Part shown: positions 1-64,000 of the stretch, piece after piece | Position numbering within the stretch: the first letter of the stretch is position 1 | Layout of the letters: the number at the start of each line of letters is the position of its first letter | DNA from: Armatimonadetes bacterium DC | Lineage (GTDB): Bacteria > Armatimonadota > Fimbriimonadia > Fimbriimonadales > GBS-DC | Direction: 5' to 3' | Length of the DNA stretch: 64,000 nt | NCBI GenBank assembly: GCA_001442985.1 | Contig: LDYB01000014.1 | Span: 124,001-188,000 of the forward strand | Notes under the pieces: generated by a model | Database searches by the model: none | What the model was told of the DNA's origin: nothing | Seen by the model: only the letters and a program-made list of their open reading frames with translations | Position numbers and translations under genes: made by a program

Positions 1-199
1 GTTCGTAGGCGGCTTCTGCAGAGTTGATTGTAACCAGCAGGGAAGCTCCTTCGCGGAGTGCGCGGAGCGCTTCTCCCGTGTCCAGGCGCACCACCAGCCC
101 CTCGCGAGAAGCATTCAAGAGCGTGCCCTCATGACATGTCTGTGTGTTGGGCAAGCGTGCCGAAATTCGGATTGCCTGTGTTGCTGTGCTGGCTTCCAT
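1..199 (-). CDS. PilZ-like domain protein, N-terminal part
   Basis: This partial gene runs off the left edge and is absent from the ORF track. It starts at an ATG at 199 with an AGAGGTGG Shine-Dalgarno sequence four bases upstream. The 66 visible residues begin MEASTATQAIRISARLP and continue with a stretch like GTLLNASREGLVVRLD. That stretch fits the strand pattern of PilZ domains, which often bind cyclic di-GMP. The usual upstream RxxxR motif is not visible, so the PilZ call rests on fold-like similarity only. Nothing can be said about the C-terminus or an output domain. Confidence 0.45.
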   Translation of the reverse strand, partial: MEASTATQAIRISARLPNTQTCHEGTLLNASREGLVVRLDTGEALRALREGASLLVTINSAEAAYE

Positions 200-250
200 A
201 GCGCCACCTCTTGGGGGATTCTTCCACAGGACGCAAGGGAATCTCCAACT

Positions 251-283
251 AAAAAACCCTCTCCCCTTGCTGGGGAGAGGGTT
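251..283 (-). terminator. Intrinsic terminator of the redoxin/cytochrome fusion gene
   Basis: A 12-bp inverted repeat, AACCCTCTCCCC with GGGGAGAGGGTT, has a five-base loop. Read on the minus strand it is followed by six T residues, and it lies just after the stop codon at 288. Confidence 0.85.
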
Positions 284-287
284 GGGT

Positions 288-2081
288 TTACAGCGAAGCC
301 GGAATCAGGTACGAGCTTTTCGCTTTCGGGTCGTGAACCCCGATGAAGATGTAGAACATCTCATCGTAGGTTCCCTCGCCGTAGCGTACCTCGCGCGGCG
401 GGTTGCTGGGGTTATTGGGATTCCTGGACGAGTTGTCGTACCAGCCCTCCGCCTCAATCACGGTGCCAGGCGGCAGTTCCACGGGTTCTTTGTAGTAGTA
501 GGTCTGCTGCCAGTTGAAGTCGTAGTCCTCAATTCGCAGCAGCGGGATTACGCGCCCGTCGGGCGTGCGCGCCTTGACCTCACAACCGCGCGCGATGAGG
601 TGCATATGCGCCAGAATCGCCACCGCATAAATCGGGCGGTCGCTGGGCGTTTTCCACTGCGCCCGGATGCGATAGTTGCTCTCGCCTGCAGGGATGCGGA
701 TGTTCCGATTGCCCAGTACCAGCAGCTGCACAGGCTTATGCTCTGGCTTATAGTCGGCGAGGTACAGCCCCACGCGCGTGCGGTCTTTCTCGCGCTTGCC
801 GCGCTTGAAGTAGTGAACCTGCATCACCAGGTCAAACTTGCGCGGCAACACCACCGCAAACGGCTCGTCCAGCTTGATGGGGCGCTGACCGGGCACCCAG
901 CCCCCCAGCATCATCAGCGGGATGAACCCTGTACCGCCGAAGTTGGCGTAGCCCGGTTTGGGGTCTGCCTCATCCTGCCTGCGTGCCTGCCCCGAAACAT
1001 CCACAAACATGTTCGCGTGATGCACCACCTCGCGGTTGCCCGGCTGGATGTCGATGGCAACAATCACCTTATTTTCGGGCAGTTCCACCGGGATGACGAA
1101 GTAGCGATACTCGTCGCCGCCGGTGCCGTCCAGCTCATATTCGGGCGCTTCCACAATCAGGTCAGGCTCGCCAAGGAACCAGCCCTTTTCAAATTTGGGC
1201 GGGCGCGGCGCTTTCGAAAGATCGCCTGCAGGTGCGCCCGAGTCCACCCAGCGGGCAATCAGCCGAATCTCTTCTTCGCTCAGCGCGGTTGCGTTCTTGA
1301 ACTCGCCATACCCCGGCACTGCCTTCCATGGGGGCATCAGCCGTCGCCCGGTGTAGTATTGAATTTCCTTCGCCCACCGCTTCGCATCGTTGTAGGTCTC
1401 TAACGGGAACGGACCGATGTCGCCCGGGCGATGGCACGGCGTGCATTTCGTGTAGAGAATCGGCGCGATATGCTCGGCAAAGGTAACAGGAGCGGATTCC
1501 GCAGCGACTGCTTCGTCTTTCAGCGTGAGGAAGCAGCCCACCACGGGCGTGCGCGCCATGGCGACGCGCTTGCCGTTCACGACAGCGTTCAGCGCATCGC
1601 GCAGATAGGCGTTTTGCCCCACTTCGCGCTTCGTCACGCTATCGATGGCGCCGCTGTAGAGTGTCTGACCCTGCCCGTTCAACACAAACGCCTGCGGCAC
1701 ATGGGTCGCCCCCAGCGCTTTCGCAAGCGCCGGTGCCCCCTCGCGCACCACAGGAAACTGGAACCCCATCCGTTGCGCATGCTCGCGGACGCTCTCGTCG
1801 GTCTCGTCCGCTTCGGGGTAAATGCCGAAAAAGGCAACCCCGCGCGCCTGAAAAGTCTTATAGAGCGCGTTCAGGCGCGGCGCATAGCGTGGCACCGCAG
1901 GACAGCGGGAAGAAAGCGTCACGAACACCACCGCCTTCTTCGACTCCAGAGCCTGCCACTGCCAGCTCTTGCCATTCAAATCGCGCCACTGGAGCGTGGT
2001 GAGGGGCACGGTCTCGCTCTGATACCCTGCCCACAGCAGGAGCCCACTCAGCAGCATCGTCGCCAGAGTCCATCGCATCAT
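288..2081 (-). CDS. Redoxin - cytochrome c - copper monooxygenase-like fusion protein
   Basis: This 597-residue exported protein has three parts. A signal segment (MMRWTLATMLLSGLLLWAG) leads into a peroxiredoxin/TlpA-like redoxin domain, about residues 25-165. Its active-site region, SSRCPAVPRY, has only one cysteine. A c-type heme site, CTPCH, lies near residue 213 and is followed by the MPPW motif common in short cytochrome-like modules. The C-terminal 300 residues carry histidine motifs (VVHHANMF, VHYFKRG, AHMHLIARG) like those of ascorbate-dependent type II copper monooxygenases. Similar fusions are known from Planctomycetes and Acidobacteria, without a proven substrate. It should act outside the cytoplasmic membrane. 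The start codon is one of two adjacent ATGs after GGAGCAGGTG. Confidence 0.75.
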   Translation of the reverse strand: MMRWTLATMLLSGLLLWAGYQSETVPLTTLQWRDLNGKSWQWQALESKKAVVFVTLSSRCPAVPRYAPRLNALYKTFQARGVAFFGIYPEADETDESVREHAQRMGFQFPVVREGAPALAKALGATHVPQAFVLNGQGQTLYSGAIDSVTKREVGQNAYLRDALNAVVNGKRVAMARTPVVGCFLTLKDEAVAAESAPVTFAEHIAPILYTKCTPCHRPGDIGPFPLETYNDAKRWAKEIQYYTGRRLMPPWKAVPGYGEFKNATALSEEEIRLIARWVDSGAPAGDLSKAPRPPKFEKGWFLGEPDLIVEAPEYELDGTGGDEYRYFVIPVELPENKVIVAIDIQPGNREVVHHANMFVDVSGQARRQDEADPKPGYANFGGTGFIPLMMLGGWVPGQRPIKLDEPFAVVLPRKFDLVMQVHYFKRGKREKDRTRVGLYLADYKPEHKPVQLLVLGNRNIRIPAGESNYRIRAQWKTPSDRPIYAVAILAHMHLIARGCEVKARTPDGRVIPLLRIEDYDFNWQQTYYYKEPVELPPGTVIEAEGWYDNSSRNPNNPSNPPREVRYGEGTYDEMFYIFIGVHDPKAKSSYLIPASL

Positions 2082-2109
2082 CGTCCATCACCTGCTCCAT
2101 AAATTCTGG

Positions 2110-2115
2110 TATACT
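2110..2115 (+). promoter_or_regulatory. -10 element of birA
   Basis: TATACT sits in the recurrent GGTATACTT context, 18 nt upstream of the birA ATG. That predicts a leader of only about 10-12 nt without an obvious Shine-Dalgarno sequence. Confidence 0.5.
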
Positions 2116-2133
2116 TCCCCCGATTCCTGCCAG

Positions 2134-2898
2134 ATGGATGCGAATTTGCCAGAGAGGATGCCTGCAATCCTGTGGTTGGAGAGCGTGGACAGCACCCAGC
2201 GTGTGGCGAGCGAGCTAATAGCACAAGGCGATCGGCGCTATAACGCGGTCTGTGCCCGTCATCAGACGGCGGGACGCGGTCGCAAGGGCGCCACATGGTA
2301 CGACGAACCCGACACCTGCCTGCTGGTCTCGCTGATTCTGTGGGATACCCCGCTGCCTGAGCCTGTGGGTGTGCTGGGTCTCGTGGCGGCACTTGCGGTG
2401 GTGGAGTTGGTGTCGGACTTCTTGAAAGCACTCGGCGCCGCGCCCGAACGCCTCGCGCTCAAGTACCCCAACGATGTGTTGTTGGATCAGCGCAAGCTGG
2501 CAGGCGTGCTGGTGGAGATTGTGCAGGGAGTTCCGATTGTGGGGATTGGCGTGAATGTGGCGCAGTCGGCGTTTCCGCCCGAGCTGGAGGCAAGGGCAAT
2601 TTCTCTCTACCAGTCCGTGGGGGCGCCTGATGCCCTGCAGTTTGCTGCCCTGCGAGCGGACTGGGTGGCACGCTTATGGGATGCGTTTCAACGCTGGGAC
2701 GCGGTGCGCCGCCAATCGCCTCACGCGCTCTACGAGAACTGGGTGCGCTGGGATAGCACTGTGGGGCGCGCCTATCGGGTGATGGATTATAGCGGCGTAG
2801 TGGGGACTGCCATCGCTATAGAACCCGATTTTCGGCTCCGCTTGCGCCTGCCTGATGGACAGGAGGTCTGTAGCTACTTTGTGGAAAGCCTGTTATAG
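2134..2898 (+). CDS. birA: Biotin--[acetyl-CoA-carboxylase] ligase
   Basis: The 254-residue protein attaches biotin to the biotin carboxyl carrier protein of acetyl-CoA carboxylase by way of biotinyl-AMP. Family motifs are clear: LESVDSTQ near the N-terminus, the biotin-binding loop GRGRKGATWY, KYPNDVLL, and KLAGVLVE followed by GIGVNV. It starts directly with the catalytic domain and lacks the N-terminal winged helix of E. coli BirA. It is therefore a class I ligase that should not act as a biotin operon repressor. A short C-terminal SH3-like domain is present. It is transcribed away from the upstream fusion gene. Confidence 0.93.
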   Translation: MDANLPERMPAILWLESVDSTQRVASELIAQGDRRYNAVCARHQTAGRGRKGATWYDEPDTCLLVSLILWDTPLPEPVGVLGLVAALAVVELVSDFLKALGAAPERLALKYPNDVLLDQRKLAGVLVEIVQGVPIVGIGVNVAQSAFPPELEARAISLYQSVGAPDALQFAALRADWVARLWDAFQRWDAVRRQSPHALYENWVRWDSTVGRAYRVMDYSGVVGTAIAIEPDFRLRLRLPDGQEVCSYFVESLL

Positions 2899-2910
2899 GG
2901 CGTCCCGATA

Positions 2911-3122
2911 GTGTTCGAAAAATCCCGTCTCTTGCCAGACGGCTGAAGCCGTTCCTATGAGACGAAGCCGACCTGCGTCGGCTAATTTAGCCAGCGGAGG
3001 CTGGCTTTGTTTTGTAGGAACGGCTTTAGCCGCCGCTCTTTCGGGGCATCGTGGGTTCCAGAAGGTATCTTTGCAACAGAGCAGGTTCACCCATCCTGCT
3101 CAAGGGCGATTTTTTCGAACAC
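2911..3122 (+). repeat. MITE-like dispersed repeat, copy A
   Basis: The element is bounded by near-perfect terminal inverted repeats, GTGTTCGAAAAATC on the left and GATTTTTTCGAACAC on the right (one extra T). Inside are three nested hairpins. The outer arms contain GGCTGAAGCCGTTCC and GGAACGGCTTTAGCC, and the inner stems are AGCCGAC/GTCGGCT and AGCCAGC/GCTGGCT. A related copy lies at 21645-21867 and two fragments lie near 63.0-63.24 kb. The short ORFs called across it are spurious. It fills the space between birA and secE. Confidence 0.8.
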
Positions 3123-3158
3123 CTTCGGTGCCCTATGCATTTCCCACCCTCGATAGGG

Positions 3159-3164
3159 TATACT
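3159..3164 (+). promoter_or_regulatory. -10 element of the secE-nusG-rplKA operon
   Basis: TATACT in GGGTATACTTTGG lies 34 nt upstream of the secE start codon and just downstream of repeat copy A. No good -35 hexamer is visible, as for most promoters here. Confidence 0.55.
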
Positions 3165-3198
3165 TTGGGGCTGAGATTAATCAGCGAGGCAAACAGCG

Positions 3199-3441
3199 AT
3201 GGCTTCGGTCAAAACGGAAGGCGGTTCTACGGGAGTGATCGCCCGCGTCCGCGCATGGTGGCGCGACATCATGGCGGAACTGCGGCGCGTGGTCAAACCC
3301 ACACCCGAAGAGACGACACAGATGATGCTGGTCGTGATTGGTTTTGTGATCGTCGTCGGGCTGTGGTTCGCATTCTGGGATGTGCTGCTCTATCAGATTA
3401 CACACCGCATCGACACCTGGATGCGGGGCTTAGGGAGATAA
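3199..3441 (+). CDS. secE: Preprotein translocase subunit SecE
   Basis: The 80-residue protein is the small essential subunit of the SecYEG channel. It has a polar N-terminus, the conserved amphipathic stretch AELRRVVKPTPEET, and a single membrane segment (MLVVIGFVIVVGLWFAFW). This is the one-TM form usual outside Gammaproteobacteria. The gene order secE-nusG-rplK-rplA is conserved across bacteria and supports the call. No tRNA-Trp or rpmG lies upstream, where they often occur. nusG begins six bases after its stop. Confidence 0.95.
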   Translation: MASVKTEGGSTGVIARVRAWWRDIMAELRRVVKPTPEETTQMMLVVIGFVIVVGLWFAFWDVLLYQITHRIDTWMRGLGR

Positions 3442-3446
3442 GAACG

Positions 3447-3974
3447 ATGCGCAGGGCGTGGTATGTTGTACGAACCCTGGTGGGCAAGGAGAATCAGGTA
3501 AAAACCGCCATCGAGAAGCGAGCGCAGGCGGCGGGGATGACCGACCGCATCTTTCAGGTACTCATCCCCACCGAGCAAGAAGTGCGTACAAAAGGTGGAC
3601 AAAAGCAAACCGTTACCCGAAAAGTATTCCCCGGCTATGTGCTGGTGGAGATGATCCTGGACGATGAGACCTGGACCCTCGTGCGCTCGACACCCAGCGT
3701 AACCGGGTTCGTAGAATCGGGTGGTAAGCCGGTGCCCCTATCGCCAGAAGAGGTGGAGGAAATCCAGCGCTCCATCGTGGAAAGCAAGGAGCGCCCGCGC
3801 ATCTTCTTCTCCCCCGGCGACACGGTGCGCGTCAACGAAGGACCTTTCGCCGATTTCACAGGCAAGGTGGAAAGCATCGATGCCGAGCGCAGCAAGGTCA
3901 AAGTGCTGATTAACATCTTCGGGCGCGAAACGCCTGTGGAACTGGAAGTGGATCAGGTTGAGAAAGTAACTTAG
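3447..3974 (+). CDS. nusG: Transcription termination/antitermination protein NusG
   Basis: The ORF track extends this frame upstream to 3051, but the NusG homology begins at the ATG at 3447 ([15 protein letters not shown]). That start leaves a five-base gap after secE and gives 175 residues. The NGN domain occupies about residues 1-110, including [10 protein letters not shown]. The C-terminal KOW domain contains [19 protein letters not shown]. The protein binds RNA polymerase and affects pausing and Rho or ribosome coupling. Confidence 0.96.
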
Positions 3975-3987
3975 GAGGGAAAAAGCC

Positions 3988-4413
3988 ATGGCTAAGGAGA
4001 TTATGACGGTGATTAAGTTGAACCTGCCGGCGGGCGCGGCGACGCCTGCGCCGCCTGTCGGTCCCGCGCTGGGACAGGCAGGGGTCAACATCATGGAGTT
4101 CGTGAAGAAGTTCAACGAAGCCACCGCCAACCAGCGCGGCTCCACACTGCCTGTGGAGATTACGGTCTACAAAGACCGCTCGTTCACCTTTGTGGTTAAG
4201 CAGCCGCTGGCTTCGGACCTAATCAAGCAGGCGGCGGGCATCGAATCGGGTTCGGATAACCCGCTCCGCAAGAAGGTGGGGCGCATCACCCGCGAGCAAC
4301 TGCGCCAGATTGCGGAGCGCAAAATGCCCGACCTGAACGCCAACGATATCGAAGCGGCGATGCGCATCATCGCCGGAACTGCCCGCTCGATGGGCGTTGA
4401 AATTGTCGACTGA
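3988..4413 (+). CDS. rplK: 50S ribosomal protein L11
   Basis: The 141-residue protein matches L11 end to end, with [24 protein letters not shown] near the N-terminus and the rRNA-binding C-terminal half ending [17 protein letters not shown]. It builds the GTPase-associated centre of the large subunit. An AGGAGG Shine-Dalgarno sequence precedes the ATG. It is the third gene of the secE operon. Confidence 0.97.
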
Positions 4414-4422
4414 CCCATCAGC

Positions 4423-4453
4423 GTGGGAGGAGCGAACGCTCCGATCGCACCAC
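4423..4453 (+). promoter_or_regulatory. Candidate L1 autoregulatory hairpin upstream of rplA
   Basis: A stem-loop (GTGG...CCAC outer stem, GGAGCG/CGCTCC inner stem, asymmetric internal loop) ends one base before the AAGGAGG Shine-Dalgarno sequence of rplA. L1 is known to repress its own operon by binding an rRNA-like structure, and this element has the right place and general shape. Confidence 0.35.
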
Positions 4454-4466
4454 AAGGAGGCACACC

Positions 4467-5213
4467 ATGAGAGGACAGAAGAAGCAGAAAAAGCAACCGC
4501 ATAGCAACCGTTACCTGAGTCTGGTACAGAAAGTCGAGAAGGACGCGCTCTACACGCCGTTAGAGGCGATTCGGAAGGTGAAGGAAACCGCCACCGCCAA
4601 ATTTGATGAATCGGTGGATATGGCGGTGAACCTGGGTGTAGACCCGCGCAAAAGCGAGCAGATGGTGCGCGGCGTGGTCAACCTGCCGCACGGCACGGGC
4701 AAGAAACAGCGCGTGCTGGTGTTCGCCAAAGGCGAGCAGGCAGAAGCCGCACGCGCCGCTGGCGCCGACCTGGTGGGCGCAGAAGACCTCGTGGAACAAA
4801 TCCAGAAAGGCTGGAAAGGCTGGAAAAACTTTGACCTGATTGTAGCGGGGCAGGACATGATGCCCATCATCAGCCGAATCGGCGGTATTTTGAAGGCACG
4901 CATGCCCAACCCCAAATCGGGCACGGTCTCGCCCAACCCTGCCAAAGTGGTGGAGGACATCAAGAAAGCCTCGCGCGTGGAATATCGCGTGGACAAGGCA
5001 GGGATTGTGCATATGCCCATCGGGCGCGCCTCTTACAGCGAGGAGCAACTGCTGGAAAACTTTGCCGTCGCGCTGAACGCCCTGCTGAAGGCGAAACCTG
5101 CCACTTCCAAAGGGCGCTACCTGCAGAAAATCACCCTCTCCAGCACGATGGGACCGGGCTTCAAGGTAGACCCCAACGAAGCCCAGAAACTGGCGGAGCA
5201 GGTGAAGGCGTAA
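4467..5213 (+). CDS. rplA: 50S ribosomal protein L1
   Basis: At 248 residues this L1 is slightly longer than the usual 230-235 because of a basic N-terminal extension (MRGQKKQKKQPHSNRYL). The family motifs FDESVDMAVNLGVDPRKSEQ and KGRYLQKITLSSTMGPG are present. The start follows AAGGAGG at good spacing. The rplJ-rplL-rpoB-rpoC genes that usually follow are absent. A convergent gene ends only seven bases downstream, and no terminator is visible between them. Confidence 0.97.
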   Translation: MRGQKKQKKQPHSNRYLSLVQKVEKDALYTPLEAIRKVKETATAKFDESVDMAVNLGVDPRKSEQMVRGVVNLPHGTGKKQRVLVFAKGEQAEAARAAGADLVGAEDLVEQIQKGWKGWKNFDLIVAGQDMMPIISRIGGILKARMPNPKSGTVSPNPAKVVEDIKKASRVEYRVDKAGIVHMPIGRASYSEEQLLENFAVALNALLKAKPATSKGRYLQKITLSSTMGPGFKVDPNEAQKLAEQVKA

Positions 5214-5220
5214 GCCTTTT

Positions 5221-8163
5221 CTACGGCTTGCGCTTTTTGGCTTCCAGCAGGCGGCTGAGGGTGTCGGGCGCGGACGGGGCGGGCGACGCTCTGGCAGCAG
5301 GTTCGCTGCTGGTGGGCGGGGCTGGCTTTGGTGAGGCGACTGCCTGCGGCGTCGGCTTGGGGTGTTCGCCAGCCTGATAGCGATGTTGGGCGCGCGCCTT
5401 TGCCATCTGGAGGCGTGTCGCGGTGGGGATAGGAGCAGAGCGCGCCCGACGCCGCGTTAGCGCCAACCCCAGACGCCGCCAGAGCGCGCCCACAAACTCT
5501 GGCACCGTAACCATCACACGGCGGATGGTGATGTCGGTCAGCAGCAACAGCAGGCTCACCAGCAGCGCGAGGCTCCATAACTCCTGACGCAACGGGCGCG
5601 GGTTGGGCGGCATGTCAAACGCGCGAGAAGGTTCCGGGTTGACTCGCCCGCCCGTCAGCTCCGCAATGCGCGTCAGCAGGGGCGCGTTCGGGCGCGTGAA
5701 GCGATACTCCATCGGGTAGGGTATGGCAAACGAGGTGTTCAGCACCACCCGCTCGCCTGTGCCAAAATCGCCCTCCGTGCTGAGCCGGTAAATCCCGCGC
5801 TGGCGAATGGGGAACTGCGCCTGATAGCGCCCCGAACCCACCATCTGAAGCGTGTAGGTCTGCTGGGAGCCGTCGGGCAGCCCCACCCGAAGCTGGGGCG
5901 TCAAGCCGTTGATTGGCGCGCCCTCAGGGGTGAACGCTTGCAGTTCGACAATTGCCTGCCCCGCGCGTGCTGTCGCTGTCAAAGTAAGATTGGAGTGCGC
6001 CGAAGGGCGTAGCGCCGAGCGTATCACATTCGTCCAGAACACGCTATAGCCGCCCCAGCCGAACCAGCGTTGCGCCCAGCGCGGCTGCGCATCGGAAGTA
6101 AACGCCACCACCGTGCCCAGCCCGTAGCGCCATGTCGCCAGCAGGGGGTCGTCTTTGTGCGTACGCATCAGCGTTTGCGCCAGCGGGCGCTCCGAAGTGA
6201 GGTTGTACGCCAGCAGGGCAGGCGTGCGGTTCCAGTCTATCCCCTGCAGGTGTTCATCATTCGCGGCGACTTTGGGCGTAAACGCCCCCACCTCTATCGC
6301 CGAGCGGGTCATCATGCTCACATCGGCAGTGAACAGGCGTGGCAGCACATCGGCGCGAGTCGTCTCGTAAAACTGCCCGCCCCCTGCCTGCGCCAGCTGT
6401 TTGAGAAACGCCGTGTCTTTGCCCTTGCCGAAGGCAATCACACTGAGCGTGATGCCCATCGCGCGCATCTGTTGCGCCAGCGCGATACTCCCCTCCTGCT
6501 CGTCGCAGTCGCTGGCGTCGGCAAGCATCACGATATGGCGCGAGCGCGTCGGCGGCTCCATCGCCAGCCCCGCCAGCGCCATCTCCAGACTGCCCCGCAC
6601 GAAAATCCCGCCCCCCGTGCCGTACACTCGCTGGAGTACCGAAATAATCGGCTCGCGCTGGGCGGCGTCAAAAATCGCGTGCTTCGGCTGACCCGCCCGC
6701 TGCCCATGACAACCCCGAAACTGGCGTCCCTCGCAGCTGAACGGATCGGCGTTCGTGCGTGCCATCTCCGGCAGCAGCCAGTCGGAGCCATGGCTGCTGA
6801 TAATCACGCCGAAGCGGTCATTATCACGGAGCATGCGCAGGGTCTGAATGCTCGCCTCCGCCGCCAGATGCGCCACCTTGTGCTGACCGATATAGTTATT
6901 CATGCTCCCCGACGCATCCACAATCAGCACGACGGTTGAAGCGTGATGCACCTGCCGGTGGCGAATCTCTAAATCCACGGGGAGCATCTCGGCGACTGGC
7001 GTGCCGTAGTAGCCGCCGGGCTGATAGGAGCGCTCGCCACCAATCATCACGAATCCGACGCCCATATCGCGCACCACCGACTGGAGCGCCAGCATCTGCT
7101 GGGGGCTGAGCGCCTCGGCGGGGTAGTCGTTGAAAATAATCGCATCGTATTGCATCAGGCTTTCCATCTGGGCGGGGAAGTTCCCTGTGCCGACCACCTC
7201 CGCCTCGATGCGGTTCGCCTTCAGCACGGAGCGCAGTCCCTCGCTGATTCCGCGCCTGCCTTCGGCGATCAGCACTTTGGGCGCGCCGCGTACGAACACC
7301 ACCGCCAGCCCCAGATTGTTGCGTGGGTCGCTGTCGGGTTGCGCCTGCAGAATGGCGCGCAGCTGGTGCGTGCCCGGCTTCTCGGTGCGCAGGGTGGTGG
7401 TGATTACATTCACGCCGGGTGTGAGTTTCACGGGGAGCGACTTGACCGGGATGCCGTCGCGGTCTATCAGAATCGTGCCCTCGGCGTGCCCCTGCGAGCG
7501 CACGACCACACGCACTTCATAGGGCGCGCCTACCTTCACCTGCTGGGGCGTTTCCAGCGCCTCAATCAGCGCCTCGTGGCGGCTCATGCGCGTCTCCAGC
7601 GGCACGACATCAATCGGGACGCCTTCCGTGCGGGCGACTTCCGCAACGGCGAGCGCGTCGCCGGCGGTCTCGTTGCCGTCGGTCAGCAGTACGATTCGCC
7701 GGGCGTAGCCGTCGGGGAACAGCGCGGTCGCCAGTCGGAGCGCGCGGGCAATATCGGTTCCGTCGGGGTTCGGGCGCGAGTAAATCGGCGGGAGCGTGCG
7801 GTGCTGAGCGGGCATCGCGTCCACATAGGCTTCGTTCCCGAACACCACCCACGCTGAGAGCGCCGATTCGGGCGCCTGCGCCAGCGCCTGACGCACATAC
7901 TCCTGCGCCTTCTGACGCCCCGCGTCCGAAACGCTGGCGGAACGGTCCAACACAAACACGGTGCAAACGCTTCGCAGGGGCACGACGCCCTGCCAGCCCG
8001 CCAGCGCCAGCACCACCAGCGTGATGAGAAGCATCCGCAGGGCAATAATCAGCCGCCGCCGCGCCCGACTCACCCCCAGAATGCGTCGCCCTGTCCACCA
8101 CACCCAGCCCAGCAAAGGCGGCAACAGGAGCAGATAGCCCGGCTCCGTGAACTGCACCATCAC
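5221..8163 (-). CDS. Large membrane protein with two von Willebrand A domains
   Basis: The 980-residue protein has two N-terminal membrane segments (LLLLPPLLGWVWW and a second near residue 45) and one near residue 890. A first VWA domain begins with the metal-site motif DRSAS, and a second begins with DASGS near residue 410. Between them lies a segment resembling the glutamine-amidotransferase-like fold typical of this family. The second VWA carries a cysteine-bearing insertion (FSCEGRQFRGC). Such proteins are usually found as orphan surface or periplasmic proteins of unknown role. The start is GTG 8163 or the adjacent ATG at 8160. Confidence 0.75.
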   Translation of the reverse strand: MMVQFTEPGYLLLLPPLLGWVWWTGRRILGVSRARRRLIIALRMLLITLVVLALAGWQGVVPLRSVCTVFVLDRSASVSDAGRQKAQEYVRQALAQAPESALSAWVVFGNEAYVDAMPAQHRTLPPIYSRPNPDGTDIARALRLATALFPDGYARRIVLLTDGNETAGDALAVAEVARTEGVPIDVVPLETRMSRHEALIEALETPQQVKVGAPYEVRVVVRSQGHAEGTILIDRDGIPVKSLPVKLTPGVNVITTTLRTEKPGTHQLRAILQAQPDSDPRNNLGLAVVFVRGAPKVLIAEGRRGISEGLRSVLKANRIEAEVVGTGNFPAQMESLMQYDAIIFNDYPAEALSPQQMLALQSVVRDMGVGFVMIGGERSYQPGGYYGTPVAEMLPVDLEIRHRQVHHASTVVLIVDASGSMNNYIGQHKVAHLAAEASIQTLRMLRDNDRFGVIISSHGSDWLLPEMARTNADPFSCEGRQFRGCHGQRAGQPKHAIFDAAQREPIISVLQRVYGTGGGIFVRGSLEMALAGLAMEPPTRSRHIVMLADASDCDEQEGSIALAQQMRAMGITLSVIAFGKGKDTAFLKQLAQAGGGQFYETTRADVLPRLFTADVSMMTRSAIEVGAFTPKVAANDEHLQGIDWNRTPALLAYNLTSERPLAQTLMRTHKDDPLLATWRYGLGTVVAFTSDAQPRWAQRWFGWGGYSVFWTNVIRSALRPSAHSNLTLTATARAGQAIVELQAFTPEGAPINGLTPQLRVGLPDGSQQTYTLQMVGSGRYQAQFPIRQRGIYRLSTEGDFGTGERVVLNTSFAIPYPMEYRFTRPNAPLLTRIAELTGGRVNPEPSRAFDMPPNPRPLRQELWSLALLVSLLLLLTDITIRRVMVTVPEFVGALWRRLGLALTRRRARSAPIPTATRLQMAKARAQHRYQAGEHPKPTPQAVASPKPAPPTSSEPAARASPAPSAPDTLSRLLEAKKRKP

Positions 8164-8179
8164 GCGCCACCCACAAGCA

Positions 8180-8185
8180 AGTATA
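8180..8185 (-). promoter_or_regulatory. -10 element of the VWA protein gene
   Basis: On the minus strand the sequence reads GGGGTATACTTG, with TATACT 16 nt before the GTG start. It follows the window-wide extended -10 pattern. Confidence 0.5.
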
Positions 8186-8272
8186 CCCCACTGATTTCGC
8201 CTCGTAAATCCACCAGATTTTGCCCCTCACCCTGTCCGCTTTTGCGCCCGAAATGAGTCTATATAGGGTGGA

Positions 8273-8345
8273 TGTGGGAAATGGGATTTCCCGCACGCCA
8301 AGGTGAAAGGGAGAACTCCTTGCTGCTTTGCAGGTCGTCCTGCAA
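8273..8345 (+). other. Structured 5' leader of the PEP-CTERM gene
   Basis: Two hairpins occupy the leader. One is GTGGGAAAT with ATTTCCCGCAC (about 8273-8295) and the other is TTGCAGG with CCTGCAA (8328-8345). A possible -10 (TATATA) lies just upstream. The leader does not match any riboswitch consensus I can recognise. Confidence 0.35.
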
Positions 8346-8380
8346 GTCGATCACACTTGTGGAATTGGAGGAGGCTCGTT

Positions 8381-9070
8381 ATGATGAAACGGCTTGGCTT
8401 TGCGACACTTGTGCTGAGTCTCGGCATTCTGAGCGCATCCTATGCCCAGCCTGCAGGTGCTGCAGGACTGGTCTGGCTGGATAACGCCCTGGAGTTTGAC
8501 TTGAACGGTGCTAATATCGTCACCTCGGGGGCAATCGGTACCACAATCAATATAAGCAACCAGGACCCCGTTTGCCTCAATAAGGATCCAAACACCCTCG
8601 ATGTACAACTGAACCTTGCCGCGCTGGTGGGCATTCCGGGCTTGCCAACGATTAACATCATTGGTTCCGCGAATGCCACAGGAGACGAGATTACATGGGT
8701 AGTCCCAGCGACAGACATAAATCTCTGTTTGCCCGCATCTCAAACTGGTCTCCCCGTTGATTTGCTCGTCAAACGCATCACTGGGGGACAGCTCAAGGTG
8801 CAGGCAACCATTCTCGGCTCGCCTTACTTTTCTACCGTCTGCAACCGGGACTTCTGGGTGCAGATGACGCCGATTGGGGGCAACGCTGCCAACTATCTGA
8901 ATCTGGAGTTGTATGCTTTCTGTGTGGAAAGCCCGCTCACGCGCATCAACGCTACTGTTCGGGACCTGAACTATGTGATTCACAGCGGTCCCGTCCCTGA
9001 ACCCGCCAGCATGGTTGCGCTGGGGACGGGTTTGGCGAGCCTGCTGGCATTGCGTCGGCGGAAGAAATAA
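8381..9070 (+). CDS. Secreted PEP-CTERM protein
   Basis: The true start is the ATG at 8381 after GGAGGAGG; the ORF track starts 26 codons too early. The 229-residue product has a signal peptide (MMKRLGFATLVLSLGILSASYAQ), a beta-rich core with four or more cysteines, and a PEP-CTERM tail. The tail has the VPEP motif, a hydrophobic segment and a terminal RRRKK. PEP-CTERM tails are processed by exosortase during export. The core is homologous by eye to the dockerin-like protein at 11011-11841 (shared QMTPIGG / QLTPTGG block and flanking cysteines). Function is unknown. Confidence 0.8.
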   Translation: MMKRLGFATLVLSLGILSASYAQPAGAAGLVWLDNALEFDLNGANIVTSGAIGTTINISNQDPVCLNKDPNTLDVQLNLAALVGIPGLPTINIIGSANATGDEITWVVPATDINLCLPASQTGLPVDLLVKRITGGQLKVQATILGSPYFSTVCNRDFWVQMTPIGGNAANYLNLELYAFCVESPLTRINATVRDLNYVIHSGPVPEPASMVALGTGLASLLALRRRKK

Positions 9071-9080
9071 CGCACTCTGC

Positions 9081-9109
9081 GCCTCTCCCTGCCCTGTGCA
9101 GGGAGAGGC
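9081..9109 (+). terminator. Hairpin after the PEP-CTERM gene
   Basis: GCCTCTCCCTGC pairs with GCAGGGAGAGGC over a five-base loop and is followed by TTTC. The T-run is short, so partial read-through into the next gene at 9127 is likely. Confidence 0.6.
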
Positions 9110-9126
9110 TTTCAGGAGGGTTTCTG

Positions 9127-10107
9127 ATGCGATACTTTCTCGGCATGCTGGGATTGTGCTGGGGGTTTAGTCTTGCATACAGCGACGGCTATCTCTGGCT
9201 CTCTGCCGCCTCCACAAGCCAGACGCCTCAGGTCTATCGCTTCAACCTGCGTACCGCTCAGATAGACCGAACCGTTTCCCCTGCACAGGTCAACGGCGTG
9301 CCTCCCTCGCCCGATTACACTCCATTTGCCTACGATGGTTCGGCGCTTTATCTGGGCGCCTATGATCAGGGGTTGTTTGCTCGCCTTCATGGCTACACGG
9401 GCAGTTTCCTGTCGGTTGGGGCATATGACTGGTGCAGCTGTTTCTTCGGGCATCACGGCTTGCGCGACGGGGCTGCGGCGGAAGGCGTTCTCTGGCGCGC
9501 GGCGCCACCGCACAATCCTGCCTACAGCTACAGCTATCTCGTCGCCACCGATCCAAACGGCGAGCTGGTGGAAATGCTCACCACCTTCGCCCAGAACTTC
9601 GCCCTCACCGGGCTGGAAAGTGTCAACGGTACGCTGTATGGGACAGGTTCTGGTCGCTTCGTGCGCATCAGGCGTGATGAACAAAACGACTGGCTTTTCC
9701 ATGTGGTGGACTACGCGCTGAGTGGCGTGCCCGCCAGCCATCAGCTGGGTGGACTGGCGTATGATCCGCTCTCACAAACGCTTTATATGGCGACTGCCTC
9801 GGAGAGCGAAGCGGCGCTCTGGTCAGTGCAGATTGATGACGCCCAGCAAATTGCCACAGCCAGTCTGGTCGCCCTCTTGCACGAGAAGGGCTACCCCCTG
9901 GGGAGCGTACCCACCGCCCTCACATGGGTTCCTGCCATACCCGGCGATGCAAACGGCGACGGCTGTACGGACGATGCAGACCTGTTGAATGTGCTTTTCA
10001 ATTTCGGCGGCGAGCATCTGGAATCCGATTTGAACCGTGACGGCGTGGTGGACGACGCAGACCTGCTGGAGGTTCTCTTCCAGTTTGGTCAGGGGTGTGG
10101 GAACTGA
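9127..10107 (+). CDS. Secreted protein with C-terminal dockerin-like doublet
   Basis: The 326-residue protein has a signal peptide (MRYFLGMLGLCWGFSLAYS) and a body with repeated strand-turn segments (GTLYGTGSGRF, LGGLAYDPLSQTLYMATAS) that suggests a beta-propeller-like fold. It ends in two EF-hand-like repeats, GDANGDGCTDDADLLNVLF and DLNRDGVVDDADLLEVLF. These repeats keep the calcium-loop acidic residues of type I dockerins. No cohesin partner is visible, so the repeats may instead be a surface or sorting module. It starts after CAGGAGG, 17 bp downstream of the preceding hairpin. Confidence 0.7.
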   Translation: MRYFLGMLGLCWGFSLAYSDGYLWLSAASTSQTPQVYRFNLRTAQIDRTVSPAQVNGVPPSPDYTPFAYDGSALYLGAYDQGLFARLHGYTGSFLSVGAYDWCSCFFGHHGLRDGAAAEGVLWRAAPPHNPAYSYSYLVATDPNGELVEMLTTFAQNFALTGLESVNGTLYGTGSGRFVRIRRDEQNDWLFHVVDYALSGVPASHQLGGLAYDPLSQTLYMATASESEAALWSVQIDDAQQIATASLVALLHEKGYPLGSVPTALTWVPAIPGDANGDGCTDDADLLNVLFNFGGEHLESDLNRDGVVDDADLLEVLFQFGQGCGN

Positions 10108-10143
10108 TTCTACCAGCCTTTTCAACGCCCCTCACACGCCGAC

Positions 10144-10174
10144 AAGCCCCCTCCTGCCCAGCCGGAGGGGGCTT
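10144..10174. terminator. Bidirectional terminator between convergent genes
   Basis: AAGCCCCCTCC pairs with GGAGGGGGCTT over nine bases and is followed by TTTA on the plus strand. It lies between the dockerin-like gene and the end of the convergent methyltransferase gene. Confidence 0.7.
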
Positions 10175-10935
10175 TACTTAATTGCCCACAGGCGCAGGGT
10201 ATGTCGCTCGCTTTCGCGCCAGCCTTCGGAACGATAACGCACGCATTCGGCAGGCAGCAGTCGCTCGCCTGAACTAACCCTGCGCTCTGGCGAGGCGGGA
10301 CGCCCATAAGTTTGAAAATGCGTCTCAGTGAACGCTTCCAGAATCAGCCAGCCGCCAGGTGCGAGCCACTCCCATGCACGCCTCAATAGCTCCCGCGAGA
10401 AGAAAAAGAAAAGGCACACCACCTCCGGCGGCTCTGGAGGTTGCCACACGCTCTGCTCTAAATCCACGCATATCCACTCAATCGGGGGGCTTTCAGGGGC
10501 GTAGCGCACTTGTAGCTGGCGTCCCCGCTCCAGCGCGTCGGGGAGTCGGTCTACAGCCATCACGCGACAGCCCCTATCGGCAAGATAGACTGCCTCGCGC
10601 CCGCTGCCACACCCTAAGTCCAGCACCAGCGGGGCGGGCTTCGGAAGGGCATGCTGTTCCAGGATCTCCTGCAAAAAGGCGTTCGGCTCCCACAGGCGGT
10701 AGCGAGCGCCAGGGGTTGGAGGCGGAACTGTGTCAGGTTCTACCAGGTGGGCGCGCCTGCCCCGTGCGTGCAGCCAGCCCAGCGCCCCATACGCCTCGAC
10801 ACATGCGTTCACCACCTTCACTGCGCGATGGGGCGGGGGCAACTCATGCTGGCGCGAAGCCAGCTCCGCCAATGGGATATACACCGTACTCCCCATCGGC
10901 TCACACACGCTCAGAAATGAGGTGGGGCACAACAT
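10174..10935 (-). CDS. Class I SAM-dependent methyltransferase
   Basis: The 253-residue protein carries the SAM-binding glycine motif VLDLGCGSGREAVYLA near residue 105, then VMAVDRLPDAL and a late LAPGGWLILEAF motif. This pattern is typical of TehB/UbiE-like class I methyltransferases. The first 60 residues (STVYIPLAELASRQHELPPP) recall the C-terminal half of a rhodanese domain, but no catalytic cysteine loop is present. The start at 10935 is supported by a TACACT -10 element eight bases upstream, which implies a leaderless mRNA. The substrate is unknown. Confidence 0.75.
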   Translation of the reverse strand: MLCPTSFLSVCEPMGSTVYIPLAELASRQHELPPPHRAVKVVNACVEAYGALGWLHARGRRAHLVEPDTVPPPTPGARYRLWEPNAFLQEILEQHALPKPAPLVLDLGCGSGREAVYLADRGCRVMAVDRLPDALERGRQLQVRYAPESPPIEWICVDLEQSVWQPPEPPEVVCLFFFFSRELLRRAWEWLAPGGWLILEAFTETHFQTYGRPASPERRVSSGERLLPAECVRYRSEGWRESERHTLRLWAIK

Positions 10936-10943
10936 CGGAGCAG

Positions 10944-10949
10944 AGTGTA
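10944..10949 (-). promoter_or_regulatory. -10 element of the methyltransferase gene (leaderless)
   Basis: Read on the minus strand, GGGTACACT places TACACT eight bases before the ATG. The site abuts the -35 box of the divergent secreted-protein promoter. Confidence 0.5.
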
Positions 10950-10954
10950 CCCCC

Positions 10955-10983
10955 TTGACAAACTACGCAAAATGTGCTATAAT
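10955..10983 (+). promoter_or_regulatory. Full-consensus sigma70 promoter
   Basis: TTGACA and TATAAT are separated by exactly 17 bp, with an upstream TGTGC extension to the -10. The gene at 11011 follows with AAAGGAGG as its Shine-Dalgarno sequence. This is the only promoter in the window with a perfect -35. Confidence 0.9.
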
Positions 10984-11010
10984 ATCTGCACACCGCAGGA
11001 AAGGAGGTCG

Positions 11011-11841
11011 ATGATGATGCGGATGACAAAGTGGTTCGGGATTGTTGCTACATCGGTCGTTCTGATGAGCGCGGTGTCCGCGCAGAACCTGGTAGACCGC
11101 CTGCGCGACGCGGGCAGTATGTCCTTCCAACTGGCTGATGCTGCGTACCGTATCACCCTGGGGTTTCCCGAAATAGGCTGCGACCGGCAGGAGTTTCGCT
11201 CGGGGAACCTCGGCGCTCAGGACCCGCTGAGCTTCACCTTCCAGTCGGGTACACTGAACTTTCAGGCGACGATTAACCAGTTGGTCAACTCCATCCAGAG
11301 CGACGCTGTTGTTAACTTCGTGGGTGCAGACCTGGGCAATAATGTGGTGGAATGGACAGTGGATCAGACATTCAACCCAACACTCTGCGTATCTATTTTT
11401 ATCGAAGGAACTGAGTATCGCTTTGAAATCGTTCGCGTGTATGGAAAGTTCCGCATGCAGGTGTCGGAAATCGACTGCGTGGACGATCCGCTGGGCATGC
11501 TGAACCGCCAGGTGAGCCTGCAGCTAACGCCCACAGGCGGGGATGAACACAACTACATGGGGTTTGACGGCTTCGTGCCCGATGGTCAGTGCACGACGCG
11601 CTACTTCTGCGCGATTGCGACGGCAAACACTCTACAGTATACCGCTTATGGCGGCGACTGCCCTGCTTGCCCCGGCAACGGCGATGTGGACGGCAACGGC
11701 TGCGTGGACGACGCCGACCTGCTGGCGGTGCTTTTCGCCTTCGGCAGCAGCGAGGCAGGCTGTGCCGATGTGAACAGCGATGGTGTTGTGGATGACGCCG
11801 ACCTGCTAACGGTGCTGTTCGCCTTTGGCAGCGGGTGCTGA
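11011..11841 (+). CDS. Secreted protein with C-terminal dockerin-like doublet, paralogue of the PEP-CTERM protein
   Basis: The start is the ATG run at 11011 after AAAGGAGG; the ORF track starts 22 codons earlier, inside the promoter. The 276-residue product has a signal peptide (FGIVATSVVLMSAVSAQ), a core resembling the protein at 8381-9070, and two terminal repeats, GDVDGNGCVDDADLLAVLF and DVNSDGVVDDADLLTVLF. The shared core includes VVEWTVDQTFNPTLC and LQLTPTGGDEHNYM. The strong promoter suggests an abundant product. Its function is unknown. Confidence 0.72.
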   Translation: MMMRMTKWFGIVATSVVLMSAVSAQNLVDRLRDAGSMSFQLADAAYRITLGFPEIGCDRQEFRSGNLGAQDPLSFTFQSGTLNFQATINQLVNSIQSDAVVNFVGADLGNNVVEWTVDQTFNPTLCVSIFIEGTEYRFEIVRVYGKFRMQVSEIDCVDDPLGMLNRQVSLQLTPTGGDEHNYMGFDGFVPDGQCTTRYFCAIATANTLQYTAYGGDCPACPGNGDVDGNGCVDDADLLAVLFAFGSSEAGCADVNSDGVVDDADLLTVLFAFGSGC

Positions 11842-12180
11842 ACCTCTTTTGGGAGCGCGGAAGCGCCGCTTCCGCACTCCCCCTCTGCTCTATAGCCTCC
11901 GAAGGGGTCGGGGGCTTTTGTTTTCGTCTGGCTGCCTTCTTGGAGTCGGCAAGCGCAGCGGTATATGCCGCAGGCAGGGCGGGTGGCGTATGCGGGTGGT
12001 GGCGAGTCAATTGGTTTACACGCGGCATGGTTAGCGTTCTGGCGTGTTGAGGCGTCGAGGCACTCAAGAGTCTTTTCAGCAGAGCCGCTTAAGTCCACCC
12101 CGACTGCCCCCTAAAAACTCTCGCCCATCGGGTATCCTTCTCCACGAAGCCATAATTATCAAGTAGAGGGAACAAAACCC
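11842..12180 (+). other. Intergenic stretch before glmS
   Basis: The stretch holds an imperfect hairpin right after the secreted-protein gene (GGGAGCGCGGAAGCG with CCGCTTCCGCACTCCC, about 11851-11881). It then has a second GC-rich fold ending in GGGGGCTTTTGTTTT near 11925, which is the likelier termination point. The glmS promoter is at 12133. No gene was found, and I see no match to the glmS ribozyme core. Confidence 0.5.
12133..12138 (+). promoter_or_regulatory. -10 element of glmS
   Basis: TATCCT in CGGGTATCCTTC lies 42 nt upstream of the glmS ATG. This TATCCT variant also occurs in front of pyrG, pckA and other genes in the window. Confidence 0.4.
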
Positions 12181-14013
12181 ATGTGCGGGATAACAGGCTA
12201 CATCGGACCGAGGCAGGCGATAGAGGTTGCGTTAGACACGCTCAAGCGGCTGGAGTATCGGGGCTATGACTCGGCGGGCGTGGCGTTCTGGAGCGGGCGC
12301 CAGCTGGAGGTGATGAAGCGGGCGGGCAAAATTCAGCAGCTCACGGAGCTGCTGAACGGCGTGGAGGCGCACGGGCTGGCGGTCTCCCACACGCGCTGGG
12401 CAACGCACGGCATCCCCAACGACCCCAACGCCCACCCTCACACCGACGAACAGGGCAAAGTCGCCGTCGTGCATAACGGGATTATTGAAAACTATCTGGA
12501 GCTGCGTCAGGAGTTGCTGGGGCGCGGGCATCGGTTCAGCTCCGAGACCGATACCGAAGTGCTGGCACACCTGATTGAAGAGCAGCTGCCCCTGTGCGAC
12601 TCACCCGAAGAGGCGGTGCGCCGCGCCTTACAGCCTGTGCGCGGCTCGTATGCGATTGCGGTGATGTTCGCCGAGTACCCCGACCGTGTGGTGGTGGCGC
12701 GCAACGACTCCCCGCTGGTGATTGGCTTGGGCGAAGGCGAAAACTTCATCGCCTCGGATATCCCCGCACTGCTGCCTTACACCCGAAAGGTCATCCTGCT
12801 GGAAAATGGCGACCTGGGCGTGGTAACGCGCGACTCGGTGCGCCTGTTCCGACTGGACGGCAGCCCTGTGGAACGCCCTCCTGTGGAGATCACATGGTCT
12901 GCCGAGGCTGCCGAAAAGGGCGGACACGAACACTTCATGATCAAAGAGATTCTGGAGCAGCCCGAAGCGGTGCGCGACACCCTGCGCGGGCGGCTCAAGC
13001 CCAACGGCGGCATCCAGTTCCCTGAGCTGAAGCTGGAAGTGGAGGACTGGCAGAAGTTTCGGCGCATCCTGATTGTGGCGTGCGGCACGGCGTATCACGC
13101 GGGTTTGATTGGCAAACATGTGCTGGAGCGCTGGCTCCGACGCCCTGTAGAGGTCTATTACTCCTCTGAGTTCCGCTACGGCGACCCGATTCTGCAGCCG
13201 AACACGCTGGCGATTTTCATCAGCCAGTCGGGTGAGACCGCCGATACGCTCGCCGCGCTCCGCCTGTGCCGCGAGGCGGGCTACACCACACTCGGAATCG
13301 TGAATGTGGTGGGCAGCAGCATCGCCCGCGAGTGCGACCATGTGATCTACACGCAGGCGGGTCCTGAAATCTCCGTTGCTTCCACCAAAGCCTACAGCAC
13401 GCAGGTGGCGGTACTGTACCTGCTGGGGCTGTATCTGTCGGCGATTAACGGCACGCTGCCGATGGCGACCTACTCGGAAGGGGCGAAGGGGCTGATGCAG
13501 TTACCGTCGCTCATCAGCCGCAGTCTGGAACGCGAACCCGAAGTGCGCGCGGTGGCTGAAGCGCTCCATCGCACGCATCTGGCGTTCTATCTGGGGCGGG
13601 GAGTGGACGCCTATGTCGCGATGGAGGGCGCCCTCAAGCTCAAAGAGATTGCCTACATCCCCACGCAGGAGCCGCCCGCAGGCGAGATGAAGCACGGTCC
13701 CCTGGCACTGGTGGAACCCGGCGTGATTGCGGTCTTCATCGCCTCGCAGGAGCGCACCCGCGAGAAACTGCTGGGCAACCTCAAGGAGATTAAGGCGCGA
13801 CAGGGCACGGTGTTTCTGGTGACCACTGAGGGCGACGATCTGTTGCCGCAGGAAGCGGACTACACGATTGTTGTGCCGCGCCCACCGATGGAGGAGCTCG
13901 CGCCGCTGGTGACGATCCCCATCCTGCAGTTGTTCGCCTATCATGTGGCGCGCCTGCGCGGATGTGAGATTGACCAGCCGCGCAACCTCGCCAAGAGCGT
14001 CACGGTGGAATAA
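12181..14013 (+). CDS. glmS: Glutamine--fructose-6-phosphate aminotransferase (isomerizing)
   Basis: The 610-residue enzyme makes glucosamine-6-phosphate, the first step toward UDP-GlcNAc for peptidoglycan. The nucleophile Cys2 follows the initiator Met (MCGITGYIG). The glutaminase domain covers about residues 1-220 and contains YRGYDSAGVAF and SHTRWATHG. Two SIS sugar-isomerase domains follow, with SQSGETADTLAALR, STKAYSTQVAVL, and the C-terminal signature PRNLAKSVTVE. The length equals that of E. coli GlmS. The next gene begins three bases after the stop. Confidence 0.97.
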   Translation: MCGITGYIGPRQAIEVALDTLKRLEYRGYDSAGVAFWSGRQLEVMKRAGKIQQLTELLNGVEAHGLAVSHTRWATHGIPNDPNAHPHTDEQGKVAVVHNGIIENYLELRQELLGRGHRFSSETDTEVLAHLIEEQLPLCDSPEEAVRRALQPVRGSYAIAVMFAEYPDRVVVARNDSPLVIGLGEGENFIASDIPALLPYTRKVILLENGDLGVVTRDSVRLFRLDGSPVERPPVEITWSAEAAEKGGHEHFMIKEILEQPEAVRDTLRGRLKPNGGIQFPELKLEVEDWQKFRRILIVACGTAYHAGLIGKHVLERWLRRPVEVYYSSEFRYGDPILQPNTLAIFISQSGETADTLAALRLCREAGYTTLGIVNVVGSSIARECDHVIYTQAGPEISVASTKAYSTQVAVLYLLGLYLSAINGTLPMATYSEGAKGLMQLPSLISRSLEREPEVRAVAEALHRTHLAFYLGRGVDAYVAMEGALKLKEIAYIPTQEPPAGEMKHGPLALVEPGVIAVFIASQERTREKLLGNLKEIKARQGTVFLVTTEGDDLLPQEADYTIVVPRPPMEELAPLVTIPILQLFAYHVARLRGCEIDQPRNLAKSVTVE

Positions 14014-14016
14014 CCG

Positions 14017-14910
14017 ATGCTCCCCTTTGCTGGCGTGGCGACTTTTTTGCGTGCCCCCCACCGCCCGCTGAACGAGTCGTGGCAGGCGGAGGTGGGCGTG
14101 CTGGGCGTGCCGTGGGACGGGGCAGTGGGCTATCGCCCGGGCGCGCGGTTCGCGCCGCAGGCGTTGCGCCTCGCCAGTCTGCGCTACCCCCTCTCGGAAC
14201 AGGGCTACTATCACCCCCTGCATGGCTACCGCCTGCAGGGCGTTCGCGTCGTGGACGCGGGCGATGTGGACACGCCCCCGATGGACTATGAGACAGCGTT
14301 CGCACGCATCACCGAATCGGCGCGGCTCCTGCGCCAGCGCGTGAAATTGCCCCTTTTTCTCGGCGGCGACCACAGCATCACCTTTCCCCTGTTGCGGGCG
14401 TTTGACGATGTGCCCGACCTGCATGTGGTACAGATAGACGCCCATCTGGATTTCACCGACGAGCGCGATGGGGTACGCTATTCCAACTCCAGCCCGTTCC
14501 GTCGCGCGGTGGAGGCGCTGCCGAACCTGACCCACATCACCACCGTTGGGCTTCGCGGCGTGCGGTTTGACCCCGAAGCGGTGCAGGCGGCGCAGGCACG
14601 GGGGCACACGCTCGTGTTTCGGGAGGCACTCCGTGAAGGGCACTCGCTGCCCCTGCCGTCGGGGAAGCCCGTCTACCTGTCTGTTGACGCCGACGCCCTG
14701 GACCCTGCCGTGCTACCTGCTGTCAACAGCCCCGAACCCGACGGCTTGAGTTTCCACGAGGCGGCGCGCGTGATTGCCGAAACGATTCGGAACAACACCC
14801 TTGTCGGAGTGGACTTCGTGGAGCTGACCCCCACCTTAGACCCTACACAGAACAGTGCGCTGATTGCCGTGCGCCTGCTGCTGGAGGTGCTTATCGCGCG
14901 CTTCGGCTGA
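14017..14910 (+). CDS. Arginase/agmatinase-family ureohydrolase
   Basis: The 297-residue protein has the metal-binding motifs of the family: FLGGDHSITFP, QIDAHLDFTDE and YLSVDADALDP. The N-terminus GVPWDGAVGYRPGARFAP is typical of agmatinase-like (SpeB) members, which release urea from agmatine or related guanidino compounds. The precise substrate cannot be decided. It lies three bases after glmS and probably depends on that transcript. Its last 20 bases overlap the end of the convergent hydrolase fragment. Confidence 0.85.
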   Translation: MLPFAGVATFLRAPHRPLNESWQAEVGVLGVPWDGAVGYRPGARFAPQALRLASLRYPLSEQGYYHPLHGYRLQGVRVVDAGDVDTPPMDYETAFARITESARLLRQRVKLPLFLGGDHSITFPLLRAFDDVPDLHVVQIDAHLDFTDERDGVRYSNSSPFRRAVEALPNLTHITTVGLRGVRFDPEAVQAAQARGHTLVFREALREGHSLPLPSGKPVYLSVDADALDPAVLPAVNSPEPDGLSFHEAARVIAETIRNNTLVGVDFVELTPTLDPTQNSALIAVRLLLEVLIARFG

Positions 14911-15616
14911 ACCCCTGACGCGGGACGGGCAGAATCAGATGGCTGGGGTAGCGTGCGCTCAGGTGAACTGTGTTCACCGCAGGGCGCGAAGCGGCGCTCT
15001 GGCGAAACGGCGTGGCGGTGTTCGGATTGGGGTCATAGCCCGGTGCGCTGCTGAAGGTGATATGCACACGCAGGCGATGCCCCCGATTCACAATCACGCT
15101 CAGGCTCCAGAGGTCTATCTGCAGGCGATAGACGCGCCCCCGCTGGAGCCACACCTCGCGCGAAAACGATTCGCGGAACCGCGCCCGCAATGCCCCCTCG
15201 CAGAGGTTGAACGAACGCCCATCGGGGTAGACATCGCACAAGCGCACGAAGAAGTCCGTATCAGGCGCGTCCGACTCCACCCATAGCACCGCCGAAACCC
15301 TGCCTGTGATTTCCAGGGGCGCGGGCAGTGGGTCGGTCGTGAAGACCAGCACATCGGGGCGCACCTCAATTGTGCGCTGGTCGCGGGGTCCTGCGGGCAG
15401 GTTCAGCTCGCGTCCGCCTACGGTGGGCACGGGATTGCGAGGGTCGTAGCGGGCGCTGAGCGTGCGCTGTGCCTGCGGGGGGCGCCAGCGGGCGGTTCCG
15501 TCGGCATGCAGATAAAGCGGCGTGGGGCGTGTCGGCACGGGCGGCCACTGACGCGCCGTGCGCCACTCGTTGCCCGGCGCGCGCGGGTCGCTGCAGTCGC
15601 CCATCACATAAGTATA
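14891..15616 (-). pseudogene. CocE/NonD-family hydrolase, C-terminal fragment
   Basis: Only the C-terminal jelly-roll (PepX_C) domain remains. It runs from about TYVMGDCSDPRAPGNEWR to the stop, with typical blocks GRVSAVLWVESDAPDTDFFVRL and RGHRLRVHIT. The alpha/beta-hydrolase domain with the catalytic serine is missing. The ORF continues upstream to 15997, but that part is antisense to the serpin fragment and is not hydrolase-like. The gene therefore lost its promoter and about two thirds of its coding region at a junction near 15605-15620. It should be inactive. Confidence 0.75.
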
Positions 15617-16483
15617 TGGGTTGACCAGCGGATCAAACCGAAGCCTGAATTCCTGCACACGCTCCTGAGCTACTACGAAACCCAGCTCTGGGGAACCGAT
15701 TTTCAAAATCCGGGACTTGCCGCGCGCCAGATTAATGACTGGGTTGCCTATCAAACACGGTCTGCAATTCGCGAGCTCTTTCAACCGAACGACTTTGCGG
15801 ATGAAGCGGGGAGCGCCGTGCTGGCAAACACCCTCTACCTTGATGGCACATGGGCAACGCCTTTCCCAGCCGCGAATACGAGACCTGGAAAATTCCTTCT
15901 GGAGACCGGCGAAGAGAAGACAGTCCCCATGATGCGCTCTGAGGAACGCGCCCTGTATTATATGGAGACGCAGGATTTTCAGGCGGTCGGGCTTCACTAT
16001 CGCGGTGAGGGTGAGCGATTCACTTTTTACCTGTTCCTACCCCGTGCATACCAAACTGTTGACTGGATGCGTGAACAATGGACGCCAGAAAACTGGGCTA
16101 AGTGGCGCCAGCAGTTCTCCTACCAAACTGGAACGCTTAGTCTGCCGCGCTTCCAGATACAGCAACACCATGACGACAACCTTCAGGACGCTCTCAAGAC
16201 GATGGGTATGGAGGTCGCCTTCGATTCAGAGCGAGCCAACTTCAGCCGAATAGCTGATATCACCGAGTACCAGATATGGATCGGGAAGGTGACTCAGAGG
16301 GCGGCGATAGACCTGAACGAATACGGAACGCGTGCGGTGGTATCGACAGGCGGCTTTTTTGAAGCAGTACCCCGCGGCAGACCGATTCGGCTCGTTGTCA
16401 ACCGCCCCTTCCTGTTCGCGATTGTCCACGAGGAGACAGGGATTGTGCTGGTGATGGGGATTATTCGCGATCCTGCCCCCTGA
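15608..16483 (+). pseudogene. Serpin, N-terminally truncated
   Basis: The frame shows serpin homology from SIWVDQRIKPKPEF to the end, including INDWVAYQTRSAIRELF, ANTLYLDGTWATPF, and the C-terminal RPFLFAIVHEETGIVLVMGI. The reactive-loop hinge AVVSTGGFFEAVPRGR is also seen, though it differs from the usual inhibitory E(E/K)GT(E/K)A pattern. The first 80-100 residues (helices A-C) and the start codon are missing. The upstream part of the ORF is antisense to the hydrolase fragment. It is most likely a remnant without function. Confidence 0.75.
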
Positions 16484-16514
16484 ACCCCGAATTCAGCCCT
16501 TAGAGCGGCAGGAG

Positions 16515-16553
16515 CCTCCCTTCCCGTGTCGAATCCCCTGCGGTGAAGGGAGG
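16515..16553 (+). promoter_or_regulatory. Hairpin that covers the dnaE Shine-Dalgarno sequence
   Basis: CCTCCCTTC at 16515-16523 pairs perfectly with GAAGGGAGG at 16545-16553, and the latter is the dnaE ribosome-binding site. The stem could lower dnaE translation. It could also end serpin-region transcripts, although its T-run is poor. Confidence 0.45.
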
Positions 16554-16560
16554 TTCTTGC

Positions 16561-19500
16561 ATGGAAGCGGGCTTTGTGCATCTGCACCTGCACACCGAAT
16601 ACAGTCTTCTGGACGGCGCGACACGCATACCCGAACTGGTACGCCGCGTTGCTGAATATGAAATGCCAGCGGTTGCCCTCACTGACCACGGCGTGCTTTA
16701 TGGGGCGATAGACTTCTACAACGAGTGTCAGGAGGCGGGCATTAAGCCCATCATCGGTTGCGAGCTCTATGTGGCGCCGCGTTCTATCGACCAGCGCACC
16801 AAGCAGGATCAGAACAGCTTCCACCTGCTGACTCTCGCCAAAGACGAAACGGGCTACCGCAACCTGCTCAAGCTCAGCACAATTGCCCATCTGGAAGGGT
16901 TTTACTACAAACCGCGCGTTGATAAAACGATTCTGCGCCAGTATGCTGAAGGACTGATTGCCACCTCCTCGTGCCTCGCAGGCGAAATCCCTCAGGCGCT
17001 GCTGCAGGGCGACTACGAGCGCGCGCGCCAGCTCACGCAGGAATATATTGAGATTTTCGGGCACGAGAACTTTTATATTGAACTTCAAGACCACGGGCTG
17101 GCGGAACAGAAACGGGTCAACGAGGGGCTACTGAAACTGGCGCAGGAGTTCAAGCTCCCGCTGCTGGTTACCAACGACGCGCACTACCTGACCCGCGAAG
17201 ACGCCGAGATTCACGATGTATTGCTCTGCGTGCAGACCAACACGCATATCGGCGACCCGAAACGCCTGCGGTTTGAGACTCAGGAGTTTTATGTCAAATC
17301 GCCGCAGGAGATGGCAACCCTCTTTCGCGATTATCCCGAAGCGCTCGCCAACACGCTCGTGGTCGCCGATCGGTGCAACCTGAAGCTGGAGTTCGGAAGG
17401 GTGCAGCTGCCCACGCCCGACCTGCCTCCCGGCAAGACCGCGATAGAGCATCTTCGCGACCTCGCCTATGAGGCGCTCCCGAAACTCGTGCCGAACTATA
17501 ACGAGACCCATCTCCAGCGGCTGGAGTATGAGCTTTCGGTGATAGACCAGACGGGCTTCGCGCCGTACTTTTTGATTGTACGCGATTTCGCCCAGTTCGC
17601 CCGCCAGCAGGGAATCTACTTCGGCGTGCGCGGCTCGGCGGCGGGCAGCTTCGTCTCCTTCTGCATCGGCATCACGGACATAGACCCGATTGAATACGAC
17701 CTCACCTTCGAGCGGTTCCTCAACCCGGAGCGCGTGCAGATGCCCGATATCGATATGGACTTTGAGGACGCCCGCCGCGATCTGGTGATTCAGTATGTCC
17801 GCCAGAAGTATGGCGAGGAGCGCGTCGCCCAGATTATCACCTTCGGCACGCTGGCGGCCAAAGCGGCTCTGCGCGATGTCGGGCGCGCCCTCAACTATCC
17901 CCCCGCCCAGATAGACCGACTCGCCAAAATGCTCCCCACCGCGCCCGGCATGACCATCGACAAAGCGCTCCAGACAATCCCTGAGTTCAAACGCGAATAT
18001 GAGCAAGACCCGCAGGTGCGCCGACTGGTGGATACCGCACGCCGACTGGAAGGCATCACGCGCAACGCCAGCGTGCATGCCGCCGGGGTGGTGATTTCCA
18101 AAGACCCGCTGGTGGAACATGTGCCCCTTGCTCGAAGCGCCGACGGCGAACCCGTAACCCAGTACCACATGGGCGCCCTCGAAAAGATTGGGCTGCTCAA
18201 GATGGACTTTCTGGGGCTTTCCAACCTCTCAGTGCTGGCACAAACGGTGGAAAACATCCGCCGCACCACCGGGCAAACAATCGATGTGCGCAACCTGCCC
18301 CTTGACGACGCCAAAACCTACGAGATGCTGGGGCGCGGCGAGACCACGGGCGTGTTCCAGTTAGAAAGCACGGGCATGCGACGCAACATCCAGCAGCTCA
18401 AGCCCCAGAATGTGCGCGAGCTGGCGGCGATGGTCGCCCTCTACCGCCCTGGACCGATGGATCATATCCCGACCTACATCAACCGCAAACACGGGCGCGA
18501 GCCGATTGAGTATCCCCACCCCTTGCTGGAGCCGATTCTGAAGGAGACCTACGGCGTGATTGTGTATCAGGATCAGGTGCTCAAAATTGTGCAGGCGCTG
18601 GCGGGGTTCTCGCTGGGCAAAGCAGACATCCTGCGCCGTGCAATGGGCAAGAAGAAGCCCGAAGAGATGAAACGCATGCGCGCCGAGTTCGTGGAAGGCG
18701 CGGCGAAAAACGGCATCGACGAGCAGGAAGCCAACCGCCTGTTTGACCTGATCGAGCCGTTCGCGGGCTACGCCTTCAACAAGGCGCACGCCGTCTGCTA
18801 CGCCCATGTCGCCTATCAGACCGCCTACCTCAAAGCCAACTACCCTGTGGAGTATATGGCGGCATTGATGGCGGTCTACAAAGATAAAACCGACAAGATA
18901 GCGAACTTCATCGACGAGTGCCACACACTGGGGATTACGGTGCTGCCGCCCGACATCAATCGGAGCGACCTCGGTTTCACGCTGGAGCCGATTCAGGAGG
19001 CGGCGACGCCCTCGCGCACGCGGCGCAAACAGCGCCAAGCGACACCCCAGTATCGCCACGCCATCCGATTCGGGCTGGGCGCCATCAAAGGCGTCGGCGA
19101 GGCAGCCGTGGAAGCCATCCTCAAAGAGCGCAACGAAAACGGTCCCTTTGAGGATGTCTTTGACTTCATGGCACGCCTGTACGACACGGGCAGTGTCAAC
19201 CGCTCCACTCTGGAAGCCCTCATTCAGGCAGGCGCGTTTGAGAGTCTGCATCCCAATCGTGCCCAGCTGGTAAAGGGGTTAGACCAGATTTTGCAGTACG
19301 CCCAGTCGGTGGCACGGGCGCGTTCGGCAGGGCAGAACTCGCTATTTGATGGCGGCACTACCGAGCCAGAGCCTGCCATCATGAAACCCATCCTGCCCCC
19401 TGTTTCCGACCTGCCCACCCCCGAAAAACTGGCGCTGGAGCGCGAACTGCTCGGCGTCTACCTCTCGGATCACCCTGTGCGCCCCTATGCGCGCGCCCTG

Positions 19501-20067
19501 CGCGGGCGCACCACCCCGATCGCTCAGGCGCTGGAAGCCGAACCGGGCGCAACCCTGACTCTGGGCGGTATCCTCTCCTCTGTGCGGGTTATTACCACCA
19601 AAAACAAAGGCTCGCGAATGGCGTCGCTGGTGCTGGAAGATATGACAGGTTCCATCCCCATCACGGTCTTCCCCCAGACCTACGAGCAGTATCGCGAGCT
19701 GATTCAGAAAGACAAAGTGGTGCTGGTGCGGGGCAAGATTCAGTCGCGCGACTTTCGGGGCAAAAACGGCAACGGAGAAGGGGATGGCGCCGTCGAGTTC
19801 CGTGCCGAAGCGTTCGAGCCTGCCCCCGAACCCGATCAGGTTCAGGAAGCACCCACTGTGGAGATTATTCTGGAACGATGCCCCAAAGACGCCCTCCAGT
19901 GGCTCAAATCCCTGTTCCAGCAATACACGGGGGAGGGTGTAGTGCGCTTCTGCATTCCTCTGGGCGGCAGACTCCAGCGGCTTGAGACCCCCCACCGCGT
20001 TCAGGTCAACGAGTCGTTCCTGCGCGCACTGCTTCAAATTCTGCCCCATGCGAAGGTACACTACTGA
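16561..20067 (+). CDS. dnaE: DNA polymerase III alpha subunit
   Basis: The 1168-residue replicative polymerase starts at the ATG at 16561, seven bases after AAGGGAGG; the ORF track begins six codons earlier. The PHP domain opens with HLHLHTEYSLLDG. The catalytic acidic motif PDIDMDFED lies near residue 393. Further polymerase motifs include RRAMGKKKPEEM and FAGYAFNKAHAVCYA. A helix-hairpin-helix region and an OB fold (TLTLGGILSSVRVITTKNKGS) complete the DnaE1 order. Between them is a short lysine/arginine-rich insertion (TPSRTRRKQRQ). It is monocistronic or drives thyX. Confidence 0.96.
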   Translation: MEAGFVHLHLHTEYSLLDGATRIPELVRRVAEYEMPAVALTDHGVLYGAIDFYNECQEAGIKPIIGCELYVAPRSIDQRTKQDQNSFHLLTLAKDETGYRNLLKLSTIAHLEGFYYKPRVDKTILRQYAEGLIATSSCLAGEIPQALLQGDYERARQLTQEYIEIFGHENFYIELQDHGLAEQKRVNEGLLKLAQEFKLPLLVTNDAHYLTREDAEIHDVLLCVQTNTHIGDPKRLRFETQEFYVKSPQEMATLFRDYPEALANTLVVADRCNLKLEFGRVQLPTPDLPPGKTAIEHLRDLAYEALPKLVPNYNETHLQRLEYELSVIDQTGFAPYFLIVRDFAQFARQQGIYFGVRGSAAGSFVSFCIGITDIDPIEYDLTFERFLNPERVQMPDIDMDFEDARRDLVIQYVRQKYGEERVAQIITFGTLAAKAALRDVGRALNYPPAQIDRLAKMLPTAPGMTIDKALQTIPEFKREYEQDPQVRRLVDTARRLEGITRNASVHAAGVVISKDPLVEHVPLARSADGEPVTQYHMGALEKIGLLKMDFLGLSNLSVLAQTVENIRRTTGQTIDVRNLPLDDAKTYEMLGRGETTGVFQLESTGMRRNIQQLKPQNVRELAAMVALYRPGPMDHIPTYINRKHGREPIEYPHPLLEPILKETYGVIVYQDQVLKIVQALAGFSLGKADILRRAMGKKKPEEMKRMRAEFVEGAAKNGIDEQEANRLFDLIEPFAGYAFNKAHAVCYAHVAYQTAYLKANYPVEYMAALMAVYKDKTDKIANFIDECHTLGITVLPPDINRSDLGFTLEPIQEAATPSRTRRKQRQATPQYRHAIRFGLGAIKGVGEAAVEAILKERNENGPFEDVFDFMARLYDTGSVNRSTLEALIQAGAFESLHPNRAQLVKGLDQILQYAQSVARARSAGQNSLFDGGTTEPEPAIMKPILPPVSDLPTPEKLALERELLGVYLSDHPVRPYARALRGRTTPIAQALEAEPGATLTLGGILSSVRVITTKNKGSRMASLVLEDMTGSIPITVFPQTYEQYRELIQKDKVVLVRGKIQSRDFRGKNGNGEGDGAVEFRAEAFEPAPEPDQVQEAPTVEIILERCPKDALQWLKSLFQQYTGEGVVRFCIPLGGRLQRLETPHRVQVNESFLRALLQILPHAKVHY

Positions 20068-20082
20068 TTGTGGGAGATTGCT

Positions 20083-20868
20083 ATGGCAAAGCGTGGCGTG
20101 ATGGAAGTGAGTTTAATTTTTCCCGAGGCGGAGGTGATTCGCCGCTACTATCGCGGGCTGATCTATCTGGCGGCGCGAACCTGCTACAGTGAGAAGACGC
20201 CCCAGCAAATCTGGGACGAGTTTGTGTCCGACAAAGTGCCCCCCGAACGGGTGATGAAGCTGATTGAGCATGTGGTGGAATCGGGGCACCACAGCACGAT
20301 AGAGCATATCAGTTTCACTTTCGCGATTTCGGGGGTGAGCCGTGCGCTGTCGCATCAGCTGGTGCGCCATCGGATTGGGGTCGCGTTTGACCAGCAGAGC
20401 CAGCGCTATGTGAAATATAAAGAGCCGCCCTATGTTACGCCCCCGACCATCAGCGAGAACCCGGAGGCGCTCGCTGAGTTTGAACGCCTGCGCGACGAAT
20501 CGGAAACCGTCTATCACCGCCTGCTGGAGATGGGCATTCCCGCTGAAGACGCGCGGTTCGTGTTTCCCAACGCCGTCGCCACGAACCTGATTATGACCGT
20601 CAACCTGCGCCAGCTGATTCACATGGCAGGCTTACGGCTCTGCACCTTAGCCCAGTGGGAGATTCGGCAACTGTTCAAACTCATCCGCAAAGAGGTCATG
20701 CAGGCAGACCCCTACTTCGGCAAGTTGCTGGTGCCCAAATGCGTGCCGCTTGGCTATTGCGACGAAAAGCGCAACGAGGACGAACACTGTCGCATTCGCC
20801 CACACAAGAATAGCGTGTTTCGTGTGTGGGAGCTCTACAAGCAGGGCAAGCTGAAGGAGGTGGAGTAG
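20083..20868 (+). CDS. thyX: Flavin-dependent thymidylate synthase
   Basis: The 261-residue enzyme makes dTMP from dUMP using methylenetetrahydrofolate, FAD and NADPH. The start at 20083 follows GGGAG; the ORF track begins five codons upstream at a TTG. The ThyX signature is present as RHRIGVAFDQQSQRY. This has eight residues between RHR and S instead of the textbook seven, a spacing I believe occurs in some thermophile ThyX proteins. Substrate-binding segments such as ESGHHSTIEHISF are intact. It sits 15 bases after dnaE and ends a few bases before the next start. Confidence 0.94.
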   Translation: MAKRGVMEVSLIFPEAEVIRRYYRGLIYLAARTCYSEKTPQQIWDEFVSDKVPPERVMKLIEHVVESGHHSTIEHISFTFAISGVSRALSHQLVRHRIGVAFDQQSQRYVKYKEPPYVTPPTISENPEALAEFERLRDESETVYHRLLEMGIPAEDARFVFPNAVATNLIMTVNLRQLIHMAGLRLCTLAQWEIRQLFKLIRKEVMQADPYFGKLLVPKCVPLGYCDEKRNEDEHCRIRPHKNSVFRVWELYKQGKLKEVE

Positions 20869-20873
20869 CGTTT

Positions 20874-21608
20874 TTGTTGCTAACACGCGCCCATTCGCAT
20901 AACGATTACTGGCGTTCGCGCCCGCTGTGGGATGCGCTGGAGTGTGGCTTCTGCAGTGTGGAGGTGGATATCTTTCTGCACGAGGGTGTGCTGAAGGTGG
21001 GGCACGAGTGGCATGAGTTGCGTGCCGAGCATACCCTGCAAGCGCTCTATCTGGAGCCGTTGCGCCAGCGCGCCCGCCAGTACCGCGGCGCGATTTATCC
21101 CGAGGCGCCCTTCTTCCAGCTGCTGATAGACCTCAAAACCGACTGGCAGGCGACCTATCCTGTGCTGCGCAAAGTGCTGGAGCAGTACGCTGACCTGATT
21201 ACGCACCATGAAGGCGCACGGGTGCATCGGCGGGCGGTGGAGGTGGTGTTGTCGGGCAGTCGCCCGCCTGTTTCCGTGTTGAGGCGCGAACGCATCCGCT
21301 TCGCCAGTTATGATGGACGCCTGAACGAGTTAGAGGCAGGCTATCCCCCTGCTCTCATGCCGCTGGTCAGCGATAACTGGCTGGCGCATTTCAGGTGGAA
21401 CGGGCGCGGCGACTGCCCCCAGAGCGAAGCGGACAAATTAAAGCAGATTGTGCAACAGGTTCACAGCAAGGGCTACAAGCTGCGTTTCTGGAACACCGCC
21501 GATTTGCCCACTGTGTGGCAACTGCTCTGGCAAAGTGGGGTTGATTTTATCGGCACCGATGTGCCCACCCTCCTGCGCGATTTTATGCAGGGTCAGCTCA
21601 AAGGGTGA
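20874..21608 (+). CDS. PI-PLC/glycerophosphodiester phosphodiesterase-like protein
   Basis: The product of about 244 residues has a TIM-barrel phosphodiesterase look. An early AHSHNDYWRSRPLWDAL resembles the catalytic-His loop of this superfamily, and CSVEVDIFLHEGVLKVGHEW supplies acidic and His ligands. The C-terminus has LRFWNTADLP and GVDFIGTDVP, where GDPD proteins carry WTVN and GVDGIITDxP. No ATG lies near the homology start. A TTG at 20874 or 20877 fits the AAGGAGGTGG that overlaps the end of thyX. It is likely cotranscribed with thyX. The substrate is unknown. Confidence 0.65.
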   Translation: MLLTRAHSHNDYWRSRPLWDALECGFCSVEVDIFLHEGVLKVGHEWHELRAEHTLQALYLEPLRQRARQYRGAIYPEAPFFQLLIDLKTDWQATYPVLRKVLEQYADLITHHEGARVHRRAVEVVLSGSRPPVSVLRRERIRFASYDGRLNELEAGYPPALMPLVSDNWLAHFRWNGRGDCPQSEADKLKQIVQQVHSKGYKLRFWNTADLPTVWQLLWQSGVDFIGTDVPTLLRDFMQGQLKG

Positions 21609-21644
21609 GGCAGGGAATGTTTCCGAAGCCTGCCAGATGTGGGG

Positions 21645-21867
21645 GATTTGAAAACCGCGTTTCTTTCCCCACGACGGCTGAAGCTGCTCTGTTGCAAGGA
21701 TGCTTGTTCCGCTTGCTGACCCAGCGAGTTGTGCCGCGTGGGGTGCGGCGACCGCGCCCCTACGCATACGAGTAGGGACGCGGTTCCCGCGTCCTGTTCC
21801 TTGAATCTCCTGATCTTTGCAACAGAGCAGGTTCACCCGTCCTGTCCAGCGGTGATTTTTCGAACAC
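21645..21867 (+). repeat. MITE-like dispersed repeat, copy B
   Basis: The right 55 bp matches copy A closely (TCTTTGCAACAGAGCAGGTT) and ends in a perfect GATTTTTCGAACAC. The left end is degenerate (TTTGAAAACCGCGTTTCTT against TTCGAAAAATCCCGTCTCTT in copy A). The middle differs from copy A and includes a GGGACGCGG/CCCGCGTCC hairpin. It fills most of the 366-bp gap before the broken PEP-CTERM gene; no gene is visible in the gap. Confidence 0.65.
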
Positions 21868-21974
21868 CCTCCCTGACCCCTTGCCATTCGGCGAAAAGTA
21901 TGCTTATAGTAGAGTGGTCCATGCGCAACAGGCGCAGGGTGGTGAGAAACTATTCTGAAGGGAGGTAAACGATA

Positions 21975-22427
21975 ATGGGAAACATTCGTCCTTAGGCATA
22001 CGCCCTAAGGAGCGCGAGTTTGTTGACGGTTGTGGCGACCGCCGGCTGGTCGCAGCGTCTCACCTGGCTCGGCACGCTCCCTGGCGGCTATGAGAGCATG
22101 GCTTATGGCGTTTCGGCGGACGGCGCGGTCGTTGTCGGCTGGTCACACAACGCCAGCAATTGGCTTGGCGCCTTTCGCTGGACGCAGGCAGGCGGGATGG
22201 AAGACCTGAACCAGACCTACGCCAGCCTGCTCACGGACGGCTCGCAGCTGTGGGGAGCCTACGCCATCAGCCCCGACGGGCGCTACATCGTGGGCGGGTG
22301 CTGGAACGCAGCGACGGGGCGCGACTTCGAGGCGTTCCTGCTGGATACGGTGCCTGAGCCGGCGAGTGTGGTGGTGTTGGGCGCGGGGCTGGCGGGGCTG
22401 CTAAGGGTGCGTCGGCGGCGAGCGTAG
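21975..22427 (+). pseudogene. HAF-repeat PEP-CTERM protein with an amber codon in the signal peptide
   Basis: A strong Shine-Dalgarno sequence (GGGAGG) and ATG at 21975 open the frame MGNIRP-stop-AYALRSASLLTVVATAGWSQ. A TAG at codon 7 interrupts an otherwise ideal signal peptide. The reading frame then continues with HAF-type repeat segments (GVSADGAVVVGWS, AISPDGRYIVGG) to a PEP-CTERM tail (VPEPASVVVLGAGLAGLL, then RVRRRRA). The body is short for the family, with only about two repeats, so an internal deletion is also likely. The TTG start at 22020 used by the ORF track lacks a ribosome-binding site and would give no n-region. Probably a pseudogene. Confidence 0.65.
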
Positions 22428-22477
22428 CCCTCATCATCCTCGTTTGCCTCCTCTTTCAGGGGGTTGGGGGGCGTTTT

Positions 22478-22505
22478 GTAGGGGCGCACGGCGGTGCGCC
22501 CCTAC
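22478..22505. repeat. Perfect 12-bp hairpin before pyrH
   Basis: GTAGGGGCGCAC and GTGCGCCCCTAC flank a four-base loop. There is no T-run on the plus strand. It looks like a member of a small dispersed palindrome family and may end transcription from the PEP-CTERM remnant. Confidence 0.6.
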
Positions 22506-22539
22506 CGCATGCAGTGTTGCAAAAGTCGCCCCCGACGGG

Positions 22540-22545
22540 TATACT
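22540..22545 (+). promoter_or_regulatory. -10 element of pyrH (leaderless)
   Basis: TATACT in GGGTATACTTTG ends nine bases before the pyrH ATG. The transcript should begin at or within two bases of the start codon, and there is no Shine-Dalgarno sequence. Confidence 0.65.
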
Positions 22546-22554
22546 TTGATTTTG

Positions 22555-23286
22555 ATGGACAGCTCGCATGGAGCGCCGCGCTGGCGGCGAGTGCTGCTCA
22601 AACTCAGCGGGGAGGCGTTTGCAGGCGAACAGGGCGTCGGCTTGTGCCCCGAAGCCATCGATTATCTCGCCAGAGAAGTCATCTCCATCCACCAGCTCGG
22701 CGTGCAGACCGCTGTGGTGGTGGGCGGGGGCAACATCGTGCGCGGGAGCGCGATTGCACCCACAGGGATCGAACACGCCACTGCCGACTACATGGGCATG
22801 CTGGCAACGGTGATTAACGCCCTCGCGCTTCAAGCCTCCATAGAGCGGCACGGCGTGGATACCCGCGTGCAATCGGCTATCACCATGCAGGCAGTGGCGG
22901 AGCCGTTCATCCGCCGCCGCGCCATCCGCCACCTCGAGAAAGGGCGCATCGTCATTCTCGCAGCAGGCACAGGCAACCCCTTTTTCACGACGGATACCGC
23001 CGCCGCCCTGCGCGCCGTGGAATTGAACGCCGACGCCCTGCTGAAAGCCACCAATGTGGACGGCATCTACGATCGCGACCCCCGCAAGCACCCCGACGCG
23101 AAGCGTTTCGAGACGCTCACCTTCGAAGACGCGCTTCGCCTGCAACTGCGGATTATGGACCTCACCGCCTTCACCCTCTGTATGGAACGCCAGATGGAGG
23201 TGGTGGTCTTCAACATCTGGGAAGCGGGCAACGCCCGACGCATCGTGCTGGGCGAACCGCTCGGAACCGTTGTACGCCAACCCTGA
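22555..23286 (+). CDS. pyrH: UMP kinase
   Basis: The 243-residue protein phosphorylates UMP to UDP. The start is set at the ATG at 22555, directly downstream of the -10 element; the ORF track begins 37 codons upstream inside a repeat. Motifs of the amino-acid-kinase fold are clear: VLLKLSGEAFAG, VVVGGGNIVRG, AAGTGNPFFTTDTAAALRA and KATNVDGIYDRDP. The order pyrH-frr-uppS is conserved in many bacteria. Confidence 0.95.
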   Translation: MDSSHGAPRWRRVLLKLSGEAFAGEQGVGLCPEAIDYLAREVISIHQLGVQTAVVVGGGNIVRGSAIAPTGIEHATADYMGMLATVINALALQASIERHGVDTRVQSAITMQAVAEPFIRRRAIRHLEKGRIVILAAGTGNPFFTTDTAAALRAVELNADALLKATNVDGIYDRDPRKHPDAKRFETLTFEDALRLQLRIMDLTAFTLCMERQMEVVVFNIWEAGNARRIVLGEPLGTVVRQP

Positions 23287-23301
23287 AGGAGGTGAAACCC
23301 T

Positions 23302-23892
23302 ATGTCGCGCAAACATGAAGAAGACCCGACACCCAAAATCAATGAACTCTTCAAAGACGCCGAAAACCGCATGAAGCACGCGATAGACCATCTCAAGCAA
23401 GACCTCGCGGGCTACCGCACAGGACGCGCCAACCCCGCGATGGTGGAACGCATCATGGTGGACTATCACGGCACGCCGATGCAACTCCAGCATATCGCCT
23501 CCATTACCGTACCCGAACCCCGACAGCTGCTCATTCAGCCCTGGGACCAGTCGGCAATCCCGGCGATTGAAAAGGCGATTCAGAAATCCGACCTGGGGGT
23601 GAACCCCGTCAGTGATGGGCGGAGCCTGCGCATCACGCTGCCTCCGCTGACCGAAGAGCGGCGCAAGGAGCTCTCCAAGCAGGTCCATAAACGCGCCGAA
23701 GAGGGGCGCGTCGCTATCCGCAACATCCGCCGCGACCTGCTGGAACACCTGCGCCAGATGCAGAAAAACAAACTCATGTCCGAAGACGACCTCAAGCGCT
23801 ACGAACAGCAAGCGGAGAAACTGACCCATAAGTATATTGAGGAAGTGGACAGGCTCCAGCAGGCGAAAGATGCGGAGCTGATGGAGGTCTGA
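23302..23892 (+). CDS. frr: Ribosome recycling factor
   Basis: The 196-residue protein splits post-termination ribosomes together with EF-G. It has the RRF pattern DLAGYRTGRANPAMVERI, SITVPEPRQLLIQPWD, and LTEERRKELSKQVHKRAEEGRVAIRNIRRD (quoted in part). An approximately ten-residue N-terminal extension (MSRKHEEDPT) is unusual. AAGGAGGTGA precedes the ATG. It overlaps uppS by one base. Confidence 0.96.
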   Translation: MSRKHEEDPTPKINELFKDAENRMKHAIDHLKQDLAGYRTGRANPAMVERIMVDYHGTPMQLQHIASITVPEPRQLLIQPWDQSAIPAIEKAIQKSDLGVNPVSDGRSLRITLPPLTEERRKELSKQVHKRAEEGRVAIRNIRRDLLEHLRQMQKNKLMSEDDLKRYEQQAEKLTHKYIEEVDRLQQAKDAELMEV

Positions 23893-24656
23893 TGCAAACG
23901 CACGATTGGCGCGCGGAAGCCCTTGCGCGTGGTGTGGACCTGAACCGCCTGCCCCGCCATATCGCGATTATCATGGACGGCAACGGGCGCTGGGCGCGCA
24001 ATCGGGGGCTTCCGCGTCTCGTCGGGCACGCCAACGGGCACAGCACCGTGCGCCGCATGGTGCATGGCTGCGCCGAACTGGGGATTGAAGTGCTGACGCT
24101 CTACACCTTCAGCACGGAGAACTGGCGTCGCCCACAAGAGGAAGTGAACGGGTTGATGCGCCTGCTGGAGCGCTCCGCCCGTGAAGAGTTGCCCGTGATG
24201 GCGCGAAACGGCGTGCGGCTTCGTTTCAGTGGGCGCCTGCACGAGCTGAGTCCTGAGCTGCAAGCCATCCTCCATCGCGCTGAGCAGCTCACCGCCCACA
24301 ATCAGCGCATCACCCTGCATCTTGCCATCAACTACGGCGGTCGCGCCGAGCTGGTGGACGCCATGCGCGCGATTGCCCGGAAGGTGCAGGCGGGCGTCCT
24401 GCAGCCCGACGAGATTGACGAAGCCACGATTCAGGCGCACCTCTACCAGCCCGACCTGCCCGAACCTGATTTGCTCATCCGCACGGCAGGCGAACAACGC
24501 ACCAGCAACTTCCTGCTGTGGCAAACCGCTTACACCGAGCTTTATATCACCCCCGTCCTCTGGCCCGACTTTACCATGCACGACCTGCTGGACGCGCTCT
24601 GGGACTATCAGCGTCGCCAGCGCAAGTTTGGGGGCGTGCTGGAGCCTGCCCGATAG
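23892..24656 (+). CDS. uppS: Isoprenyl transferase (undecaprenyl diphosphate synthase type)
   Basis: The 254-residue cis-prenyltransferase makes the polyprenyl carrier for cell-wall synthesis. Signature residues are present: HIAIIMDGNGRWA, GHANGHSTVRRM, LTLYTFSTENWRRP and DLLIRTAGEQRTSNFLLWQ. Its ATG overlaps the frr stop by one base, so translation is probably coupled. A major-facilitator gene follows three bases after the stop. Confidence 0.95.
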   Translation: MQTHDWRAEALARGVDLNRLPRHIAIIMDGNGRWARNRGLPRLVGHANGHSTVRRMVHGCAELGIEVLTLYTFSTENWRRPQEEVNGLMRLLERSAREELPVMARNGVRLRFSGRLHELSPELQAILHRAEQLTAHNQRITLHLAINYGGRAELVDAMRAIARKVQAGVLQPDEIDEATIQAHLYQPDLPEPDLLIRTAGEQRTSNFLLWQTAYTELYITPVLWPDFTMHDLLDALWDYQRRQRKFGGVLEPAR

Positions 24657-24659
24657 CCG

Positions 24660-25823
24660 ATGGCGCGCCTGCGTCTGCCCAAGCCCGTCGTCGCTTTCGG
24701 GAGCGTCAGCCTGCTTAACGACCTCAGTTCCGAGATGATTTATCCCCTGCTGCCTCTGTTTCTGAAGGGGCTGGGGGCGTCGGTGGCGTTTATTGGCGTG
24801 ATTGAGGGCATCGCTGAGACGGCTGCCAGCCTGTTGAAACTCTTTTCGGGCTGGCTGGCGGATCGGTTTGGGCGTCATCGGGCGCTGGCGTTTGCGGGGT
24901 ACGCGCTGGCGGGCTTCACGCGCCCCATGCTGGCGTTCGCCAGTGCGCCGTGGCAGGTGCTGGTGTTGCGCTTCGCGGATCGGTTTGGTAAAGGCATTCG
25001 CACGGCGCCGCGCGACGCGCTGATTGCGCATGTCAGCGAGCGCGGGGCGTGGGCGACCGCCTTCGGCTTCCACCGCATGATGGACAATCTGGGGGCGAGC
25101 CTCGGACCCCTGCTGGCGAGCGCCATTCTGCTCTTTGCCCCTGAAAACTACCGGCTGGTGTTTCTGCTGGCGAGCGTGCCCGCGCTGATTTCGCTCTGGG
25201 TGTTTCATACGGGCGTGCCGCGTATCGAGATTCCCATTCAGAGCCAGCGCCAGCACCCGCTGGCGGGCGCACGGGCGTTGTTGCGGGGGCGGTTCGGCTG
25301 GTTTCTGCTCTGCGTGTTGTTCTTCACGCTGGGCAACTCCAGCGATGCGTTCTTACTGTTGCGTGCGGAGCAGGCGGGCATGCCCGATGCGTGGGTGCCC
25401 CTCCTCTGGGCAGGGTTGAACACGGGACGCACTCTGCTGGCAACTCCTTGCGGGATGCTGGCAGACCTGCTGGGGCGCGAGCGCGTGCTACTGATGGGGT
25501 GGCTGCTTTACGCGGGAGTCTATGCGGGCTTTGCGTTTGCGGGTTCACTCTGGCAGATTGTGGCGTTGTTTGGCGGCTATGCGTGTTATTATGGGCTGGT
25601 GGAGGGGACCGAGCGTGCGCTGGTCGCTGACTTCGCGCCTGAATCTGTGCGCGGGCAAGCTTACGGATTGTTCCATTTCGTGGTGGGCGCAGGGATGCTC
25701 CCTGCCAGCGTGCTGTTCGGCGCGCTCTGGGAGTGGGCGGGTGTGGAAGTCGCCTTTCTCACGGGCGCGGGGCTGGCGCTGATGGCAAGCGCCCTGTTCT
25801 GGCTGAGCGTGCGTCGCGCCTAA
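24660..25823 (+). CDS. Major facilitator superfamily transporter
   Basis: The 387-residue protein has 11-12 predicted membrane segments. The MFS loop 2-3 motif appears as GWLADRFGRHRALAFAG and recurs in weaker form in the second half (GMLADLLGRERVLLMG). The N-terminus SVSLLNDLSSEMIYPLLPLFL is typical of the YqgE/Bcr-like drug and metabolite efflux branch often annotated as MFS without substrate. It lies three bases after uppS. The C-terminus overlaps the convergent nuclease gene by four bases. Confidence 0.85.
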   Translation: MARLRLPKPVVAFGSVSLLNDLSSEMIYPLLPLFLKGLGASVAFIGVIEGIAETAASLLKLFSGWLADRFGRHRALAFAGYALAGFTRPMLAFASAPWQVLVLRFADRFGKGIRTAPRDALIAHVSERGAWATAFGFHRMMDNLGASLGPLLASAILLFAPENYRLVFLLASVPALISLWVFHTGVPRIEIPIQSQRQHPLAGARALLRGRFGWFLLCVLFFTLGNSSDAFLLLRAEQAGMPDAWVPLLWAGLNTGRTLLATPCGMLADLLGRERVLLMGWLLYAGVYAGFAFAGSLWQIVALFGGYACYYGLVEGTERALVADFAPESVRGQAYGLFHFVVGAGMLPASVLFGALWEWAGVEVAFLTGAGLALMASALFWLSVRRA

Positions 25824-27202
25824 AGCGCCACCGTCTCCCCATGTTCGGGGAGCGCGGCATCCCAGCCCAGTTCGCTTTGAATTTTCTCGCGGAGCGCGAG
25901 GCGGGCGTTCGGCTCGCCGTGAACGAGATAGAGGCTCTGGGGCGGCTCCCGAAACGCTTTGAGCCAGCGAAGCAGGTCTGCCTGATCCGCATGCGCCGAG
26001 AGCGCGGTGGTCATCGCGATTCGGGCACGCACAGGCACGGTCTCGCCGTGAATCGTAATCTCTGTCGCGCCGTCCACCAGCATGCGCCCGCGCGTGCCCT
26101 CCGCCTGATACCCCACAAATAACACCGCGTTTTCAGGATGGGGCAGGCGCCATTTGAGATGATGCAGAATCCGACCGCCCGTACACATGCCGCTGGCGGA
26201 AATGATAATCATCGGTCCGGGGCGGGTGTTCAGCGCCCGCGACTGCGACACATCCTGCACGAAGTGGGTGTGATAGCAATAGAGAGGCAACCTGCCCTCG
26301 CAGTCGCCGCCTGGGCTGGTCTCCAGATTCAGGTCCTGCCCGTAGGTGCAGTAGAGGTGGGTCGCATCGGACGCCATCGGGCTGTCCACATAGACGGGCA
26401 AAGGGGGCACTTCGCCCACTTCCTGCATCTTGCGGATGTGGTGAAGCACCTGTTGAGTGCGCCCGACGGCGAAGGCGGGGATTAACATCACGCCCCGATT
26501 CTGCAGAATATGGTTCAACACTTCTCTGAGCGTCTCCTCAACAGGGGTGGTTTCGTGCAGGCGGTCACCGTAAGTTGATTCCATCAGCACGACATCGGCT
26601 TCGGGGAACTCGGTGGGCGGGCGCATGATGGGGTCTTCGTAGCGCCCGATGTCGCCTGAGAAGAGAACGCGACGCGGGGGATTATCGAGGTGAATCTCAA
26701 TCGCGGCAGAACCCAGAATATGCCCCATCGGGTACCAGAAAACACGCATCCCCGTGAGGGTCAGCATTGCATGGAATTCTACAGGCTGGAGCAGACGCAG
26801 GGTGGCTTCCGCATCGCGTACCGTGTAGAGTGGGAGCGCAGGCTGATGGCGACTGTACCCCTTACGGTTGGCGTAATCGGCATCCTGCTCCTGCAAGTGC
26901 GCCGAATCGGGGAGCAAAATCTTGAGCAGCGCACAGGTCGCCGCCGTCGCATAAATGGGACCCCGATAGCCCTGCTGGACCAGTCGGGGCAGGTAGCCTG
27001 TGTGGTCAATATGCCCGTGCGTGAGCAGGATCGCGTCAATCGTCTCAGGGGGGATGGGGAACGGCTCCCAGTTGCGCTCTTTCCATTCGCGGGCGCCCTG
27101 AAACAGACCTGCGTCAATCAGATAGCGTTTGCCTGCGGTTTCCAGAAGGTATTTGGAGCCTGTAACGACCCCTGCCGCGCCCAGAAAGGTGAGTTGCGCC
27201 AT
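25820..27202 (-). CDS. Beta-CASP metallo-beta-lactamase-fold RNA nuclease
   Basis: The 460-residue protein has the HGHIDHTG metal motif near residue 60, a later SGDIGR motif, and beta-CASP motifs ISASGMCTGGRILHHL and LSAHADQADLL. The C-terminal motif is YLVHGEPNARLALREKI. This is the CPSF73/YsgA-like group of bacterial RNA-processing nucleases, distinct from RNase J. Its mRNA is probably leaderless, since TATCCT ends six bases before the ATG. It is divergent from pduO and shares a 33-bp promoter space with it. Confidence 0.88.
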   Translation of the reverse strand: MAQLTFLGAAGVVTGSKYLLETAGKRYLIDAGLFQGAREWKERNWEPFPIPPETIDAILLTHGHIDHTGYLPRLVQQGYRGPIYATAATCALLKILLPDSAHLQEQDADYANRKGYSRHQPALPLYTVRDAEATLRLLQPVEFHAMLTLTGMRVFWYPMGHILGSAAIEIHLDNPPRRVLFSGDIGRYEDPIMRPPTEFPEADVVLMESTYGDRLHETTPVEETLREVLNHILQNRGVMLIPAFAVGRTQQVLHHIRKMQEVGEVPPLPVYVDSPMASDATHLYCTYGQDLNLETSPGGDCEGRLPLYCYHTHFVQDVSQSRALNTRPGPMIIISASGMCTGGRILHHLKWRLPHPENAVLFVGYQAEGTRGRMLVDGATEITIHGETVPVRARIAMTTALSAHADQADLLRWLKAFREPPQSLYLVHGEPNARLALREKIQSELGWDAALPEHGETVAL

Positions 27203-27208
27203 GCCTGA

Positions 27209-27214
27209 AGGATA
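27209..27214 (-). promoter_or_regulatory. -10 element of the beta-CASP nuclease gene (leaderless)
   Basis: Read on the minus strand, GCGGGTATCCTTC places TATCCT six bases before the ATG. It is back to back with the pduO promoter. Confidence 0.55.
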
Positions 27215-27235
27215 CCCGCTTTAAACCCCAACGGG

Positions 27236-27241
27236 TACACT
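27236..27241 (+). promoter_or_regulatory. -10 element of pduO (leaderless)
   Basis: TACACT in CGGGTACACTTG ends seven bases before the ATG at 27249. There is no Shine-Dalgarno sequence. Confidence 0.55.
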
Positions 27242-27248
27242 TGAGTCT

Positions 27249-27830
27249 ATGCGAATCTACACCCGAACGGGCGATATGGGGGAAACTGGCTTGATTGGGG
27301 GTCAGCGCGTGCCCAAAGACGACCCCCGTGTCTGCGCCTATGGCACCGTGGATGAGCTGAACGCCGTGCTGGGCGTCGCGCGTTGCTATGTGGAGGATGC
27401 GGAGCTGGCTGCCCTGATTGAGCAAATCCAGAACGAACTGTTCGATATCGGCGCAGAGCTGGCGTCGCCTCCCGAACGGGCGGGACAGTTTGCCGCGATT
27501 GAGGATACCCACATCACCGCGATGGAACAGGCGATAGACCGCTTTGAGGAGGAGTTGCCCCCACTGCGCCAGTTTATTCTGCCCGGGGGCACAAAAGCCG
27601 CCGCGTATTTCCATCTGGCACGCACGGTGTGCCGTCGCGCCGAGCGCGAGGTCGTGCGCCTGAGCCATGTCAGCACGGTGAACGCCGTCCTCATCCGCTA
27701 TCTGAACCGCCTGAGCGACCTGCTGTTTGTGATGGCGCGGGTGGCGAACCATCGAGCGGGCGTGCCCGATACCGTTTGGGGCGAACCGGGCTGGCGGCGC
27801 AAGCGACAGGCAGGTGAAACCCAGCCATGA
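27249..27830 (+). CDS. Cob(I)yrinic acid a,c-diamide adenosyltransferase, PduO type
   Basis: The 193-residue enzyme transfers adenosyl from ATP to cobalamin. PduO-family motifs include YTRTGDMGETGLIGGQRVPKDDPRV, YGTVDELNAVLGVAR and FILPGGTKAAAYFHLARTVCRRAER (quoted in part). It overlaps the next gene by four bases (ATGA), which points to coupled translation. The presence of this gene implies use of adenosylcobalamin. Confidence 0.92.
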   Translation: MRIYTRTGDMGETGLIGGQRVPKDDPRVCAYGTVDELNAVLGVARCYVEDAELAALIEQIQNELFDIGAELASPPERAGQFAAIEDTHITAMEQAIDRFEEELPPLRQFILPGGTKAAAYFHLARTVCRRAEREVVRLSHVSTVNAVLIRYLNRLSDLLFVMARVANHRAGVPDTVWGEPGWRRKRQAGETQP

Positions 27831-28819
27831 GCGCAACCTATACGCAGGTAGCCGAGTACGCAGGCTGGTTGAACCTGACCGACTGGGGTGTCCTGCAGGT
27901 GCGTGGAGCCGATAACCTGCGGTTTCTGCAGGCGCAAATCACCAACGACCTGCGCCCGCTCCAGCCAGGCGAAGGCGTGTTCACCTTCTTTTGCACGCCC
28001 ACAGGGCATGTGCTTTCCGATGGGATGGTGTTGCGAACCCCCCATGAGGCGCTGCTGATTCTACCGCCTGAAACCCATGCGAGCATCCTTGCGCGACTGA
28101 ACGAGGCGATTATCCTTGATGAGGTGGAAATTCTGCCCCAGCACGACGCGCTCGGGTTAATCAGCCTGCAGGGAAGCCAGGTGGACGCCGTGCTGGAAGA
28201 ACTGGAGCTGGAACCGCCCCCCGCAGAGCCGCTTCGCCACCACATGGACTCCTGGCAGGGCGCCGAAATCCGCCTGATTCGCCACGACAGAACGGGCTTC
28301 GGGGGCGTAGACCTGCTGGTGCCCTACGCCGTAATGGAACAGTTTCAGACCGCGCTGGTGGCGACCGCCTGCCTGCAAATCGAAGAGCCGTTAGCCGAGG
28401 TGTTGCGCTACGAGGCGGGTATCCCGCGCTGGGGGGTGGACATGGACTCCCGCACGCTCGCGGCGGAAATGGGCGAACCTATCGTGCGGAGCCATATCTC
28501 CTACACCAAAGGGTGCTATGTGGGGCAGGAGGTGCTGATGCGTATTCATGCGCGAGGGCACACCAACCGCACATGGGTGCCGCTACGTGTGGAGGGCGAC
28601 ACGCTTCCCCCGCGAGGTGCGACGCTTGGGGCTGAAGACCGCCCCGATGCAGGCGTTTTGACGGGGGCGGTGCGCTCGCCTGCGCTCGGCGACGCGATTC
28701 TGGCGTGGGGGTTCGTGCGCAACGCCTATACCCAACCGGGCACGACCCTGACTCTGCAGACCGAGCCACCTGCGCATGCCACAGTGCTACCCCACGCGCC
28801 CCGTCCCGCCGCACGCTGA
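27827..28819 (+). CDS. ygfZ: Folate-binding YgfZ/CAF17-like iron-sulfur assembly protein
   Basis: The 330-residue protein shares the aminomethyltransferase fold of GcvT and carries the YgfZ signature KGCYVGQEVLMRIHARGH, with its conserved cysteine. Earlier blocks include VRGADNLRFLQAQITNDL and FFCTPTGHVLSD. YgfZ proteins help mature or repair certain 4Fe-4S enzymes. The four-base overlap with pduO indicates an operon. The next gene has its own promoter right after the stop. Confidence 0.88.
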   Translation: MSATYTQVAEYAGWLNLTDWGVLQVRGADNLRFLQAQITNDLRPLQPGEGVFTFFCTPTGHVLSDGMVLRTPHEALLILPPETHASILARLNEAIILDEVEILPQHDALGLISLQGSQVDAVLEELELEPPPAEPLRHHMDSWQGAEIRLIRHDRTGFGGVDLLVPYAVMEQFQTALVATACLQIEEPLAEVLRYEAGIPRWGVDMDSRTLAAEMGEPIVRSHISYTKGCYVGQEVLMRIHARGHTNRTWVPLRVEGDTLPPRGATLGAEDRPDAGVLTGAVRSPALGDAILAWGFVRNAYTQPGTTLTLQTEPPAHATVLPHAPRPAAR

Positions 28820-28821
28820 GG

Positions 28822-28827
28822 TATACT
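28822..28827 (+). promoter_or_regulatory. -10 element of the HExxH protein gene (leaderless)
   Basis: TATACT in GAGGTATACTCG lies two bases after the ygfZ stop and ends six bases before the ATG at 28834. The initiating A would be at the expected +1. Confidence 0.65.
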
Positions 28828-28833
28828 CGCACT

Positions 28834-29805
28834 ATGCAGGCGCCACACGCCAGCGCATTTCGGATTGAGGGCAGCCCGAACCCGCTTCCCACGCCCATCA
28901 CCGACCCGATCCACAAGGCGGTCTTCCCCTATCGGGTTCAGGGCTACTGGGAAGGGGGCGAGTCGGTACTGCTCTTTGAGGTGCATGCACAGCGTCAGCC
29001 GTTGTATGCCTACGCGGAGCGCGCGTGTCGTCTACTGTTTGCGTGCTATCGGCTGGCGCACACGCGGCTGGGACTGGAGCATTCCCTGCGCTACGGGCGT
29101 ACCCTGCGCGTTTTTTTGATGACCGAGGGCAAACCAGGCGCCGAACAGCAGCGGAACCTGCTCTATCTGTACGACCTTCACGAGCGCGTGCCCCCGCGCG
29201 AGTGGGTGCGCGAACTGACCCACGAGTACGGGCACTGGATCATCCCGCCCATCAACTCTTTTGTGGAGCCAGAGGCGTGGGCGAACGGCGACCTGGGCGA
29301 GCGCTGGTTTATCCTCCATCTGCTGGAAGCCATCCGTCGGGGCGAGCTGGAGCCAGCCATCCTGATGGGCGCCTCTGTGGAAGAGATAGAAGCCTACCTG
29401 AAGCGTGCTTACACGCCTCTGGTAGAGCGGATGGCACGCGAGGGGCTGAACCCCGCCCGATGGCGTTCGCGCCAGCGCGCGGGCTACGAAGAGTATCTCG
29501 CGCTCGCCCTTTATGCCGACCGCCTCTACGGCAGCGAGCGACTGGGACGCGCCATGCGAATCGCAGGCGGTGTGGAACCCGACGACTTTCTGAACGGACT
29601 CCGCGAGAGCCTGCTGGAACGCGAGACGCTCACGCTCAACCTGCCTGCCAACCCGTGCTGGGTGCTGCTCCCAAAAGGGCTGAAGGCGTGGCGGCTCGTG
29701 GCGCCCTCTGATGCCCGACTGACACCCGACCCCAAACGCCCCGACTGGGTGCGTGTGCAAGCCCCCGCCCGAACGCTCACCGTGCGCCAGAGGAATGGGT
29801 TGTGA
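28834..29805 (+). CDS. Putative zinc metallopeptidase with an HEYGH motif
   Basis: The ORF track starts this frame 43 codons upstream inside ygfZ. The promoter position sets the start at 28834 and gives 323 residues. The only recognisable motif is ELTHEYGHWIIPP, a gluzincin-type HExxH. A downstream glutamate within WANGDLGERWF could serve as the third ligand. There is no signal peptide, so it should be cytoplasmic. The rest resembles no family I can name. Confidence 0.6.
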   Translation: MQAPHASAFRIEGSPNPLPTPITDPIHKAVFPYRVQGYWEGGESVLLFEVHAQRQPLYAYAERACRLLFACYRLAHTRLGLEHSLRYGRTLRVFLMTEGKPGAEQQRNLLYLYDLHERVPPREWVRELTHEYGHWIIPPINSFVEPEAWANGDLGERWFILHLLEAIRRGELEPAILMGASVEEIEAYLKRAYTPLVERMAREGLNPARWRSRQRAGYEEYLALALYADRLYGSERLGRAMRIAGGVEPDDFLNGLRESLLERETLTLNLPANPCWVLLPKGLKAWRLVAPSDARLTPDPKRPDWVRVQAPARTLTVRQRNGL

Positions 29806-29847
29806 GGCGAGCGGCGATGCCTCCCTCCGTGCCCCAGATTGCAGGGA

Positions 29848-30873
29848 TTATGGCTTCACCACCACTTTGAGCGCCTCTGCCTGACGCAACAGCGCGTAGC
29901 CCTGGGGCGCTTCCGAGAGGGGCAACTGATGCGTAATCAGCTGTGCCACAGGCAAGCCCGCCAGAATCGCACCCAGCGCATGGCGCATCTCCACAGGACC
30001 CGCTGAATAAGAGGGGATAAGGCGTACCTCTTTGAAGTAAAGGGTGTACCAGTCCAGTGCGTAGCGTACCTCAGGGGGCGCGGGGGTAAAGAGAATCAGG
30101 GCGCCGTCAGGGGCGACCAGCCGCCAGCCCAGCTCCAGAGCCTCCAGCGTGCCCGGTCCCACAATCACCACCTCGGCGCCGTACCCCTGCGTGCGGGACT
30201 GTACCTGAGCGACAGCATGCTCTGCGTCCTGTGCCTCTATGGGAATCGCGCCCAGCGATTCCGCCTGCTGAAGGCGATGGGGGAGTCGGTCTATTGCCAG
30301 CACCTGCGCCGCGCCCCACCACTGCGCCAGCAACAGGTGAAGCATCCCCATGACACCCATCCCGATAATCGCCACGGTAGCGCGATGCAGGTTGCCCGCC
30401 CGACGCAACGACTTCACCACGCACGCCAGCGGCTCCACGAATATCCCCACCTCGTCGGGAACCGAATCGGGCAGGGGAATCAAGTCTGTCCGCACGATTT
30501 CAGGCGGCACAAGGAACCGCTCGCTCAAGCCGCCCGGCTCCAGCCGCGTGGCGCGCCATGTGGGGCAATGCACGAACGCTCCACGCCGACACAGCGCACA
30601 CTGACCGCACGGCGCATGGTGATGCACCACCACCCGCTGTCCCACATGAAACCCCTGCACCCCCTCGCCGAGTGCCTCAATCTCGCCCACCAGCTCGTGC
30701 CCCGGCACCAGAGGTGCTTTCTGGCGGATGTACCAGTCCATCACCTCGCCCGTGCAGAGCCCGCAGGCGCGCAGTTTGACCAGCACCTCGCCTGCCGCAG
30801 GCGGGCGCAAACTCAGCTCCGTCCACTCAAAACGCCCATCGGGCAGGAATCGCCACGCACGGGTTGGGAACAT
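29848..30873 (-). CDS. Zinc-dependent medium-chain alcohol dehydrogenase-like protein
   Basis: The 341-residue protein has the GroES-like domain with ACGLCTGEVMDW, the GHE motif in VPGHELVGEIEALG, and the structural-zinc cysteines in CGQCALCRRGAFVHC. A Rossmann segment, ATVAIIGMGVMGMLHLLLA, follows. The start was moved from the ORF-track position to the ATG at 30873, because the longer frame overlaps the upstream mqnD-like gene and adds no homology. It follows that gene with a one-base gap, so the two are likely cotranscribed. The substrate is unknown. Confidence 0.85.
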   Translation of the reverse strand: MFPTRAWRFLPDGRFEWTELSLRPPAAGEVLVKLRACGLCTGEVMDWYIRQKAPLVPGHELVGEIEALGEGVQGFHVGQRVVVHHHAPCGQCALCRRGAFVHCPTWRATRLEPGGLSERFLVPPEIVRTDLIPLPDSVPDEVGIFVEPLACVVKSLRRAGNLHRATVAIIGMGVMGMLHLLLAQWWGAAQVLAIDRLPHRLQQAESLGAIPIEAQDAEHAVAQVQSRTQGYGAEVVIVGPGTLEALELGWRLVAPDGALILFTPAPPEVRYALDWYTLYFKEVRLIPSYSAGPVEMRHALGAILAGLPVAQLITHQLPLSEAPQGYALLRQAEALKVVVKP

Positions 30874-30874
30874 C

Positions 30875-31717
30875 CTACGCCTCCAGCCACTGGACGGTCG
30901 CAGGGGGCACAATCCCTGCTTCGGCACCGCGGCGCAGGAACACTTCTATCGCGCGGCGCCCGCGCGCGCCCATATCCAGCGTCAAATCGTTTACATACAT
31001 GCGCACGAAGCGGTCGGCAGTGGCGGGGTCAATCCCGCGCCCGAACCGCATCGCATATGCCATCGCCCGTTCGCGGTTTTCCAGCCCCAATCGGATGCTC
31101 TCCCGAAACACACGGGCAATCTCGTGCTGAATCGCGTCGGGCAGGTCGCTCCGTACCGCGTTAATCCCCAGCGGCAGGGGTAAGCCCCCTTCCCACAGAT
31201 TGCGAGTCTCCTCGCGCCACCACGCGCCCAGATCCAGCAGCGTGTGCAACCCCACTGCCCGATGGGTCAGTTGCCCTTCGTGAATCAGCAAGCCGATGGG
31301 CACTTCACCCTTCAGCACGGCGGGCATAATCGTGTCAAAAGGCATTTCTATTGTTTGCGCCTCAGGCAGGAAGAGCTTGAGCGCCAGATAGGCGCTCGTG
31401 AGCCGCCCCGGAACGGCAATTGGGTAGCGCCGAAGGTCTTCAAGGGGAATGGGCTCACGAGCCACCAGCATCGGACCGTAGCCATCGCCGAAACTTCCGC
31501 CCTGCATCAGCACCTTGTAGCGGTCGGCGACATAAGCGAGATTATGCACCGACATGGCGGTGAACTCCAGTCGCCCCTCGCGCGACCATTCGTTGAGCGT
31601 CTGGATGTCGCGTAGCACATGCTCGAACTGCAGGGGGGTCTCCACCCGCCCCTCGGCGAGCGCCCAGAACATGAAAGCGTCGTCCGCGTCGGGGCTATGA
31701 CCGAGCCGAATCAACAT
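30875..31717 (-). CDS. mqnD: 1,4-dihydroxy-6-naphthoate synthase (futalosine pathway)
   Basis: The 280-residue protein begins MLIRLGHSPDADDAFMFWAL, the hallmark of MqnD. It also has EFTAMSVHNLAYVADRY and the periplasmic-binding-protein-like fold with GLLIHEGQLTH and LPLPLGINAV. MqnD converts cyclic dehypoxanthinyl futalosine to 1,4-dihydroxy-6-naphthoate in menaquinone synthesis. No other mqn gene is in the window. Its start overlaps the last base of the upstream gene's stop codon. Confidence 0.87.
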   Translation of the reverse strand: MLIRLGHSPDADDAFMFWALAEGRVETPLQFEHVLRDIQTLNEWSREGRLEFTAMSVHNLAYVADRYKVLMQGGSFGDGYGPMLVAREPIPLEDLRRYPIAVPGRLTSAYLALKLFLPEAQTIEMPFDTIMPAVLKGEVPIGLLIHEGQLTHRAVGLHTLLDLGAWWREETRNLWEGGLPLPLGINAVRSDLPDAIQHEIARVFRESIRLGLENRERAMAYAMRFGRGIDPATADRFVRMYVNDLTLDMGARGRRAIEVFLRRGAEAGIVPPATVQWLEA

Positions 31718-32460
31718 CAGCGGGTTTCCTCCGTGTGATGTGCTATTCTTCTGGTTTTGGCTTCTTCCAAGCCTTTGACGATGGTTTCGGCGATGCTGGG
31801 GTCAAAGATGGGCTGGATTTGCACATCGGAGCGCTGGAGTGCGGAGAGCCGGCTCACCAGCCACCAGCTGCTGGCAACTTCCGAGCGAATGATGGGCGCC
31901 GCCCAGAACTGATCGCCGATTTTAATGAGCAGGCGCTCATCGCGGGGTTTCTCGCCCAGCGCCCGGAACCGCGCGACGCGCTCGCGTGCATAGCGCCACA
32001 GCCGCGCCCGTCCCTCAGGGGTCAGTTTCAGGTGAACGACCGAAAAACCGGGGCGCGCCCGCAGGGTCTCCGCCTCACGCTCTTCGACCCACGCTTTCTC
32101 AATGTGTGCCTCGGTCAGCACCACGGGGCACACTCTCGCCACCTCTTCGGGGTCTACGCGCTTCGCGTCCTGAGGGTTATCCCCTTCGCCTGTTTCGGGG
32201 TAGTAGTCAGGGCGTGAGAAACTCACCTCGCGCAACTGCTCCACCACTTTGGGCACCTCATGCGTAATCCGGATACGCCAGCGACGCTGTTCCATCTCCT
32301 CCGCAGGGAACCCCAGCACCGTGAACGCCGAAGGTTTCAGCGGGGGGAGATCCATGCGGCTCGCCTGATAGTAGCCGAACCCCAGGTTCGCCAGATAGAC
32401 CAGCACCAGCACCCCAATCACAATACCAATCAGGCGCGTCGTGCGACGATGACTCATCAT
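31717..32460 (-). CDS. Single-pass membrane protein with a SecD P1-like domain
   Basis: The 247-residue protein has one N-terminal membrane segment (LIGIVIGVLVLVYLANLGFGYY) and an extracytoplasmic domain. Residues around SVVHLKLTPEGRARLWRYARERV and LLIKIGDQFWAAPIIRSEVA follow the pattern seen in the SecD/SecDF P1 head (strand, EGxxxF helix, laivlDg, aPvI). The membrane core of SecD is absent. The function is unknown. It is translationally linked to mqnD by a one-base overlap. Confidence 0.5.
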   Translation of the reverse strand: MMSHRRTTRLIGIVIGVLVLVYLANLGFGYYQASRMDLPPLKPSAFTVLGFPAEEMEQRRWRIRITHEVPKVVEQLREVSFSRPDYYPETGEGDNPQDAKRVDPEEVARVCPVVLTEAHIEKAWVEEREAETLRARPGFSVVHLKLTPEGRARLWRYARERVARFRALGEKPRDERLLIKIGDQFWAAPIIRSEVASSWWLVSRLSALQRSDVQIQPIFDPSIAETIVKGLEEAKTRRIAHHTEETR

Positions 32461-32539
32461 AGCAAGGGAAATTGTACCTCACGAAGCCAGATCAGAGGTC
32501 CTGTCAGCGCGACGGGGAACATCCCTCGTACAATTGCGG

Positions 32540-32545
32540 TACACT
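32540..32545 (+). promoter_or_regulatory. -10 element of the thioredoxin-like/redoxin operon
   Basis: TACACT in GCGGTACACTAATTC lies 17 nt before the ATG at 32563 and just upstream of the Shine-Dalgarno sequence AGGAGG. Confidence 0.5.
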
Positions 32546-32562
32546 AATTCAGGAGGTGCGCG

Positions 32563-32889
32563 ATGCGGATTGAATTGCTCTACTATCCGGAGTGTCCTTC
32601 GCATGAGCGGGCGCTGGAGCTGATTCAGCAAGCGCTCCGCGAGGAAGGACAGTAGGCTGAGATTGACATCGTCCGCATCGACACACAGGAGCAGGCGGAC
32701 GCCTACCGATTCATTGGCTCACCCACGATCCGGATCAATGGGCGCGAACTCCAGCCGCAGCCGAACCTACCGTATCGCCTGACCTGCCGCACCTTCATTC
32801 ACGAAGATGGGCGCCTCTCCCCACTGCCCTCGCTCACCATGCTCCGAGAGGCAATCCGTCAAGCGGCTTCAGGAGGTGATGACGCATGA
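32563..32889 (+). pseudogene. Small thioredoxin-fold protein interrupted by an in-frame TAG
   Basis: The frame is absent from the ORF track because it contains a stop. It starts after AGGAGG with MRIELLYYPECPSHERALEL. A TAG follows at codon 31, after REEGQ, and then AEIDIVRIDTQEQADAYRFIGSPTIRING continues the same fold to a TGA at 32887. The GSPTIRING block is typical of small thioredoxin-like proteins with a CxxC-derived site. The TAG replaces an ordinary loop residue. The terminal TGA overlaps the next ATG (ATGA), so coupling was built for full-length translation. It is a recent nonsense mutation, a sequence error or a suppressed codon. Confidence 0.7.
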
Positions 32890-33410
32890 ATATCGGTCAA
32901 TCCGCCATCGATTTTGCGCTGAAGGGTGTAGACGGCAAGACCTACTCGCTCAAAGACTTCGCCGATAAGCCTGTGCTGGTGCTCTTCTTCTGGTGCAACC
33001 ACTGCCCCTATGTGAAGGCGTATGAGGAGCGGGTCATTAAGCTGGCAAAGGAGTTTGGCGATAAGGTGGCGTTCGTTGCCATCAACTCCAACGACCCGGC
33101 TCAGTACCCCGAAGATAGCTTCGAGAACATGCAACGGGTGGCTCAGGAGAAGGGGTACCCGTTCCCCTATCTTTTCGACGAGACGCAGCAGGTGGCGCAT
33201 GCCTATGGCGCCTCACGCACGCCTGAGTTCTTCGTGTTTGATGAGGAACGCGACCTGAAGTATCACGGACGCTTCGACGATAACTGGGAACACCCCGAAC
33301 AGGTGCGCACTGAATATGTGCGCGATGCAATTGTCGCCCTTCTTAACAACGATCTCCCCCATCACTCCCAGACACCCCCGATTGGGTGTACCATCAAGTG
33401 GAAGCATTAA
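32886..33410 (+). CDS. Thioredoxin-family redoxin (AhpC/TSA-like)
   Basis: The 174-residue protein has the active-site stretch FFWCNHCPYVKAYEERV with CxxC, then AINSNDPAQYPEDSFENM and a conserved cis-proline segment SRTPEFFVFD. The C-terminus carries the family tail PPIGCTIKWK. It has no signal peptide, so it should work in the cytoplasm. It is translationally coupled to the interrupted small thioredoxin-like gene, with its own GGAGG inside the end of that gene. Confidence 0.88.
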   Translation: MNIGQSAIDFALKGVDGKTYSLKDFADKPVLVLFFWCNHCPYVKAYEERVIKLAKEFGDKVAFVAINSNDPAQYPEDSFENMQRVAQEKGYPFPYLFDETQQVAHAYGASRTPEFFVFDEERDLKYHGRFDDNWEHPEQVRTEYVRDAIVALLNNDLPHHSQTPPIGCTIKWKH

Positions 33411-33416
33411 TGTGGG

Positions 33417-33444
33417 GCGGGGGCGTTATGCCCCCGCTTTTTTT
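33417..33444 (+). terminator. Intrinsic terminator of the redoxin operon
   Basis: GCGGGGG pairs with CCCCCGC over a seven-base loop and is followed by seven T residues. It lies between convergent genes. Confidence 0.92.
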
Positions 33445-33445
33445 C

Positions 33446-35062
33446 TCAGCACCCGACACCGAAGTTGAAAAGCACCAGCAGCAGGTCGGCATCATCGACA
33501 ACGCCATCCTGATTTAAGTCTTCAGGGCGGTTGCCCGTTTGCCCGAAAGCGAACAGGATTGCCAGCAGGTCGGCATCGTCGATGCAGTCGTCGCTGTTCA
33601 CATCGCCCAGAATCAGCGGCATACGGAGGTAGGGATCCAGGGTATCGCCTCCCGGTATCAACACTTCCATGAAGGTTTGCGAGACGGCACCCCGCGGTTT
33701 GATCCGCACCTGCCAGAGAGGCTGATAAACGGCGGGGTCGCTGTAAAGCGCCACCCATGCGGCAAGGTCGGGGGTTACTTGCCACACGCTCCGGGCGTCC
33801 GTGCGTGCGGTGAATCCTATCTGAAGCCCTGTTTGCGAGCTGGTGAGTCGGATTTGCACGGGGTGGTTTGGGGGCGCGCCTTCGATCAATCCCACCAGCA
33901 GGGGGCGCTCCACCTCCTGATGGGCGAAATAAAACTCGGTGGGGGCGCCATCGGGCATATTTGCCAGAAACGCGCCGTAGAAATAGCGCAGCGGGGGCGT
34001 GTCGACGGGAATTGTCAGCAACCATTCACGGCTTGCGTTCGGCGCAAGCGTCGCTTCCGTCTGAAAATCAGGCGGGAAGTTGCGCCGCCAGCCTGCCAGC
34101 TCGCTGCCGCACGCGAGCAAGCGCCCCCCACGCAGATGCACCGCCAGCTGCCCGTTGAGAGGCAAGACGCCACAGTTGATCAAACGCAGCTGCACCAATC
34201 GGGAGCCGTCGGGCAGCCGGACCGAAGGGGAAAACTGCCAGCAGAGCGACGGGCGCGGGAAGACCGTATTCTCGCGCTCCCAGCGCAGATTCGCAAAACC
34301 GAACGCGCTCCCGTTCCACTCCTTGCCGCTGGCACAAAGGGTCCATGCTTCCCCGATGCCTGCCCCGCTGGCGTCTATCTGGCGAGACACGACCCCCAGA
34401 AAGTAATGCTCCAGATGGGGCGGTTGACGAATGGGCGCTTCCGGGTAGACAAGGTGGTCGCGCTCTTCGCCACTGGGGTCAAACGCTGTTAACTGAAACT
34501 CAGTCGCTGGCACCCGGTAAGGCGCTTCATAGCGCAACTGGAGCGCGCCCTGCAACCCCCCACCCGGAGAAGGCGTAATCGCCATTCCCGTCTTCGGCGC
34601 GTCTGCAGGAACGCTCAGCACAGAAAGAATCTTAACCCGGTCGGCATACTCTTTGGTATCCGAACCGTTGACCACGCGAAACTGGATGTAAAAATCTTCT
34701 ACGGGCGTTTTGGTGGTCATTTTGAAGCGGAAAGTGCGTGCGCCGCCGGGCGCAATGCGGTCCGCGGGCGTGTTTGCCTCAAAGCGGAGGTTATGGGGGA
34801 TCGCATCCCAGGGCACATCCCACATCGCCGTCCATCCCGAAGGCACGGAAGTCGACTGCAGGACGCCGGCAGTGCCGTAAAGCACATGCAGCTGGTCTAC
34901 GCTCCACCCTGACCCGCCGGCGTTCTGGTTCACGACCTGCATTTCGTACTCAGGCAGAGCGGGATTAATCAGAGTCAGCGTAATCTGCACATTCTGCTGG
35001 GCAGAAGCCAGACTCAATCCCGCCCCCAACAAAAACCCCAGGAGTCCTTTCAGATTTTTCAT
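33446..35062 (-). CDS. Secreted protein with C-terminal dockerin-like doublet
   Basis: The start is the ATG at 35062 (MKNLKGLLGFLLGAGLSLASAQ, a signal peptide); the ORF track adds 94 upstream codons that lie across the promoter. The 538-residue product has a beta-rich body with no clear family. It ends in GDVNSDDCIDDADLLAILF and DLNQDGVVDDADLLLVLF. The first loop has a D where glycine is usual (NSDDC), which may weaken calcium binding. It is the last of three minus-strand genes after the BTAD regulator and the sigma factor. Its -10 TATAAT shares the TGTGC extension seen at 10978. Confidence 0.68.
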   Translation of the reverse strand: MKNLKGLLGFLLGAGLSLASAQQNVQITLTLINPALPEYEMQVVNQNAGGSGWSVDQLHVLYGTAGVLQSTSVPSGWTAMWDVPWDAIPHNLRFEANTPADRIAPGGARTFRFKMTTKTPVEDFYIQFRVVNGSDTKEYADRVKILSVLSVPADAPKTGMAITPSPGGGLQGALQLRYEAPYRVPATEFQLTAFDPSGEERDHLVYPEAPIRQPPHLEHYFLGVVSRQIDASGAGIGEAWTLCASGKEWNGSAFGFANLRWERENTVFPRPSLCWQFSPSVRLPDGSRLVQLRLINCGVLPLNGQLAVHLRGGRLLACGSELAGWRRNFPPDFQTEATLAPNASREWLLTIPVDTPPLRYFYGAFLANMPDGAPTEFYFAHQEVERPLLVGLIEGAPPNHPVQIRLTSSQTGLQIGFTARTDARSVWQVTPDLAAWVALYSDPAVYQPLWQVRIKPRGAVSQTFMEVLIPGGDTLDPYLRMPLILGDVNSDDCIDDADLLAILFAFGQTGNRPEDLNQDGVVDDADLLLVLFNFGVGC

Positions 35063-35083
35063 GACATGAAACCGTCCGAAAGT

Positions 35084-35089
35084 ATTATA
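35084..35089 (-). promoter_or_regulatory. -10 element of the secreted dockerin-like gene
   Basis: Read on the minus strand, TTGTGCTATAATACT gives a perfect TATAAT with a TGTGC extension, 21 nt before the ATG. The same TGTGCTATAATA block occurs in the promoter at 10972-10984. Confidence 0.65.
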
Positions 35090-35097
35090 GCACAAAA

Positions 35098-35127
35098 GCT
35101 CCCCCTCTCCGGGTGGAAAGGGGGAGC
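35098..35127 (-). terminator. Terminator of the sigma-factor gene
   Basis: GCTCCCCCTTTCC and GGAGAGGGGGAGC (minus strand) form a stem with one mismatch and are followed by TTTTG. It separates the sigma-factor transcript from the next promoter, whose -10 begins eight bases further on. The remaining 100 bp to the sigma gene show nothing else. Confidence 0.7.
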
Positions 35128-35226
35128 CAGGCAGGCACGGCAGGATGTAGGAGGGTAAGACGACTCCGCGTACCCTCGTGAGTGTGCTATCGATTCCATG
35201 CACCTGCAGTGCCAAATGTACCCGTC

Positions 35227-35883
35227 TCATAGCGCAAATCCCGTTTTGAGCGTTTTGCGCAGGCGTTCGCAGGCGTGCTGGCGCGCCCGAATCACCGCGC
35301 GTGGGGTCAGACGAAGTATCGCGGCGATTTCGCGGTCGGAGCATCGGCGGGTGCAGGGCAACCCCAAATTGCTGCCGGCTTGCAGGAACTGCTGAAGCGC
35401 CTGTCCCCCCGCTTCCAGAATCTCAATCTGCAGGTCAGGCTCCAGATGGAGCAGGAACGCCAGCGCATGGTGGCGCGGCATTGTCTGCAAAGCGCATGCC
35501 ACGGCATGCACCATCTCGTCGCCTTCCAGCGCCGCGCAGGTATTCTCAGAGGAGACAAGCGGGTAGTCAGGAGCCAGCGACTCCAGCGAGACTTCCCGAA
35601 GCACGCGCTTGCGAGCGCGCATAAATAGCCGATAGGTTACCTGCTTGAGATATCCCGTCAGACACGGTTCCCAGTTCGTGGCGTCTTCAGGCACTTTGAA
35701 CCGTAGCACGGCGATCATCGCTTCGCTAAGCAGGTCCTCCAGATCCTGCTCGTTGAGTGGGGTGCTACAGCAATTGTTCCAGTGGCGGAGCCACCCCCAT
35801 GCATGCTGTCTGGCAAACGCCAGCATCGATTCCGTCAGGGGATCGGAATCCGCATGTTCCCAATAAGTCTCGAATGTGTTCAT
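35227..35883 (-). CDS. ECF-like sigma-70 family factor
   Basis: The start is the ATG at 35883 after GGAGG, giving 218 residues; the ORF track starts 69 codons upstream inside the regulator gene. Region 2 is represented by LNEQDLEDLLSEAMIAVLRF and YLKQVTYRLFMRARKRV. Region 4 is a helix-turn-helix, CSDREIAAILRLTPRAVIRARQHACERLRK. No region 1.1 or 3 is obvious, so it is of ECF type. No anti-sigma gene is adjacent. A SARP-type direct repeat and a -10 element precede it. Confidence 0.75.
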   Translation of the reverse strand: MNTFETYWEHADSDPLTESMLAFARQHAWGWLRHWNNCCSTPLNEQDLEDLLSEAMIAVLRFKVPEDATNWEPCLTGYLKQVTYRLFMRARKRVLREVSLESLAPDYPLVSSENTCAALEGDEMVHAVACALQTMPRHHALAFLLHLEPDLQIEILEAGGQALQQFLQAGSNLGLPCTRRCSDREIAAILRLTPRAVIRARQHACERLRKTLKTGFAL

Positions 35884-35917
35884 CGTTATGCCTCCTTCTG
35901 CCGTGTTGCTGAAGGAG

Positions 35918-35949
35918 TCTATACTGGGGCACTGAAAATCCACTGAAAA
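35918..35949 (-). promoter_or_regulatory. SARP-type direct repeat and -10 of the sigma-factor gene
   Basis: On the minus strand the heptamer TTTTCAG occurs twice with a four-base spacer (TGGA), followed by eight bases and then TATAGA. This geometry (7-4-7-8 before the -10) is the known layout of binding sites for SARP/BTAD activators. A BTAD regulator is encoded directly upstream. Confidence 0.6.
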
Positions 35950-35953
35950 AGGG

Positions 35954-38900
35954 CTAAGAATGCAGGAGCGACTCGTAGAGCTGGCGTGTGGGTTCAGCAG
36001 GGGGTGTTTCGAGGATTTCGGTGAGCGCTTTCTGGCATCGGGTGTAGACATACTGCACATCGGCGCGGCGTCCCAGCGCGTGATAGGCACGCATCAGCAG
36101 GCGCACAGACGCCTCGTCGCAGGGATCCAGCTGCAGGGCGCGCTCGCAATACTCAATCACCTCATGGTGTTGCTCTTTCACGGAAGCAATCTGCCCTAAC
36201 ATCAGCAGGCACTCCAGATAGAGCGTGCGCAGGCGCTGCGCGTCGGGCTGACACCAGTCCTCTTCGCTGAATTCGGGGCAGAGGTCGCCCTGATAGAGGC
36301 GCAGGGCATCGTGCAATCGTGCTTCGCGGGCATCTAACTCGTTCAGCGCCAGCGCCTCCTGGGCAATCCGCTCAAATTCAAAAGCATCAGCGACCCAGCC
36401 ATGGGGAGGCGCCCAGCGATACAGCCCTGATTCGTGGTGAATCCAGTCGCCGACAGGGTTGCCGAAGGCGGCGCGGAGCGAGCGGCGCACGGCAGAGACG
36501 GTGGTCTGCAGGTTGACCCGCGCCCGCTCCAGAGGGAGATGGGGGAAGTGGCTCTCGCAGAGGGTGTCGGCATGCACGGGGCGTCCGCGCGCCAGCACGA
36601 GGTGCGCAAAGAGTGCGCGCGTGCGTGGGCTGACCCACTGCGCAGGTGCCATCTGGCGATGGTGGAACCGCACGCTGATCTGCCCCAGCAGGCGCACTTC
36701 CAGCTCCCAGCCGGCGGTACTGAAGGCGGGCGCGTCGGGCACAGGCTTCTTCACACGGCGCAACCCCAGCGGCTTGCCGTACTCGGTCAGCAAACTTTCT
36801 GCGCGTTCCTCATCCTGAAGGGCGGAATCGCCTGCTCCCATCGCGCGTTCCACCTGCGCCCTTTGCAGCAGGCTCAGCCCCAGAAAAAGCGCATGTCCCC
36901 AGCGCTCCGCAAGACGAACCGCTTGCTCGGCGGCTTCGAGGGCGTCCTGCCAGTTTGTCTGCGTCGCTTCGTCCATGGAACGCAGTCGTGCGTATTCCAC
37001 CTGTAATTCGGGAATGGCGTTCACCTCCGCCAGCGGGCGCGCCTGCTCGAGGATCGGTCCTGCGCTCTCTGACTGATGCAGGAGCAGAGCCATCTGGGCT
37101 TGCGTCAGCAGGCATCGGGCGAGCAGAAAACCGTTGCCCATCTTCTGTGCCAGTCGGCGCGATTCGGTGAGCGCCGCCTCCGCCTCCTGAAAACGCTCCA
37201 TCTCTATCAGCGCCAGGGCGCGATAGTAGAGCCACTCCCCTTCGCGCTCAAACCCGACCGCCTGGCGCGTTAAGCGCAGTGCCTGATCGGCGAAATGGAG
37301 CGCTTCCGCGGCGTCGCGATACAGCAGACTGAAGAAAGCCAGCTCGTACACGGCGGAACCTGCCTCGACGGAAGCCTCCAGGGCACGCAGGGCGCGCACA
37401 TGATAAAGCACCTCCGCGCCGCGCCCCTCATGGAGCGCTTTCTCGCCCTGCATCAGATGCCAGAGCTCTTTCCATGCGGGCAGGTTTTGAGCCGACTCAG
37501 CGAGCTGTTCCATCTGCTCCAGCACGGCGTCCGCCAGCTCGGCGTCGCCGCAGGCGAGCGCCAGGCGCAGGGTATAGCGCAGGGTTCCGATCCAGCGCAG
37601 TTGCCATTCTCGCTCTGGGCGCATGCGCGTCCACACCGCTCGATGGAGCGCCAGCGCCGCGTGCAGCTTGCCCTGACACGCCAGCACATAGGCTAAACTC
37701 AACTCCAGCATCGACTGCTGGGCAGCGCTCCAGCCGCCCGCCTGAAGCAGGCTCTGAAGCTCGCTTTCGGCTTCCTGCGCGCGCCCCAGCTGCGCCAGTT
37801 GCCCCGCGCGAGCGCAATGCACCTGCACCCACAGGTTGCGCTGAGGGTCATATTCAGGGTGGGCGGCAATCGCTGCCAGCGCCTCCTGCGACGCCTCCAG
37901 CGCGCGCAGGAGCCCATCGGGCAAGCAAAAAAGCAGATGCGGGCGCTCGGCAAGCAAGGCGAGGCGTTTCTCCATCGCGCCTTGCTGGGTTGCCGCCTGC
38001 AGGCATGCGTCCAGCAGCTGGAGCCGAAAGCGTGCGGGCGAGCGATAGCGCGCCTGATGATGCGCCGCCCAGAGCCGTTCCAGCACCCGCGCGTCTGGCT
38101 CCGCACGCATCCAGTGGAACCATTTCTGCTCTTCGGGGAGGTCGGCATAAGCAGGCGATTCCAGCAACTCCGCAATCTGCCGATGCATCTGTGCCCGCTG
38201 GCGAGCTGGAATCGCCTCGTAAAGCACCTCCCGGACCAGGGGATGGCGCCACCACAGGAACCCTGTCCGCTCCTCCAGCCAGCCTGTCCGCGTCAGGTTC
38301 TCCGCCGAACGCGCCGCCTGACGCGCCTTCACGCCCGTCAGCTCTGTGAGCAAGCCGGGTTCGGATTCCAGTTCCCTGAAAGGGACACCCCCCTCAAAAC
38401 AGCTGAGCCACTGGAGCAGGGCGCGGTCGCGAGCGGAAAGCTCCTGCGCGGAGCGTTGCACCAGCACGCGCAAACCCGCCGGAATCCAGCCCTCCCAATC
38501 CGCTGTGCCCGCACGCAGGTTTTTATCGCTGGCAATCGCCCGTAGAATTTCCACCGTGAACAATAAGTTGCCCCCTGTGCGCTTCCAGAGTGTGTGGACG
38601 AATTCGCTCGCCTCGCGCAAAGCAGGACACCAGTCGCGCACCAGCGCCGCTGTTTCCGATTCCGAGAGCGGCGGAATAACCACCTCCTGCCCCACGCTCT
38701 GCTCCTGGCTGCGGCGCATCAGCGCATAGAGGGCGGGATTCTCCACAGGGGTCGCCAGCGTGAGCAGGATGCCTATCGGCTCATAGCGCACCCCGAAAAG
38801 CCAGCTTTCCAGCATGCGTATCAATGGCTCGGAGGCGCGGTGAAAATCGTCCAGACAGAGCAGAAGCGGTTGCTTGCGTGCGATGGTTCGGAGCGTGCGC

Positions 38901-39253
38901 ACCATCTGCACCGGCAAGAAGCGCGAGTGGGGGGTTCGTAGCCACTGCTCCACCTGCTCGTTCAGGGGTTGCACCGCAGGGTCGTCGGGGAATGCCTGCG
39001 CGATCTGTTCCAGAAGATGGGCGACAGGCATCCAGACGGGTTCTACCTGCTCGCCACGACACCATCCTTCAGCGGGCAGGAGCCCCATCTGCGGCGCCAG
39101 CGCCGTCATCTCGCGCATCAGCGCGGTGCGTCCTGCCCCCCGTTCGCCTGACAAAAACAGCAACCCGCCGTTGCCCTGCGCCACCTGCTGAAGCCACGCC
39201 TGAAGCGCCTGACGCACAGGAGCGCGTACCTCAGAAAGCGGAGTCGTCTGCAT
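35954..39253 (-). CDS. BTAD/SARP-type regulator with AAA ATPase and TPR region
   Basis: The protein of about 1099 residues begins at the ATG at 39253, eight bases after a -10 element; the track start at 39262 is a TTG within that element. A STAND-like ATPase domain comes first (LFLSGERGAGRTALMREM, where the usual Walker A lysine is arginine, and LLLCLDDFHRA as Walker B). A long TPR-like helical region follows. The C-terminus has a winged helix (LEVRLLGQISVRFHHRQMAP, LERARVNLQTTVSAVRRSLR) and a BTAD domain ending QLDPCDEASVRLLMRAYHALG. Such proteins usually activate transcription by binding direct repeats upstream of -10 boxes. Confidence 0.85.
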   Translation of the reverse strand: MQTTPLSEVRAPVRQALQAWLQQVAQGNGGLLFLSGERGAGRTALMREMTALAPQMGLLPAEGWCRGEQVEPVWMPVAHLLEQIAQAFPDDPAVQPLNEQVEQWLRTPHSRFLPVQMVRTLRTIARKQPLLLCLDDFHRASEPLIRMLESWLFGVRYEPIGILLTLATPVENPALYALMRRSQEQSVGQEVVIPPLSESETAALVRDWCPALREASEFVHTLWKRTGGNLLFTVEILRAIASDKNLRAGTADWEGWIPAGLRVLVQRSAQELSARDRALLQWLSCFEGGVPFRELESEPGLLTELTGVKARQAARSAENLTRTGWLEERTGFLWWRHPLVREVLYEAIPARQRAQMHRQIAELLESPAYADLPEEQKWFHWMRAEPDARVLERLWAAHHQARYRSPARFRLQLLDACLQAATQQGAMEKRLALLAERPHLLFCLPDGLLRALEASQEALAAIAAHPEYDPQRNLWVQVHCARAGQLAQLGRAQEAESELQSLLQAGGWSAAQQSMLELSLAYVLACQGKLHAALALHRAVWTRMRPEREWQLRWIGTLRYTLRLALACGDAELADAVLEQMEQLAESAQNLPAWKELWHLMQGEKALHEGRGAEVLYHVRALRALEASVEAGSAVYELAFFSLLYRDAAEALHFADQALRLTRQAVGFEREGEWLYYRALALIEMERFQEAEAALTESRRLAQKMGNGFLLARCLLTQAQMALLLHQSESAGPILEQARPLAEVNAIPELQVEYARLRSMDEATQTNWQDALEAAEQAVRLAERWGHALFLGLSLLQRAQVERAMGAGDSALQDEERAESLLTEYGKPLGLRRVKKPVPDAPAFSTAGWELEVRLLGQISVRFHHRQMAPAQWVSPRTRALFAHLVLARGRPVHADTLCESHFPHLPLERARVNLQTTVSAVRRSLRAAFGNPVGDWIHHESGLYRWAPPHGWVADAFEFERIAQEALALNELDAREARLHDALRLYQGDLCPEFSEEDWCQPDAQRLRTLYLECLLMLGQIASVKEQHHEVIEYCERALQLDPCDEASVRLLMRAYHALGRRADVQYVYTRCQKALTEILETPPAEPTRQLYESLLHS

Positions 39254-39261
39254 CCGCTTCA

Positions 39262-39267
39262 AGTATA
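39262..39267 (-). promoter_or_regulatory. -10 element of the BTAD regulator gene (leaderless)
   Basis: Read on the minus strand, GCAGGTATACTTG places TATACT eight bases before the ATG at 39253. Confidence 0.6.
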
Positions 39268-39281
39268 CCTGCCTCTTCGGG

Positions 39282-39287
39282 TATAAT
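39282..39287 (+). promoter_or_regulatory. -10 element of the macro-domain gene
   Basis: TATAAT in CGGGTATAATCAC lies 19 nt before the ATG at 39307. A GCGAGG Shine-Dalgarno-like sequence sits in between. It is back to back with the regulator promoter. Confidence 0.6.
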
Positions 39288-39306
39288 CACAGCGAGGTCG
39301 CAACGG

Positions 39307-40449
39307 ATGGCGCACTTGCAACACCCATGGCTGACACGGATTCGTCCGAGCGCGGTGTTTTCTGTAGGGAACACGCGCGTGGAGCTGTACACGCTGGCGC
39401 CCACGAACCTGCATCGCCTCTCAGCCGATGTGTTGATTCTGCCAGCGGACCCCACCCTGCGCATGGTGCGCGGGATTCGCAAGCAGGTTCGCGATTATGG
39501 CGGCTACCGCCTGATTGAAGACGAAGCCGCGACGCTGGCGCCGCTGCCACCGGGCGGAATCGCCCTCACTTCGGGTGGACGAACCCGGTTCCGTAAAATC
39601 CTGCATCCCAACCTGTATGATGCGCAATACACGACCCACTCCCAGCTCCAGCGTGAGGCGCTCCATAACGCCTTTGAACTCGCCCTCAAGGAAGGCGCCC
39701 GAACGATTGCCGTTGCGGATTACACGCTCGATTTGCGCCGCGCCCTTGCCGAAGAGACCGCCTGTACCCTGATGGAAGCATGGCAGCCGTTCAGCCAGCA
39801 GAGCCTGACCCTCAAAATCGTCACCACGCGCCCCATCAACGGCTGGGCGTTCCAGCAGGTGCTGGGCTGGGTCGCACAACGCGGACTCCAGCCATATCCT
39901 GCCGCCCTGCGCGTGCGCCACACCATCCTTCACACCGTTCAAACTCCCGATTACCTGAGTATTCCTGCTGAAGGCGTGTGGCATTTCACCGACCCGAATC
40001 TGGGCGGCACGCAGAGCCTACTGGCAAAGCGGGGGGGTGTCATCCTCCAGCAGAAGATCAGGGAACTGGCGCCAATCGCGCTGGGAACCAGCACCATCTG
40101 CCCCGCAGGCGCACTGCCACAAGAGTTCGTGGTTCACCTCGCTGTCATGCCCGCGGCTGGGACGGTTTCGCAAGACGCCTTAGCCAGCGCGCTCTCCCAT
40201 GCGCTGGAGCTGAGCCATAATCAGAACCTCTATAGCATTCTCGTGCCCCTGCCTGAAGGGCAGGGCGAGCCGTTCGTGCAGGCAGTGCTTGACGCGATAG
40301 ACGCCTACCTGCATCGGGTGCTTTTCACGCGCATTGAGCGCATTATTCTCACCGCGCCCCAGAATGCACTCTGGCAGGCAGGGCTGGAGCGGCTCCGCCC
40401 GTGGGTGCAACTGCCCCCACCCGAGACGCTTGAAACGGCGGTCGGATAG
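39307..40449 (+). CDS. Protein with two macro-domain-like modules
   Basis: The start is the ATG at 39307; the ORF track runs 161 codons upstream antisense to the regulator. The 380-residue product begins each half with a macro-like pattern. The first is LSADVLILPADPTLRMVRGI followed by GGIALTSGG. The second is FTDPNLGGTQSLLAKRGGVI followed by GTSTICPAGALPQEFVVHLAV. Macro domains bind or hydrolyse ADP-ribose and related ligands. The calls rest on motif order, and catalytic ability cannot be judged. It is divergent from the BTAD regulator. Confidence 0.55.
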   Translation: MAHLQHPWLTRIRPSAVFSVGNTRVELYTLAPTNLHRLSADVLILPADPTLRMVRGIRKQVRDYGGYRLIEDEAATLAPLPPGGIALTSGGRTRFRKILHPNLYDAQYTTHSQLQREALHNAFELALKEGARTIAVADYTLDLRRALAEETACTLMEAWQPFSQQSLTLKIVTTRPINGWAFQQVLGWVAQRGLQPYPAALRVRHTILHTVQTPDYLSIPAEGVWHFTDPNLGGTQSLLAKRGGVILQQKIRELAPIALGTSTICPAGALPQEFVVHLAVMPAAGTVSQDALASALSHALELSHNQNLYSILVPLPEGQGEPFVQAVLDAIDAYLHRVLFTRIERIILTAPQNALWQAGLERLRPWVQLPPPETLETAVG

Positions 40450-40451
40450 GG

Positions 40452-40457
40452 TATCCT
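40452..40457 (+). promoter_or_regulatory. -10 element of pyrG
   Basis: TATCCT in AGGGTATCCTTTA begins two bases after the stop of the macro-domain gene. A TAGGGT...ACCCTA hairpin overlaps the likely transcription start. The leader is about 60 nt. Confidence 0.5.
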
Positions 40458-40463
40458 TTATAG

Positions 40464-42182
<1,719 letters not shown>

Positions 42183-42183
42183 G

Positions 42184-42189
42184 TATACT
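42184..42189 (+). promoter_or_regulatory. -10 element of the isomerase-like gene
   Basis: TATACT in ATAGGTATACTATCC begins two bases after the pyrG stop and lies about 55 nt before the next start codon. Confidence 0.5.
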
Positions 42190-42244
42190 ATCCCCCGCAC
42201 CCCGCGTGGGCGGGCAAAGAGAAAAGCGAAAACGGAGGCACATG

Positions 42245-43003
42245 ATGAAACCTAAAGTTGGAGTGCAGCTCTACTCGGTAAGGGACGATTGCAAACGCGA
42301 CCTGCCCTGGACACTCGCTGAAGTCGCCAAAATCGGCTATCAGGGCGTGGAATTCGCGGGCTACTACGACTACGACGCCAAAACACTCCGCAGAATGCTG
42401 GACGAAAACGGGCTGGAATGCTGCGGCACCCATATCGGAATCGACCACCTGCTGGGCGACAATCTGATGCGCACGCTGGAGTTTCATCAGATTCTGGGCT
42501 GTAAGTATCTGATTGTGCCTGGGTTGCCCGAAGAGCGCCGCGCCTCGCTAACGGCATGGCGTGAGACCGCCCAGCTGTTCAACGAGATTGCCGAGCGTCT
42601 CAAGCCCTACGGCTTCCGCACAGGCTATCACAACCACTGGGTGGAGTTCCAGCCGATGGAGGGCGAAATCCCCTGGGATGTGTTTTTCAGCAACACCTCG
42701 CCTGAGGTGATTATGCAGATTGACACAGGGAATGCCCTGCATGGGGGCGCGCATGCGGAGCCATTCGTGCGCAAATACCCCGGTCGCGCGATTACGGTGC
42801 ATTGCAAGGAGTTCTCCAGCACGAACCCCAACGCCGTGATTGGCGAGGGTGAAGTCCACTGGCAGGAGTTCTTTGAAGCGTGCGAGACGGTCGGCGGCAC
42901 CGAGTGGTACATCGTGGAGCAGGAGACCTACGCCCACTCGCCTCTGGAGACGATTCGCCTCTGCTTTGAGGCGATGCGGCGGATGGGCAAGGTTCACCCG
43001 TAA
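42245..43003 (+). CDS. Sugar phosphate isomerase/epimerase-like TIM-barrel protein
   Basis: The 252-residue protein belongs to the xylose-isomerase-like superfamily (KVGVQLYSVRDDCKRDLPWT, GYQGVEFAGYYDYDAKTL). Metal ligands are suggested by TGYHNHWVEF, MQIDTGNALHGG, and the late YIVEQETY. The start at the second of two adjacent ATGs gives six bases to GGAGG; the first gives only three. The ORF track begins further upstream without homology. The substrate is unknown. Confidence 0.85.
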   Translation: MKPKVGVQLYSVRDDCKRDLPWTLAEVAKIGYQGVEFAGYYDYDAKTLRRMLDENGLECCGTHIGIDHLLGDNLMRTLEFHQILGCKYLIVPGLPEERRASLTAWRETAQLFNEIAERLKPYGFRTGYHNHWVEFQPMEGEIPWDVFFSNTSPEVIMQIDTGNALHGGAHAEPFVRKYPGRAITVHCKEFSSTNPNAVIGEGEVHWQEFFEACETVGGTEWYIVEQETYAHSPLETIRLCFEAMRRMGKVHP

Positions 43004-43052
43004 AGGCACGGGTTTTGGCGCAACGCTGAAACCTTCGAGCGCCCGAATCAGG

Positions 43053-43058
43053 TATCAT
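43053..43058 (+). promoter_or_regulatory. -10 element of the recX-rny operon
   Basis: TATCAT in CAGGTATCATAAG lies about 60 nt before the recX ATG, in the 116-bp gap after the isomerase-like gene. Confidence 0.4.
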
Positions 43059-43119
43059 AAGAGGAAGGCGAGCGACTGACCGGGCAGTCAGGGGCGCGAC
43101 ACGGAGGTGCAGGCGAGCG

Positions 43120-43602
43120 ATGCGTGCCGAACCGGGCGACCTCGCGCAGGCAGTCGCACTGGCTCTACGCTGGCTCCGCGTGCGTGATTACTCAAGCGCC
43201 GAGATGGCGCAGCGACTGCGCACACGAGGCTTTTCGGAAACGGTTGTTGACGAAGCGCTGAACTGGCTCATCGAAGAGCGATGGCTCTCCGATGAGCGCC
43301 TGACTCAGCGGCTGATTGCGCGATTCTGTGAGGAGGAACCGTCGGGCGACGCGCGCATCCGGCAGGAGTTTGAACGGCGCGGGCTGCCGCCGCCCGCCGA
43401 ACTCCCGCTGGAAGAAACCGAGCGCGCGCTCGAAGCACTCAAACAACGGTTTGGCACGCCTCCTGAACGCTCCGACGCCCGTACCCGCGCCCGCTGGTTC
43501 CGCTTCCTGCTCCAGCGCGGATTCGAAGCGGAAACCGCTCGCCACGCCTTGCAACAGTGGAATCCTGAACTGAGCGACGACCCGTTCCTGTCAGGAGGCT
43601 AA
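43120..43602 (+). CDS. recX: Regulatory protein RecX
   Basis: The 160-residue protein has the three-helix-repeat pattern of RecX: ALRWLRVRDYSSAEMAQRLRTRGF, then DEALNWLIEERWLSDERLTQRLI and a C-terminal FLLQRGFEAETARHAL (quoted in part). RecX inhibits or modulates RecA filaments. recA itself is not in the window. rny starts two bases after the stop, so the two genes probably form one transcript. Confidence 0.85.
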   Translation: MRAEPGDLAQAVALALRWLRVRDYSSAEMAQRLRTRGFSETVVDEALNWLIEERWLSDERLTQRLIARFCEEEPSGDARIRQEFERRGLPPPAELPLEETERALEALKQRFGTPPERSDARTRARWFRFLLQRGFEAETARHALQQWNPELSDDPFLSGG

Positions 43603-43604
43603 CT

Positions 43605-45188
43605 ATGGAAACAATCGTCGGAATCGTGGGTGTTATTCTGGTGGCTCTGCTTGCTGCAGGGGCAGGCTACATGCTCGCCGCGCGCCAGGTGCGGGCGAAG
43701 CACGCCCAGCTTCTGCAGGAAGCCGAGCAGAAGCGCAAAGAGGCAGAATACCAGCTGCAGTGCGCTCAACAGGAGCGCGCCCAGATAGAACGCGAACGCG
43801 AGAACCTCACCCGTGAGGCACTGCTTCAAGCACGCGAGGAAGCACATCGCATTCTGGAGGCGGCGGAGCAGGAGGCACGGGAAAAACGCGCCGAGGTGCT
43901 TCGCCTCGAACAACGACTGCTCCAGCGCGAGGAACTGCTGGAGCATCGCTTCGAGATGATGGAACAGCGCGAGCACGCGCTGATGGAACGCGAGGCGCTC
44001 CTCACCAAAAAACAGGGCGAACTGCGCGAACTGATGGCGCAACGCCGTATCGAACTGGAGCGTATCAGCGGCATGACCACCGAACAGGCGCGCGAGCTGC
44101 TGCTCAAAGAGATTCGAGACGAAATTGAACACGAGGCTGCCATCCTCGCCCGCCAGATCGAAGAAGAGGCGCGACGCGACGCCGAACGCCGCGCCCGCGA
44201 AATCATCCTCGACACAGTACAGCGCTGTGTGGTGGACCATGTGGCGCAAAACACCATCACGGTGCTTCACCTGCCCAGCGAGGAGATGAAGGGGCGAATC
44301 ATCGGACGCGAGGGACGCAATATCCGCCACTTCGAGCATATCACGGGTGTGGATGTGATTATCGACGATACCCCCGAAGCGGTGGTGCTATCCTCGTTTG
44401 ACCCCATCCGCCGCGAAATTGCCCGCATCACGATGCTCAATCTGATTCACGACGGGCGTATTCAGCCTGCCCGCATCGAGGAAGAGTATGAACGCGCCAA
44501 AAACGAGGTAGAGCGCCGTATCTGGCAGGCAGGCGAAGAAGCGGTGCTACAGGTGGGGCTAACGGGCATGCACCCCGAAATCGTGCGCACGCTGGGCAAA
44601 CTGCGCTACCGCACCAGCTACGCCCAGAATGTGCTGGACCACTCCATCGAGGTGGCGATGCTGGCGGGCTTGCTCGCAGCCGAGCTGAAGCTGGATACGC
44701 GCCTTGTCAAGCGCGCCGCCCTGCTTCATGACATCGGCAAAGCGCTCGAAAACGCCACAGAAGGTCCGCACGCGATTGTGGGCATGGAGTTCCTGCGCCG
44801 CTTCGGGGAGAACGAGCTGGTGTGCAACGCTGTCGGGGCACACCACTACGATATTGAGCCTGCCAGCCTCGAGGCGCATGTGGTGATTATTGCCGACTCC
44901 ATCTCGGCGGCGCGCCCCGGCGCCCGACGCGAATCGCTCCAGCAGTACCTGCGCCGGATGCAGGACCTGGAGCGCATCGCCATGAGCTTCGAGGGCGTCG
45001 AGAAAGTTTACGCCATTCAGGCGGGGCGCGAGGTGCGTGTGCTGGTCAAACCCAACGAGGTGGACGACTGGCGTGCGCATCAGCTTGCTCGCGAAATCGC
45101 CCACAAAATTCAGGCAGAACTGGAGTATCCGGGGCAGGTCAAAGTCACGGTCATCCGCGAAGTGCGCGCCCACCATATCGCCCACTGA
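43605..45188 (+). CDS. rny: Ribonuclease Y
   Basis: The 527-residue endoribonuclease has an N-terminal membrane anchor (IVGVILVALLAAGAGYML) and a long charged coiled coil to about residue 200. A KH domain follows (GRIIGREGRNIRHFEHITGV), then an HD domain (LLHDIGKALENATEGPHAI) and the usual C-terminus. It starts mRNA decay at the inner face of the membrane. TCAGGAGG precedes the ATG. Confidence 0.97.
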   Translation: METIVGIVGVILVALLAAGAGYMLAARQVRAKHAQLLQEAEQKRKEAEYQLQCAQQERAQIERERENLTREALLQAREEAHRILEAAEQEAREKRAEVLRLEQRLLQREELLEHRFEMMEQREHALMEREALLTKKQGELRELMAQRRIELERISGMTTEQARELLLKEIRDEIEHEAAILARQIEEEARRDAERRAREIILDTVQRCVVDHVAQNTITVLHLPSEEMKGRIIGREGRNIRHFEHITGVDVIIDDTPEAVVLSSFDPIRREIARITMLNLIHDGRIQPARIEEEYERAKNEVERRIWQAGEEAVLQVGLTGMHPEIVRTLGKLRYRTSYAQNVLDHSIEVAMLAGLLAAELKLDTRLVKRAALLHDIGKALENATEGPHAIVGMEFLRRFGENELVCNAVGAHHYDIEPASLEAHVVIIADSISAARPGARRESLQQYLRRMQDLERIAMSFEGVEKVYAIQAGREVRVLVKPNEVDDWRAHQLAREIAHKIQAELEYPGQVKVTVIREVRAHHIAH

Positions 45189-45190
45189 GA

Positions 45191-45226
45191 AAAAACCCTC
45201 TCCCCCTTCACGAGGGGGAGAGGGTT
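45191..45226 (-). terminator. Intrinsic terminator of the fasciclin gene
   Basis: AACCCTCTCCCCC and GGGGGAGAGGGTT form a 13-bp stem. On the minus strand it is followed by six T residues. It may also slow rny transcripts from the other side. Confidence 0.85.
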
Positions 45227-45257
45227 CGGCGGAGAGGGAGCAGGCAGAAGGAGGTAC

Positions 45258-45764
45258 TCAGTAGCCTTTTCGGGGAGTGTCCTTGGGAGGGAGGATGACC
45301 TTGTCGATCACATGGATGACGCCGTTCGTGCATTCGATGTCCGCCTTGACGACCTTCGCGTCGTTGATATAGACGGTATTGTTTCGAACGCGGATATTGA
45401 TAGATTTGCCCTGAAGCGTCTTTGCGCTCTTGAGCTTGACAACATCCTTAGACATAACCTTGCCCGAAACCACATGGTAGAGCAGCACCTGCTTGAGAGC
45501 CTCTTTGTCCTTCAGCAGGGCGTCCACCTGGGCTTTGGGCAGCTTCGCGAAGGCTTCGTCGGTCGGCGCGAATACCGTGAACGGACCCTCACCCCGCAGT
45601 GCATCGACAAGGCCCGCCTCCTGAACCAGCTTGACGAGAGTCTTGAACTGCCCCGCCGCGACAGCGGTGTCCACAATATCCTTCTTCTCGCGGGGCGCGG
45701 CGACCACGCCGACAGTCAAAACGATCGCTGCAAACGCACCTGGAAACCACTTGCCGTTTTTCAT
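45258..45764 (-). CDS. Secreted fasciclin (FAS1) domain protein
   Basis: The start is the ATG at 45764 after AGGAGG, giving 168 residues with a signal peptide ([18 protein letters not shown]). A single FAS1 domain follows: [51 protein letters not shown] and the terminal [17 protein letters not shown]1 proteins are usually adhesive surface or periplasmic proteins. A CRP-like palindrome upstream suggests global control. Confidence 0.93.
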
Positions 45765-45792
45765 ACCCTTGCCTCCTGTATCGGATGGCAAG

Positions 45793-45798
45793 AGGATA
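45793..45798 (-). promoter_or_regulatory. -10 element of the fasciclin gene
   Basis: Read on the minus strand, GGGGGTATCCTC gives TATCCT about 28 nt before the ATG, with AGGAGG in the leader. Confidence 0.5.
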
Positions 45799-45820
45799 CC
45801 CCCCTCTACGAAGCCTGTTC

Positions 45821-45836
45821 TGTGATTTATATCACA
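45821..45836. promoter_or_regulatory. CRP/FNR-family palindrome
   Basis: TGTGATTTATATCACA is a perfect TGTGA-N6-TCACA palindrome. Its centre lies about 42 bases upstream of the predicted fasciclin transcription start, the position of class II CRP activation. It overlaps the ribE stop codon. Confidence 0.6.
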
Positions 45837-46428
45837 CTTCGCGAAATTCCATCAAACGCGCCACATACCGCGCCAGAATATCGGTCTCGATGTTCACCTT
45901 ATCGCCAATCTGGCGCGTGTGCAGGTTGGTTGCCTGCCATGTGTGCGGGATAATCCACACACTGAAGCCTTCGGCGTTGACCTCCACCACCGTGAGGCTG
46001 ATACCGTCTACCGCGATAGAGCCTTTGGGCACGATATAGCGCAGGTACTGGCGGTCGTCCAGTCGGAACCACAGGATTCGCCCGTTGCCTTCCTGCTGGA
46101 GGGCAGTCAGTTCGGCGGTGGTATCCACATGCCCCTGCACGAAGTGTCCGCCCAGTCGGCTGGTGGGGGTGAGCGGGCGTTCCAGATTCACGAGGTCGCC
46201 TGGCTGAAGCATGCCCAGATTCGTGCGGCGCAGAGTCTCCGCCACCATCTCGAACTGCATCTGATGGTCGTGAACGCTTTGCACGGTCAGGCAGACGCCA
46301 TTAATGGCGACACTGGCGCCCACAGGCTCCACGAACGGCGCTTCCAGAGTCAGCCGCGCCCCCGCGCCCGCCTCGTGCGGCTCCACTGTAATCACCTTGC
46401 CGACCGCTTCCACCAGCCCTGTGAACAT
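45832..46428 (-). CDS. ribE: Riboflavin synthase, alpha chain
   Basis: The 198-residue protein has the duplicated lumazine-binding barrels of riboflavin synthase. The N-terminal [12 protein letters not shown] and NGVCLTVQ pair with the second-half [11 protein letters not shown], and [18 protein letters not shown] joins them. It dismutates two 6,7-dimethyl-8-ribityllumazine molecules. Other rib genes are not nearby. The mRNA should be leaderless, with TATACT ending nine bases before the ATG. Confidence 0.94.
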
Positions 46429-46437
46429 GTGGGGGAG

Positions 46438-46443
46438 AGTATA
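46438..46443 (-). promoter_or_regulatory. -10 element of ribE (leaderless)
   Basis: Read on the minus strand, AAGGTATACTCTC places TATACT nine bases before the ATG. It lies within the 31-bp gap to the TPR protein gene. Confidence 0.55.
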
Positions 46444-46459
46444 CCTTCCTTCAGCTCAA

Positions 46460-47917
46460 TCATTCCGCTGGCTCTACACGAACGGCGGACCACCCCATCT
46501 CGTTGCGCTTGGGGTTCCACTTTCTGCAGGCGAGAACTTTCAACTGCTCACCATCATTATGGTGACTTGCCAGGTGGGGCGGCACAAAAACTGTGCGGTC
46601 GCCTACATGCACAAAACCAAATGCCTGTTCCGCGCGCTTACGGAACGCTCCCTCACACCACTCCAGAAAGCCTTCAATCTCCTGCTGGTCTGGCAAGGGC
46701 AAGCATTCTACGACTGTTTTCCGCCCGTCTGTCTCGTAAAGGGTTAGAGCGACCACTGTACCTTCTGGCTGTTTGCGCAGGCTGGGGCATTTTTCGTAGC
46801 GCACGAAAATCCCTGCATCCTCTTCGGAGCCAGTGCGAATATAAGCACCTTCCTGTTTGGGATTATGGTGGTCGACGAAGCCGCGAGTCTCTGTTAGTTG
46901 ATTGGGGCTGATGCCGTGCAGCACGCAGAATAGTGTTGCTCGGGACGGTGCTATCTTAGGGCAGCGGGGAGCAGGATATTGAACGCACCAGCGAGCTCTC
47001 CTGAGCTGCTCGAGCGAGTCGGGAATTCGCCAGCTCTTCTCTGTACGGATACGCACGGCTTCGTGAACGAACCAAGCAGCTGCCTCATACTCCTGCTGCT
47101 CCGCCAGCAAGGAAGCAATCTCTTCGTAAACGCTCACCAGAAAGCTCTTGTCTCTCTGGAGCTGATAAGCGTGATAGTAGCAGTGCAGTGCTATCTGAGG
47201 GTCAATTTCTCTGTAAACGCGGGCAACTTCCGCCCAAATCCACCAATCTTTTTGCTTTTTACGCAGGGTGTGGCGCAAATGTTGTAATGCCTCGTGGTTC
47301 CCACCTTTTTGCCAGAGCGCAATCCCCACCGCACGATGAAGCCATGGGTCATCGGGATAGCGTGAAAGCCCTTCGCTTTGCAGGAGTCCAAAGACCCATT
47401 CCTTGTCTTCCTCTTGAAGATTATCCTTCAGCAGGGCATTCGCCAGCCTGAGGTAGACTCGAAGCTCGAGGCTCATCAGGGGCGGGGTATCGTCGCTTGT
47501 TCTCCTTTCCTGACAGTCTTCCTCGCGGAGGTTCTCTGGAAATCCACATTGGCGAATAAACTGAACGAAGCACCACCAGCCTGCTTTGTGCGCCTTGCAG
47601 GCTAAGCCAAGCATCAGCGAGTGAAGCAGATCGGGACGCGGCAAAAGATGCAATTGTTCGTACTCCCAGAACCAATCATCAAGGTCAGAAATATTCACTT
47701 TAGCTGAAACGATTTCCTGTTCCTTTCCATCTTCCTGTTCGTCACCATCACCGACGGTTGCAAGCTCGCGCTTAATCAGGTCGTACAAAACCCAGCCGAA
47801 GGTGCGCTGCAGGTACGAGTCTTCACGGTTTTGCTCCAGGCACTCACGCCCCCTCTTATATGCTTCCTCCAACTGCCCCTGTTTGCGCAGGGTCGCAATC
47901 AGCGATGCACAACTCAT
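46460..47917 (-). CDS. TPR protein with a C-terminal cold-shock-like OB fold
   Basis: I do not recognise a named family. The 485-residue protein starts with TPR-like helices (QLEEAYKRGRECLEQNREDS, then YLQRTFGWVLYDLIKREL), and further helical pairs run to about residue 310. The last 60 residues (FGFVHVGDRTVFVPPHL, then GEQLKVLACRKWNPKRNEMG) resemble a cold-shock or S1-type OB fold and may bind RNA. Base composition is visibly less GC-rich than in the neighbouring housekeeping genes, which suggests transfer. It has its own promoter and GGGGAG ribosome-binding site and lies 60 bp after the HEAT-repeat gene. Confidence 0.6.
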   Translation of the reverse strand: MSCASLIATLRKQGQLEEAYKRGRECLEQNREDSYLQRTFGWVLYDLIKRELATVGDGDEQEDGKEQEIVSAKVNISDLDDWFWEYEQLHLLPRPDLLHSLMLGLACKAHKAGWWCFVQFIRQCGFPENLREEDCQERRTSDDTPPLMSLELRVYLRLANALLKDNLQEEDKEWVFGLLQSEGLSRYPDDPWLHRAVGIALWQKGGNHEALQHLRHTLRKKQKDWWIWAEVARVYREIDPQIALHCYYHAYQLQRDKSFLVSVYEEIASLLAEQQEYEAAAWFVHEAVRIRTEKSWRIPDSLEQLRRARWCVQYPAPRCPKIAPSRATLFCVLHGISPNQLTETRGFVDHHNPKQEGAYIRTGSEEDAGIFVRYEKCPSLRKQPEGTVVALTLYETDGRKTVVECLPLPDQQEIEGFLEWCEGAFRKRAEQAFGFVHVGDRTVFVPPHLASHHNDGEQLKVLACRKWNPKRNEMGWSAVRVEPAE

Positions 47918-47939
47918 TTTCTGGTCTCCCCTGTGATAT

Positions 47940-47945
47940 AGTATA
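47940..47945 (-). promoter_or_regulatory. -10 element of the TPR/OB-fold gene
   Basis: Read on the minus strand, CGAGTATACTATATC places TATACT 22 nt before the ATG. It lies in the gap after the HEAT-repeat gene, so the TPR gene can be expressed on its own. Confidence 0.5.
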
Positions 47946-47977
47946 CTCGACTTTTTACTGCAAAGTTCCTCTTGGAG

Positions 47978-49723
47978 CTACTGGAATCGCTGGCGCTGCT
48001 CGATTTTTTGAAGCGCCTCTCTTGCAGCTTGCTGAATCTGAGGGTTGGGGTCGTCAACAAGGCTCTCCAAATCGGGCTTCGCGGCAGGGTGTCCAATCTC
48101 GCCGAGCGTTCGGATGAGGTTAACCCGAAGTTGTCCATGGCTTTCCCTGCGCAGGGCTTCTATCAAGCGCACCAGAGCGTCCGTTCCTATTCTGTGAACG
48201 ATGGCTTCTCTGCAGATTCGCGGGATGATTTTATCGTTCTGCTTCATGCCAGCAAGAAGCGCATCGAGCGAATCGGGCGTGGCGTGGTCGTACAGGTAGC
48301 GTGCAGCTTCGTACTGGATTTCCAGCGGTGCGGGACCGAGCAAGAGCTGTTCGAAATGTTCTCTCAGGTTCGGGTTTCGGGTGTAGCGGAGTGCAGCAGC
48401 CGCTGCCCAGCGCGTGTTCAGGTTCATCTCGTCGAGCAGAGGGAGTAGCTGCTCCACTACAGCCTGTGTGCCGATAGCTCCCAGCGCCCGCACGGCTGCC
48501 CACTGAGCAATGTACCGACGCTCTGGAACCCAGTAGGGGTCGCGAATGGCTTCTACCAGTGTCGGCACAGCCGTATCGCCTAACTCAATGAGGGTTTCCA
48601 CACAAAGAGCGCGCACCATCTCTTGTTCATCTCCCAACCCGTCCACCAGCGCAGGGACGGCGACAGCGGGGTCTATGGCGCGGATGGCTTCTACCGCAAG
48701 ATAACGCACAGACCACTGCTTGTCACGTTTGAGGGCATCGCTGAGGTAGGGGATAGCGGAGGCATCGCCGATTTCCTTGAGAATCTGTACACAGATTTCG
48801 CGCAGGGTTGGGTCAAAATGCGAATTGAGCGTTTGACCAATCTCCGGGATTGCCTCAGCTCCGATCTGCACCAGTGCCTGTTGACATGCCTCGCGGAGTG
48901 CGGGGCGCTGAAACATCAGGTCTACCAGTTGCCTTGCGGTGTCCTGCCCTCCGATAGCACCGAGCGCGTGAACCGCTTTGGGTCCAGCCTCATTCACCGT
49001 CGGTTGGCGTGCTATCTGCAGCAGCGTCTCGCGAGCGCGTGGTTCCCGCAGAGCGCCGACAGCCTCAATTGCTGCGAGTTGCACACTGGCATCGGCGTCT
49101 GTGAGCAACGGCTCCAGATAATCCCACGCGCGGTCGCTGCCCGAACCGCCCAATCCGCGCGCCAGGGCGCTCAGCGAACTGCGGTGCAGTTGTGGGTAGA
49201 GCTGCGGTAGGAATTCCCAGACCCACTTCCATATTGCCCTTTCGCCCTGAAGCGCACGGCGCAGAAGCCAGAGCTGGCTGATACGATGCCACTGAGTCAA
49301 CGGTACCTGCCTTCGCCAGTCGTCGATTTGGGCATCCATGCCGCCAGCAGCAATTGCCCACTCACTCGCCAGCTTCTGTGGATCGAGGGGCTGCTGGAGA
49401 ATTTCTTGAGCGTACTCTCTGGCTGTGTCGAGCGCGTTCAAGAGCGCTTCAGAGAGCGCCCGCAAGGCAGAAACAGAGGTGGTAGGCAGCTTTCCCTGAA
49501 CCAGAATTGTTTCCATGTATGGGGCGCAATTCTGTTTCCATGCTTCCACCAGCAATGCCGTCTCCTGCTTGCACCGCTGGTCTGTCATACGCCCCAGAGA
49601 ACCCAGCAGGTCGCAGGGATTTTCCACGACCTCGAGCTCCCCCCAGAAAGTAAGGCGCATCTTAACGGGATGCGACCCCGTGCCACAGGGTAAAGTCACA
49701 TCGACGAGAACACCGCTTTCCAC
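47978..49723 (-). CDS. HEAT-repeat protein
   Basis: The 581-residue protein starts with GTG at 49723 after GGGGAGG. The first 100 residues include a short beta-rich piece (VDVTLPCGTGSHPVKMRLTFWG). From about residue 185 to the end there are at least ten HEAT/PBS-lyase-type repeats (AAIEAVGALREPRARETLLQ, KAVHALGAIGGQDTARQL, ICVQILKEIGDASAIPYL). Such scaffolds bind proteins or nucleic acids; no catalytic motif is visible. It is divergent from the RNase H-like/helicase pair and in the same direction as the TPR gene, which suggests one functional group. Confidence 0.75.
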   Translation of the reverse strand: MESGVLVDVTLPCGTGSHPVKMRLTFWGELEVVENPCDLLGSLGRMTDQRCKQETALLVEAWKQNCAPYMETILVQGKLPTTSVSALRALSEALLNALDTAREYAQEILQQPLDPQKLASEWAIAAGGMDAQIDDWRRQVPLTQWHRISQLWLLRRALQGERAIWKWVWEFLPQLYPQLHRSSLSALARGLGGSGSDRAWDYLEPLLTDADASVQLAAIEAVGALREPRARETLLQIARQPTVNEAGPKAVHALGAIGGQDTARQLVDLMFQRPALREACQQALVQIGAEAIPEIGQTLNSHFDPTLREICVQILKEIGDASAIPYLSDALKRDKQWSVRYLAVEAIRAIDPAVAVPALVDGLGDEQEMVRALCVETLIELGDTAVPTLVEAIRDPYWVPERRYIAQWAAVRALGAIGTQAVVEQLLPLLDEMNLNTRWAAAAALRYTRNPNLREHFEQLLLGPAPLEIQYEAARYLYDHATPDSLDALLAGMKQNDKIIPRICREAIVHRIGTDALVRLIEALRRESHGQLRVNLIRTLGEIGHPAAKPDLESLVDDPNPQIQQAAREALQKIEQRQRFQ

Positions 49724-49775
49724 TTCCTACCTCCCCTATCCGCTCTGCTGTTATGATTCCGATACCATCCCACAG

Positions 49776-49809
49776 ATTCCTGCCAGTGCAAGCTGAAATC
49801 AGCAGGAAT
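49776..49809. promoter_or_regulatory. Inverted repeat in the divergent island promoter region
   Basis: ATTCCTGC at 49776-49783 and GCAGGAAT at 49802-49809 are perfect inverted copies, and the second runs into TTTT. It could be an operator for both directions or a short attenuator. Confidence 0.4.
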
Positions 49810-49825
49810 TTTTGCGGTGAGGGCG

Positions 49826-49831
49826 TATCAT
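49826..49831 (+). promoter_or_regulatory. -10 element of the RNase H-like gene (leaderless)
   Basis: TATCAT in GGCGTATCATAAAACC ends six bases before the GTG at 49838. This supports that codon over the GTG at 49817, which lies upstream of the element. Confidence 0.5.
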
Positions 49832-49837
49832 AAAACC

Positions 49838-50281
49838 GTGCGTGCCAGAGCCTTCATCGACGGTTCTGCGCTGAACAACCCCGGTGCAGCGGGGTTGGCG
49901 GTGCGAATCGAGGACGAGCAGGGGCGTTTACTGCTGGAACTCTGCGAGCCTATCGGGCGCGCCACGAACAACTTCGCCGAATACTACAGCCTGCTCCGCT
50001 GCCTTCAGGAAGCAAAGCGAATGGGTATCACTGAGCTGGACATCTACACCGACCTTGAGCTAATCGTCAAGCAGTGGTCAGGAGTATACAAGGTGAACGA
50101 GCGCTTACGCCCCCTTTACAGCGAAGCCAAGCGTATCGCTCAGGAAATCGGGCAGGTGCGAATCCACCATGCCAAAGCTGAAAGCGAATGGGTGGAGATT
50201 ATCCAGTATGTAGATGCGCTCTGCAGAAAAGCCGCCGAGCATGTGCAGAAGGTGGGGAGAGATGATGAAGATTGGATATGA
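49838..50281 (+). CDS. RNase H-like fold protein (RNase HI family)
   Basis: The 147-residue protein keeps the acidic residues of RNase HI: FIDGSALNNPGAAGLAV, NNFAEYYSLLRCL, and YTDLELIVKQWSGVYKV. A late VDALCRKAAE stands where ADALAN normally carries the fourth acid. That last block is shifted by a short insertion (ESEWVEIIQY). It probably cleaves RNA in RNA/DNA hybrids or a related substrate. The promoter fits the GTG at 49838; the track uses 49817. It overlaps the helicase gene by 17 bases. Confidence 0.75.
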   Translation: MRARAFIDGSALNNPGAAGLAVRIEDEQGRLLLELCEPIGRATNNFAEYYSLLRCLQEAKRMGITELDIYTDLELIVKQWSGVYKVNERLRPLYSEAKRIAQEIGQVRIHHAKAESEWVEIIQYVDALCRKAAEHVQKVGRDDEDWI

Positions 50282-52373
50282 TATCTGGCTTTCCGAGAGA
50301 TTGCAGTATTCAAAAGAAAAGCAACTTCAGCGCGACAGATGGGAGGCTCTGGAGCAGACCCTGGAGCAACTATCGTGGGAACAACCCCCAAATTCGCTGC
50401 ACATAGAGCGTGTTCAGAATTGCAAGGAGCGATGGTATTCAGCGCGGGTAGACATAAAGTACCGCTTGATTTTCTATCAAGAAGGTAACCAGCGGATTGC
50501 TGTGTGGGTAGACGAACACGATCCAGCATACGCATGGGCAAAGGAACACTTCTTTCATAAGAACGACTATGGAGAGCATTACATCCGCCGTGACCCCGAA
50601 ACGCTCCCGTCTGAAGTTCCTCCTGAGCCAGAGCCGCCTGCAGAGTCGTATCCTCTTGTGGGCTATGACTGCAGCGACTTGCAAAAGCTCGATGTTCCGA
50701 AGGAATTGTGTGACCACATTCGGAATCTCTCTGCAGAAGCACTCGTTGGAGCCTTATGCCGACTTCTGGAGGAGGGGTACATAAACAGCGAGACAGCCGA
50801 GCGCATACTCGCGTTAGCCACAGGAACGCCCCTGAAAGAGCTCCTGCCGCCAGCCCAACTGCGAGACAAATTCGACTTACTGCTGGAAAAGGGCAACCTT
50901 TCGCGCTTCTGGAAACCCAAAGACACCGACGAACTAAAGCGCGCAATTTTGCAACCTTGGGAAACATGGCTGGTTTTCCTGTCGCCCACGCAACGCGAGG
51001 TGGCAGAACAGCACTATAATGGTCCAGCGCGCGTGTCGGGAGCCGCAGGCACAGGCAAAACCGTCGTCGCGCTCCATCGCACAAAACACCTGCTTGAGCG
51101 CTATCCCGGGAGCCGAATCTTTCTAACGACCTATACAGTGAACATGGCGCGCGAGTTAGAGCGACGCATGAAACTCCTCATCGGCGAATCGCTTCCTCCT
51201 GAACTTTATATTCTGAACCTTGATAAGTTTGTCAATCAGGAGTTTCAGAAGCTGCGCACCGGAGCGACTCTGATCTATCGGGACGAGGAACTCAAGCAGA
51301 AAACTGACTTCGCCCAGCTTTGTCAAACCTACGCCCCACGGTTTTCACCCGATTTTGTCTGGAGTGAGTGGCAGTGGGTTATTAACGCATGGAACATCCA
51401 GAGCTGGGAGGCATATCGTGATTTTGAGCGTATTGGGCGCGGCTCAAAACTTTCTGAGGAACAGCGGGAACAACTGTGGCAAGTCTTTGACGCGATGCGG
51501 AAAAAGCTCCGCCAAGCCATGCTGCTAACACCCGAAATGGCGTGCTATATGCTGGCGGAACACTACAGGAACAGGGGAGCGCCCTTCCGCTGCGTAGTTG
51601 CTGACGAGACGCAAGATTTCGGTCCTGCCCAGATGACGCTTCTGAAGAGCCTCGCGCCAGCAGACCAGCCAGACAATCTGTTTTTCTGTATCGATACCGC
51701 CCAACGCATTTACCAGCGAAGTCTCTCATGGAAGCGGCTTGGTATAGAAGTACGCGGACGCAGTAAGACCTTGCGAATTAACTATCGGAACACCCTCGAG
51801 ATTCAGGAAAAGGCAGAGAAGGTGCTGGCGGGGTGTAATTACTCCCTGCGAGATGAGGAGGATATCGAGGCTGTCGTGCGCGGTGTGCGGGCGCTTACTC
51901 TCCTTTCAGGAAATAAGCCCGAGGTGAGGCACTGCGAGAACTTTCAGCGTGAGGTCGCCGCTCTGCGCGAGTGGCTCCTCCGGTGCCAGCGGGAGTTCAA
52001 CATGGACGGCAACAAGATTGCGATTCTGGCGCGAACAAAGGATTATATCGAAAAACAGGTTGTTCCTGTCCTGAATGAACTTGGCATTTCCTATTGCTGG
52101 CTGGGGGACGAAAGACTTGCGGAACCCCACGAGGTGTATTTAGGTGCGGTTCACTCCAGTAAGGGATTAGAGTTTCGAGCGGTTGCGATTGTGGGAGCGT
52201 CGCGCGACATGTTTCCGTTTCGTCCTGCTGTCGGGCGCGCGGGCGACCCCGAAGAGCAGCCCCTTGTGGAAGAGCAGGAGCGCCAACTGCTCTACACCGC
52301 CATCACCCGTGCGCGTGAGCAGCTTTTTATCTCCTGGGTGCTTTATCCATCGCCCTTCCTGCCGCGCGATTGA
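50265..52373 (+). CDS. RelE-like toxin-fold domain fused to a UvrD/Rep-type helicase
   Basis: The 702-residue protein starts at the second ATG after GGGGAG; the ORF track begins 17 codons earlier inside the RNase H-like gene. Residues 1-95 resemble RelE/ParE toxins (SLHIERVQNCKERWYSARVD, YRLIFYQEGNQRIAVWVDEHDPAYAWA), quoted in part. The superfamily 1 helicase part has Walker A GAAGTGKTVVALHR near residue 258, CVVADETQDFGPAQ as motif II near 443, GLEFRAVAIVG, and motif VI YTAITRAREQLF. No antitoxin gene is adjacent. The fusion may link RNA or ribosome targeting to helicase action. The UvrD call is firm; the toxin-like call is by fold pattern. Confidence 0.82.
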   Translation: MKIGYDIWLSERLQYSKEKQLQRDRWEALEQTLEQLSWEQPPNSLHIERVQNCKERWYSARVDIKYRLIFYQEGNQRIAVWVDEHDPAYAWAKEHFFHKNDYGEHYIRRDPETLPSEVPPEPEPPAESYPLVGYDCSDLQKLDVPKELCDHIRNLSAEALVGALCRLLEEGYINSETAERILALATGTPLKELLPPAQLRDKFDLLLEKGNLSRFWKPKDTDELKRAILQPWETWLVFLSPTQREVAEQHYNGPARVSGAAGTGKTVVALHRTKHLLERYPGSRIFLTTYTVNMARELERRMKLLIGESLPPELYILNLDKFVNQEFQKLRTGATLIYRDEELKQKTDFAQLCQTYAPRFSPDFVWSEWQWVINAWNIQSWEAYRDFERIGRGSKLSEEQREQLWQVFDAMRKKLRQAMLLTPEMACYMLAEHYRNRGAPFRCVVADETQDFGPAQMTLLKSLAPADQPDNLFFCIDTAQRIYQRSLSWKRLGIEVRGRSKTLRINYRNTLEIQEKAEKVLAGCNYSLRDEEDIEAVVRGVRALTLLSGNKPEVRHCENFQREVAALREWLLRCQREFNMDGNKIAILARTKDYIEKQVVPVLNELGISYCWLGDERLAEPHEVYLGAVHSSKGLEFRAVAIVGASRDMFPFRPAVGRAGDPEEQPLVEEQERQLLYTAITRAREQLFISWVLYPSPFLPRD

Positions 52374-52381
52374 GGGCAAGG

Positions 52382-52387
52382 TATAAT
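52382..52387 (+). promoter_or_regulatory. -10 element of the DUF4139 gene
   Basis: TATAAT in AAGGTATAATCCC lies 21 nt before the ATG at 52409, with GAGGGG as Shine-Dalgarno sequence. Confidence 0.6.
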
Positions 52388-52408
52388 CCCCCACCGAGGG
52401 GAACTACC

Positions 52409-53896
52409 ATGCAAGGTGTGAAGTGGCTGTGTGGTGTCTGGATGACGGCTGCTGTGATGGCAGCCGCGCTCCCTGCAGGAGCGCAAGAGTCGTTCGTTTC
52501 CACGACCCGCGAGCAGATTACACTGACCATCTACGACCAGAACTTCGCCCTGGTGAGCGAGCGTCGCCCGCTGACGCTCAAACAGGGACGCAACGAGGTG
52601 GTGCTGCTGGACATCTCGCCCATGCTGGATACACAATCGCTGTGGCTCCAGTGGGTGGGACGCCCCGCACCCGCCGAGATTCTCGCCCACACCTACGATA
52701 TGGGCGTTCAGGACGGCGACTCGCTTTTGCGACGCTATCTGGGCAAGCAAGTGGAGCTGCTCCAGTATGGCTCCGATGGGCGTGTTATCGGCGTGCTGGA
52801 GGGCAGGCTGATCAGCATGGATGCGAACCGACTGATTCTGGAAGCGAGTCCGCTTTCGACAATCGCGTCGGCGGTTCCGCAGTTGCCGCGTCGCGCGATT
52901 TATGTGAACCCGCAGGGCACGCTCCGCCTGCCTGTTGAGGCTGATATGCCCCTGATTCCCGCCCTGCGCTTGCAGGTGCAGGCTCCCAACGAGGGCAACG
53001 CCGCGCTGACCGTGAGCTATCTCACAGGCGGGCTGGACTGGGACGCCGACTATATCGCCGTGTTGCGCGGCGAAAACGCCCTGAAGCTGGAGTGCTGGGC
53101 GACCGTGACGAACCAGACGGGGCTGACTTTCCCGAATGCACGGGTGAGCCTCGCAACGGGTGTCGCGCCCCCCGAATCGGTGCAGGTAGCATTCGGCAGG
53201 GCAGAGAGCTTTGAGTGGCGCGACCGCCCAGCGATGGGTGCTATCGCGCGGCGCATTGTGCCTCAGCCACTCGGCGAGGTTTACACCTACCCGCTCGCGC
53301 AGCCAGTCTCCATTCAGGATGCCCGCCAGAGCCGTCTGTTGCTCCATGAGGCGCCGCAGGTTCCTGTGCAGAAGCGGTACATCTATCGTGCGCCGTCGCT
53401 GTGGGCGAACGCCGCGCCAGGCATCGGCAAAGAGGTGCGCCGCGACAAGGCAGAAGTCTCGCTCGTGCTGGAAAACCGCAAAGAGCATGGGCTGGGCATT
53501 CCCTTACCCAACGGCAGCGTGCGCCTGTATGAGACCGACTCGAACGGCACCCCTCGCTATCTGGGCACGGCGAGCCTGAGCGCAACGCCCGTGAACCAGA
53601 AAATCACGCTTCAGGTGGGGCAAGCCTTCGACATTACGGGCGAGTGGCAGCCCCTCCGACAGAAGGTGCTGGGCAGGGGCAAGGTGGAGTACGAGGTGCA
53701 AATCACGCTCCGCAACGCAAAAAGCCAGCCCGTACAGGTGCTGGTCGTGCAGCCGTTCGGGGGCGGGTGGACGATTCTCAACTCCACTCAGCCGTACACG
53801 CGCGCTTCGGCGACTGCCGCGCAGTGGACGCTGAAAGTGCCCGCGGGCGGCGCGACCTCCGTGCGGTTCACGGTGCGGGTGCAATCGGCGCAGTAG
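52409..53896 (+). CDS. Secreted DUF4139-domain protein
   Basis: The start is the ATG at 52409, giving 495 residues with a signal peptide (WMTAAVMAAALPAGAQ). The body matches the DUF4139 pattern: LTIYDQNFALVSERRPL, EVVLLDISPMLDTQSL, VSYLTGGLDWDADYIAVL, and a C-terminal KVEYEVQITLRNAKSQPVQV. The family is widespread, extracytoplasmic and of unknown role. The ORF-track start at 52370 overlaps the helicase stop and the promoter. Confidence 0.85.
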   Translation: MQGVKWLCGVWMTAAVMAAALPAGAQESFVSTTREQITLTIYDQNFALVSERRPLTLKQGRNEVVLLDISPMLDTQSLWLQWVGRPAPAEILAHTYDMGVQDGDSLLRRYLGKQVELLQYGSDGRVIGVLEGRLISMDANRLILEASPLSTIASAVPQLPRRAIYVNPQGTLRLPVEADMPLIPALRLQVQAPNEGNAALTVSYLTGGLDWDADYIAVLRGENALKLECWATVTNQTGLTFPNARVSLATGVAPPESVQVAFGRAESFEWRDRPAMGAIARRIVPQPLGEVYTYPLAQPVSIQDARQSRLLLHEAPQVPVQKRYIYRAPSLWANAAPGIGKEVRRDKAEVSLVLENRKEHGLGIPLPNGSVRLYETDSNGTPRYLGTASLSATPVNQKITLQVGQAFDITGEWQPLRQKVLGRGKVEYEVQITLRNAKSQPVQVLVVQPFGGGWTILNSTQPYTRASATAAQWTLKVPAGGATSVRFTVRVQSAQ

Positions 53897-53930
53897 GGTT
53901 CTGGGCGCTCTGCCTGCTCTTTCGGCAGGG

Positions 53931-53951
53931 GCACGGGCAGGATGCCCGTGC
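53931..53951. terminator. Hairpin between convergent genes
   Basis: GCACGGGCA and TGCCCGTGC form a perfect nine-base stem over three bases and overlap the der stop codon by one base. No T-run follows on the plus strand, so termination would be weak. It also looks like a small dispersed palindrome. Confidence 0.4.
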
Positions 53952-55309
53952 TACTCTTTCGGCTGGTGGGCAGGGCGCACCACCCACCGAATCGGCGTGC
54001 CTGTGTAGGCGTACTTCTTGCGAAGGGTGTTCTCCAGATAGCGCAGGTAAGAGAAATGCACAATCTCGGGGTCGTTCACAAATAGCACCACGGTCGGCGG
54101 GCGTACCTCTGCCATCGTGGCATAGTAGATTTTGAGCGTTTTGCCCTTGCGGGTGTAGGGGCGCTCATATACGGCGTCGTGGATCAGGCGGTTCAGCTCG
54201 CCTGTGCCGATGCGCATGCTGTGGAAATCGGCGACCTGCATCGCGGTGTCCAGCATTTTCTCGATGCCCGTCCGATGGAGCGCGGAGATGAACACGGCAG
54301 GCACATAGTCCAGCCCCCTGGCTTGTTGCTCTATCATGCGCAGGAAGTCGCGCTTGGCGGGGGTCATCTTGTCCACCTGCCCGTCAGGCGGCTCCTTGCG
54401 GTCCCATTTGTTGACCACCCATAAGAGGGCGCGCCCTGCATCCACGGCGTACTGGGCGATTCGGCGGTCGCCGTGCGTTAAGCCTTCCGTGCCGTCAATC
54501 ACCACCAGCGCCACATCGGCGCGTTCCAGCGCGCGTTGCGCCCGCATCTGGGCATAATATTCCAGCGAGCGCTGGACTTTGCCGGGGCGTTTCAGCCCAG
54601 CCGTATCAATCAGCACCACAGGCTGGTCTTTCCATGTGATTTCGGTGTCCAGTGTGTCGCGGGTGGTGCCTGCGATTTCGCTGACAATTGCGCGCGGCTC
54701 GCCCAGCACCGCGTTCAGCAGCGACGACTTGCCCACATTCGGACGCCCCACAATCGCCATCCGCACAGGCTCCAGCCCTTCCTCTTCTTCTGACTCGGCA
54801 GGCGGGGTCGGGACGAGCTCAAACACCTGATCCAGCACATCGGCGATGTTGTGCCCGTGAATTGACGAGATGGGGATGGGTTCGCCCAGCCCCAGTTTGA
54901 AAAACTCCGCTCGCTGATACTCCCAGCGGTCGGGGTTATCGGCTTTGTTGACCAGCAGCAGCACGGGTTTGCCGCCTTTGCGCAACAGCTCGGCGACTTC
55001 CTCATCAGCGGGCGTCAGCCCCTCGCGCGCGTCCACCAGAAACAGCACGCAGTCCGCCTCGTGAATCGCGACCTGTGCCTGCACGCGCACCTGCTCAATC
55101 AGAGGGTCTTCCTCGCCGAACAGGATACCCCCCGTATCCACCACCACGAAGGGGCGCCCCTGCCACTCGCCCTCGCCGTAGAGCCGATCGCGCGTAACCC
55201 CGGGCGTGTCTTCCACAATCGCCACGCGCCGCCCGATCAGGCGGTTGAACAGCGTGGATTTGCCAACATTGGGGCGTCCAACGATGGCGATGACTGGTTT
55301 GCGGTGCAT
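53951..55309 (-). CDS. der: Ribosome biogenesis GTPase Der (EngA)
   Basis: The 452-residue protein has two GTPase domains (VGRPNVGKSTLFNRLIGRR and VGRPNVGKSSLLNAVLGEP) and the C-terminal KH-like domain. Motifs DTPGVTRDRLYG, VNKADNP, AGTTRDTLDTEI and VNKWDRKEP are present. It assists maturation of the 50S subunit. The start is the ATG at 55309, seven bases after a TATACT element; the track start is 18 codons upstream. It is divergent from apgM. Confidence 0.96.
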   Translation of the reverse strand: MHRKPVIAIVGRPNVGKSTLFNRLIGRRVAIVEDTPGVTRDRLYGEGEWQGRPFVVVDTGGILFGEEDPLIEQVRVQAQVAIHEADCVLFLVDAREGLTPADEEVAELLRKGGKPVLLLVNKADNPDRWEYQRAEFFKLGLGEPIPISSIHGHNIADVLDQVFELVPTPPAESEEEEGLEPVRMAIVGRPNVGKSSLLNAVLGEPRAIVSEIAGTTRDTLDTEITWKDQPVVLIDTAGLKRPGKVQRSLEYYAQMRAQRALERADVALVVIDGTEGLTHGDRRIAQYAVDAGRALLWVVNKWDRKEPPDGQVDKMTPAKRDFLRMIEQQARGLDYVPAVFISALHRTGIEKMLDTAMQVADFHSMRIGTGELNRLIHDAVYERPYTRKGKTLKIYYATMAEVRPPTVVLFVNDPEIVHFSYLRYLENTLRKKYAYTGTPIRWVVRPAHQPKE

Positions 55310-55316
55310 AACCTGA

Positions 55317-55322
55317 AGTATA
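55317..55322 (-). promoter_or_regulatory. -10 element of der (leaderless)
   Basis: Read on the minus strand, GCGGGTATACTTC places TATACT seven bases before the ATG. It is separated from the apgM -10 by only 11 bp. Confidence 0.65.
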
Positions 55323-55333
55323 CCCGCTGAAGG

Positions 55334-55339
55334 TATAAT
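55334..55339 (+). promoter_or_regulatory. -10 element of apgM (leaderless)
   Basis: TATAAT in GAAGGTATAATCTG ends nine bases before the ATG. The two -10 boxes of this divergent pair overlap each other's promoter footprint. Confidence 0.65.
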
Positions 55340-55348
55340 CTGCTTGCT

Positions 55349-56593
55349 ATGGCTGGGCGACACTTTAAAGGGTTGCTGCTCATCTGCGACGGCATGGGCG
55401 ACCGCCCCGTGCCCGAACTGGAGAACAAAACCCCACTGGAATATGCCAGAACCCCCACTTTAGACCGCCTTGCCCGCGAAGGGGAGTGCGGGCTGATGGA
55501 CCCGATTGCACCGGGCATTCGCGCGGGGTCTGACACCGCCCATCTGGCGATCCTGGGCTATGACCCCTACAAAGTCTATCAGGGGCGCGGTCCGTTTGAA
55601 GCGCTTGGGATTGGGATGGAAGTGCGCGGCGGCGATGTCGCCCTGCGATGCAATTTCAGCACCGTCGACGAGAACTGGCGCGTGATAGACCGCCGCGCAG
55701 GACGCATCACGGAAGGCACGCGCGAACTGGCGGAAGCTGTGAACGGCGTGGAGATTGAAGGCGTGCAGTGCTTTTTCAAAGAGTCGGTCGCCCATCGGGG
55801 TGCGCTGGTGTTGCGTGGTGAGAACCTCAGCCCCCACATCACCGATGTAGACCCCCATGCGGAAGGCGAAACGGTCGCCGAGTGCCAGCCGATAGACCCC
55901 AGCGATGCTGCCGCCGCACGCACCGCGCGCGTGGTGAACGCCTTCGTGCGCCTTTCGTATGAGCGCCTCAAGGACCATCCCGTCAATAAGGCGCGGGTGG
56001 AGCAGGGGCTACCCCCAGCGAATATTATCTTGCCGCGTGGGGCAGGCGTCGCTCCCCATCTGGAGCCGTTCCCCAAACGCCACAAGGTGCGCGCCTGCGC
56101 CGTGGTGGAGACAGGACTCATCCGCGGGATTGCGCGATTCGTTGGGATGGACACCCTCGACGCGCCCGGCACCACAGGCGGCGTCGATTCCGATTTGATA
56201 AGCATGGCGGAGACGCTGGCACGCGCGCTGACCGAGTACGATTTCGTGCTGTGCAATGTGAAAGCGCCCGATCTGTGCGGACACGACGGCAACCCCCAGC
56301 TCAAGGTACAGGTGATCGAACGCATCGACGCGATGGTCGCCCACCTGATTCAGCGCTATACCGAGCCGTTTTATCTGATTGTTACGGCAGATCACTCGAC
56401 GCCCTGCTCCGTGCGCGACCATTCGGGCGACCCCGTGCCCGTGTTGTTGCACGGACCCGACCTGCGCGGCGACGATGTGCTTCATTTTCACGAGCGCGCC
56501 TGTCAGGCGGGCGGCATGGGGCGTCTGCGCGGCGGCGACCTCGTGCCCATCCTGACCCAGCTGATGGGCGTGCAGGAAAAGTTCGGCGCGTAA
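55349..56593 (+). CDS. apgM: Cofactor-independent phosphoglycerate mutase, archaeal type
   Basis: The 414-residue enzyme interconverts 3- and 2-phosphoglycerate. It belongs to the alkaline-phosphatase superfamily: LLLICDGMGDRPVPELENKTPLEYA (quoted in part), with GSDTAHLAILGYDPY as the catalytic serine region. Later come NVKAPDLCGHDGN and TADHSTPCSVRDHSGDPVPVL. The archaeal-type enzyme is also common in several thermophilic and deep-branching bacteria. Confidence 0.93.
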   Translation: MAGRHFKGLLLICDGMGDRPVPELENKTPLEYARTPTLDRLAREGECGLMDPIAPGIRAGSDTAHLAILGYDPYKVYQGRGPFEALGIGMEVRGGDVALRCNFSTVDENWRVIDRRAGRITEGTRELAEAVNGVEIEGVQCFFKESVAHRGALVLRGENLSPHITDVDPHAEGETVAECQPIDPSDAAAARTARVVNAFVRLSYERLKDHPVNKARVEQGLPPANIILPRGAGVAPHLEPFPKRHKVRACAVVETGLIRGIARFVGMDTLDAPGTTGGVDSDLISMAETLARALTEYDFVLCNVKAPDLCGHDGNPQLKVQVIERIDAMVAHLIQRYTEPFYLIVTADHSTPCSVRDHSGDPVPVLLHGPDLRGDDVLHFHERACQAGGMGRLRGGDLVPILTQLMGVQEKFGA

Positions 56594-56608
56594 AAAAGAG
56601 AGTCAACG

Positions 56609-57412
56609 ATGCGTCTCAAACTCGCGTGGGAAGAGAGCCTGCCTGCCGACACGCTCAGCTTCGATGTGCTGACCGTGCCCCTGAAGCGCGAGGGGGCAGA
56701 TAAGCCCGAACTTGTCTCACTGCTGGTAACGCTGGACCCCCAGCAGATTCGGTTCTGGCTCTGGGAAGGCAAGCGCTTTGAACCCATCCGCCAGCAGCGG
56801 CACATGCTTCAGCGCGACCTGTATTGCCTCTCCAACGGACCTCGGGGCAGGCGCATGATATACACCGACGGCTCCAGCTGGGAGTGGGGCGAGAAAACGC
56901 TCACGCAGGACATCCCCGCCCGCCGAATCCCCATCGGGCGCGTGGTGGACGACGAGGGCACTGAGCGCATCGTGTGCTTCGACCACGACTCGGGGCGCCC
57001 CTTCTACTATGTGCTGGAGAAGCCGCTGGAAGAGGACGAGTTTTTTATTGAGCCTGAAGAGGTTTACGCGGGCAAAATCCTGCAGAGTATTGTGATGAGC
57101 CTGCCACGGCTGGCGCAATCGTTCCGCAACTTTTATGCGAGTGGCTATCGGTGGCTTTGCCGATATCGGTGGAGCGCGAAGGAGCCGGCGCGGGTCTATG
57201 GCGTCGCGCCCGACAGGCTGGCGCTGCTGGAGCTGCGCCCTAATCGGCGCCCCTACAACGCATGGCAACTGAGTTTTCGCAGTCTCGGCGCCCCGCGCCG
57301 CGAGAACGCCCTCGTCGTGCGCACAGGCGATCCCAAAAATGAAGGGCGCACCATGCTGCTGGTCATGCGGGCGACCAACACCCAGGTGCAACTGAGTGCT
57401 TATTCGGTTTAA
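56609..57412 (+). CDS. Uncharacterised protein
   Basis: I do not recognise this 267-residue protein. It has no signal peptide or membrane segment. The middle contains aromatic-rich, beta-like stretches (RFWLWEGKRFEPIRQQRHML, CFDHDSGRPFYYVLEKPLEED), and the C-terminal half holds YRWLCRYRWSAKEP. AAAGAGAG precedes the ATG. It lies 15 bases after apgM and 13 bases before the oxidoreductase gene, so it is likely part of one transcript with both. Confidence 0.7.
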   Translation: MRLKLAWEESLPADTLSFDVLTVPLKREGADKPELVSLLVTLDPQQIRFWLWEGKRFEPIRQQRHMLQRDLYCLSNGPRGRRMIYTDGSSWEWGEKTLTQDIPARRIPIGRVVDDEGTERIVCFDHDSGRPFYYVLEKPLEEDEFFIEPEEVYAGKILQSIVMSLPRLAQSFRNFYASGYRWLCRYRWSAKEPARVYGVAPDRLALLELRPNRRPYNAWQLSFRSLGAPRRENALVVRTGDPKNEGRTMLLVMRATNTQVQLSAYSV

Positions 57413-57425
57413 GGAGGCAAACCTT

Positions 57426-58508
57426 ATGAAAGTCGGTCTCATCGGTTGTGGGAGTATCAGCGCGGTCTATTTACGAGTGGCACAGCGCTTCCCGATGATT
57501 GAGATTGTCGCCGCGGCGGATATTGTGCCTGAGAACGCTCAGCGCCGCGCCGAAGAGTTCGGTATCCCCAAAGTCTATACCCCTGAAGAGCTTTTGGCTG
57601 ACCCTGAAATTGAGGTGGTGCTGAACCTGACCGTGCCCAAAGCCCACGCGCCCGTGAACCGGATGGCGCTGGAGGCGGGCAAACATGTTTACTGCGAGAA
57701 GCCGTTCGGCGTGAACCGCGAAGAGGCGCGCGCCGTGCTGGAGCTGGCGCAGGCGAAGGGACTGCGAGTCGGCTGCGCCCCCGACACCTTTCTGGGTGCG
57801 GGACATCAAACCTGCCGTAAACTCATTGAAGACGGCGCGATTGGCGAACCCATCGGCGCGGTGGCGTTCATGCTCAGCCGTGGCGTGGAAAGCTGGCATC
57901 CCAACCCCGAATTCTACTATGAGGTAGGCGGGGGTCCCATGCTGGATATGGGACCCTACTACCTGACTGCGCTGGTGAACCTGATGGAACCCATGAAGCG
58001 CGTGGCGGGCATCAGCCGCATCACTTTCCCCACGCGCCTGATTACCAGCCAGCCCAAATACGGCAAGGTGATTCAGGTGGAAACCCCCACCCACATCACG
58101 GGCGCGATTGAGTTTCAGCGGGGCGCGATTGCCACCGTGATTATGTCGTTCGATGTGTGGGCGCATCGGCTGCCCTGTATCGAGATTTACGGCACAGAGG
58201 GTTCGCTGGGCGTGCCTGACCCCAACGGCTTCGGGGGAACCGTGCTGCTGCGCAAGAAAGACAGCCCAGAGTGGGTGGAAGTGCCCCACACGCACCCTTA
58301 CGCGGAGCAGAACCGCATTCTGGGGCTGGCGGACATGATTCTGGCGATTCAGGAGGGGCGCCCCCATCGCGCCAGCGGGGAGCTGGCATACCATGTGCTG
58401 GACGCCATGCTGGCGTTCAACGAATCGTCCGAGACGGGGGCACACCGATGGCTGGAAAGCACCTGCGCCCAGCCTGAGCCGATGCCTGCGGAGGGGTTGT
58501 CTGCTTGA
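57426..58508 (+). CDS. Gfo/Idh/MocA-family oxidoreductase
   Basis: The 360-residue protein starts at the ATG at 57426 after AAGGAGG; the track start is ten codons upstream. The Rossmann motif is VGLIGCGSISAVYL. The family signature is HVYCEKPFGVNREEARAVL, and the second domain contains GGGPMLDMGPYYLTALVNL. Such enzymes oxidise or reduce sugars and related polyols with NAD(P). The substrate is not predictable. Confidence 0.9.
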   Translation: MKVGLIGCGSISAVYLRVAQRFPMIEIVAAADIVPENAQRRAEEFGIPKVYTPEELLADPEIEVVLNLTVPKAHAPVNRMALEAGKHVYCEKPFGVNREEARAVLELAQAKGLRVGCAPDTFLGAGHQTCRKLIEDGAIGEPIGAVAFMLSRGVESWHPNPEFYYEVGGGPMLDMGPYYLTALVNLMEPMKRVAGISRITFPTRLITSQPKYGKVIQVETPTHITGAIEFQRGAIATVIMSFDVWAHRLPCIEIYGTEGSLGVPDPNGFGGTVLLRKKDSPEWVEVPHTHPYAEQNRILGLADMILAIQEGRPHRASGELAYHVLDAMLAFNESSETGAHRWLESTCAQPEPMPAEGLSA

Positions 58509-58529
58509 GAACCACAGGGAGCATGTTTT

Positions 58530-59729
58530 CTATTCATACCGCAACGCTTCCACAGGGTCTTTGCGGGCGGCGCGGTAGGCGGGCAGCGTGCCGAAGATAA
58601 TCCCCACAACGCCGCACACGCCCAGCGCCAGCACAATCGTGTCCCAGGTCACCAGCGGGTTCAGCACAGTCGCCCGATCCAGAATCACACAAGCCAACCA
58701 GCCGACGCCCACGCCCAGCAATCCGCCCACCAGCGCAATCATTGTTGCCTCCAGCAGGAACTGCCAGAAGATGTCGCGCTCGCGTGCCCCCACCGTCTTG
58801 CGAATGCCGATTTCGCGCACACGCTCGGTTACGCTCATCAGCATCACATTCATCACGCCGATACCCCCCACAATCAGCGCAATCGAGGTGATTCCCGTCA
58901 GCGCGACGGACACAATCTGCAACAGCAGAAACAGTCGGCTCAGCAGGTCTTCCTGAGTCAGCACGGAGAAGTCCTCGCTGCCGCCGTGATTGGTGCGCAG
59001 GGCATCGCGGATGCGCGCCACCAGCGCGGTCGGCTCCACATCGGGCGCGGTTTGAATCAGGATTCGGTGAATCTGATTGCTGCCCATCGCTTTCTGCAGG
59101 GCGGTCAGGGGCGCATAGATGGCGTACTCAAAGCCGCCGCTGCCGAACAGGGAACGGGTATACGACTCTGCCGTCACGCCAATCACGCGAAAGGGCTTGC
59201 CATTCAGGCGCACCCACTTGCCCAGCGGGTTTTCGTCGCCAAACAGCTGCTCGGCGGGTTTGGGACCCAGAATGCACACGGGTTGCTCCATCTCGGCTCT
59301 GGTGAAGAAGCGCCCGCGTGCCAGCTGGTGTGGACGCATCTGAAACCATTCGGGCGTCGTGCCCAGAATCAGCGCGGCGTCTGCCCAGCGCTCGCCCCGA
59401 CTCGCGCCGCCCGCCACAAACATAATCGGCGCCACCCGACGCACCCCCACCAGCGAGCGCACCACCTCCATATCGCTCTCGCGCAGGGTGCTCAAGCCGA
59501 TGAAGCTCATGGGGTTAAACGGGTTTTCGGGGCTGATGCGCCCCGGTAGCACAATCACCAGATTCACGCCCAGCGATTCGACCTGCGCCACCACCTCCTG
59601 CCGAACGCCTTTCGCCAGCGAGACCAGCACGACAATCGCCGCGACTCCGACCATCATCCCCAGCCCGCTCAACAGCGTGCGTCGGGGCGTCAGCCACAAC
59701 GATTCCAGCGCCGCCTGGAAACTTTTCAT
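58530..59729 (-). CDS. ABC transporter permease, MacB/FtsX type
   Basis: The 399-residue protein has one N-terminal membrane segment (LLSGLGMMVGVAAIVVLVSLA), a periplasmic MacB_PCD domain from about residue 45 to 245, and three C-terminal segments. The motif GGIGVMNVMLMSVTERVREIGIRKTVGA and the terminal AARKDPVEALRYE are typical. Partner ATPase and membrane-fusion genes are not in the window. Members export peptides, lipoproteins or antibiotics. Confidence 0.92.
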   Translation of the reverse strand: MKSFQAALESLWLTPRRTLLSGLGMMVGVAAIVVLVSLAKGVRQEVVAQVESLGVNLVIVLPGRISPENPFNPMSFIGLSTLRESDMEVVRSLVGVRRVAPIMFVAGGASRGERWADAALILGTTPEWFQMRPHQLARGRFFTRAEMEQPVCILGPKPAEQLFGDENPLGKWVRLNGKPFRVIGVTAESYTRSLFGSGGFEYAIYAPLTALQKAMGSNQIHRILIQTAPDVEPTALVARIRDALRTNHGGSEDFSVLTQEDLLSRLFLLLQIVSVALTGITSIALIVGGIGVMNVMLMSVTERVREIGIRKTVGARERDIFWQFLLEATMIALVGGLLGVGVGWLACVILDRATVLNPLVTWDTIVLALGVCGVVGIIFGTLPAYRAARKDPVEALRYE

Positions 59730-59777
59730 GCCGAAAATCCGTATTCTTGGGTAGCAGGAATCTCTGAAGCGATAGGG

Positions 59778-59783
59778 TATAAT
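59778..59783 (+). promoter_or_regulatory. Orphan plus-strand -10 element
   Basis: TATAAT in TAGGGTATAATTGG matches the strong window-wide pattern, but no plus-strand protein gene follows. It is assigned to the candidate small RNA downstream. Confidence 0.5.
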
Positions 59784-59789
59784 TGGCGT

Positions 59790-59935
59790 CGCAGGCGCGG
59801 TTTGGTTAATAGCATACCCGTCAGGGCTAAAGATTTTGACAGGACGCGCCGATAATAAAAACTGGGAACGAGTTCACCCCCCTTCCTTGGGGGTGGCAGG
59901 CTTTGCTCTCCTTTCACTGCCACCCTCCTTTTTCC
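59790..59935 (+). ncRNA. Candidate small RNA with promoter and terminator
   Basis: The region lies between two minus-strand genes and has a plus-strand -10 element at its head. A long stem closes with GGCGCG at 59794 and CGCGCC at 59845. A second hairpin is ACCCCCC with TGGGGGT. A final stem, GGGTGGCAG at 59891 and CTGCCACCC at 59917, is followed by TCCTTTTTCC. It encodes no protein and matches no RNA family I know. The final hairpin could instead serve only to end antisense transcription into pckA. Confidence 0.4.
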
Positions 59936-59936
59936 T

Positions 59937-61514
59937 TTAACCTTCCGTGCTGGCTTCCAGATGTTCCAAATGCGCCTGCCACTGTTCTGCAAGCATGCGC
60001 GCCTGTGCATCGTAGGCTTTGGGGTCGCTCCATGTGTCGCGCGGGTTCAGCAGGTCGTCGGGCACATCGGGCACGCGGGTCGGCACTTCCAGCCCGAAGA
60101 TGGGATCGGTGCGACAGGGCACGCCCTCCAGGGCGCCTTTGAGCGCGGCGCGAATCATTGCCCGCGTGTAGCGAATGGGGATACGATGTCCCACGCCGTA
60201 GGGTCCGCCCGTCCAACCCGTGTTGACCAGCCATGCCTGCGCTTCGTGTTGCTCCAGTTTCGCGCCGAGCATCTCCGCATAGCGTTGGGGGTGCATCGGC
60301 AAAAAGGGCGCGCCAAAACAGGCGCTGAAGGTCATCTGGGGTGTCGTAATGCCACGCTCTGTGCCCGCCACCTTCGCCGTGTAGCCCAGCAAAAACATCT
60401 CCATCGCCTGCTCCACCGACAGCCGGCTGATGGGAGGCAACACGCCGAACGCATCCGCGGCTAAGAAAAACAGATGGCGCGGATGCCCGCCGACACTGGG
60501 AATCACCGCGCCCTCGATATAGTCCAGCGGATACGCCGCGCGCGTGTTCTCGGTGATACTCGCATCGGTGTAATCGGGCACGCGCGTATCGGGGTCTACC
60601 ACCACATTCTCCACCACGCTCCCGAAGCGGATGGCATCCCAGATTTGCGGTTCGTTCTCACGGGAAAGGTTAATACACTTCGCGTAGCAGCCGCCTTCGA
60701 AGTTGAACACGCCCGTATCGCTCCAGCCGTGTTCATCGTCGCCAATCAGCCGCCGCTCTGGGTCTGCCGAGAGTGAGGTCTTGCCCGTGCCGCTCAGCCC
60801 AAAAAACAGGGCGACATCGCCCTCCGCCCCCATGTTCGCCGAGCAGTGCATCGGGAACACACCCTGCTGCGGCAACAGATAGTTCATCACGGTGAAAATA
60901 GACTTCTTAATCTCCCCTGCGTAAGCGGTGCCTGCAATCAGCACCACGCGCCGCCGAAAATCGAGTGCCACCACCACCTCACTGCGCGTGCCGTCTATCG
61001 CGGGGTCGGTCTTGAAACCCGGCGCGGACAACACCGTGAAGCTGGGGCGGAAGTCGTACAGCTCTTCAGGCTGGGGGCGGATAAAGAGTTGTTTGGCGAA
61101 CAGGTTGTGCCACGCATACTCCGTAATCACGCGCACAGGCAGGCGGTAGCGGGGGTCTGCCCCGGCAAAACAGTCCTGTACGAAAAGGGGACGGTTGGCA
61201 AGGTACGCTGTCACCCGGGCAAGCAACCGCTCAAACACTTCAGCGGCCATCCGCTGGTTCACCGTGCCCCAATCAATCAACGCCTCATGCTCAGGGCGCG
61301 CCACAACAAACTTATCACGCGGGGAACGCCCCGTATATTGCCCCGTGCGCACCACCAGCGCCCCGTTGGATGCAAGCAACGCTTCCCCACGACGCACTGC
61401 ATGTTCCACCAGAGACGCCACTGAAAGATTCAAATAAAGAGGACTTGCCTGACCTAACAACACCTCAATTTCGGGATTTTCTGCAATCTGAGTCATGTTG
61501 TTTTCGGTAATCAT
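59937..61514 (-). CDS. pckA: Phosphoenolpyruvate carboxykinase (ATP)
   Basis: The 525-residue enzyme converts oxaloacetate and ATP to phosphoenolpyruvate in gluconeogenesis. It has [16 protein letters not shown] near the N-terminus and [21 protein letters not shown] (quoted in part). The kinase P-loop is [19 protein letters not shown] near residue 241, followed by [20 protein letters not shown] (in part). GGAGG precedes the ATG. A CCTGCA/TGCAGG hairpin lies in the leader. Confidence 0.96.
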
Positions 61515-61575
61515 GTGCCTGTTCCTCCAGCATTCGCTCTTCTGTGAGCTGCCTGCACCGATGCAGGGCTATTAA

Positions 61576-61581
61576 AGGATA
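61576..61581 (-). promoter_or_regulatory. -10 element of pckA
   Basis: Read on the minus strand, CGAGGTATCCTTTA gives TATCCT about 60 nt before the ATG. The 134-bp gap holds only this element and the leader hairpin. Confidence 0.5.
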
Positions 61582-61648
61582 CCTCGAATCGGGGCGGTTT
61601 TTAGAGGCGGATGTGCCCATGCGCGTGATCCCTCGGCTGTCGAGTCGC

Positions 61649-62566
61649 TCATGCCGTTGCCGCCTCGTGTAAGGGCACGATCCCTGGTTGCCAGCCTATC
61701 TCGCGGAGGGCGTCCAGATAGTCCTGTGGGGTTAGCGTATCGGGATGGCGTCCTGTCAATGCCACAATCACGCCTTCCATCACATTGGTGGCGAAGGTCT
61801 CGCCCTCTATCACAGGCGTGGTCGTAATCACCTGTGCCACCCCTGCGTTGCGCAGGAACTCGATATCGGCTTTGCGCACCGTGTTGGTCAGCACCACCTT
61901 ACCGGGCAGGTGATCGGGCATGTAGCGGTGGATGTAGTGCCAGTCGCCCGCAATCACATCCGCCTCATAGAAAAGCTTTGCGGCGCGGGGCGTGCGCTTC
62001 TCCTGCTTCTCGCCTGTCGGGTAGAACCACTGGAACGGCAGGCGCGTGATAATCGGCAGCAGCAGCCGCCCCAGCCACTCCACCGTGCGATACGAGCGAA
62101 TCGGGATAGGCACGCCCACCGCGAACACTAAGTCCCCATACACCACGCTTTTCGCCAGCTGCGCCAGCTCCTGCGCCATGCCGAACCGATCCACCGCGGA
62201 GACCAGCAGCACGCGCTTCTGGCCAAAGTCCAGCACGCCCTGCGCCTGGAGCCAGCGCACCGCCTCGCGCTCTAAGGTGTTTTTCAGACCGCTGCCGTCC
62301 ACCACGGGCGTCTTTTTGGCAACCGAGACCAGTTTCTGAATGGAGCGGAACACATAGCGGCGGTTGCCCACCCAGATATAGAGGTCGGCGCCGCCGATAC
62401 CCAGCGCGTCCACCTCGCCGTCCAGCTCTGCAAAGAGCTGCTGAAACCGTTTCAGGTCGCCGTCGGTGCCGATCCGCTCAATCAGGAACGGCTCGCCCCG
62501 CAGGGTAATTTCACTGCGCTTGTCGCGCTTCGAAGAACCCAGACTGACGGAAACGATGTGCTTCAT
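61649..62566 (-). CDS. Conserved protein of the family often labelled quinate 5-dehydrogenase
   Basis: The 305-residue protein begins MKHIVSVSLGSSKRDKRSEI and contains RIGTDGDLKRFQQLFAELDG, GIGGADLYIWVGNRRYVFRS and VVDGSGLKNTLERE. I recall this pattern from a family in Chloroflexi, Firmicutes and related groups that carries the label quinate 5-dehydrogenase. No convincing NAD-binding glycine motif at the N-terminus supports that activity. The mRNA should be leaderless, with TATCCT seven bases before the ATG. Confidence 0.65.
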   Translation of the reverse strand: MKHIVSVSLGSSKRDKRSEITLRGEPFLIERIGTDGDLKRFQQLFAELDGEVDALGIGGADLYIWVGNRRYVFRSIQKLVSVAKKTPVVDGSGLKNTLEREAVRWLQAQGVLDFGQKRVLLVSAVDRFGMAQELAQLAKSVVYGDLVFAVGVPIPIRSYRTVEWLGRLLLPIITRLPFQWFYPTGEKQEKRTPRAAKLFYEADVIAGDWHYIHRYMPDHLPGKVVLTNTVRKADIEFLRNAGVAQVITTTPVIEGETFATNVMEGVIVALTGRHPDTLTPQDYLDALREIGWQPGIVPLHEAATA

Positions 62567-62573
62567 CAGCAGA

Positions 62574-62579
62574 AGGATA
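62574..62579 (-). promoter_or_regulatory. -10 element of the quinate-dehydrogenase-like gene (leaderless)
   Basis: Read on the minus strand, GCGGGTATCCTTC places TATCCT seven bases before the ATG at 62566. It overlaps the stop region of the upstream small gene, which ends at 62584. Confidence 0.55.
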
Positions 62580-62583
62580 CCCG

Positions 62584-62973
62584 CTATCGGGAGACCATCT
62601 TCACCTTGAACCGCGCCGTAACGAGTTGCGGACCCAGCGAACCTCCTGACACGCCCACCAGACCGAGATCTATGTCTTCAAAATAAAAGAAGGAGCCAAC
62701 GCCTCCATCAGGGAGCTGGAAACCGCCGTGAACCATCTTTTCGCTGGGCACACGCATAAAGCGTGGCTCGATCAGCGTCGGGTTCGGCTGACCCAGCGTG
62801 AACTGGAGAGTTATCATCAGCACCTTCTCAAGAAGTTCATCATGGTGTGGCTCGCTTTTCTGGATAAACTCGGGGCGGTCGCCAAAATATTTGAAGAAGT
62901 AGCGCATCACCCCCGCATGGCTGGACGCCGTTTGCAGGCGATATTTCAGCTCAGCGAAATGTTGCACGGTCAT
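62584..62973 (-). CDS. Uncharacterised 129-residue protein
   Basis: The start is the ATG at 62973 after AGGGAGG; the track starts 11 codons upstream. The family is not recognised. The first half is helical and basic (FAELKYRLQTASSHAGVMRYFFKYF). The second half is beta-like with several glycines (GGFQLPDGGVGSFFYFEDIDLGLVG). No signal peptide, membrane segment or catalytic motif is visible. A repeat lies upstream. Confidence 0.6.
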   Translation of the reverse strand: MTVQHFAELKYRLQTASSHAGVMRYFFKYFGDRPEFIQKSEPHHDELLEKVLMITLQFTLGQPNPTLIEPRFMRVPSEKMVHGGFQLPDGGVGSFFYFEDIDLGLVGVSGGSLGPQLVTARFKVKMVSR

Positions 62974-63011
62974 GACTCGTTGCCTCCCTGCGTGGGGATT
63001 CGCCACGAGGG

Positions 63012-63240
63012 GTGCTGTTCCTGCTCCGTTGCAAGGACGCCAGATGGAACTTGATGCCCCCTGAAAGCGCGACGGCTAAAGCTGCTCTGTCGCAAAGATA
63101 CCTTCTGGAACCCACGATGCCCCCTGAAAGCGCGACGGCTAAAGCCGTTCCTAATGAACAAAGCCAGCCTCCGCTGGCTATATCAGCCGACGCAGGTCGG
63201 CTTCGTCTTATAGGAACGGCTTCAGCCGTCAGGGCACAGT
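63012..63240 (-). repeat. MITE-like dispersed repeat, copy C (two partial units)
   Basis: About 150 bp (63084-63236) matches copy A in inverse orientation, including both inner hairpins (AGCCAGC/GCTGGCT and AGCCGACG/GTCGGCT). A second partial unit at 63012-63083 repeats the blocks CCCCTGAAAGCGCGACGGCTAA and TTGCAAGGACGCC. The terminal GTGTTCGAAAAA ends are missing. ORFs across it are spurious. The following 300 bp, to about 63530, show no gene. Confidence 0.7.
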
Positions 63241-63536
63241 CTCCAAGACGGCGCCCCTGTCAGAAAGCCTACCCCTCTAAGGAACCTCGTGGAGGGGGTC
63301 GTGGAATACCTGTGTTCCCATCCTTGCGACGGGGCAAGTAGACCTGTTCTGCAGGGGGGAGCCGAACTGTGACCTGCGGCAACCCCTGCTGCGCTTTGCC
63401 TCATTTGCGGGCGGCACTCTAACGCGGACGCGGTACCCTCAGCCAGACCGCCCGTTTCGCCCGCGCGTGATTGGTGTCGCGCCCCCACACCCCAACGAAG
63501 GTGCCACCTTCATCCTCTGATACCCCCCGCTTTTGT

Positions 63537-63597
63537 GATTCCGAACCCCCCTGACTCATGAGTCAAATTTCGCCCTTTTCGGGGGAGGTTCGGAATC
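63537..63597. other. Nested inverted repeat before the CRISPR array
   Basis: ATTCCGAACC (63538-63547) pairs with GGTTCGGAAT (63587-63596), extended by C/G runs. Inside is a perfect 14-bp palindrome, TGACTCATGAGTCA, at 63552-63565. It lies about 50 bp upstream of the first CRISPR repeat, inside the likely leader. Confidence 0.55.
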
Positions 63598-63643
63598 CGC
63601 CCTTGCAATTTGGGTTCAAAAAGGGGTAGAATTGGCGCGTAGG

Positions 63644-63820
63644 GTCACGAAAGACCGCCCCTGTGCAGGGGATTGAAACAAACCCTGCAGCTCCCATTCG
63701 ATCCGGTTACAAATGTCACGAAAGACCGCCCCTGTGCAGGGGATTGAAACAATTCCCAAACTGGCAGCCGCCCTGAGATTATGAGTCACGAAAGACCGCC
63801 CCTGTGCAGGGGATTGAAAC
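63644..63820 (+). CRISPR. CRISPR array with three repeats and two spacers
   Basis: Three identical 36-bp repeats lie at 63644-63679, 63715-63750 and 63785-63820. They begin GTCACGAAAG and end GGGGATTGAAAC, with a CCCCTG/CAGGGG internal stem. The spacers are 35 and 34 bp and unrelated. The GAAAC end on the plus strand suggests transcription to the right from an upstream leader. The repeat type fits type I or III systems. No cas gene is in the window. The sequence after the third repeat is flank, since no fourth repeat follows. Confidence 0.95.
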
Positions 63821-63897
63821 TGACGATCTTCACGGTTCCCCTTGCGAAGCAGGGGGAACCTCACGGAGGGGGTCTCGGATGGCGCGCGCCCTTATCC

Positions 63898-63930
63898 TCA
63901 CAACAGAGCAGTTGTTCCTGCTAAAGGCGA
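63898..63930 (+). repeat. Degenerate fragment of the dispersed repeat, copy D
   Basis: CAACAGAGCAG followed by TGTTCCTGCTAAAGGCGA resembles the right end of copies A and B (CAACAGAGCAGGTTC...CTGCTCAAGGGCGA) without the terminal inverted repeat. The evidence is short and therefore weak. Confidence 0.35.
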
Positions 63931-63932
63931 GG

Positions 63933-63938
63933 TATACT
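63933..63938 (+). promoter_or_regulatory. -10 element near the right edge
   Basis: TATACT in GAGGTATACTTTC matches the window-wide pattern and lies 14 nt before an ATG at 63953. Confidence 0.45.
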
Positions 63939-63952
63939 TTCACGCTGGTGCG

Positions 63953-64000
63953 ATGGTTCTGCGTGTATTGGCATTTATTGGTGTCCGAACTCTGGTGAAC
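63953..64000 (+). CDS. Start of an unidentified gene, cut by the window edge
   Basis: An open frame begins at the ATG at 63953 after a good -10 element and reads MVLRVLAFIGVRTLVN up to the edge. Sixteen codons do not allow a family call. The hydrophobic start could be a first beta strand or a signal anchor. Confidence 0.3.
   Translation, partial: MVLRVLAFIGVRTLVN

Follow-up and report, generated by a model that had tools for sequence, protein, structure and literature searches.

A predicted SARP operator in front of an ECF-type sigma factor gene in a family of Armatimonadota

Introduction

To our knowledge, SARP activators come almost entirely from actinobacterial antibiotic clusters. As a rule, their sites consist of direct repeats 11 or 22 bp apart, with the 3' repeat 8 bp from the -10 element (PMC10936776). 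At the afsS promoter, which is controlled by the large SARP AfsR of Streptomyces coelicolor, the afs box covers positions -40 to -19, TTCAGC at -38 to -33 represents a poor -35 element, and the -10 element is weak (PMC10936776). At pimM of Streptomyces natalensis, the site of PimR consists of three CGGCAAG heptamers with 4-bp spacers, and at least two of them are needed (PMC5930380). Literature searches returned no description of the system reported here, and several gave only Streptomyces SARPs.

Results

A tandem repeat element upstream of the sigma gene

The analyzed window is a 64-kb stretch of a 2.85-Mb genome (G000). Its minus strand reads TTTTCAG (35943-35949)-TGGA-TTTTCAG (35932-35938)-TGCCCCAG-TATAGA (35918-35923), exactly as the initial annotation had given it (TTTTCAG-N4-TTTTCAG-N8-TATAGA at 35918-35949). 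The element is located 33 bp upstream of the ATG of a sigma gene (35883), directly after the gene of a large BTAD regulator (35954-39262) (Table 1). The conserved repeat unit is longer than TTTTCAG and extends to TTTTCAGTG. The 11-bp unit of the predicted operator is written here as TTTTCAGTGNN, the predicted operator stretch with both repeats is TTTTCAGTGGATTTTCAGTGCC, and the predicted target of the SARP module at the sigma promoter is TTTTCAGTGGATTTTCAGTG. A sigma70-type -35/-10 promoter was looked for at the repeat site and was not found.

In the window, exact TTTTCAG-N4-TTTTCAG was observed once versus ~0.0003 times expected from dinucleotide frequencies, and two overlapping matches appeared versus 0.17 expected when up to two mismatches were allowed. 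The genome scan suggested earlier gave two exact sites in the 2.85 Mb, where 0.012 were expected. Among the 18 genomes of the family, the exact 15-letter pattern TTTCAG-N4-TTTTCAGTG occurred 14 times (~0.05 expected); none of 95 further genomes from the order contained it, and the reversed control also gave zero. A 20-mer scan of 84,980 GTDB genomes returned nine stretches, seven of which were Fimbriimonadales/Armatimonadetes contigs; the other two were a coding sequence and an unrelated site. The tandem repeat before the sigma gene is therefore a real, non-chance element. For a chance T-rich repeat or a functionless remnant, the shortness of the motif is the sole argument, and this explanation has a negligible probability given the 14 exact matches against 0.05 expected and the conservation across genera inside flanks that cannot be aligned.

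Table 1. Positions of the features around the repeat element in the window
Feature	Position	Strand	Basis
Secreted protein with C-terminal dockerin-like repeats, ending VLFNFGVGC	33446..35062	-	dockerin profiles
Extended -10 promoter TGCTATAAT before the gene of the secreted protein	35084..35092	-	sequence
Terminator-like hairpin after the sigma gene	35097..35128	-	similar hairpins in G002 and G013
Decayed GGGTACAT-N15-CATTAA copy GGGTACATTTGGCACTGCAGGTGCATGGA (box CATGGA), directly after the sigma gene	35195..35223	-	sequence
Divergent ECF-type sigma factor, 218 aa	35227..35883	-	TIGR02937, Foldseek
Ribosome-binding site AGAAGGAGGC of the sigma gene	35890..35899	-	sequence
Probable -10 element TAGACT (family consensus TAnnCT)	35916..35921	-	11/11 promoters; 82% identity between genera
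Proximal direct repeat TTTTCAGTGCC (TTTTCAG 35932-35938)	35928..35938	-	84% mean pairwise identity between genera
Upstream direct repeat TTTTCAGTGGA (TTTTCAG 35943-35949)	35939..35949	-	86% mean pairwise identity between genera
Third, degenerate copy TTCTTAG in 11-bp phase, holding the BTAD stop codon TAG	35954..35960	-	sequence
Regulator, 1102-aa ORF with an AAA_16 ATPase at the N-terminus, a TPR-like middle, and a SARP module at the C-terminus	35954..39262	-	Pfam
SARP module, last 262 aa: OmpR-type winged helix and BTA domain	35957..36742	-	AlphaFold2, Foldseek
Predicted DNA-recognition helix ARVNLQTTVSAVRRSL	36476..36523	-	12/16 residues invariant in 10 orthologs

Conservation of the repeat and the promoter geometry

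The 18 family genomes include metagenome-assembled genomes, and several are incomplete and fragmented. Because conservation inside genus g5 partly reflects recent ancestry, the footprint, aligned at the proximal repeat, was additionally calculated from a single representative of each genus. On this basis, the mean pairwise identity was 86% and 84% in the two repeats versus 23% (upstream) and 25% in the flanks; the 6 bp following the repeats dropped to 27%, and the next hexamer, TAnnCT, rose to 82%. TAnnCT is found at N10 from TTTTCAG in 11/11 orthologous promoters. The hexamer at N8, TATAnA, is seen only in G000 and G005 among the 11, and TATAGA was accordingly rejected as the -10 element. Since TATAGA is not conserved but TAnnCT is, the 8-bp spacing that had been claimed for TTTTCAG-N8-TATAGA was 2 bp off in that form and holds for TTCAGTG-N8-TAGACT. 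The corrected layout in all 11 promoters is TTCAGTG-N4-TTCAGTG-N8-TAnnCT. A third copy of the repeat lies 11 bp further upstream, intact in G002 and G005 and degenerate in G000. In G003, G009, G011, G012, G015, and G017, the additional upstream distance is ~21 bp, or two helical turns. The features of a SARP promoter were all found: repeats 11 or 22 bp apart, TTCAGTG-N8-TAnnCT in 11/11, and a weak or absent -35 element. The distance from the start of the proximal TTCAG to the start of the -10 element is 15 bp, which is also the value at afsS (-27 to -12).

This arrangement bears on whether the ECF sigma factor itself recognizes the repeats as promoter elements in an autoregulatory loop. ECF sigma genes are often preceded by a promoter of their own, and the separation of the element from the start codon would suit one. 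The phased tandem repeat in two or three copies is needed by no -35 element, however, and the spacing from TTTTCA to TATCCT (11 or 22 bp) misfits a -35/-10 pair. In addition, TAnnCT at the sigma gene is housekeeping-like, whereas CATTAA is found in its stead at secreted-protein genes that carry these repeats (see below). Autoregulation is thus very unlikely.

The repeat was found upstream of the sigma gene in 11/11 sigma-bearing family genomes. The BTAD and sigma genes are adjacent in six of them (G000, G004, G008, G009, G011, and G017) and apart in the other five (G002, G003, G005, G012, and G015). By its own criterion, the initial annotation would have been contradicted by close relatives with both genes but without the repeat; the repeat was present in 6/6 genomes with adjacent and 5/5 with split pairs. 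The repeat stays with the sigma gene when the BTAD gene is elsewhere, and it therefore appears to act on the sigma gene rather than arising as a side effect of where the BTAD gene ends. Of the 18 family genomes, 13 have a BTAD ortholog, namely all 11 sigma-bearing ones plus G013 and G007, and five have neither gene (Fisher p 0.0025 for co-occurrence, ignoring kinship). The persistence of the repeat at the sigma gene in adjacent and split pairs alike indicates that the repeat belongs to sigma expression. Against the reading as an operator, the BTAD gene in G013 and G007 is accompanied by neither the sigma gene nor an exact site; G013 is 81% complete, and the BTAD gene of G007 is broken by a contig end.

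The SARP module of the regulator

Pfam matches in the regulator are AAA_16 (E 7e-13, residues 13-145) and BTAD (E 2e-22, residues 959-1100). The AlphaFold2 model of the SARP module has a mean pLDDT of 93.6, and its best Foldseek matches are AfsR (8k60/8hvr) and EmbR (2ff4/2fez), with E values down to 3.6e-11. The whole module superposes on AfsR, as taken from transcription initiation complexes, and on EmbR. As judged from the model, the C-terminus of the regulator is a genuine SARP module with AfsR as the best match. The module is C-terminal, so the order differs from the N-terminal layout of large SARPs of the AfsR/PimR type.

The predicted recognition helix is the most conserved part of the module (12/16 invariant positions versus 43/222 elsewhere, p = 7e-6). 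In AfsR, T88 contacts a base, S91 and R94 contact the backbone, and R92 contacts T-38 (PMC10936776). A gapless HMM alignment equates T88, S91, and R94 with T80, S83, and R86, which are invariant in 10 orthologs. As a point against the operator reading, R92 is replaced with alanine (A84) in all orthologs, and specificity must therefore be read partly in another way. Among the other contact residues of AfsR, K95 is replaced with Arg, W74 with Phe (Trp in G003), and Q48 with Arg, and P79 is mostly not kept among the orthologs. No 11-bp repeats were found upstream of the BTAD gene in any ortholog, and autoregulation of this gene was rejected on that ground. A macro-domain protein gene (39307-40449, plus strand) is divergent from the BTAD gene, with ~45 bp between them.

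The repeat might instead be bound by a different OmpR-type regulator, either PhoB-like or another BTAD protein, the adjacent BTAD gene being a mere neighbor. Regulators of the PhoB/OmpR type likewise bind 11-bp direct repeats, which for PhoB-type activators stand where the -35 element would be, other BTAD-domain matches are present in all 18 family genomes, and the BTAD gene is not adjacent to the sigma gene in five. However, the site is confined to genomes with this BTAD ortholog; it is absent from the five family members without the ortholog, and these do have other BTAD proteins. The conservation of the recognition helix in this ortholog group, the adjacency in six genomes, and the identity of the core TTCAG with that of the AfsR -35/repeat core TTCAGC also speak for the adjacent regulator. 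We consider binding by another regulator improbable and favor the BTAD protein as the leading candidate for acting in trans on the repeat of the sigma gene.

The sigma factor and the gene downstream

Against TIGR02937, the sigma factor scores 20.6 bits (E 2.6e-4) and its G012 ortholog scores 30.3 bits (E 2.9e-7), both under the curated cut-off of 42.9 bits. Its model consists of two helical blocks and a disordered linker, fitting the ECF layout (regions 2 and 4, ~200 aa), and the best PDB matches in Foldseek are the ECF sigma factors SigH and RpoE (prob 0.99-1.00), with a low global TM because of the linker. The protein is a divergent member of the ECF group (sigma-70 group 4). Orthologs were found in 10 further family genomes (36-56% identity in the search; 34-55% protein identity among those that were aligned) and in none elsewhere among 61 relatives; a second, weak paralog match in G005 (26%) was excluded from the set. 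A scan of the genome contigs with the sigma protein found no relative.

The initial annotation had named the next gene downstream, which encodes a secreted protein, as a possible target of the sigma factor. This protein matched Dockerin_1 (E 0.3, 11.8 bits) and dockerin_GC (E 0.12), both below the cut-off; over the downstream and target genes, dockerin_GC scored 12.8-16.4 bits, below the Pfam/NCBIfam cut-off, and hence we call them dockerin-like only. Its orthologs adjoin the sigma gene in G002 and the BTAD gene in G013, where TATAAT or TATACT lies at the same place as TGCTATAAT, together with the same hairpin. As the gene has its own terminator and TATAAT promoter, direct control by the sigma factor is unsupported, and it was rejected as a target. 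In G002, an intact GGGTACAT-N15-CATTAA occupies the position of the decayed copy, between the sigma gene and a dockerin gene missing from the window. A different 11-bp direct repeat, CTGTTTAAGAA, which is Pho box-like, occurs twice just after the sigma stop in G002 (L115 ~6360-6420).

Secreted dockerin-type genes with related promoters

The remaining repeat sites (up to one mismatch, plus G011) are located 50-60 bp before genes of secreted proteins with dockerin-like ends, in six relatives (G004, G008, G009, G011, G015, and G017). In these promoters, CATTAA takes the place of TAnnCT, 13-14 bp from TTCAG. Homologs of one such protein occur only in sigma-bearing genomes (8/11). The second exact site in G000 (C23:36683; L044/L086) is a repeat promoter fused to the C-terminal domain only, and it is a deletion remnant of a dockerin-type gene.

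The pattern GGGTACAT-N15-CATTAA has 11 exact sites, all in the family, and none in the 95 other genomes of the order or in the reversed control. The sites checked (loci L161-L183) are mostly before secreted proteins, many of them dockerin-like. Among genomes lacking the sigma gene, the gene behind the GGGTACAT motif has in-frame stops in G010 and is gone in G007; in the incomplete G013 assembly, the genes behind the motif are intact. The general idea that the sigma factor serves secreted-protein genes is favored by these promoters, although the nearest candidate did not hold.

Other motifs

Sites with two mismatches in G000 were rejected as further targets: most lie inside ORFs, and the intergenic ones include three with a PEP-CTERM promoter motif and three with a dispersed repeat, TTTGCAYTTTATTTTCAGCACCGCGAGTATGGAGYGCTGAAG, common to L059, L062, and L072. 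The former is a strong and distinct promoter-like motif, TGTCCG(G/C)TTTT-N7-TTTTGAGTCT, with ~90 sites in 16/18 family genomes (L130-L159) and none in the reversed control; in G000 it is found at C9:64809, C10:30361, C13:8102, C13:15182, and C19:199752. Fifteen of 30 sampled sites precede PEP-CTERM genes, and four precede another sigma-like gene (..AVRKRITRAL..), which suggests a PEP-CTERM regulon with a self-regulating ECF-like sigma factor. It was rejected as the regulon of the sigma factor at 35227-35883, as the motif is abundant in sigma-less genomes too. On the plus strand of the window, a frame starting MRIELLYYPECPSHERALELIQQAL (32563-32885) precedes a redoxin-like gene at 32886 and contains an in-frame TAG (32653-32655); it is either a pseudogene or the result of a sequence error.

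Discussion

The repeat is most probably the operator of the large regulator, which would activate the ECF sigma gene in the manner of AfsR. SARP-type direct repeats with a BTAD/SARP regulator gene just upstream, as first proposed, are borne out by conservation, geometry, and fold; these and the co-occurrence of the genes also favor the predicted role of the regulator as the likely activator. From the AfsR-like geometry and the PimR precedent, we infer that the SARP module occupies the repeats and that activation takes place through sigma adaptation where a -35 element would lie. Since the promoter lacks its own -35 element, repression is a less likely outcome. Two, sometimes three, SARP modules would bind side by side on the 11-bp repeats TTTTCAGTGNN and occupy the position of the -35 element before the sigma gene. 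The bound modules may then recruit RNA polymerase with the housekeeping sigma factor to the weak -10 element (TAnnCT), as AfsR does at afsS, and thereby start transcription of the ECF sigma gene. The ATPase/TPR portion of the regulator presumably makes this activation dependent on a signal.

The locus shares with AfsR/afsS the ODB and BTA module (Foldseek E 3.6e-11), the TTCAG core of 11-bp direct repeats, an identical distance from the proximal repeat to the -10 element, a weak -10 element, extra ATPase and TPR parts, and a target gene of the transcription-machinery class, afsS being termed sigma-like. Unlike in AfsR, the SARP module is C-terminal rather than N-terminal, and R92 is replaced with Ala. 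The predicted target here is the gene of a genuine ECF sigma factor, the organisms belong to the Armatimonadota, and the other predicted targets are secreted dockerin-type genes, not antibiotic clusters. EmbR from Mycobacterium tuberculosis has the same SARP fold (2fez, 2ff4; TM 0.73-0.75 by query length), but it has an FHA domain, lacks the ATPase, and has different targets. PimR, a SARP-LAL, resembles the present regulator in being a large, ATPase-containing SARP that stands above another regulator and activates it, and its pimM operator likewise has three heptameric repeats with 4-bp spacers (PMC5930380). PimR differs in its heptamer (CGGCAAG), in acting on a PAS-LuxR activator, and in having an operator clear of the -35 element. 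The Sigma-I factors of cellulolytic clostridia are similar as alternative sigma factors serving dockerin-bearing secreted proteins (PMC6056542). They have membrane anti-sigma sensors, whereas the sigma factor here is of the ECF type and is predicted to be placed under a SARP; no cellulosome is implied.

The ECF sigma factor probably controls secreted surface proteins in turn. A cascade that leads from the SARP through this sigma factor to such proteins and includes combined promoters is supported, short of proof, by the CATTAA motifs and the fate of the genes behind them, and it is a tentative extension of the operator reading. In the first tier, the STAND-ATPase SARP would turn on the ECF sigma gene via the TTTTCAGTG repeats and a housekeeping -10 element. 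In the second, the ECF sigma factor would read GGGTACA-N16-CATTAA promoters of secreted dockerin-type proteins. The third would comprise further secreted genes, in which SARP repeats are joined to the CATTAA box and the SARP and the sigma factor may act together as a coherent feed-forward loop, with the activator standing in for the -35 element. That all tiers jointly form a three-tier secretome switch in one Armatimonadota family is plausible though somewhat less likely than not, and we put it forward with reserve.

The predicted SARP operator is well supported and shows the identical promoter geometry in a remote phylum with mostly uncultured members (hot-spring Armatimonadota), where control is predicted to be aimed at an alternative sigma factor and secreted proteins instead of secondary metabolism. 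As the DNA site and the protein module are both defined and the predicted regulon is small, the system is testable in vitro without culturing. These features suggest that AfsR-style sigma adaptation may be older or more widespread than its actinobacterial use.

Follow-up and report, generated by a model that had tools for sequence, protein, structure and literature searches.

Layout and gene content of the locus

Four genes occupy about 5.9 kb of the window, i.e. the whole 64,000-nucleotide stretch of contig LDYB01000014.1 (Armatimonadetes bacterium DC) that was analysed. Two of them, coding for a TPR-OB protein and a HEAT-repeat protein, lie on the minus strand and diverge from two plus-strand genes, which encode an RNase HI-like protein and a fusion of a RelE-like domain with a UvrD helicase. 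An earlier sequence-only reading of this DNA had proposed the same four open reading frames, and its coordinates, strands, and identities prove right, as do the flanks it named (ribE and a DUF4139 gene). Specifically, fasciclin and ribE genes are found on one side of the cassette, and DUF4139 and Der genes on the other. The two pairs are separated by a 93-nt intergenic region (49724..49816), across which the divergence is kept in 4 genomes, and this region would act as a shared promoter region for both pairs. Scans of the locus for promoters and terminators gave no excess over shuffled sequences.

The TPR-OB gene (46460..47917, minus strand) encodes a 485-aa putative scaffold or sensor, assigned using Pfam, PADLOC, and an alignment of 5 orthologues. 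The TPR region and OB-fold-like tail read from the sequence both correspond to Pfam matches above cut-off, namely DUF7017 at aa 192–313 (95 bits, E 5e-27; cut-off 27.5) and S1CSD-TOTE-2 (S1/cold-shock-like TOTE domain 2, an OB/cold-shock fold) at aa 422–481 (57 bits, E 1.7e-15; cut-off 27), the latter encoded at 46475..46654 on the same strand. The protein also matches the PADLOC family PDC-M16B over its full length (E 1.2e-76). Of the 291 phylum genomes scanned, only the 5 cassette carriers have full-length PDC-M16B, and 3 others (G029, G087, and G177) have weaker, divergent TPR-OB relatives. A Thermoflexus genome is the sole TPR-OB carrier among 400 scanned Chloroflexota genomes, and none was found in virus contigs.

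The second minus-strand gene (47978..49723) encodes a 581-aa protein, and the HEAT repeats claimed for it are supported by a 198-bit match to Pfam HEAT_2 (E 2.4e-59). Its orthologues adjoin the TPR gene in 3 other genomes. The AlphaFold model (pLDDT 89) shows three short N-terminal beta strands followed by an all-helical solenoid, and a fold search with this model retrieved generic solenoids only. A TBP domain concealed in the HEAT protein was considered and rejected, given the three short strands and helical solenoid of the model and the lack of a match to PF22721. Two TGA codons in frame break the N-terminus in one carrier (G010), where the gene may start further downstream.

The RNase HI-like gene (49817..50281, plus strand; 154 aa) is what the earlier reading took it to be, with Pfam matches to RVT_3 (54 bits) and RNase_H (27 bits). 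All four D-E-D-D carboxylates are kept in the window copy (FIDG, NNFAEY, YTDLE, and YVDAL). The first catalytic Asp is kept in 3 of 4 copies and is replaced by Gly in G004, so hydrolysis may be dispensable in some copies; judging by this substitution, the G004 protein may bind without cutting, or may be decaying. The cassette RNases H have fold and motifs in common with the host RNase HI of Fimbriimonadales (35–48% identity), but they form a separate clade, set apart in the tree by a branch with 100/98 support. A host RNase HI is present separately in nearly every family genome, and the cassette gene is a second copy in G000 (the genome of the window), G004, and G011, while no separate host RNase HI was found in the 85%-complete genome G010.

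The fourth gene, also on the plus strand, carries the UvrD N- and C-terminal domains in Pfam. Its UvrD/GajB-like SF1 helicase core (50982..52340; Pfam and PADLOC) contains a Walker A motif (GAAGTGKT) and a Walker B-like VVADETQD (DExQ box). At the profile level, the N-terminal domain (50280..50562) has a weak RelE/HigB match under Pfam's cut-off (E 1.7e-4), and a weak match to YoeB (E 0.006). The top Foldseek matches of its model (pLDDT 81) are almost all RelE, YoeB, YafQ, and HigB toxins, with probability near 1.00 and E-values no better than 0.004, and we uphold the RelE assignment because the model retrieves almost nothing else among its top matches. The RelE-like/UvrD fusion suggested earlier is therefore supported by Pfam for the UvrD domains, and by a predicted fold for RelE. 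An Arg and a His-Asp are invariant across 23 homologues, and the Arg aligns with the Arg of the YoeB "HRV" motif.

The open reading frame listed for this gene opens at 50214 and ends at 52373. Its start most likely lies at 50262 or 50265, and not at 50214, because homologues align from there and the codon sits after a GGTGGGGAG motif. The gene (50262..52373) would then encode ~703 aa, and the overlap with the RNase H gene seen in the earlier reading would still be present, at ~17–20 nt.

Conservation of the four genes as one unit

The TPR-HEAT pair facing the RNase H-helicase pair is found in the same divergent order in 4 Fimbriimonadales genomes, i.e. those of the window, G004 (L044), G011 (L049), and G010 (L048), with a contig end cutting the helicase in the last of these. 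A further genome, G007 (L046), retains the TPR gene together with fragments of the HEAT and helicase genes. Compared with the near-identical G010 locus, ~2.0 kb is missing and the matched ends overlap by 10 bp, as expected for a deletion between short repeats, and we read G007 as a deletion remnant; alternatively, the gap may be an assembly error. Reading frames overlap in several copies, both between RNase H and helicase and between HEAT and TPR.

Of 18 family genomes, the same 5 hold cassette-type TPR, HEAT, and helicase genes, 4 of these 5 also hold the cassette-type RNase H, and none of the four genes was found in the other 13; these 18 genomes are related and several are incomplete MAGs, and therefore amount to fewer than 18 independent observations. 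Several of the 5 carriers are themselves incomplete MAGs, and in two of them the TPR gene is 97% identical. Rare co-occurrence had been named as a finding that would speak against a single system. This check did not refute the idea, and the joint presence (one deletion remnant included) and joint absence of the genes favour it. Beyond the family, the cassette was not found in a scan of genome contigs with two short peptide patterns, which would miss divergent copies.

A tree of 57 RelE-UvrD helicases places those of the cassette in one group with 100/100 support, near lone Armatimonadota copies and Thermus/Meiothermus plasmid copies. No cassette neighbours were found within ~1.5 kb on each side of the other Armatimonadota RelE-UvrD genes. 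The earlier reading would also have been weakened by a helicase living mostly without the scaffold genes, and on this point the outcome is split: the ArmD-like family as a whole does occur mostly without the other three genes, whereas the cassette clade is never alone.

These patterns bear on whether TPR-HEAT and RNase H-helicase are simply separate modules of two genes each, independent of one another and placed back to back. The opposite strands of the two pairs would fit such an arrangement, as would the frequency with which the helicase family is found alone (lone copies in G004, G007, G008, and G012, among others). However, neither pair was found apart in family genomes or retrieved loci, all four genes are kept at differing sites with the exception of the deletion remnant, and the cassette helicases form a clade separate from lone ones, all of which make two modules a distinctly unlikely explanation. 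The four genes form one unit.

Genomic sites and composition

The neighbours of the cassette are ribE and DUF4139 in the window, a RadA-like ATPase and an orphan in G004, PdxS and an ABC transporter ATPase in G011, a subtilase and the contig end in G010, and a subtilase in G007. The four genes move together, and the places they occupy in different genomes are unrelated; the neighbours scanned include no recognisable integrase or transposase. An empty insertion site between ribE and DUF4139 could not be seen in G002, where these two genes are on different contigs. PADLOC (E 1e-10) finds no defence genes beside the window cassette, and none were seen flanking it at the scanned sites. Placement in a defence island, one of the checks put forward for these genes, is contradicted: each site is surrounded mostly by housekeeping genes.

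The impression that the block is less GC-rich than its flanks is confirmed, with GC at 0.540 for TPR, 0.589 for HEAT, 0.557 for RNase H, and 0.540 for the helicase, against a mean of 0.616 for the 35 other long open reading frames of the window. The GC3 of the TPR and helicase genes is below that of all 35. Cassette proteins of G000 are 35–50% identical to those of other carriers, versus 68–69% for ribE in the same genome pairs.

Such features are hard to reconcile with a stress or housekeeping module that removes R-loops and rescues stalled transcription or translation, even though an RNase HI, an SF1 helicase, and an RNA-binding scaffold would suit this role and the flanks are housekeeping genes. 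Patchy presence (5 of 18 family genomes) at differing sites, the G007 deletion and the interrupted HEAT N-terminus of G010, fast divergence relative to ribE, low GC3, and the separate RNase HI of nearly every genome all argue against it, and we regard a housekeeping function as very improbable.

Relationship to known conflict and defence systems

TOTE conflict systems consist of TPR, OB, TBP, and Effector parts (Aravind, Iyer et al. 2022, as cited in PMC12458937), and the latter paper describes RNase H domains as often included in them. The cassette has in common with these systems a TPR protein with DUF7017 and an S1/cold-shock domain, both Pfam matches being over cut-off, and its predicted RNase HI and RelE-UvrD proteins would provide the effector in the locus. 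By contrast, a TBP-TOTE domain is lacking: in place of the TBP domain and TBP-helicase of TOTE and PDC-M16, the cassette has HEAT, a separate RNase HI, and RelE-UvrD. The TBP domain PF22721 is absent from all 18 family genomes, including that of the window, whereas in a positive control it was found in 5 genomes or records holding a TBP-helicase. In its presumed working the cassette resembles a TOTE system, but because the defining TBP part is missing from both locus and genome, we do not file it as TOTE.

PDC-M16 is a helicase-then-TPR operon, while the cassette is laid out divergently on two strands. Its TPR-OB protein corresponds to the B component, but PDC-M16A has no counterpart, and does not match the window helicase among the best 25 PADLOC families listed. 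PADLOC would not call a PDC-M16 pair here, since the A component is missing. In Vibrio and Bacteroidales, TPR-OB relatives are preceded by PDC-M16A, a PIF1/RecD-like helicase that carries TBP-TOTE domains at its C-terminus, and the same pairing is found on plasmids of Escherichia, Shewanella, and Rhodothermus, the TPR-OB relative on the Rhodothermus plasmid being near cas genes. One of these distant relatives lies inside a type I restriction locus. The Thermoflexus TPR-cold-shock gene comes directly after a gene for an RNase HII-domain protein, which also weakly matches RnlA and DUF3378, a domain found at the N-terminus of RNase HIII. From its domain content, this appears to be an independent pairing with RNase H activity.

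The helicase points to ARMADA. According to PMC12458937, ARMADA II is defined with ArmD, in which a RelE-like domain, an RNase by prediction, is combined with a UvrD helicase; deletion of any of four genes abolished phage protection, as did an ArmD Walker A mutation, and ARMADA acts directly, not by abortive infection. The cassette helicase matches the ArmD architecture (N-terminal RelE-like plus GajB-like UvrD), but the BrxHII-like helicase, PglX-like methylase, and YprA helicase of ARMADA type II are all missing at the locus. Plasmids carry full-length relatives of the cassette helicase at 31–38% identity; the surroundings of one (L139) are ARMADA-like, and two others (L136 and L137) lie close to brxL. 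On a Thermus plasmid, a relative is found beside genes for a large helicase and a methylase, together with type III CRISPR genes.

A device of the abortive-infection or toxin type, with RelE as the killer and the remaining parts holding it back or setting it off, could draw on the modelled RelE fold, the Arg and His invariant in 23 homologues, and the lack of an antitoxin gene adjoining RelE-UvrD, but has little chance of being correct given that ARMADA II, the one tested system with a RelE-UvrD fusion, is reported as direct and not abortive (PMC12458937).

TALON, like the cassette, mixes a TPR-cold-shock protein with ARMADA-type parts and an RNase H fold. The two differ in that the YprA helicase, NERD nuclease, and TBP of TALON are absent from the cassette, which of the TALON parts has the TPR-cold-shock protein only. 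Furthermore, the RNase H fold of TALON is reported as inactivated, whereas the cassette RNase HI is a separate gene with the first catalytic Asp in 3 of 4 copies.

Interpretation and significance

We consider it likely that these genes are a self-contained, mobile four-gene anti-invader (phage or plasmid) cassette, i.e. a TBP-less relative of TOTE whose effectors are an ArmD-like RelE-UvrD and a dedicated RNase HI. The description that suits it best is that of a hybrid, TOTE-like and ARMADA-like but TBP-less, which can be compared with TALON, and a role as a conflict system is well supported by context. Since the four genes travel together and draw their parts from two anti-virus systems, known or predicted, the cassette is probably an RNA-attacking defence variant. 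The earlier view of the system as undescribed holds for the four-gene combination, of which we found no description in the open-access papers searched, but not for its parts, as the TPR-OB protein is of TOTE-type/PDC-M16B and the RelE-UvrD protein has the ArmD architecture.

RNase HI cuts the RNA of RNA-DNA hybrids, UvrD-type motors translocate on single strands, and RelE-fold toxins cleave mRNA, in most cases while it is on the ribosome. Single-stranded nucleic acids are the ligands of cold-shock/OB domains, and proteins those of TPR and HEAT solenoids. That the cassette acts on R-loops or RNA is plausible. In the mechanism we consider most likely for the anti-invader cassette, the TPR-OB and HEAT scaffold would recognise invader-associated RNA or an RNA-DNA hybrid, and RNase HI would destroy the RNA held in that hybrid. 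The UvrD motor would translocate on the exposed strand and carry the RelE domain to RNA, either nascent or ribosome-bound mRNA, which this domain would then cut. The gene content, the conserved order, the joint presence and absence, the differing sites, and the intact catalytic motifs of the window copy are observed; that the proteins form a complex, what they target, that they cut RNA, and that they have an antiviral effect are inferred.

A stronger version holds that the cassette represents a defence class of its own that has not been described before, where HEAT and TPR-OB sense invader RNA-DNA hybrids and link a dedicated RNase HI with the RelE-armed helicase. Template-bound and ribosome-bound invader RNA would then both be destroyed and DNA left uncut. 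We find this version rather doubtful.

At ~5.9 kb, the cassette is small enough to be cloned whole. Standing alone among housekeeping genes, it would be overlooked by defence-island searches. It forms a bridge between the predicted TOTE systems and the phage-tested ARMADA, both of them poorly understood, and suggests that a TPR-OB scaffold can work without a TBP partner, with RNase H and RelE-UvrD as exchangeable effectors.

Deletion and substitution in cassettes of related genomes

Compared with the cassette locus of G010 (L048), that of G007, another Fimbriimonadales genome, shows a 2-kb deletion through which the RNase H gene, the RelE part and most of the HEAT gene have been lost. The matched ends, at positions 7871 and 9867 of L048, overlap by 10 bp in G007 (L046 509–518). 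This deletion apparently represents decay of the cassette, or else an assembly error. In G004, the first catalytic Asp of the cassette RNase H (L044 8650–9144) is replaced by Gly, with YIGGSS found in place of the Y/F-I/V-D-G motif.

Noncoding features within and beside the cassette

Two noncoding features were identified by eye in the window. An 8-bp inverted repeat (ATTCCTGC...GCAGGAAT; 49776–49809) lies just 5′ of the RNase H start and spans the likely ribosome-binding site of this gene. Just 3′ of the helicase stop codon, the motif GGTATAAT (52380–52409) could serve as a promoter for the DUF4139 gene, the start of which, also judged by eye, is likely the ATG at 52409 and not the TTG at 52370.

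Related genes outside the cassette

In Thermoflexus (L096 5830–9143), a gene with an RNase HII domain directly adjoins, on the 5′ side, a gene for a TPR-cold-shock protein, and this is perhaps a TOTE-type pair with RNase H in the helicase's place. The RNase HII-domain protein (678 aa) also has matches to RnlA and DUF3378, both weak.

Single RelE-UvrD genes without cassette partners are present in family genomes (L045, L047, L050, and L051), some adjoining housekeeping genes (e.g. short-chain dehydrogenase and poly(A) polymerase), and G004 harbors both the cassette and a lone copy. RelE-UvrD helicases are also encoded on more than 30 IMG/VR contigs (L098–L131); the fusion therefore also occurs on, or integrated near, phage-like elements.
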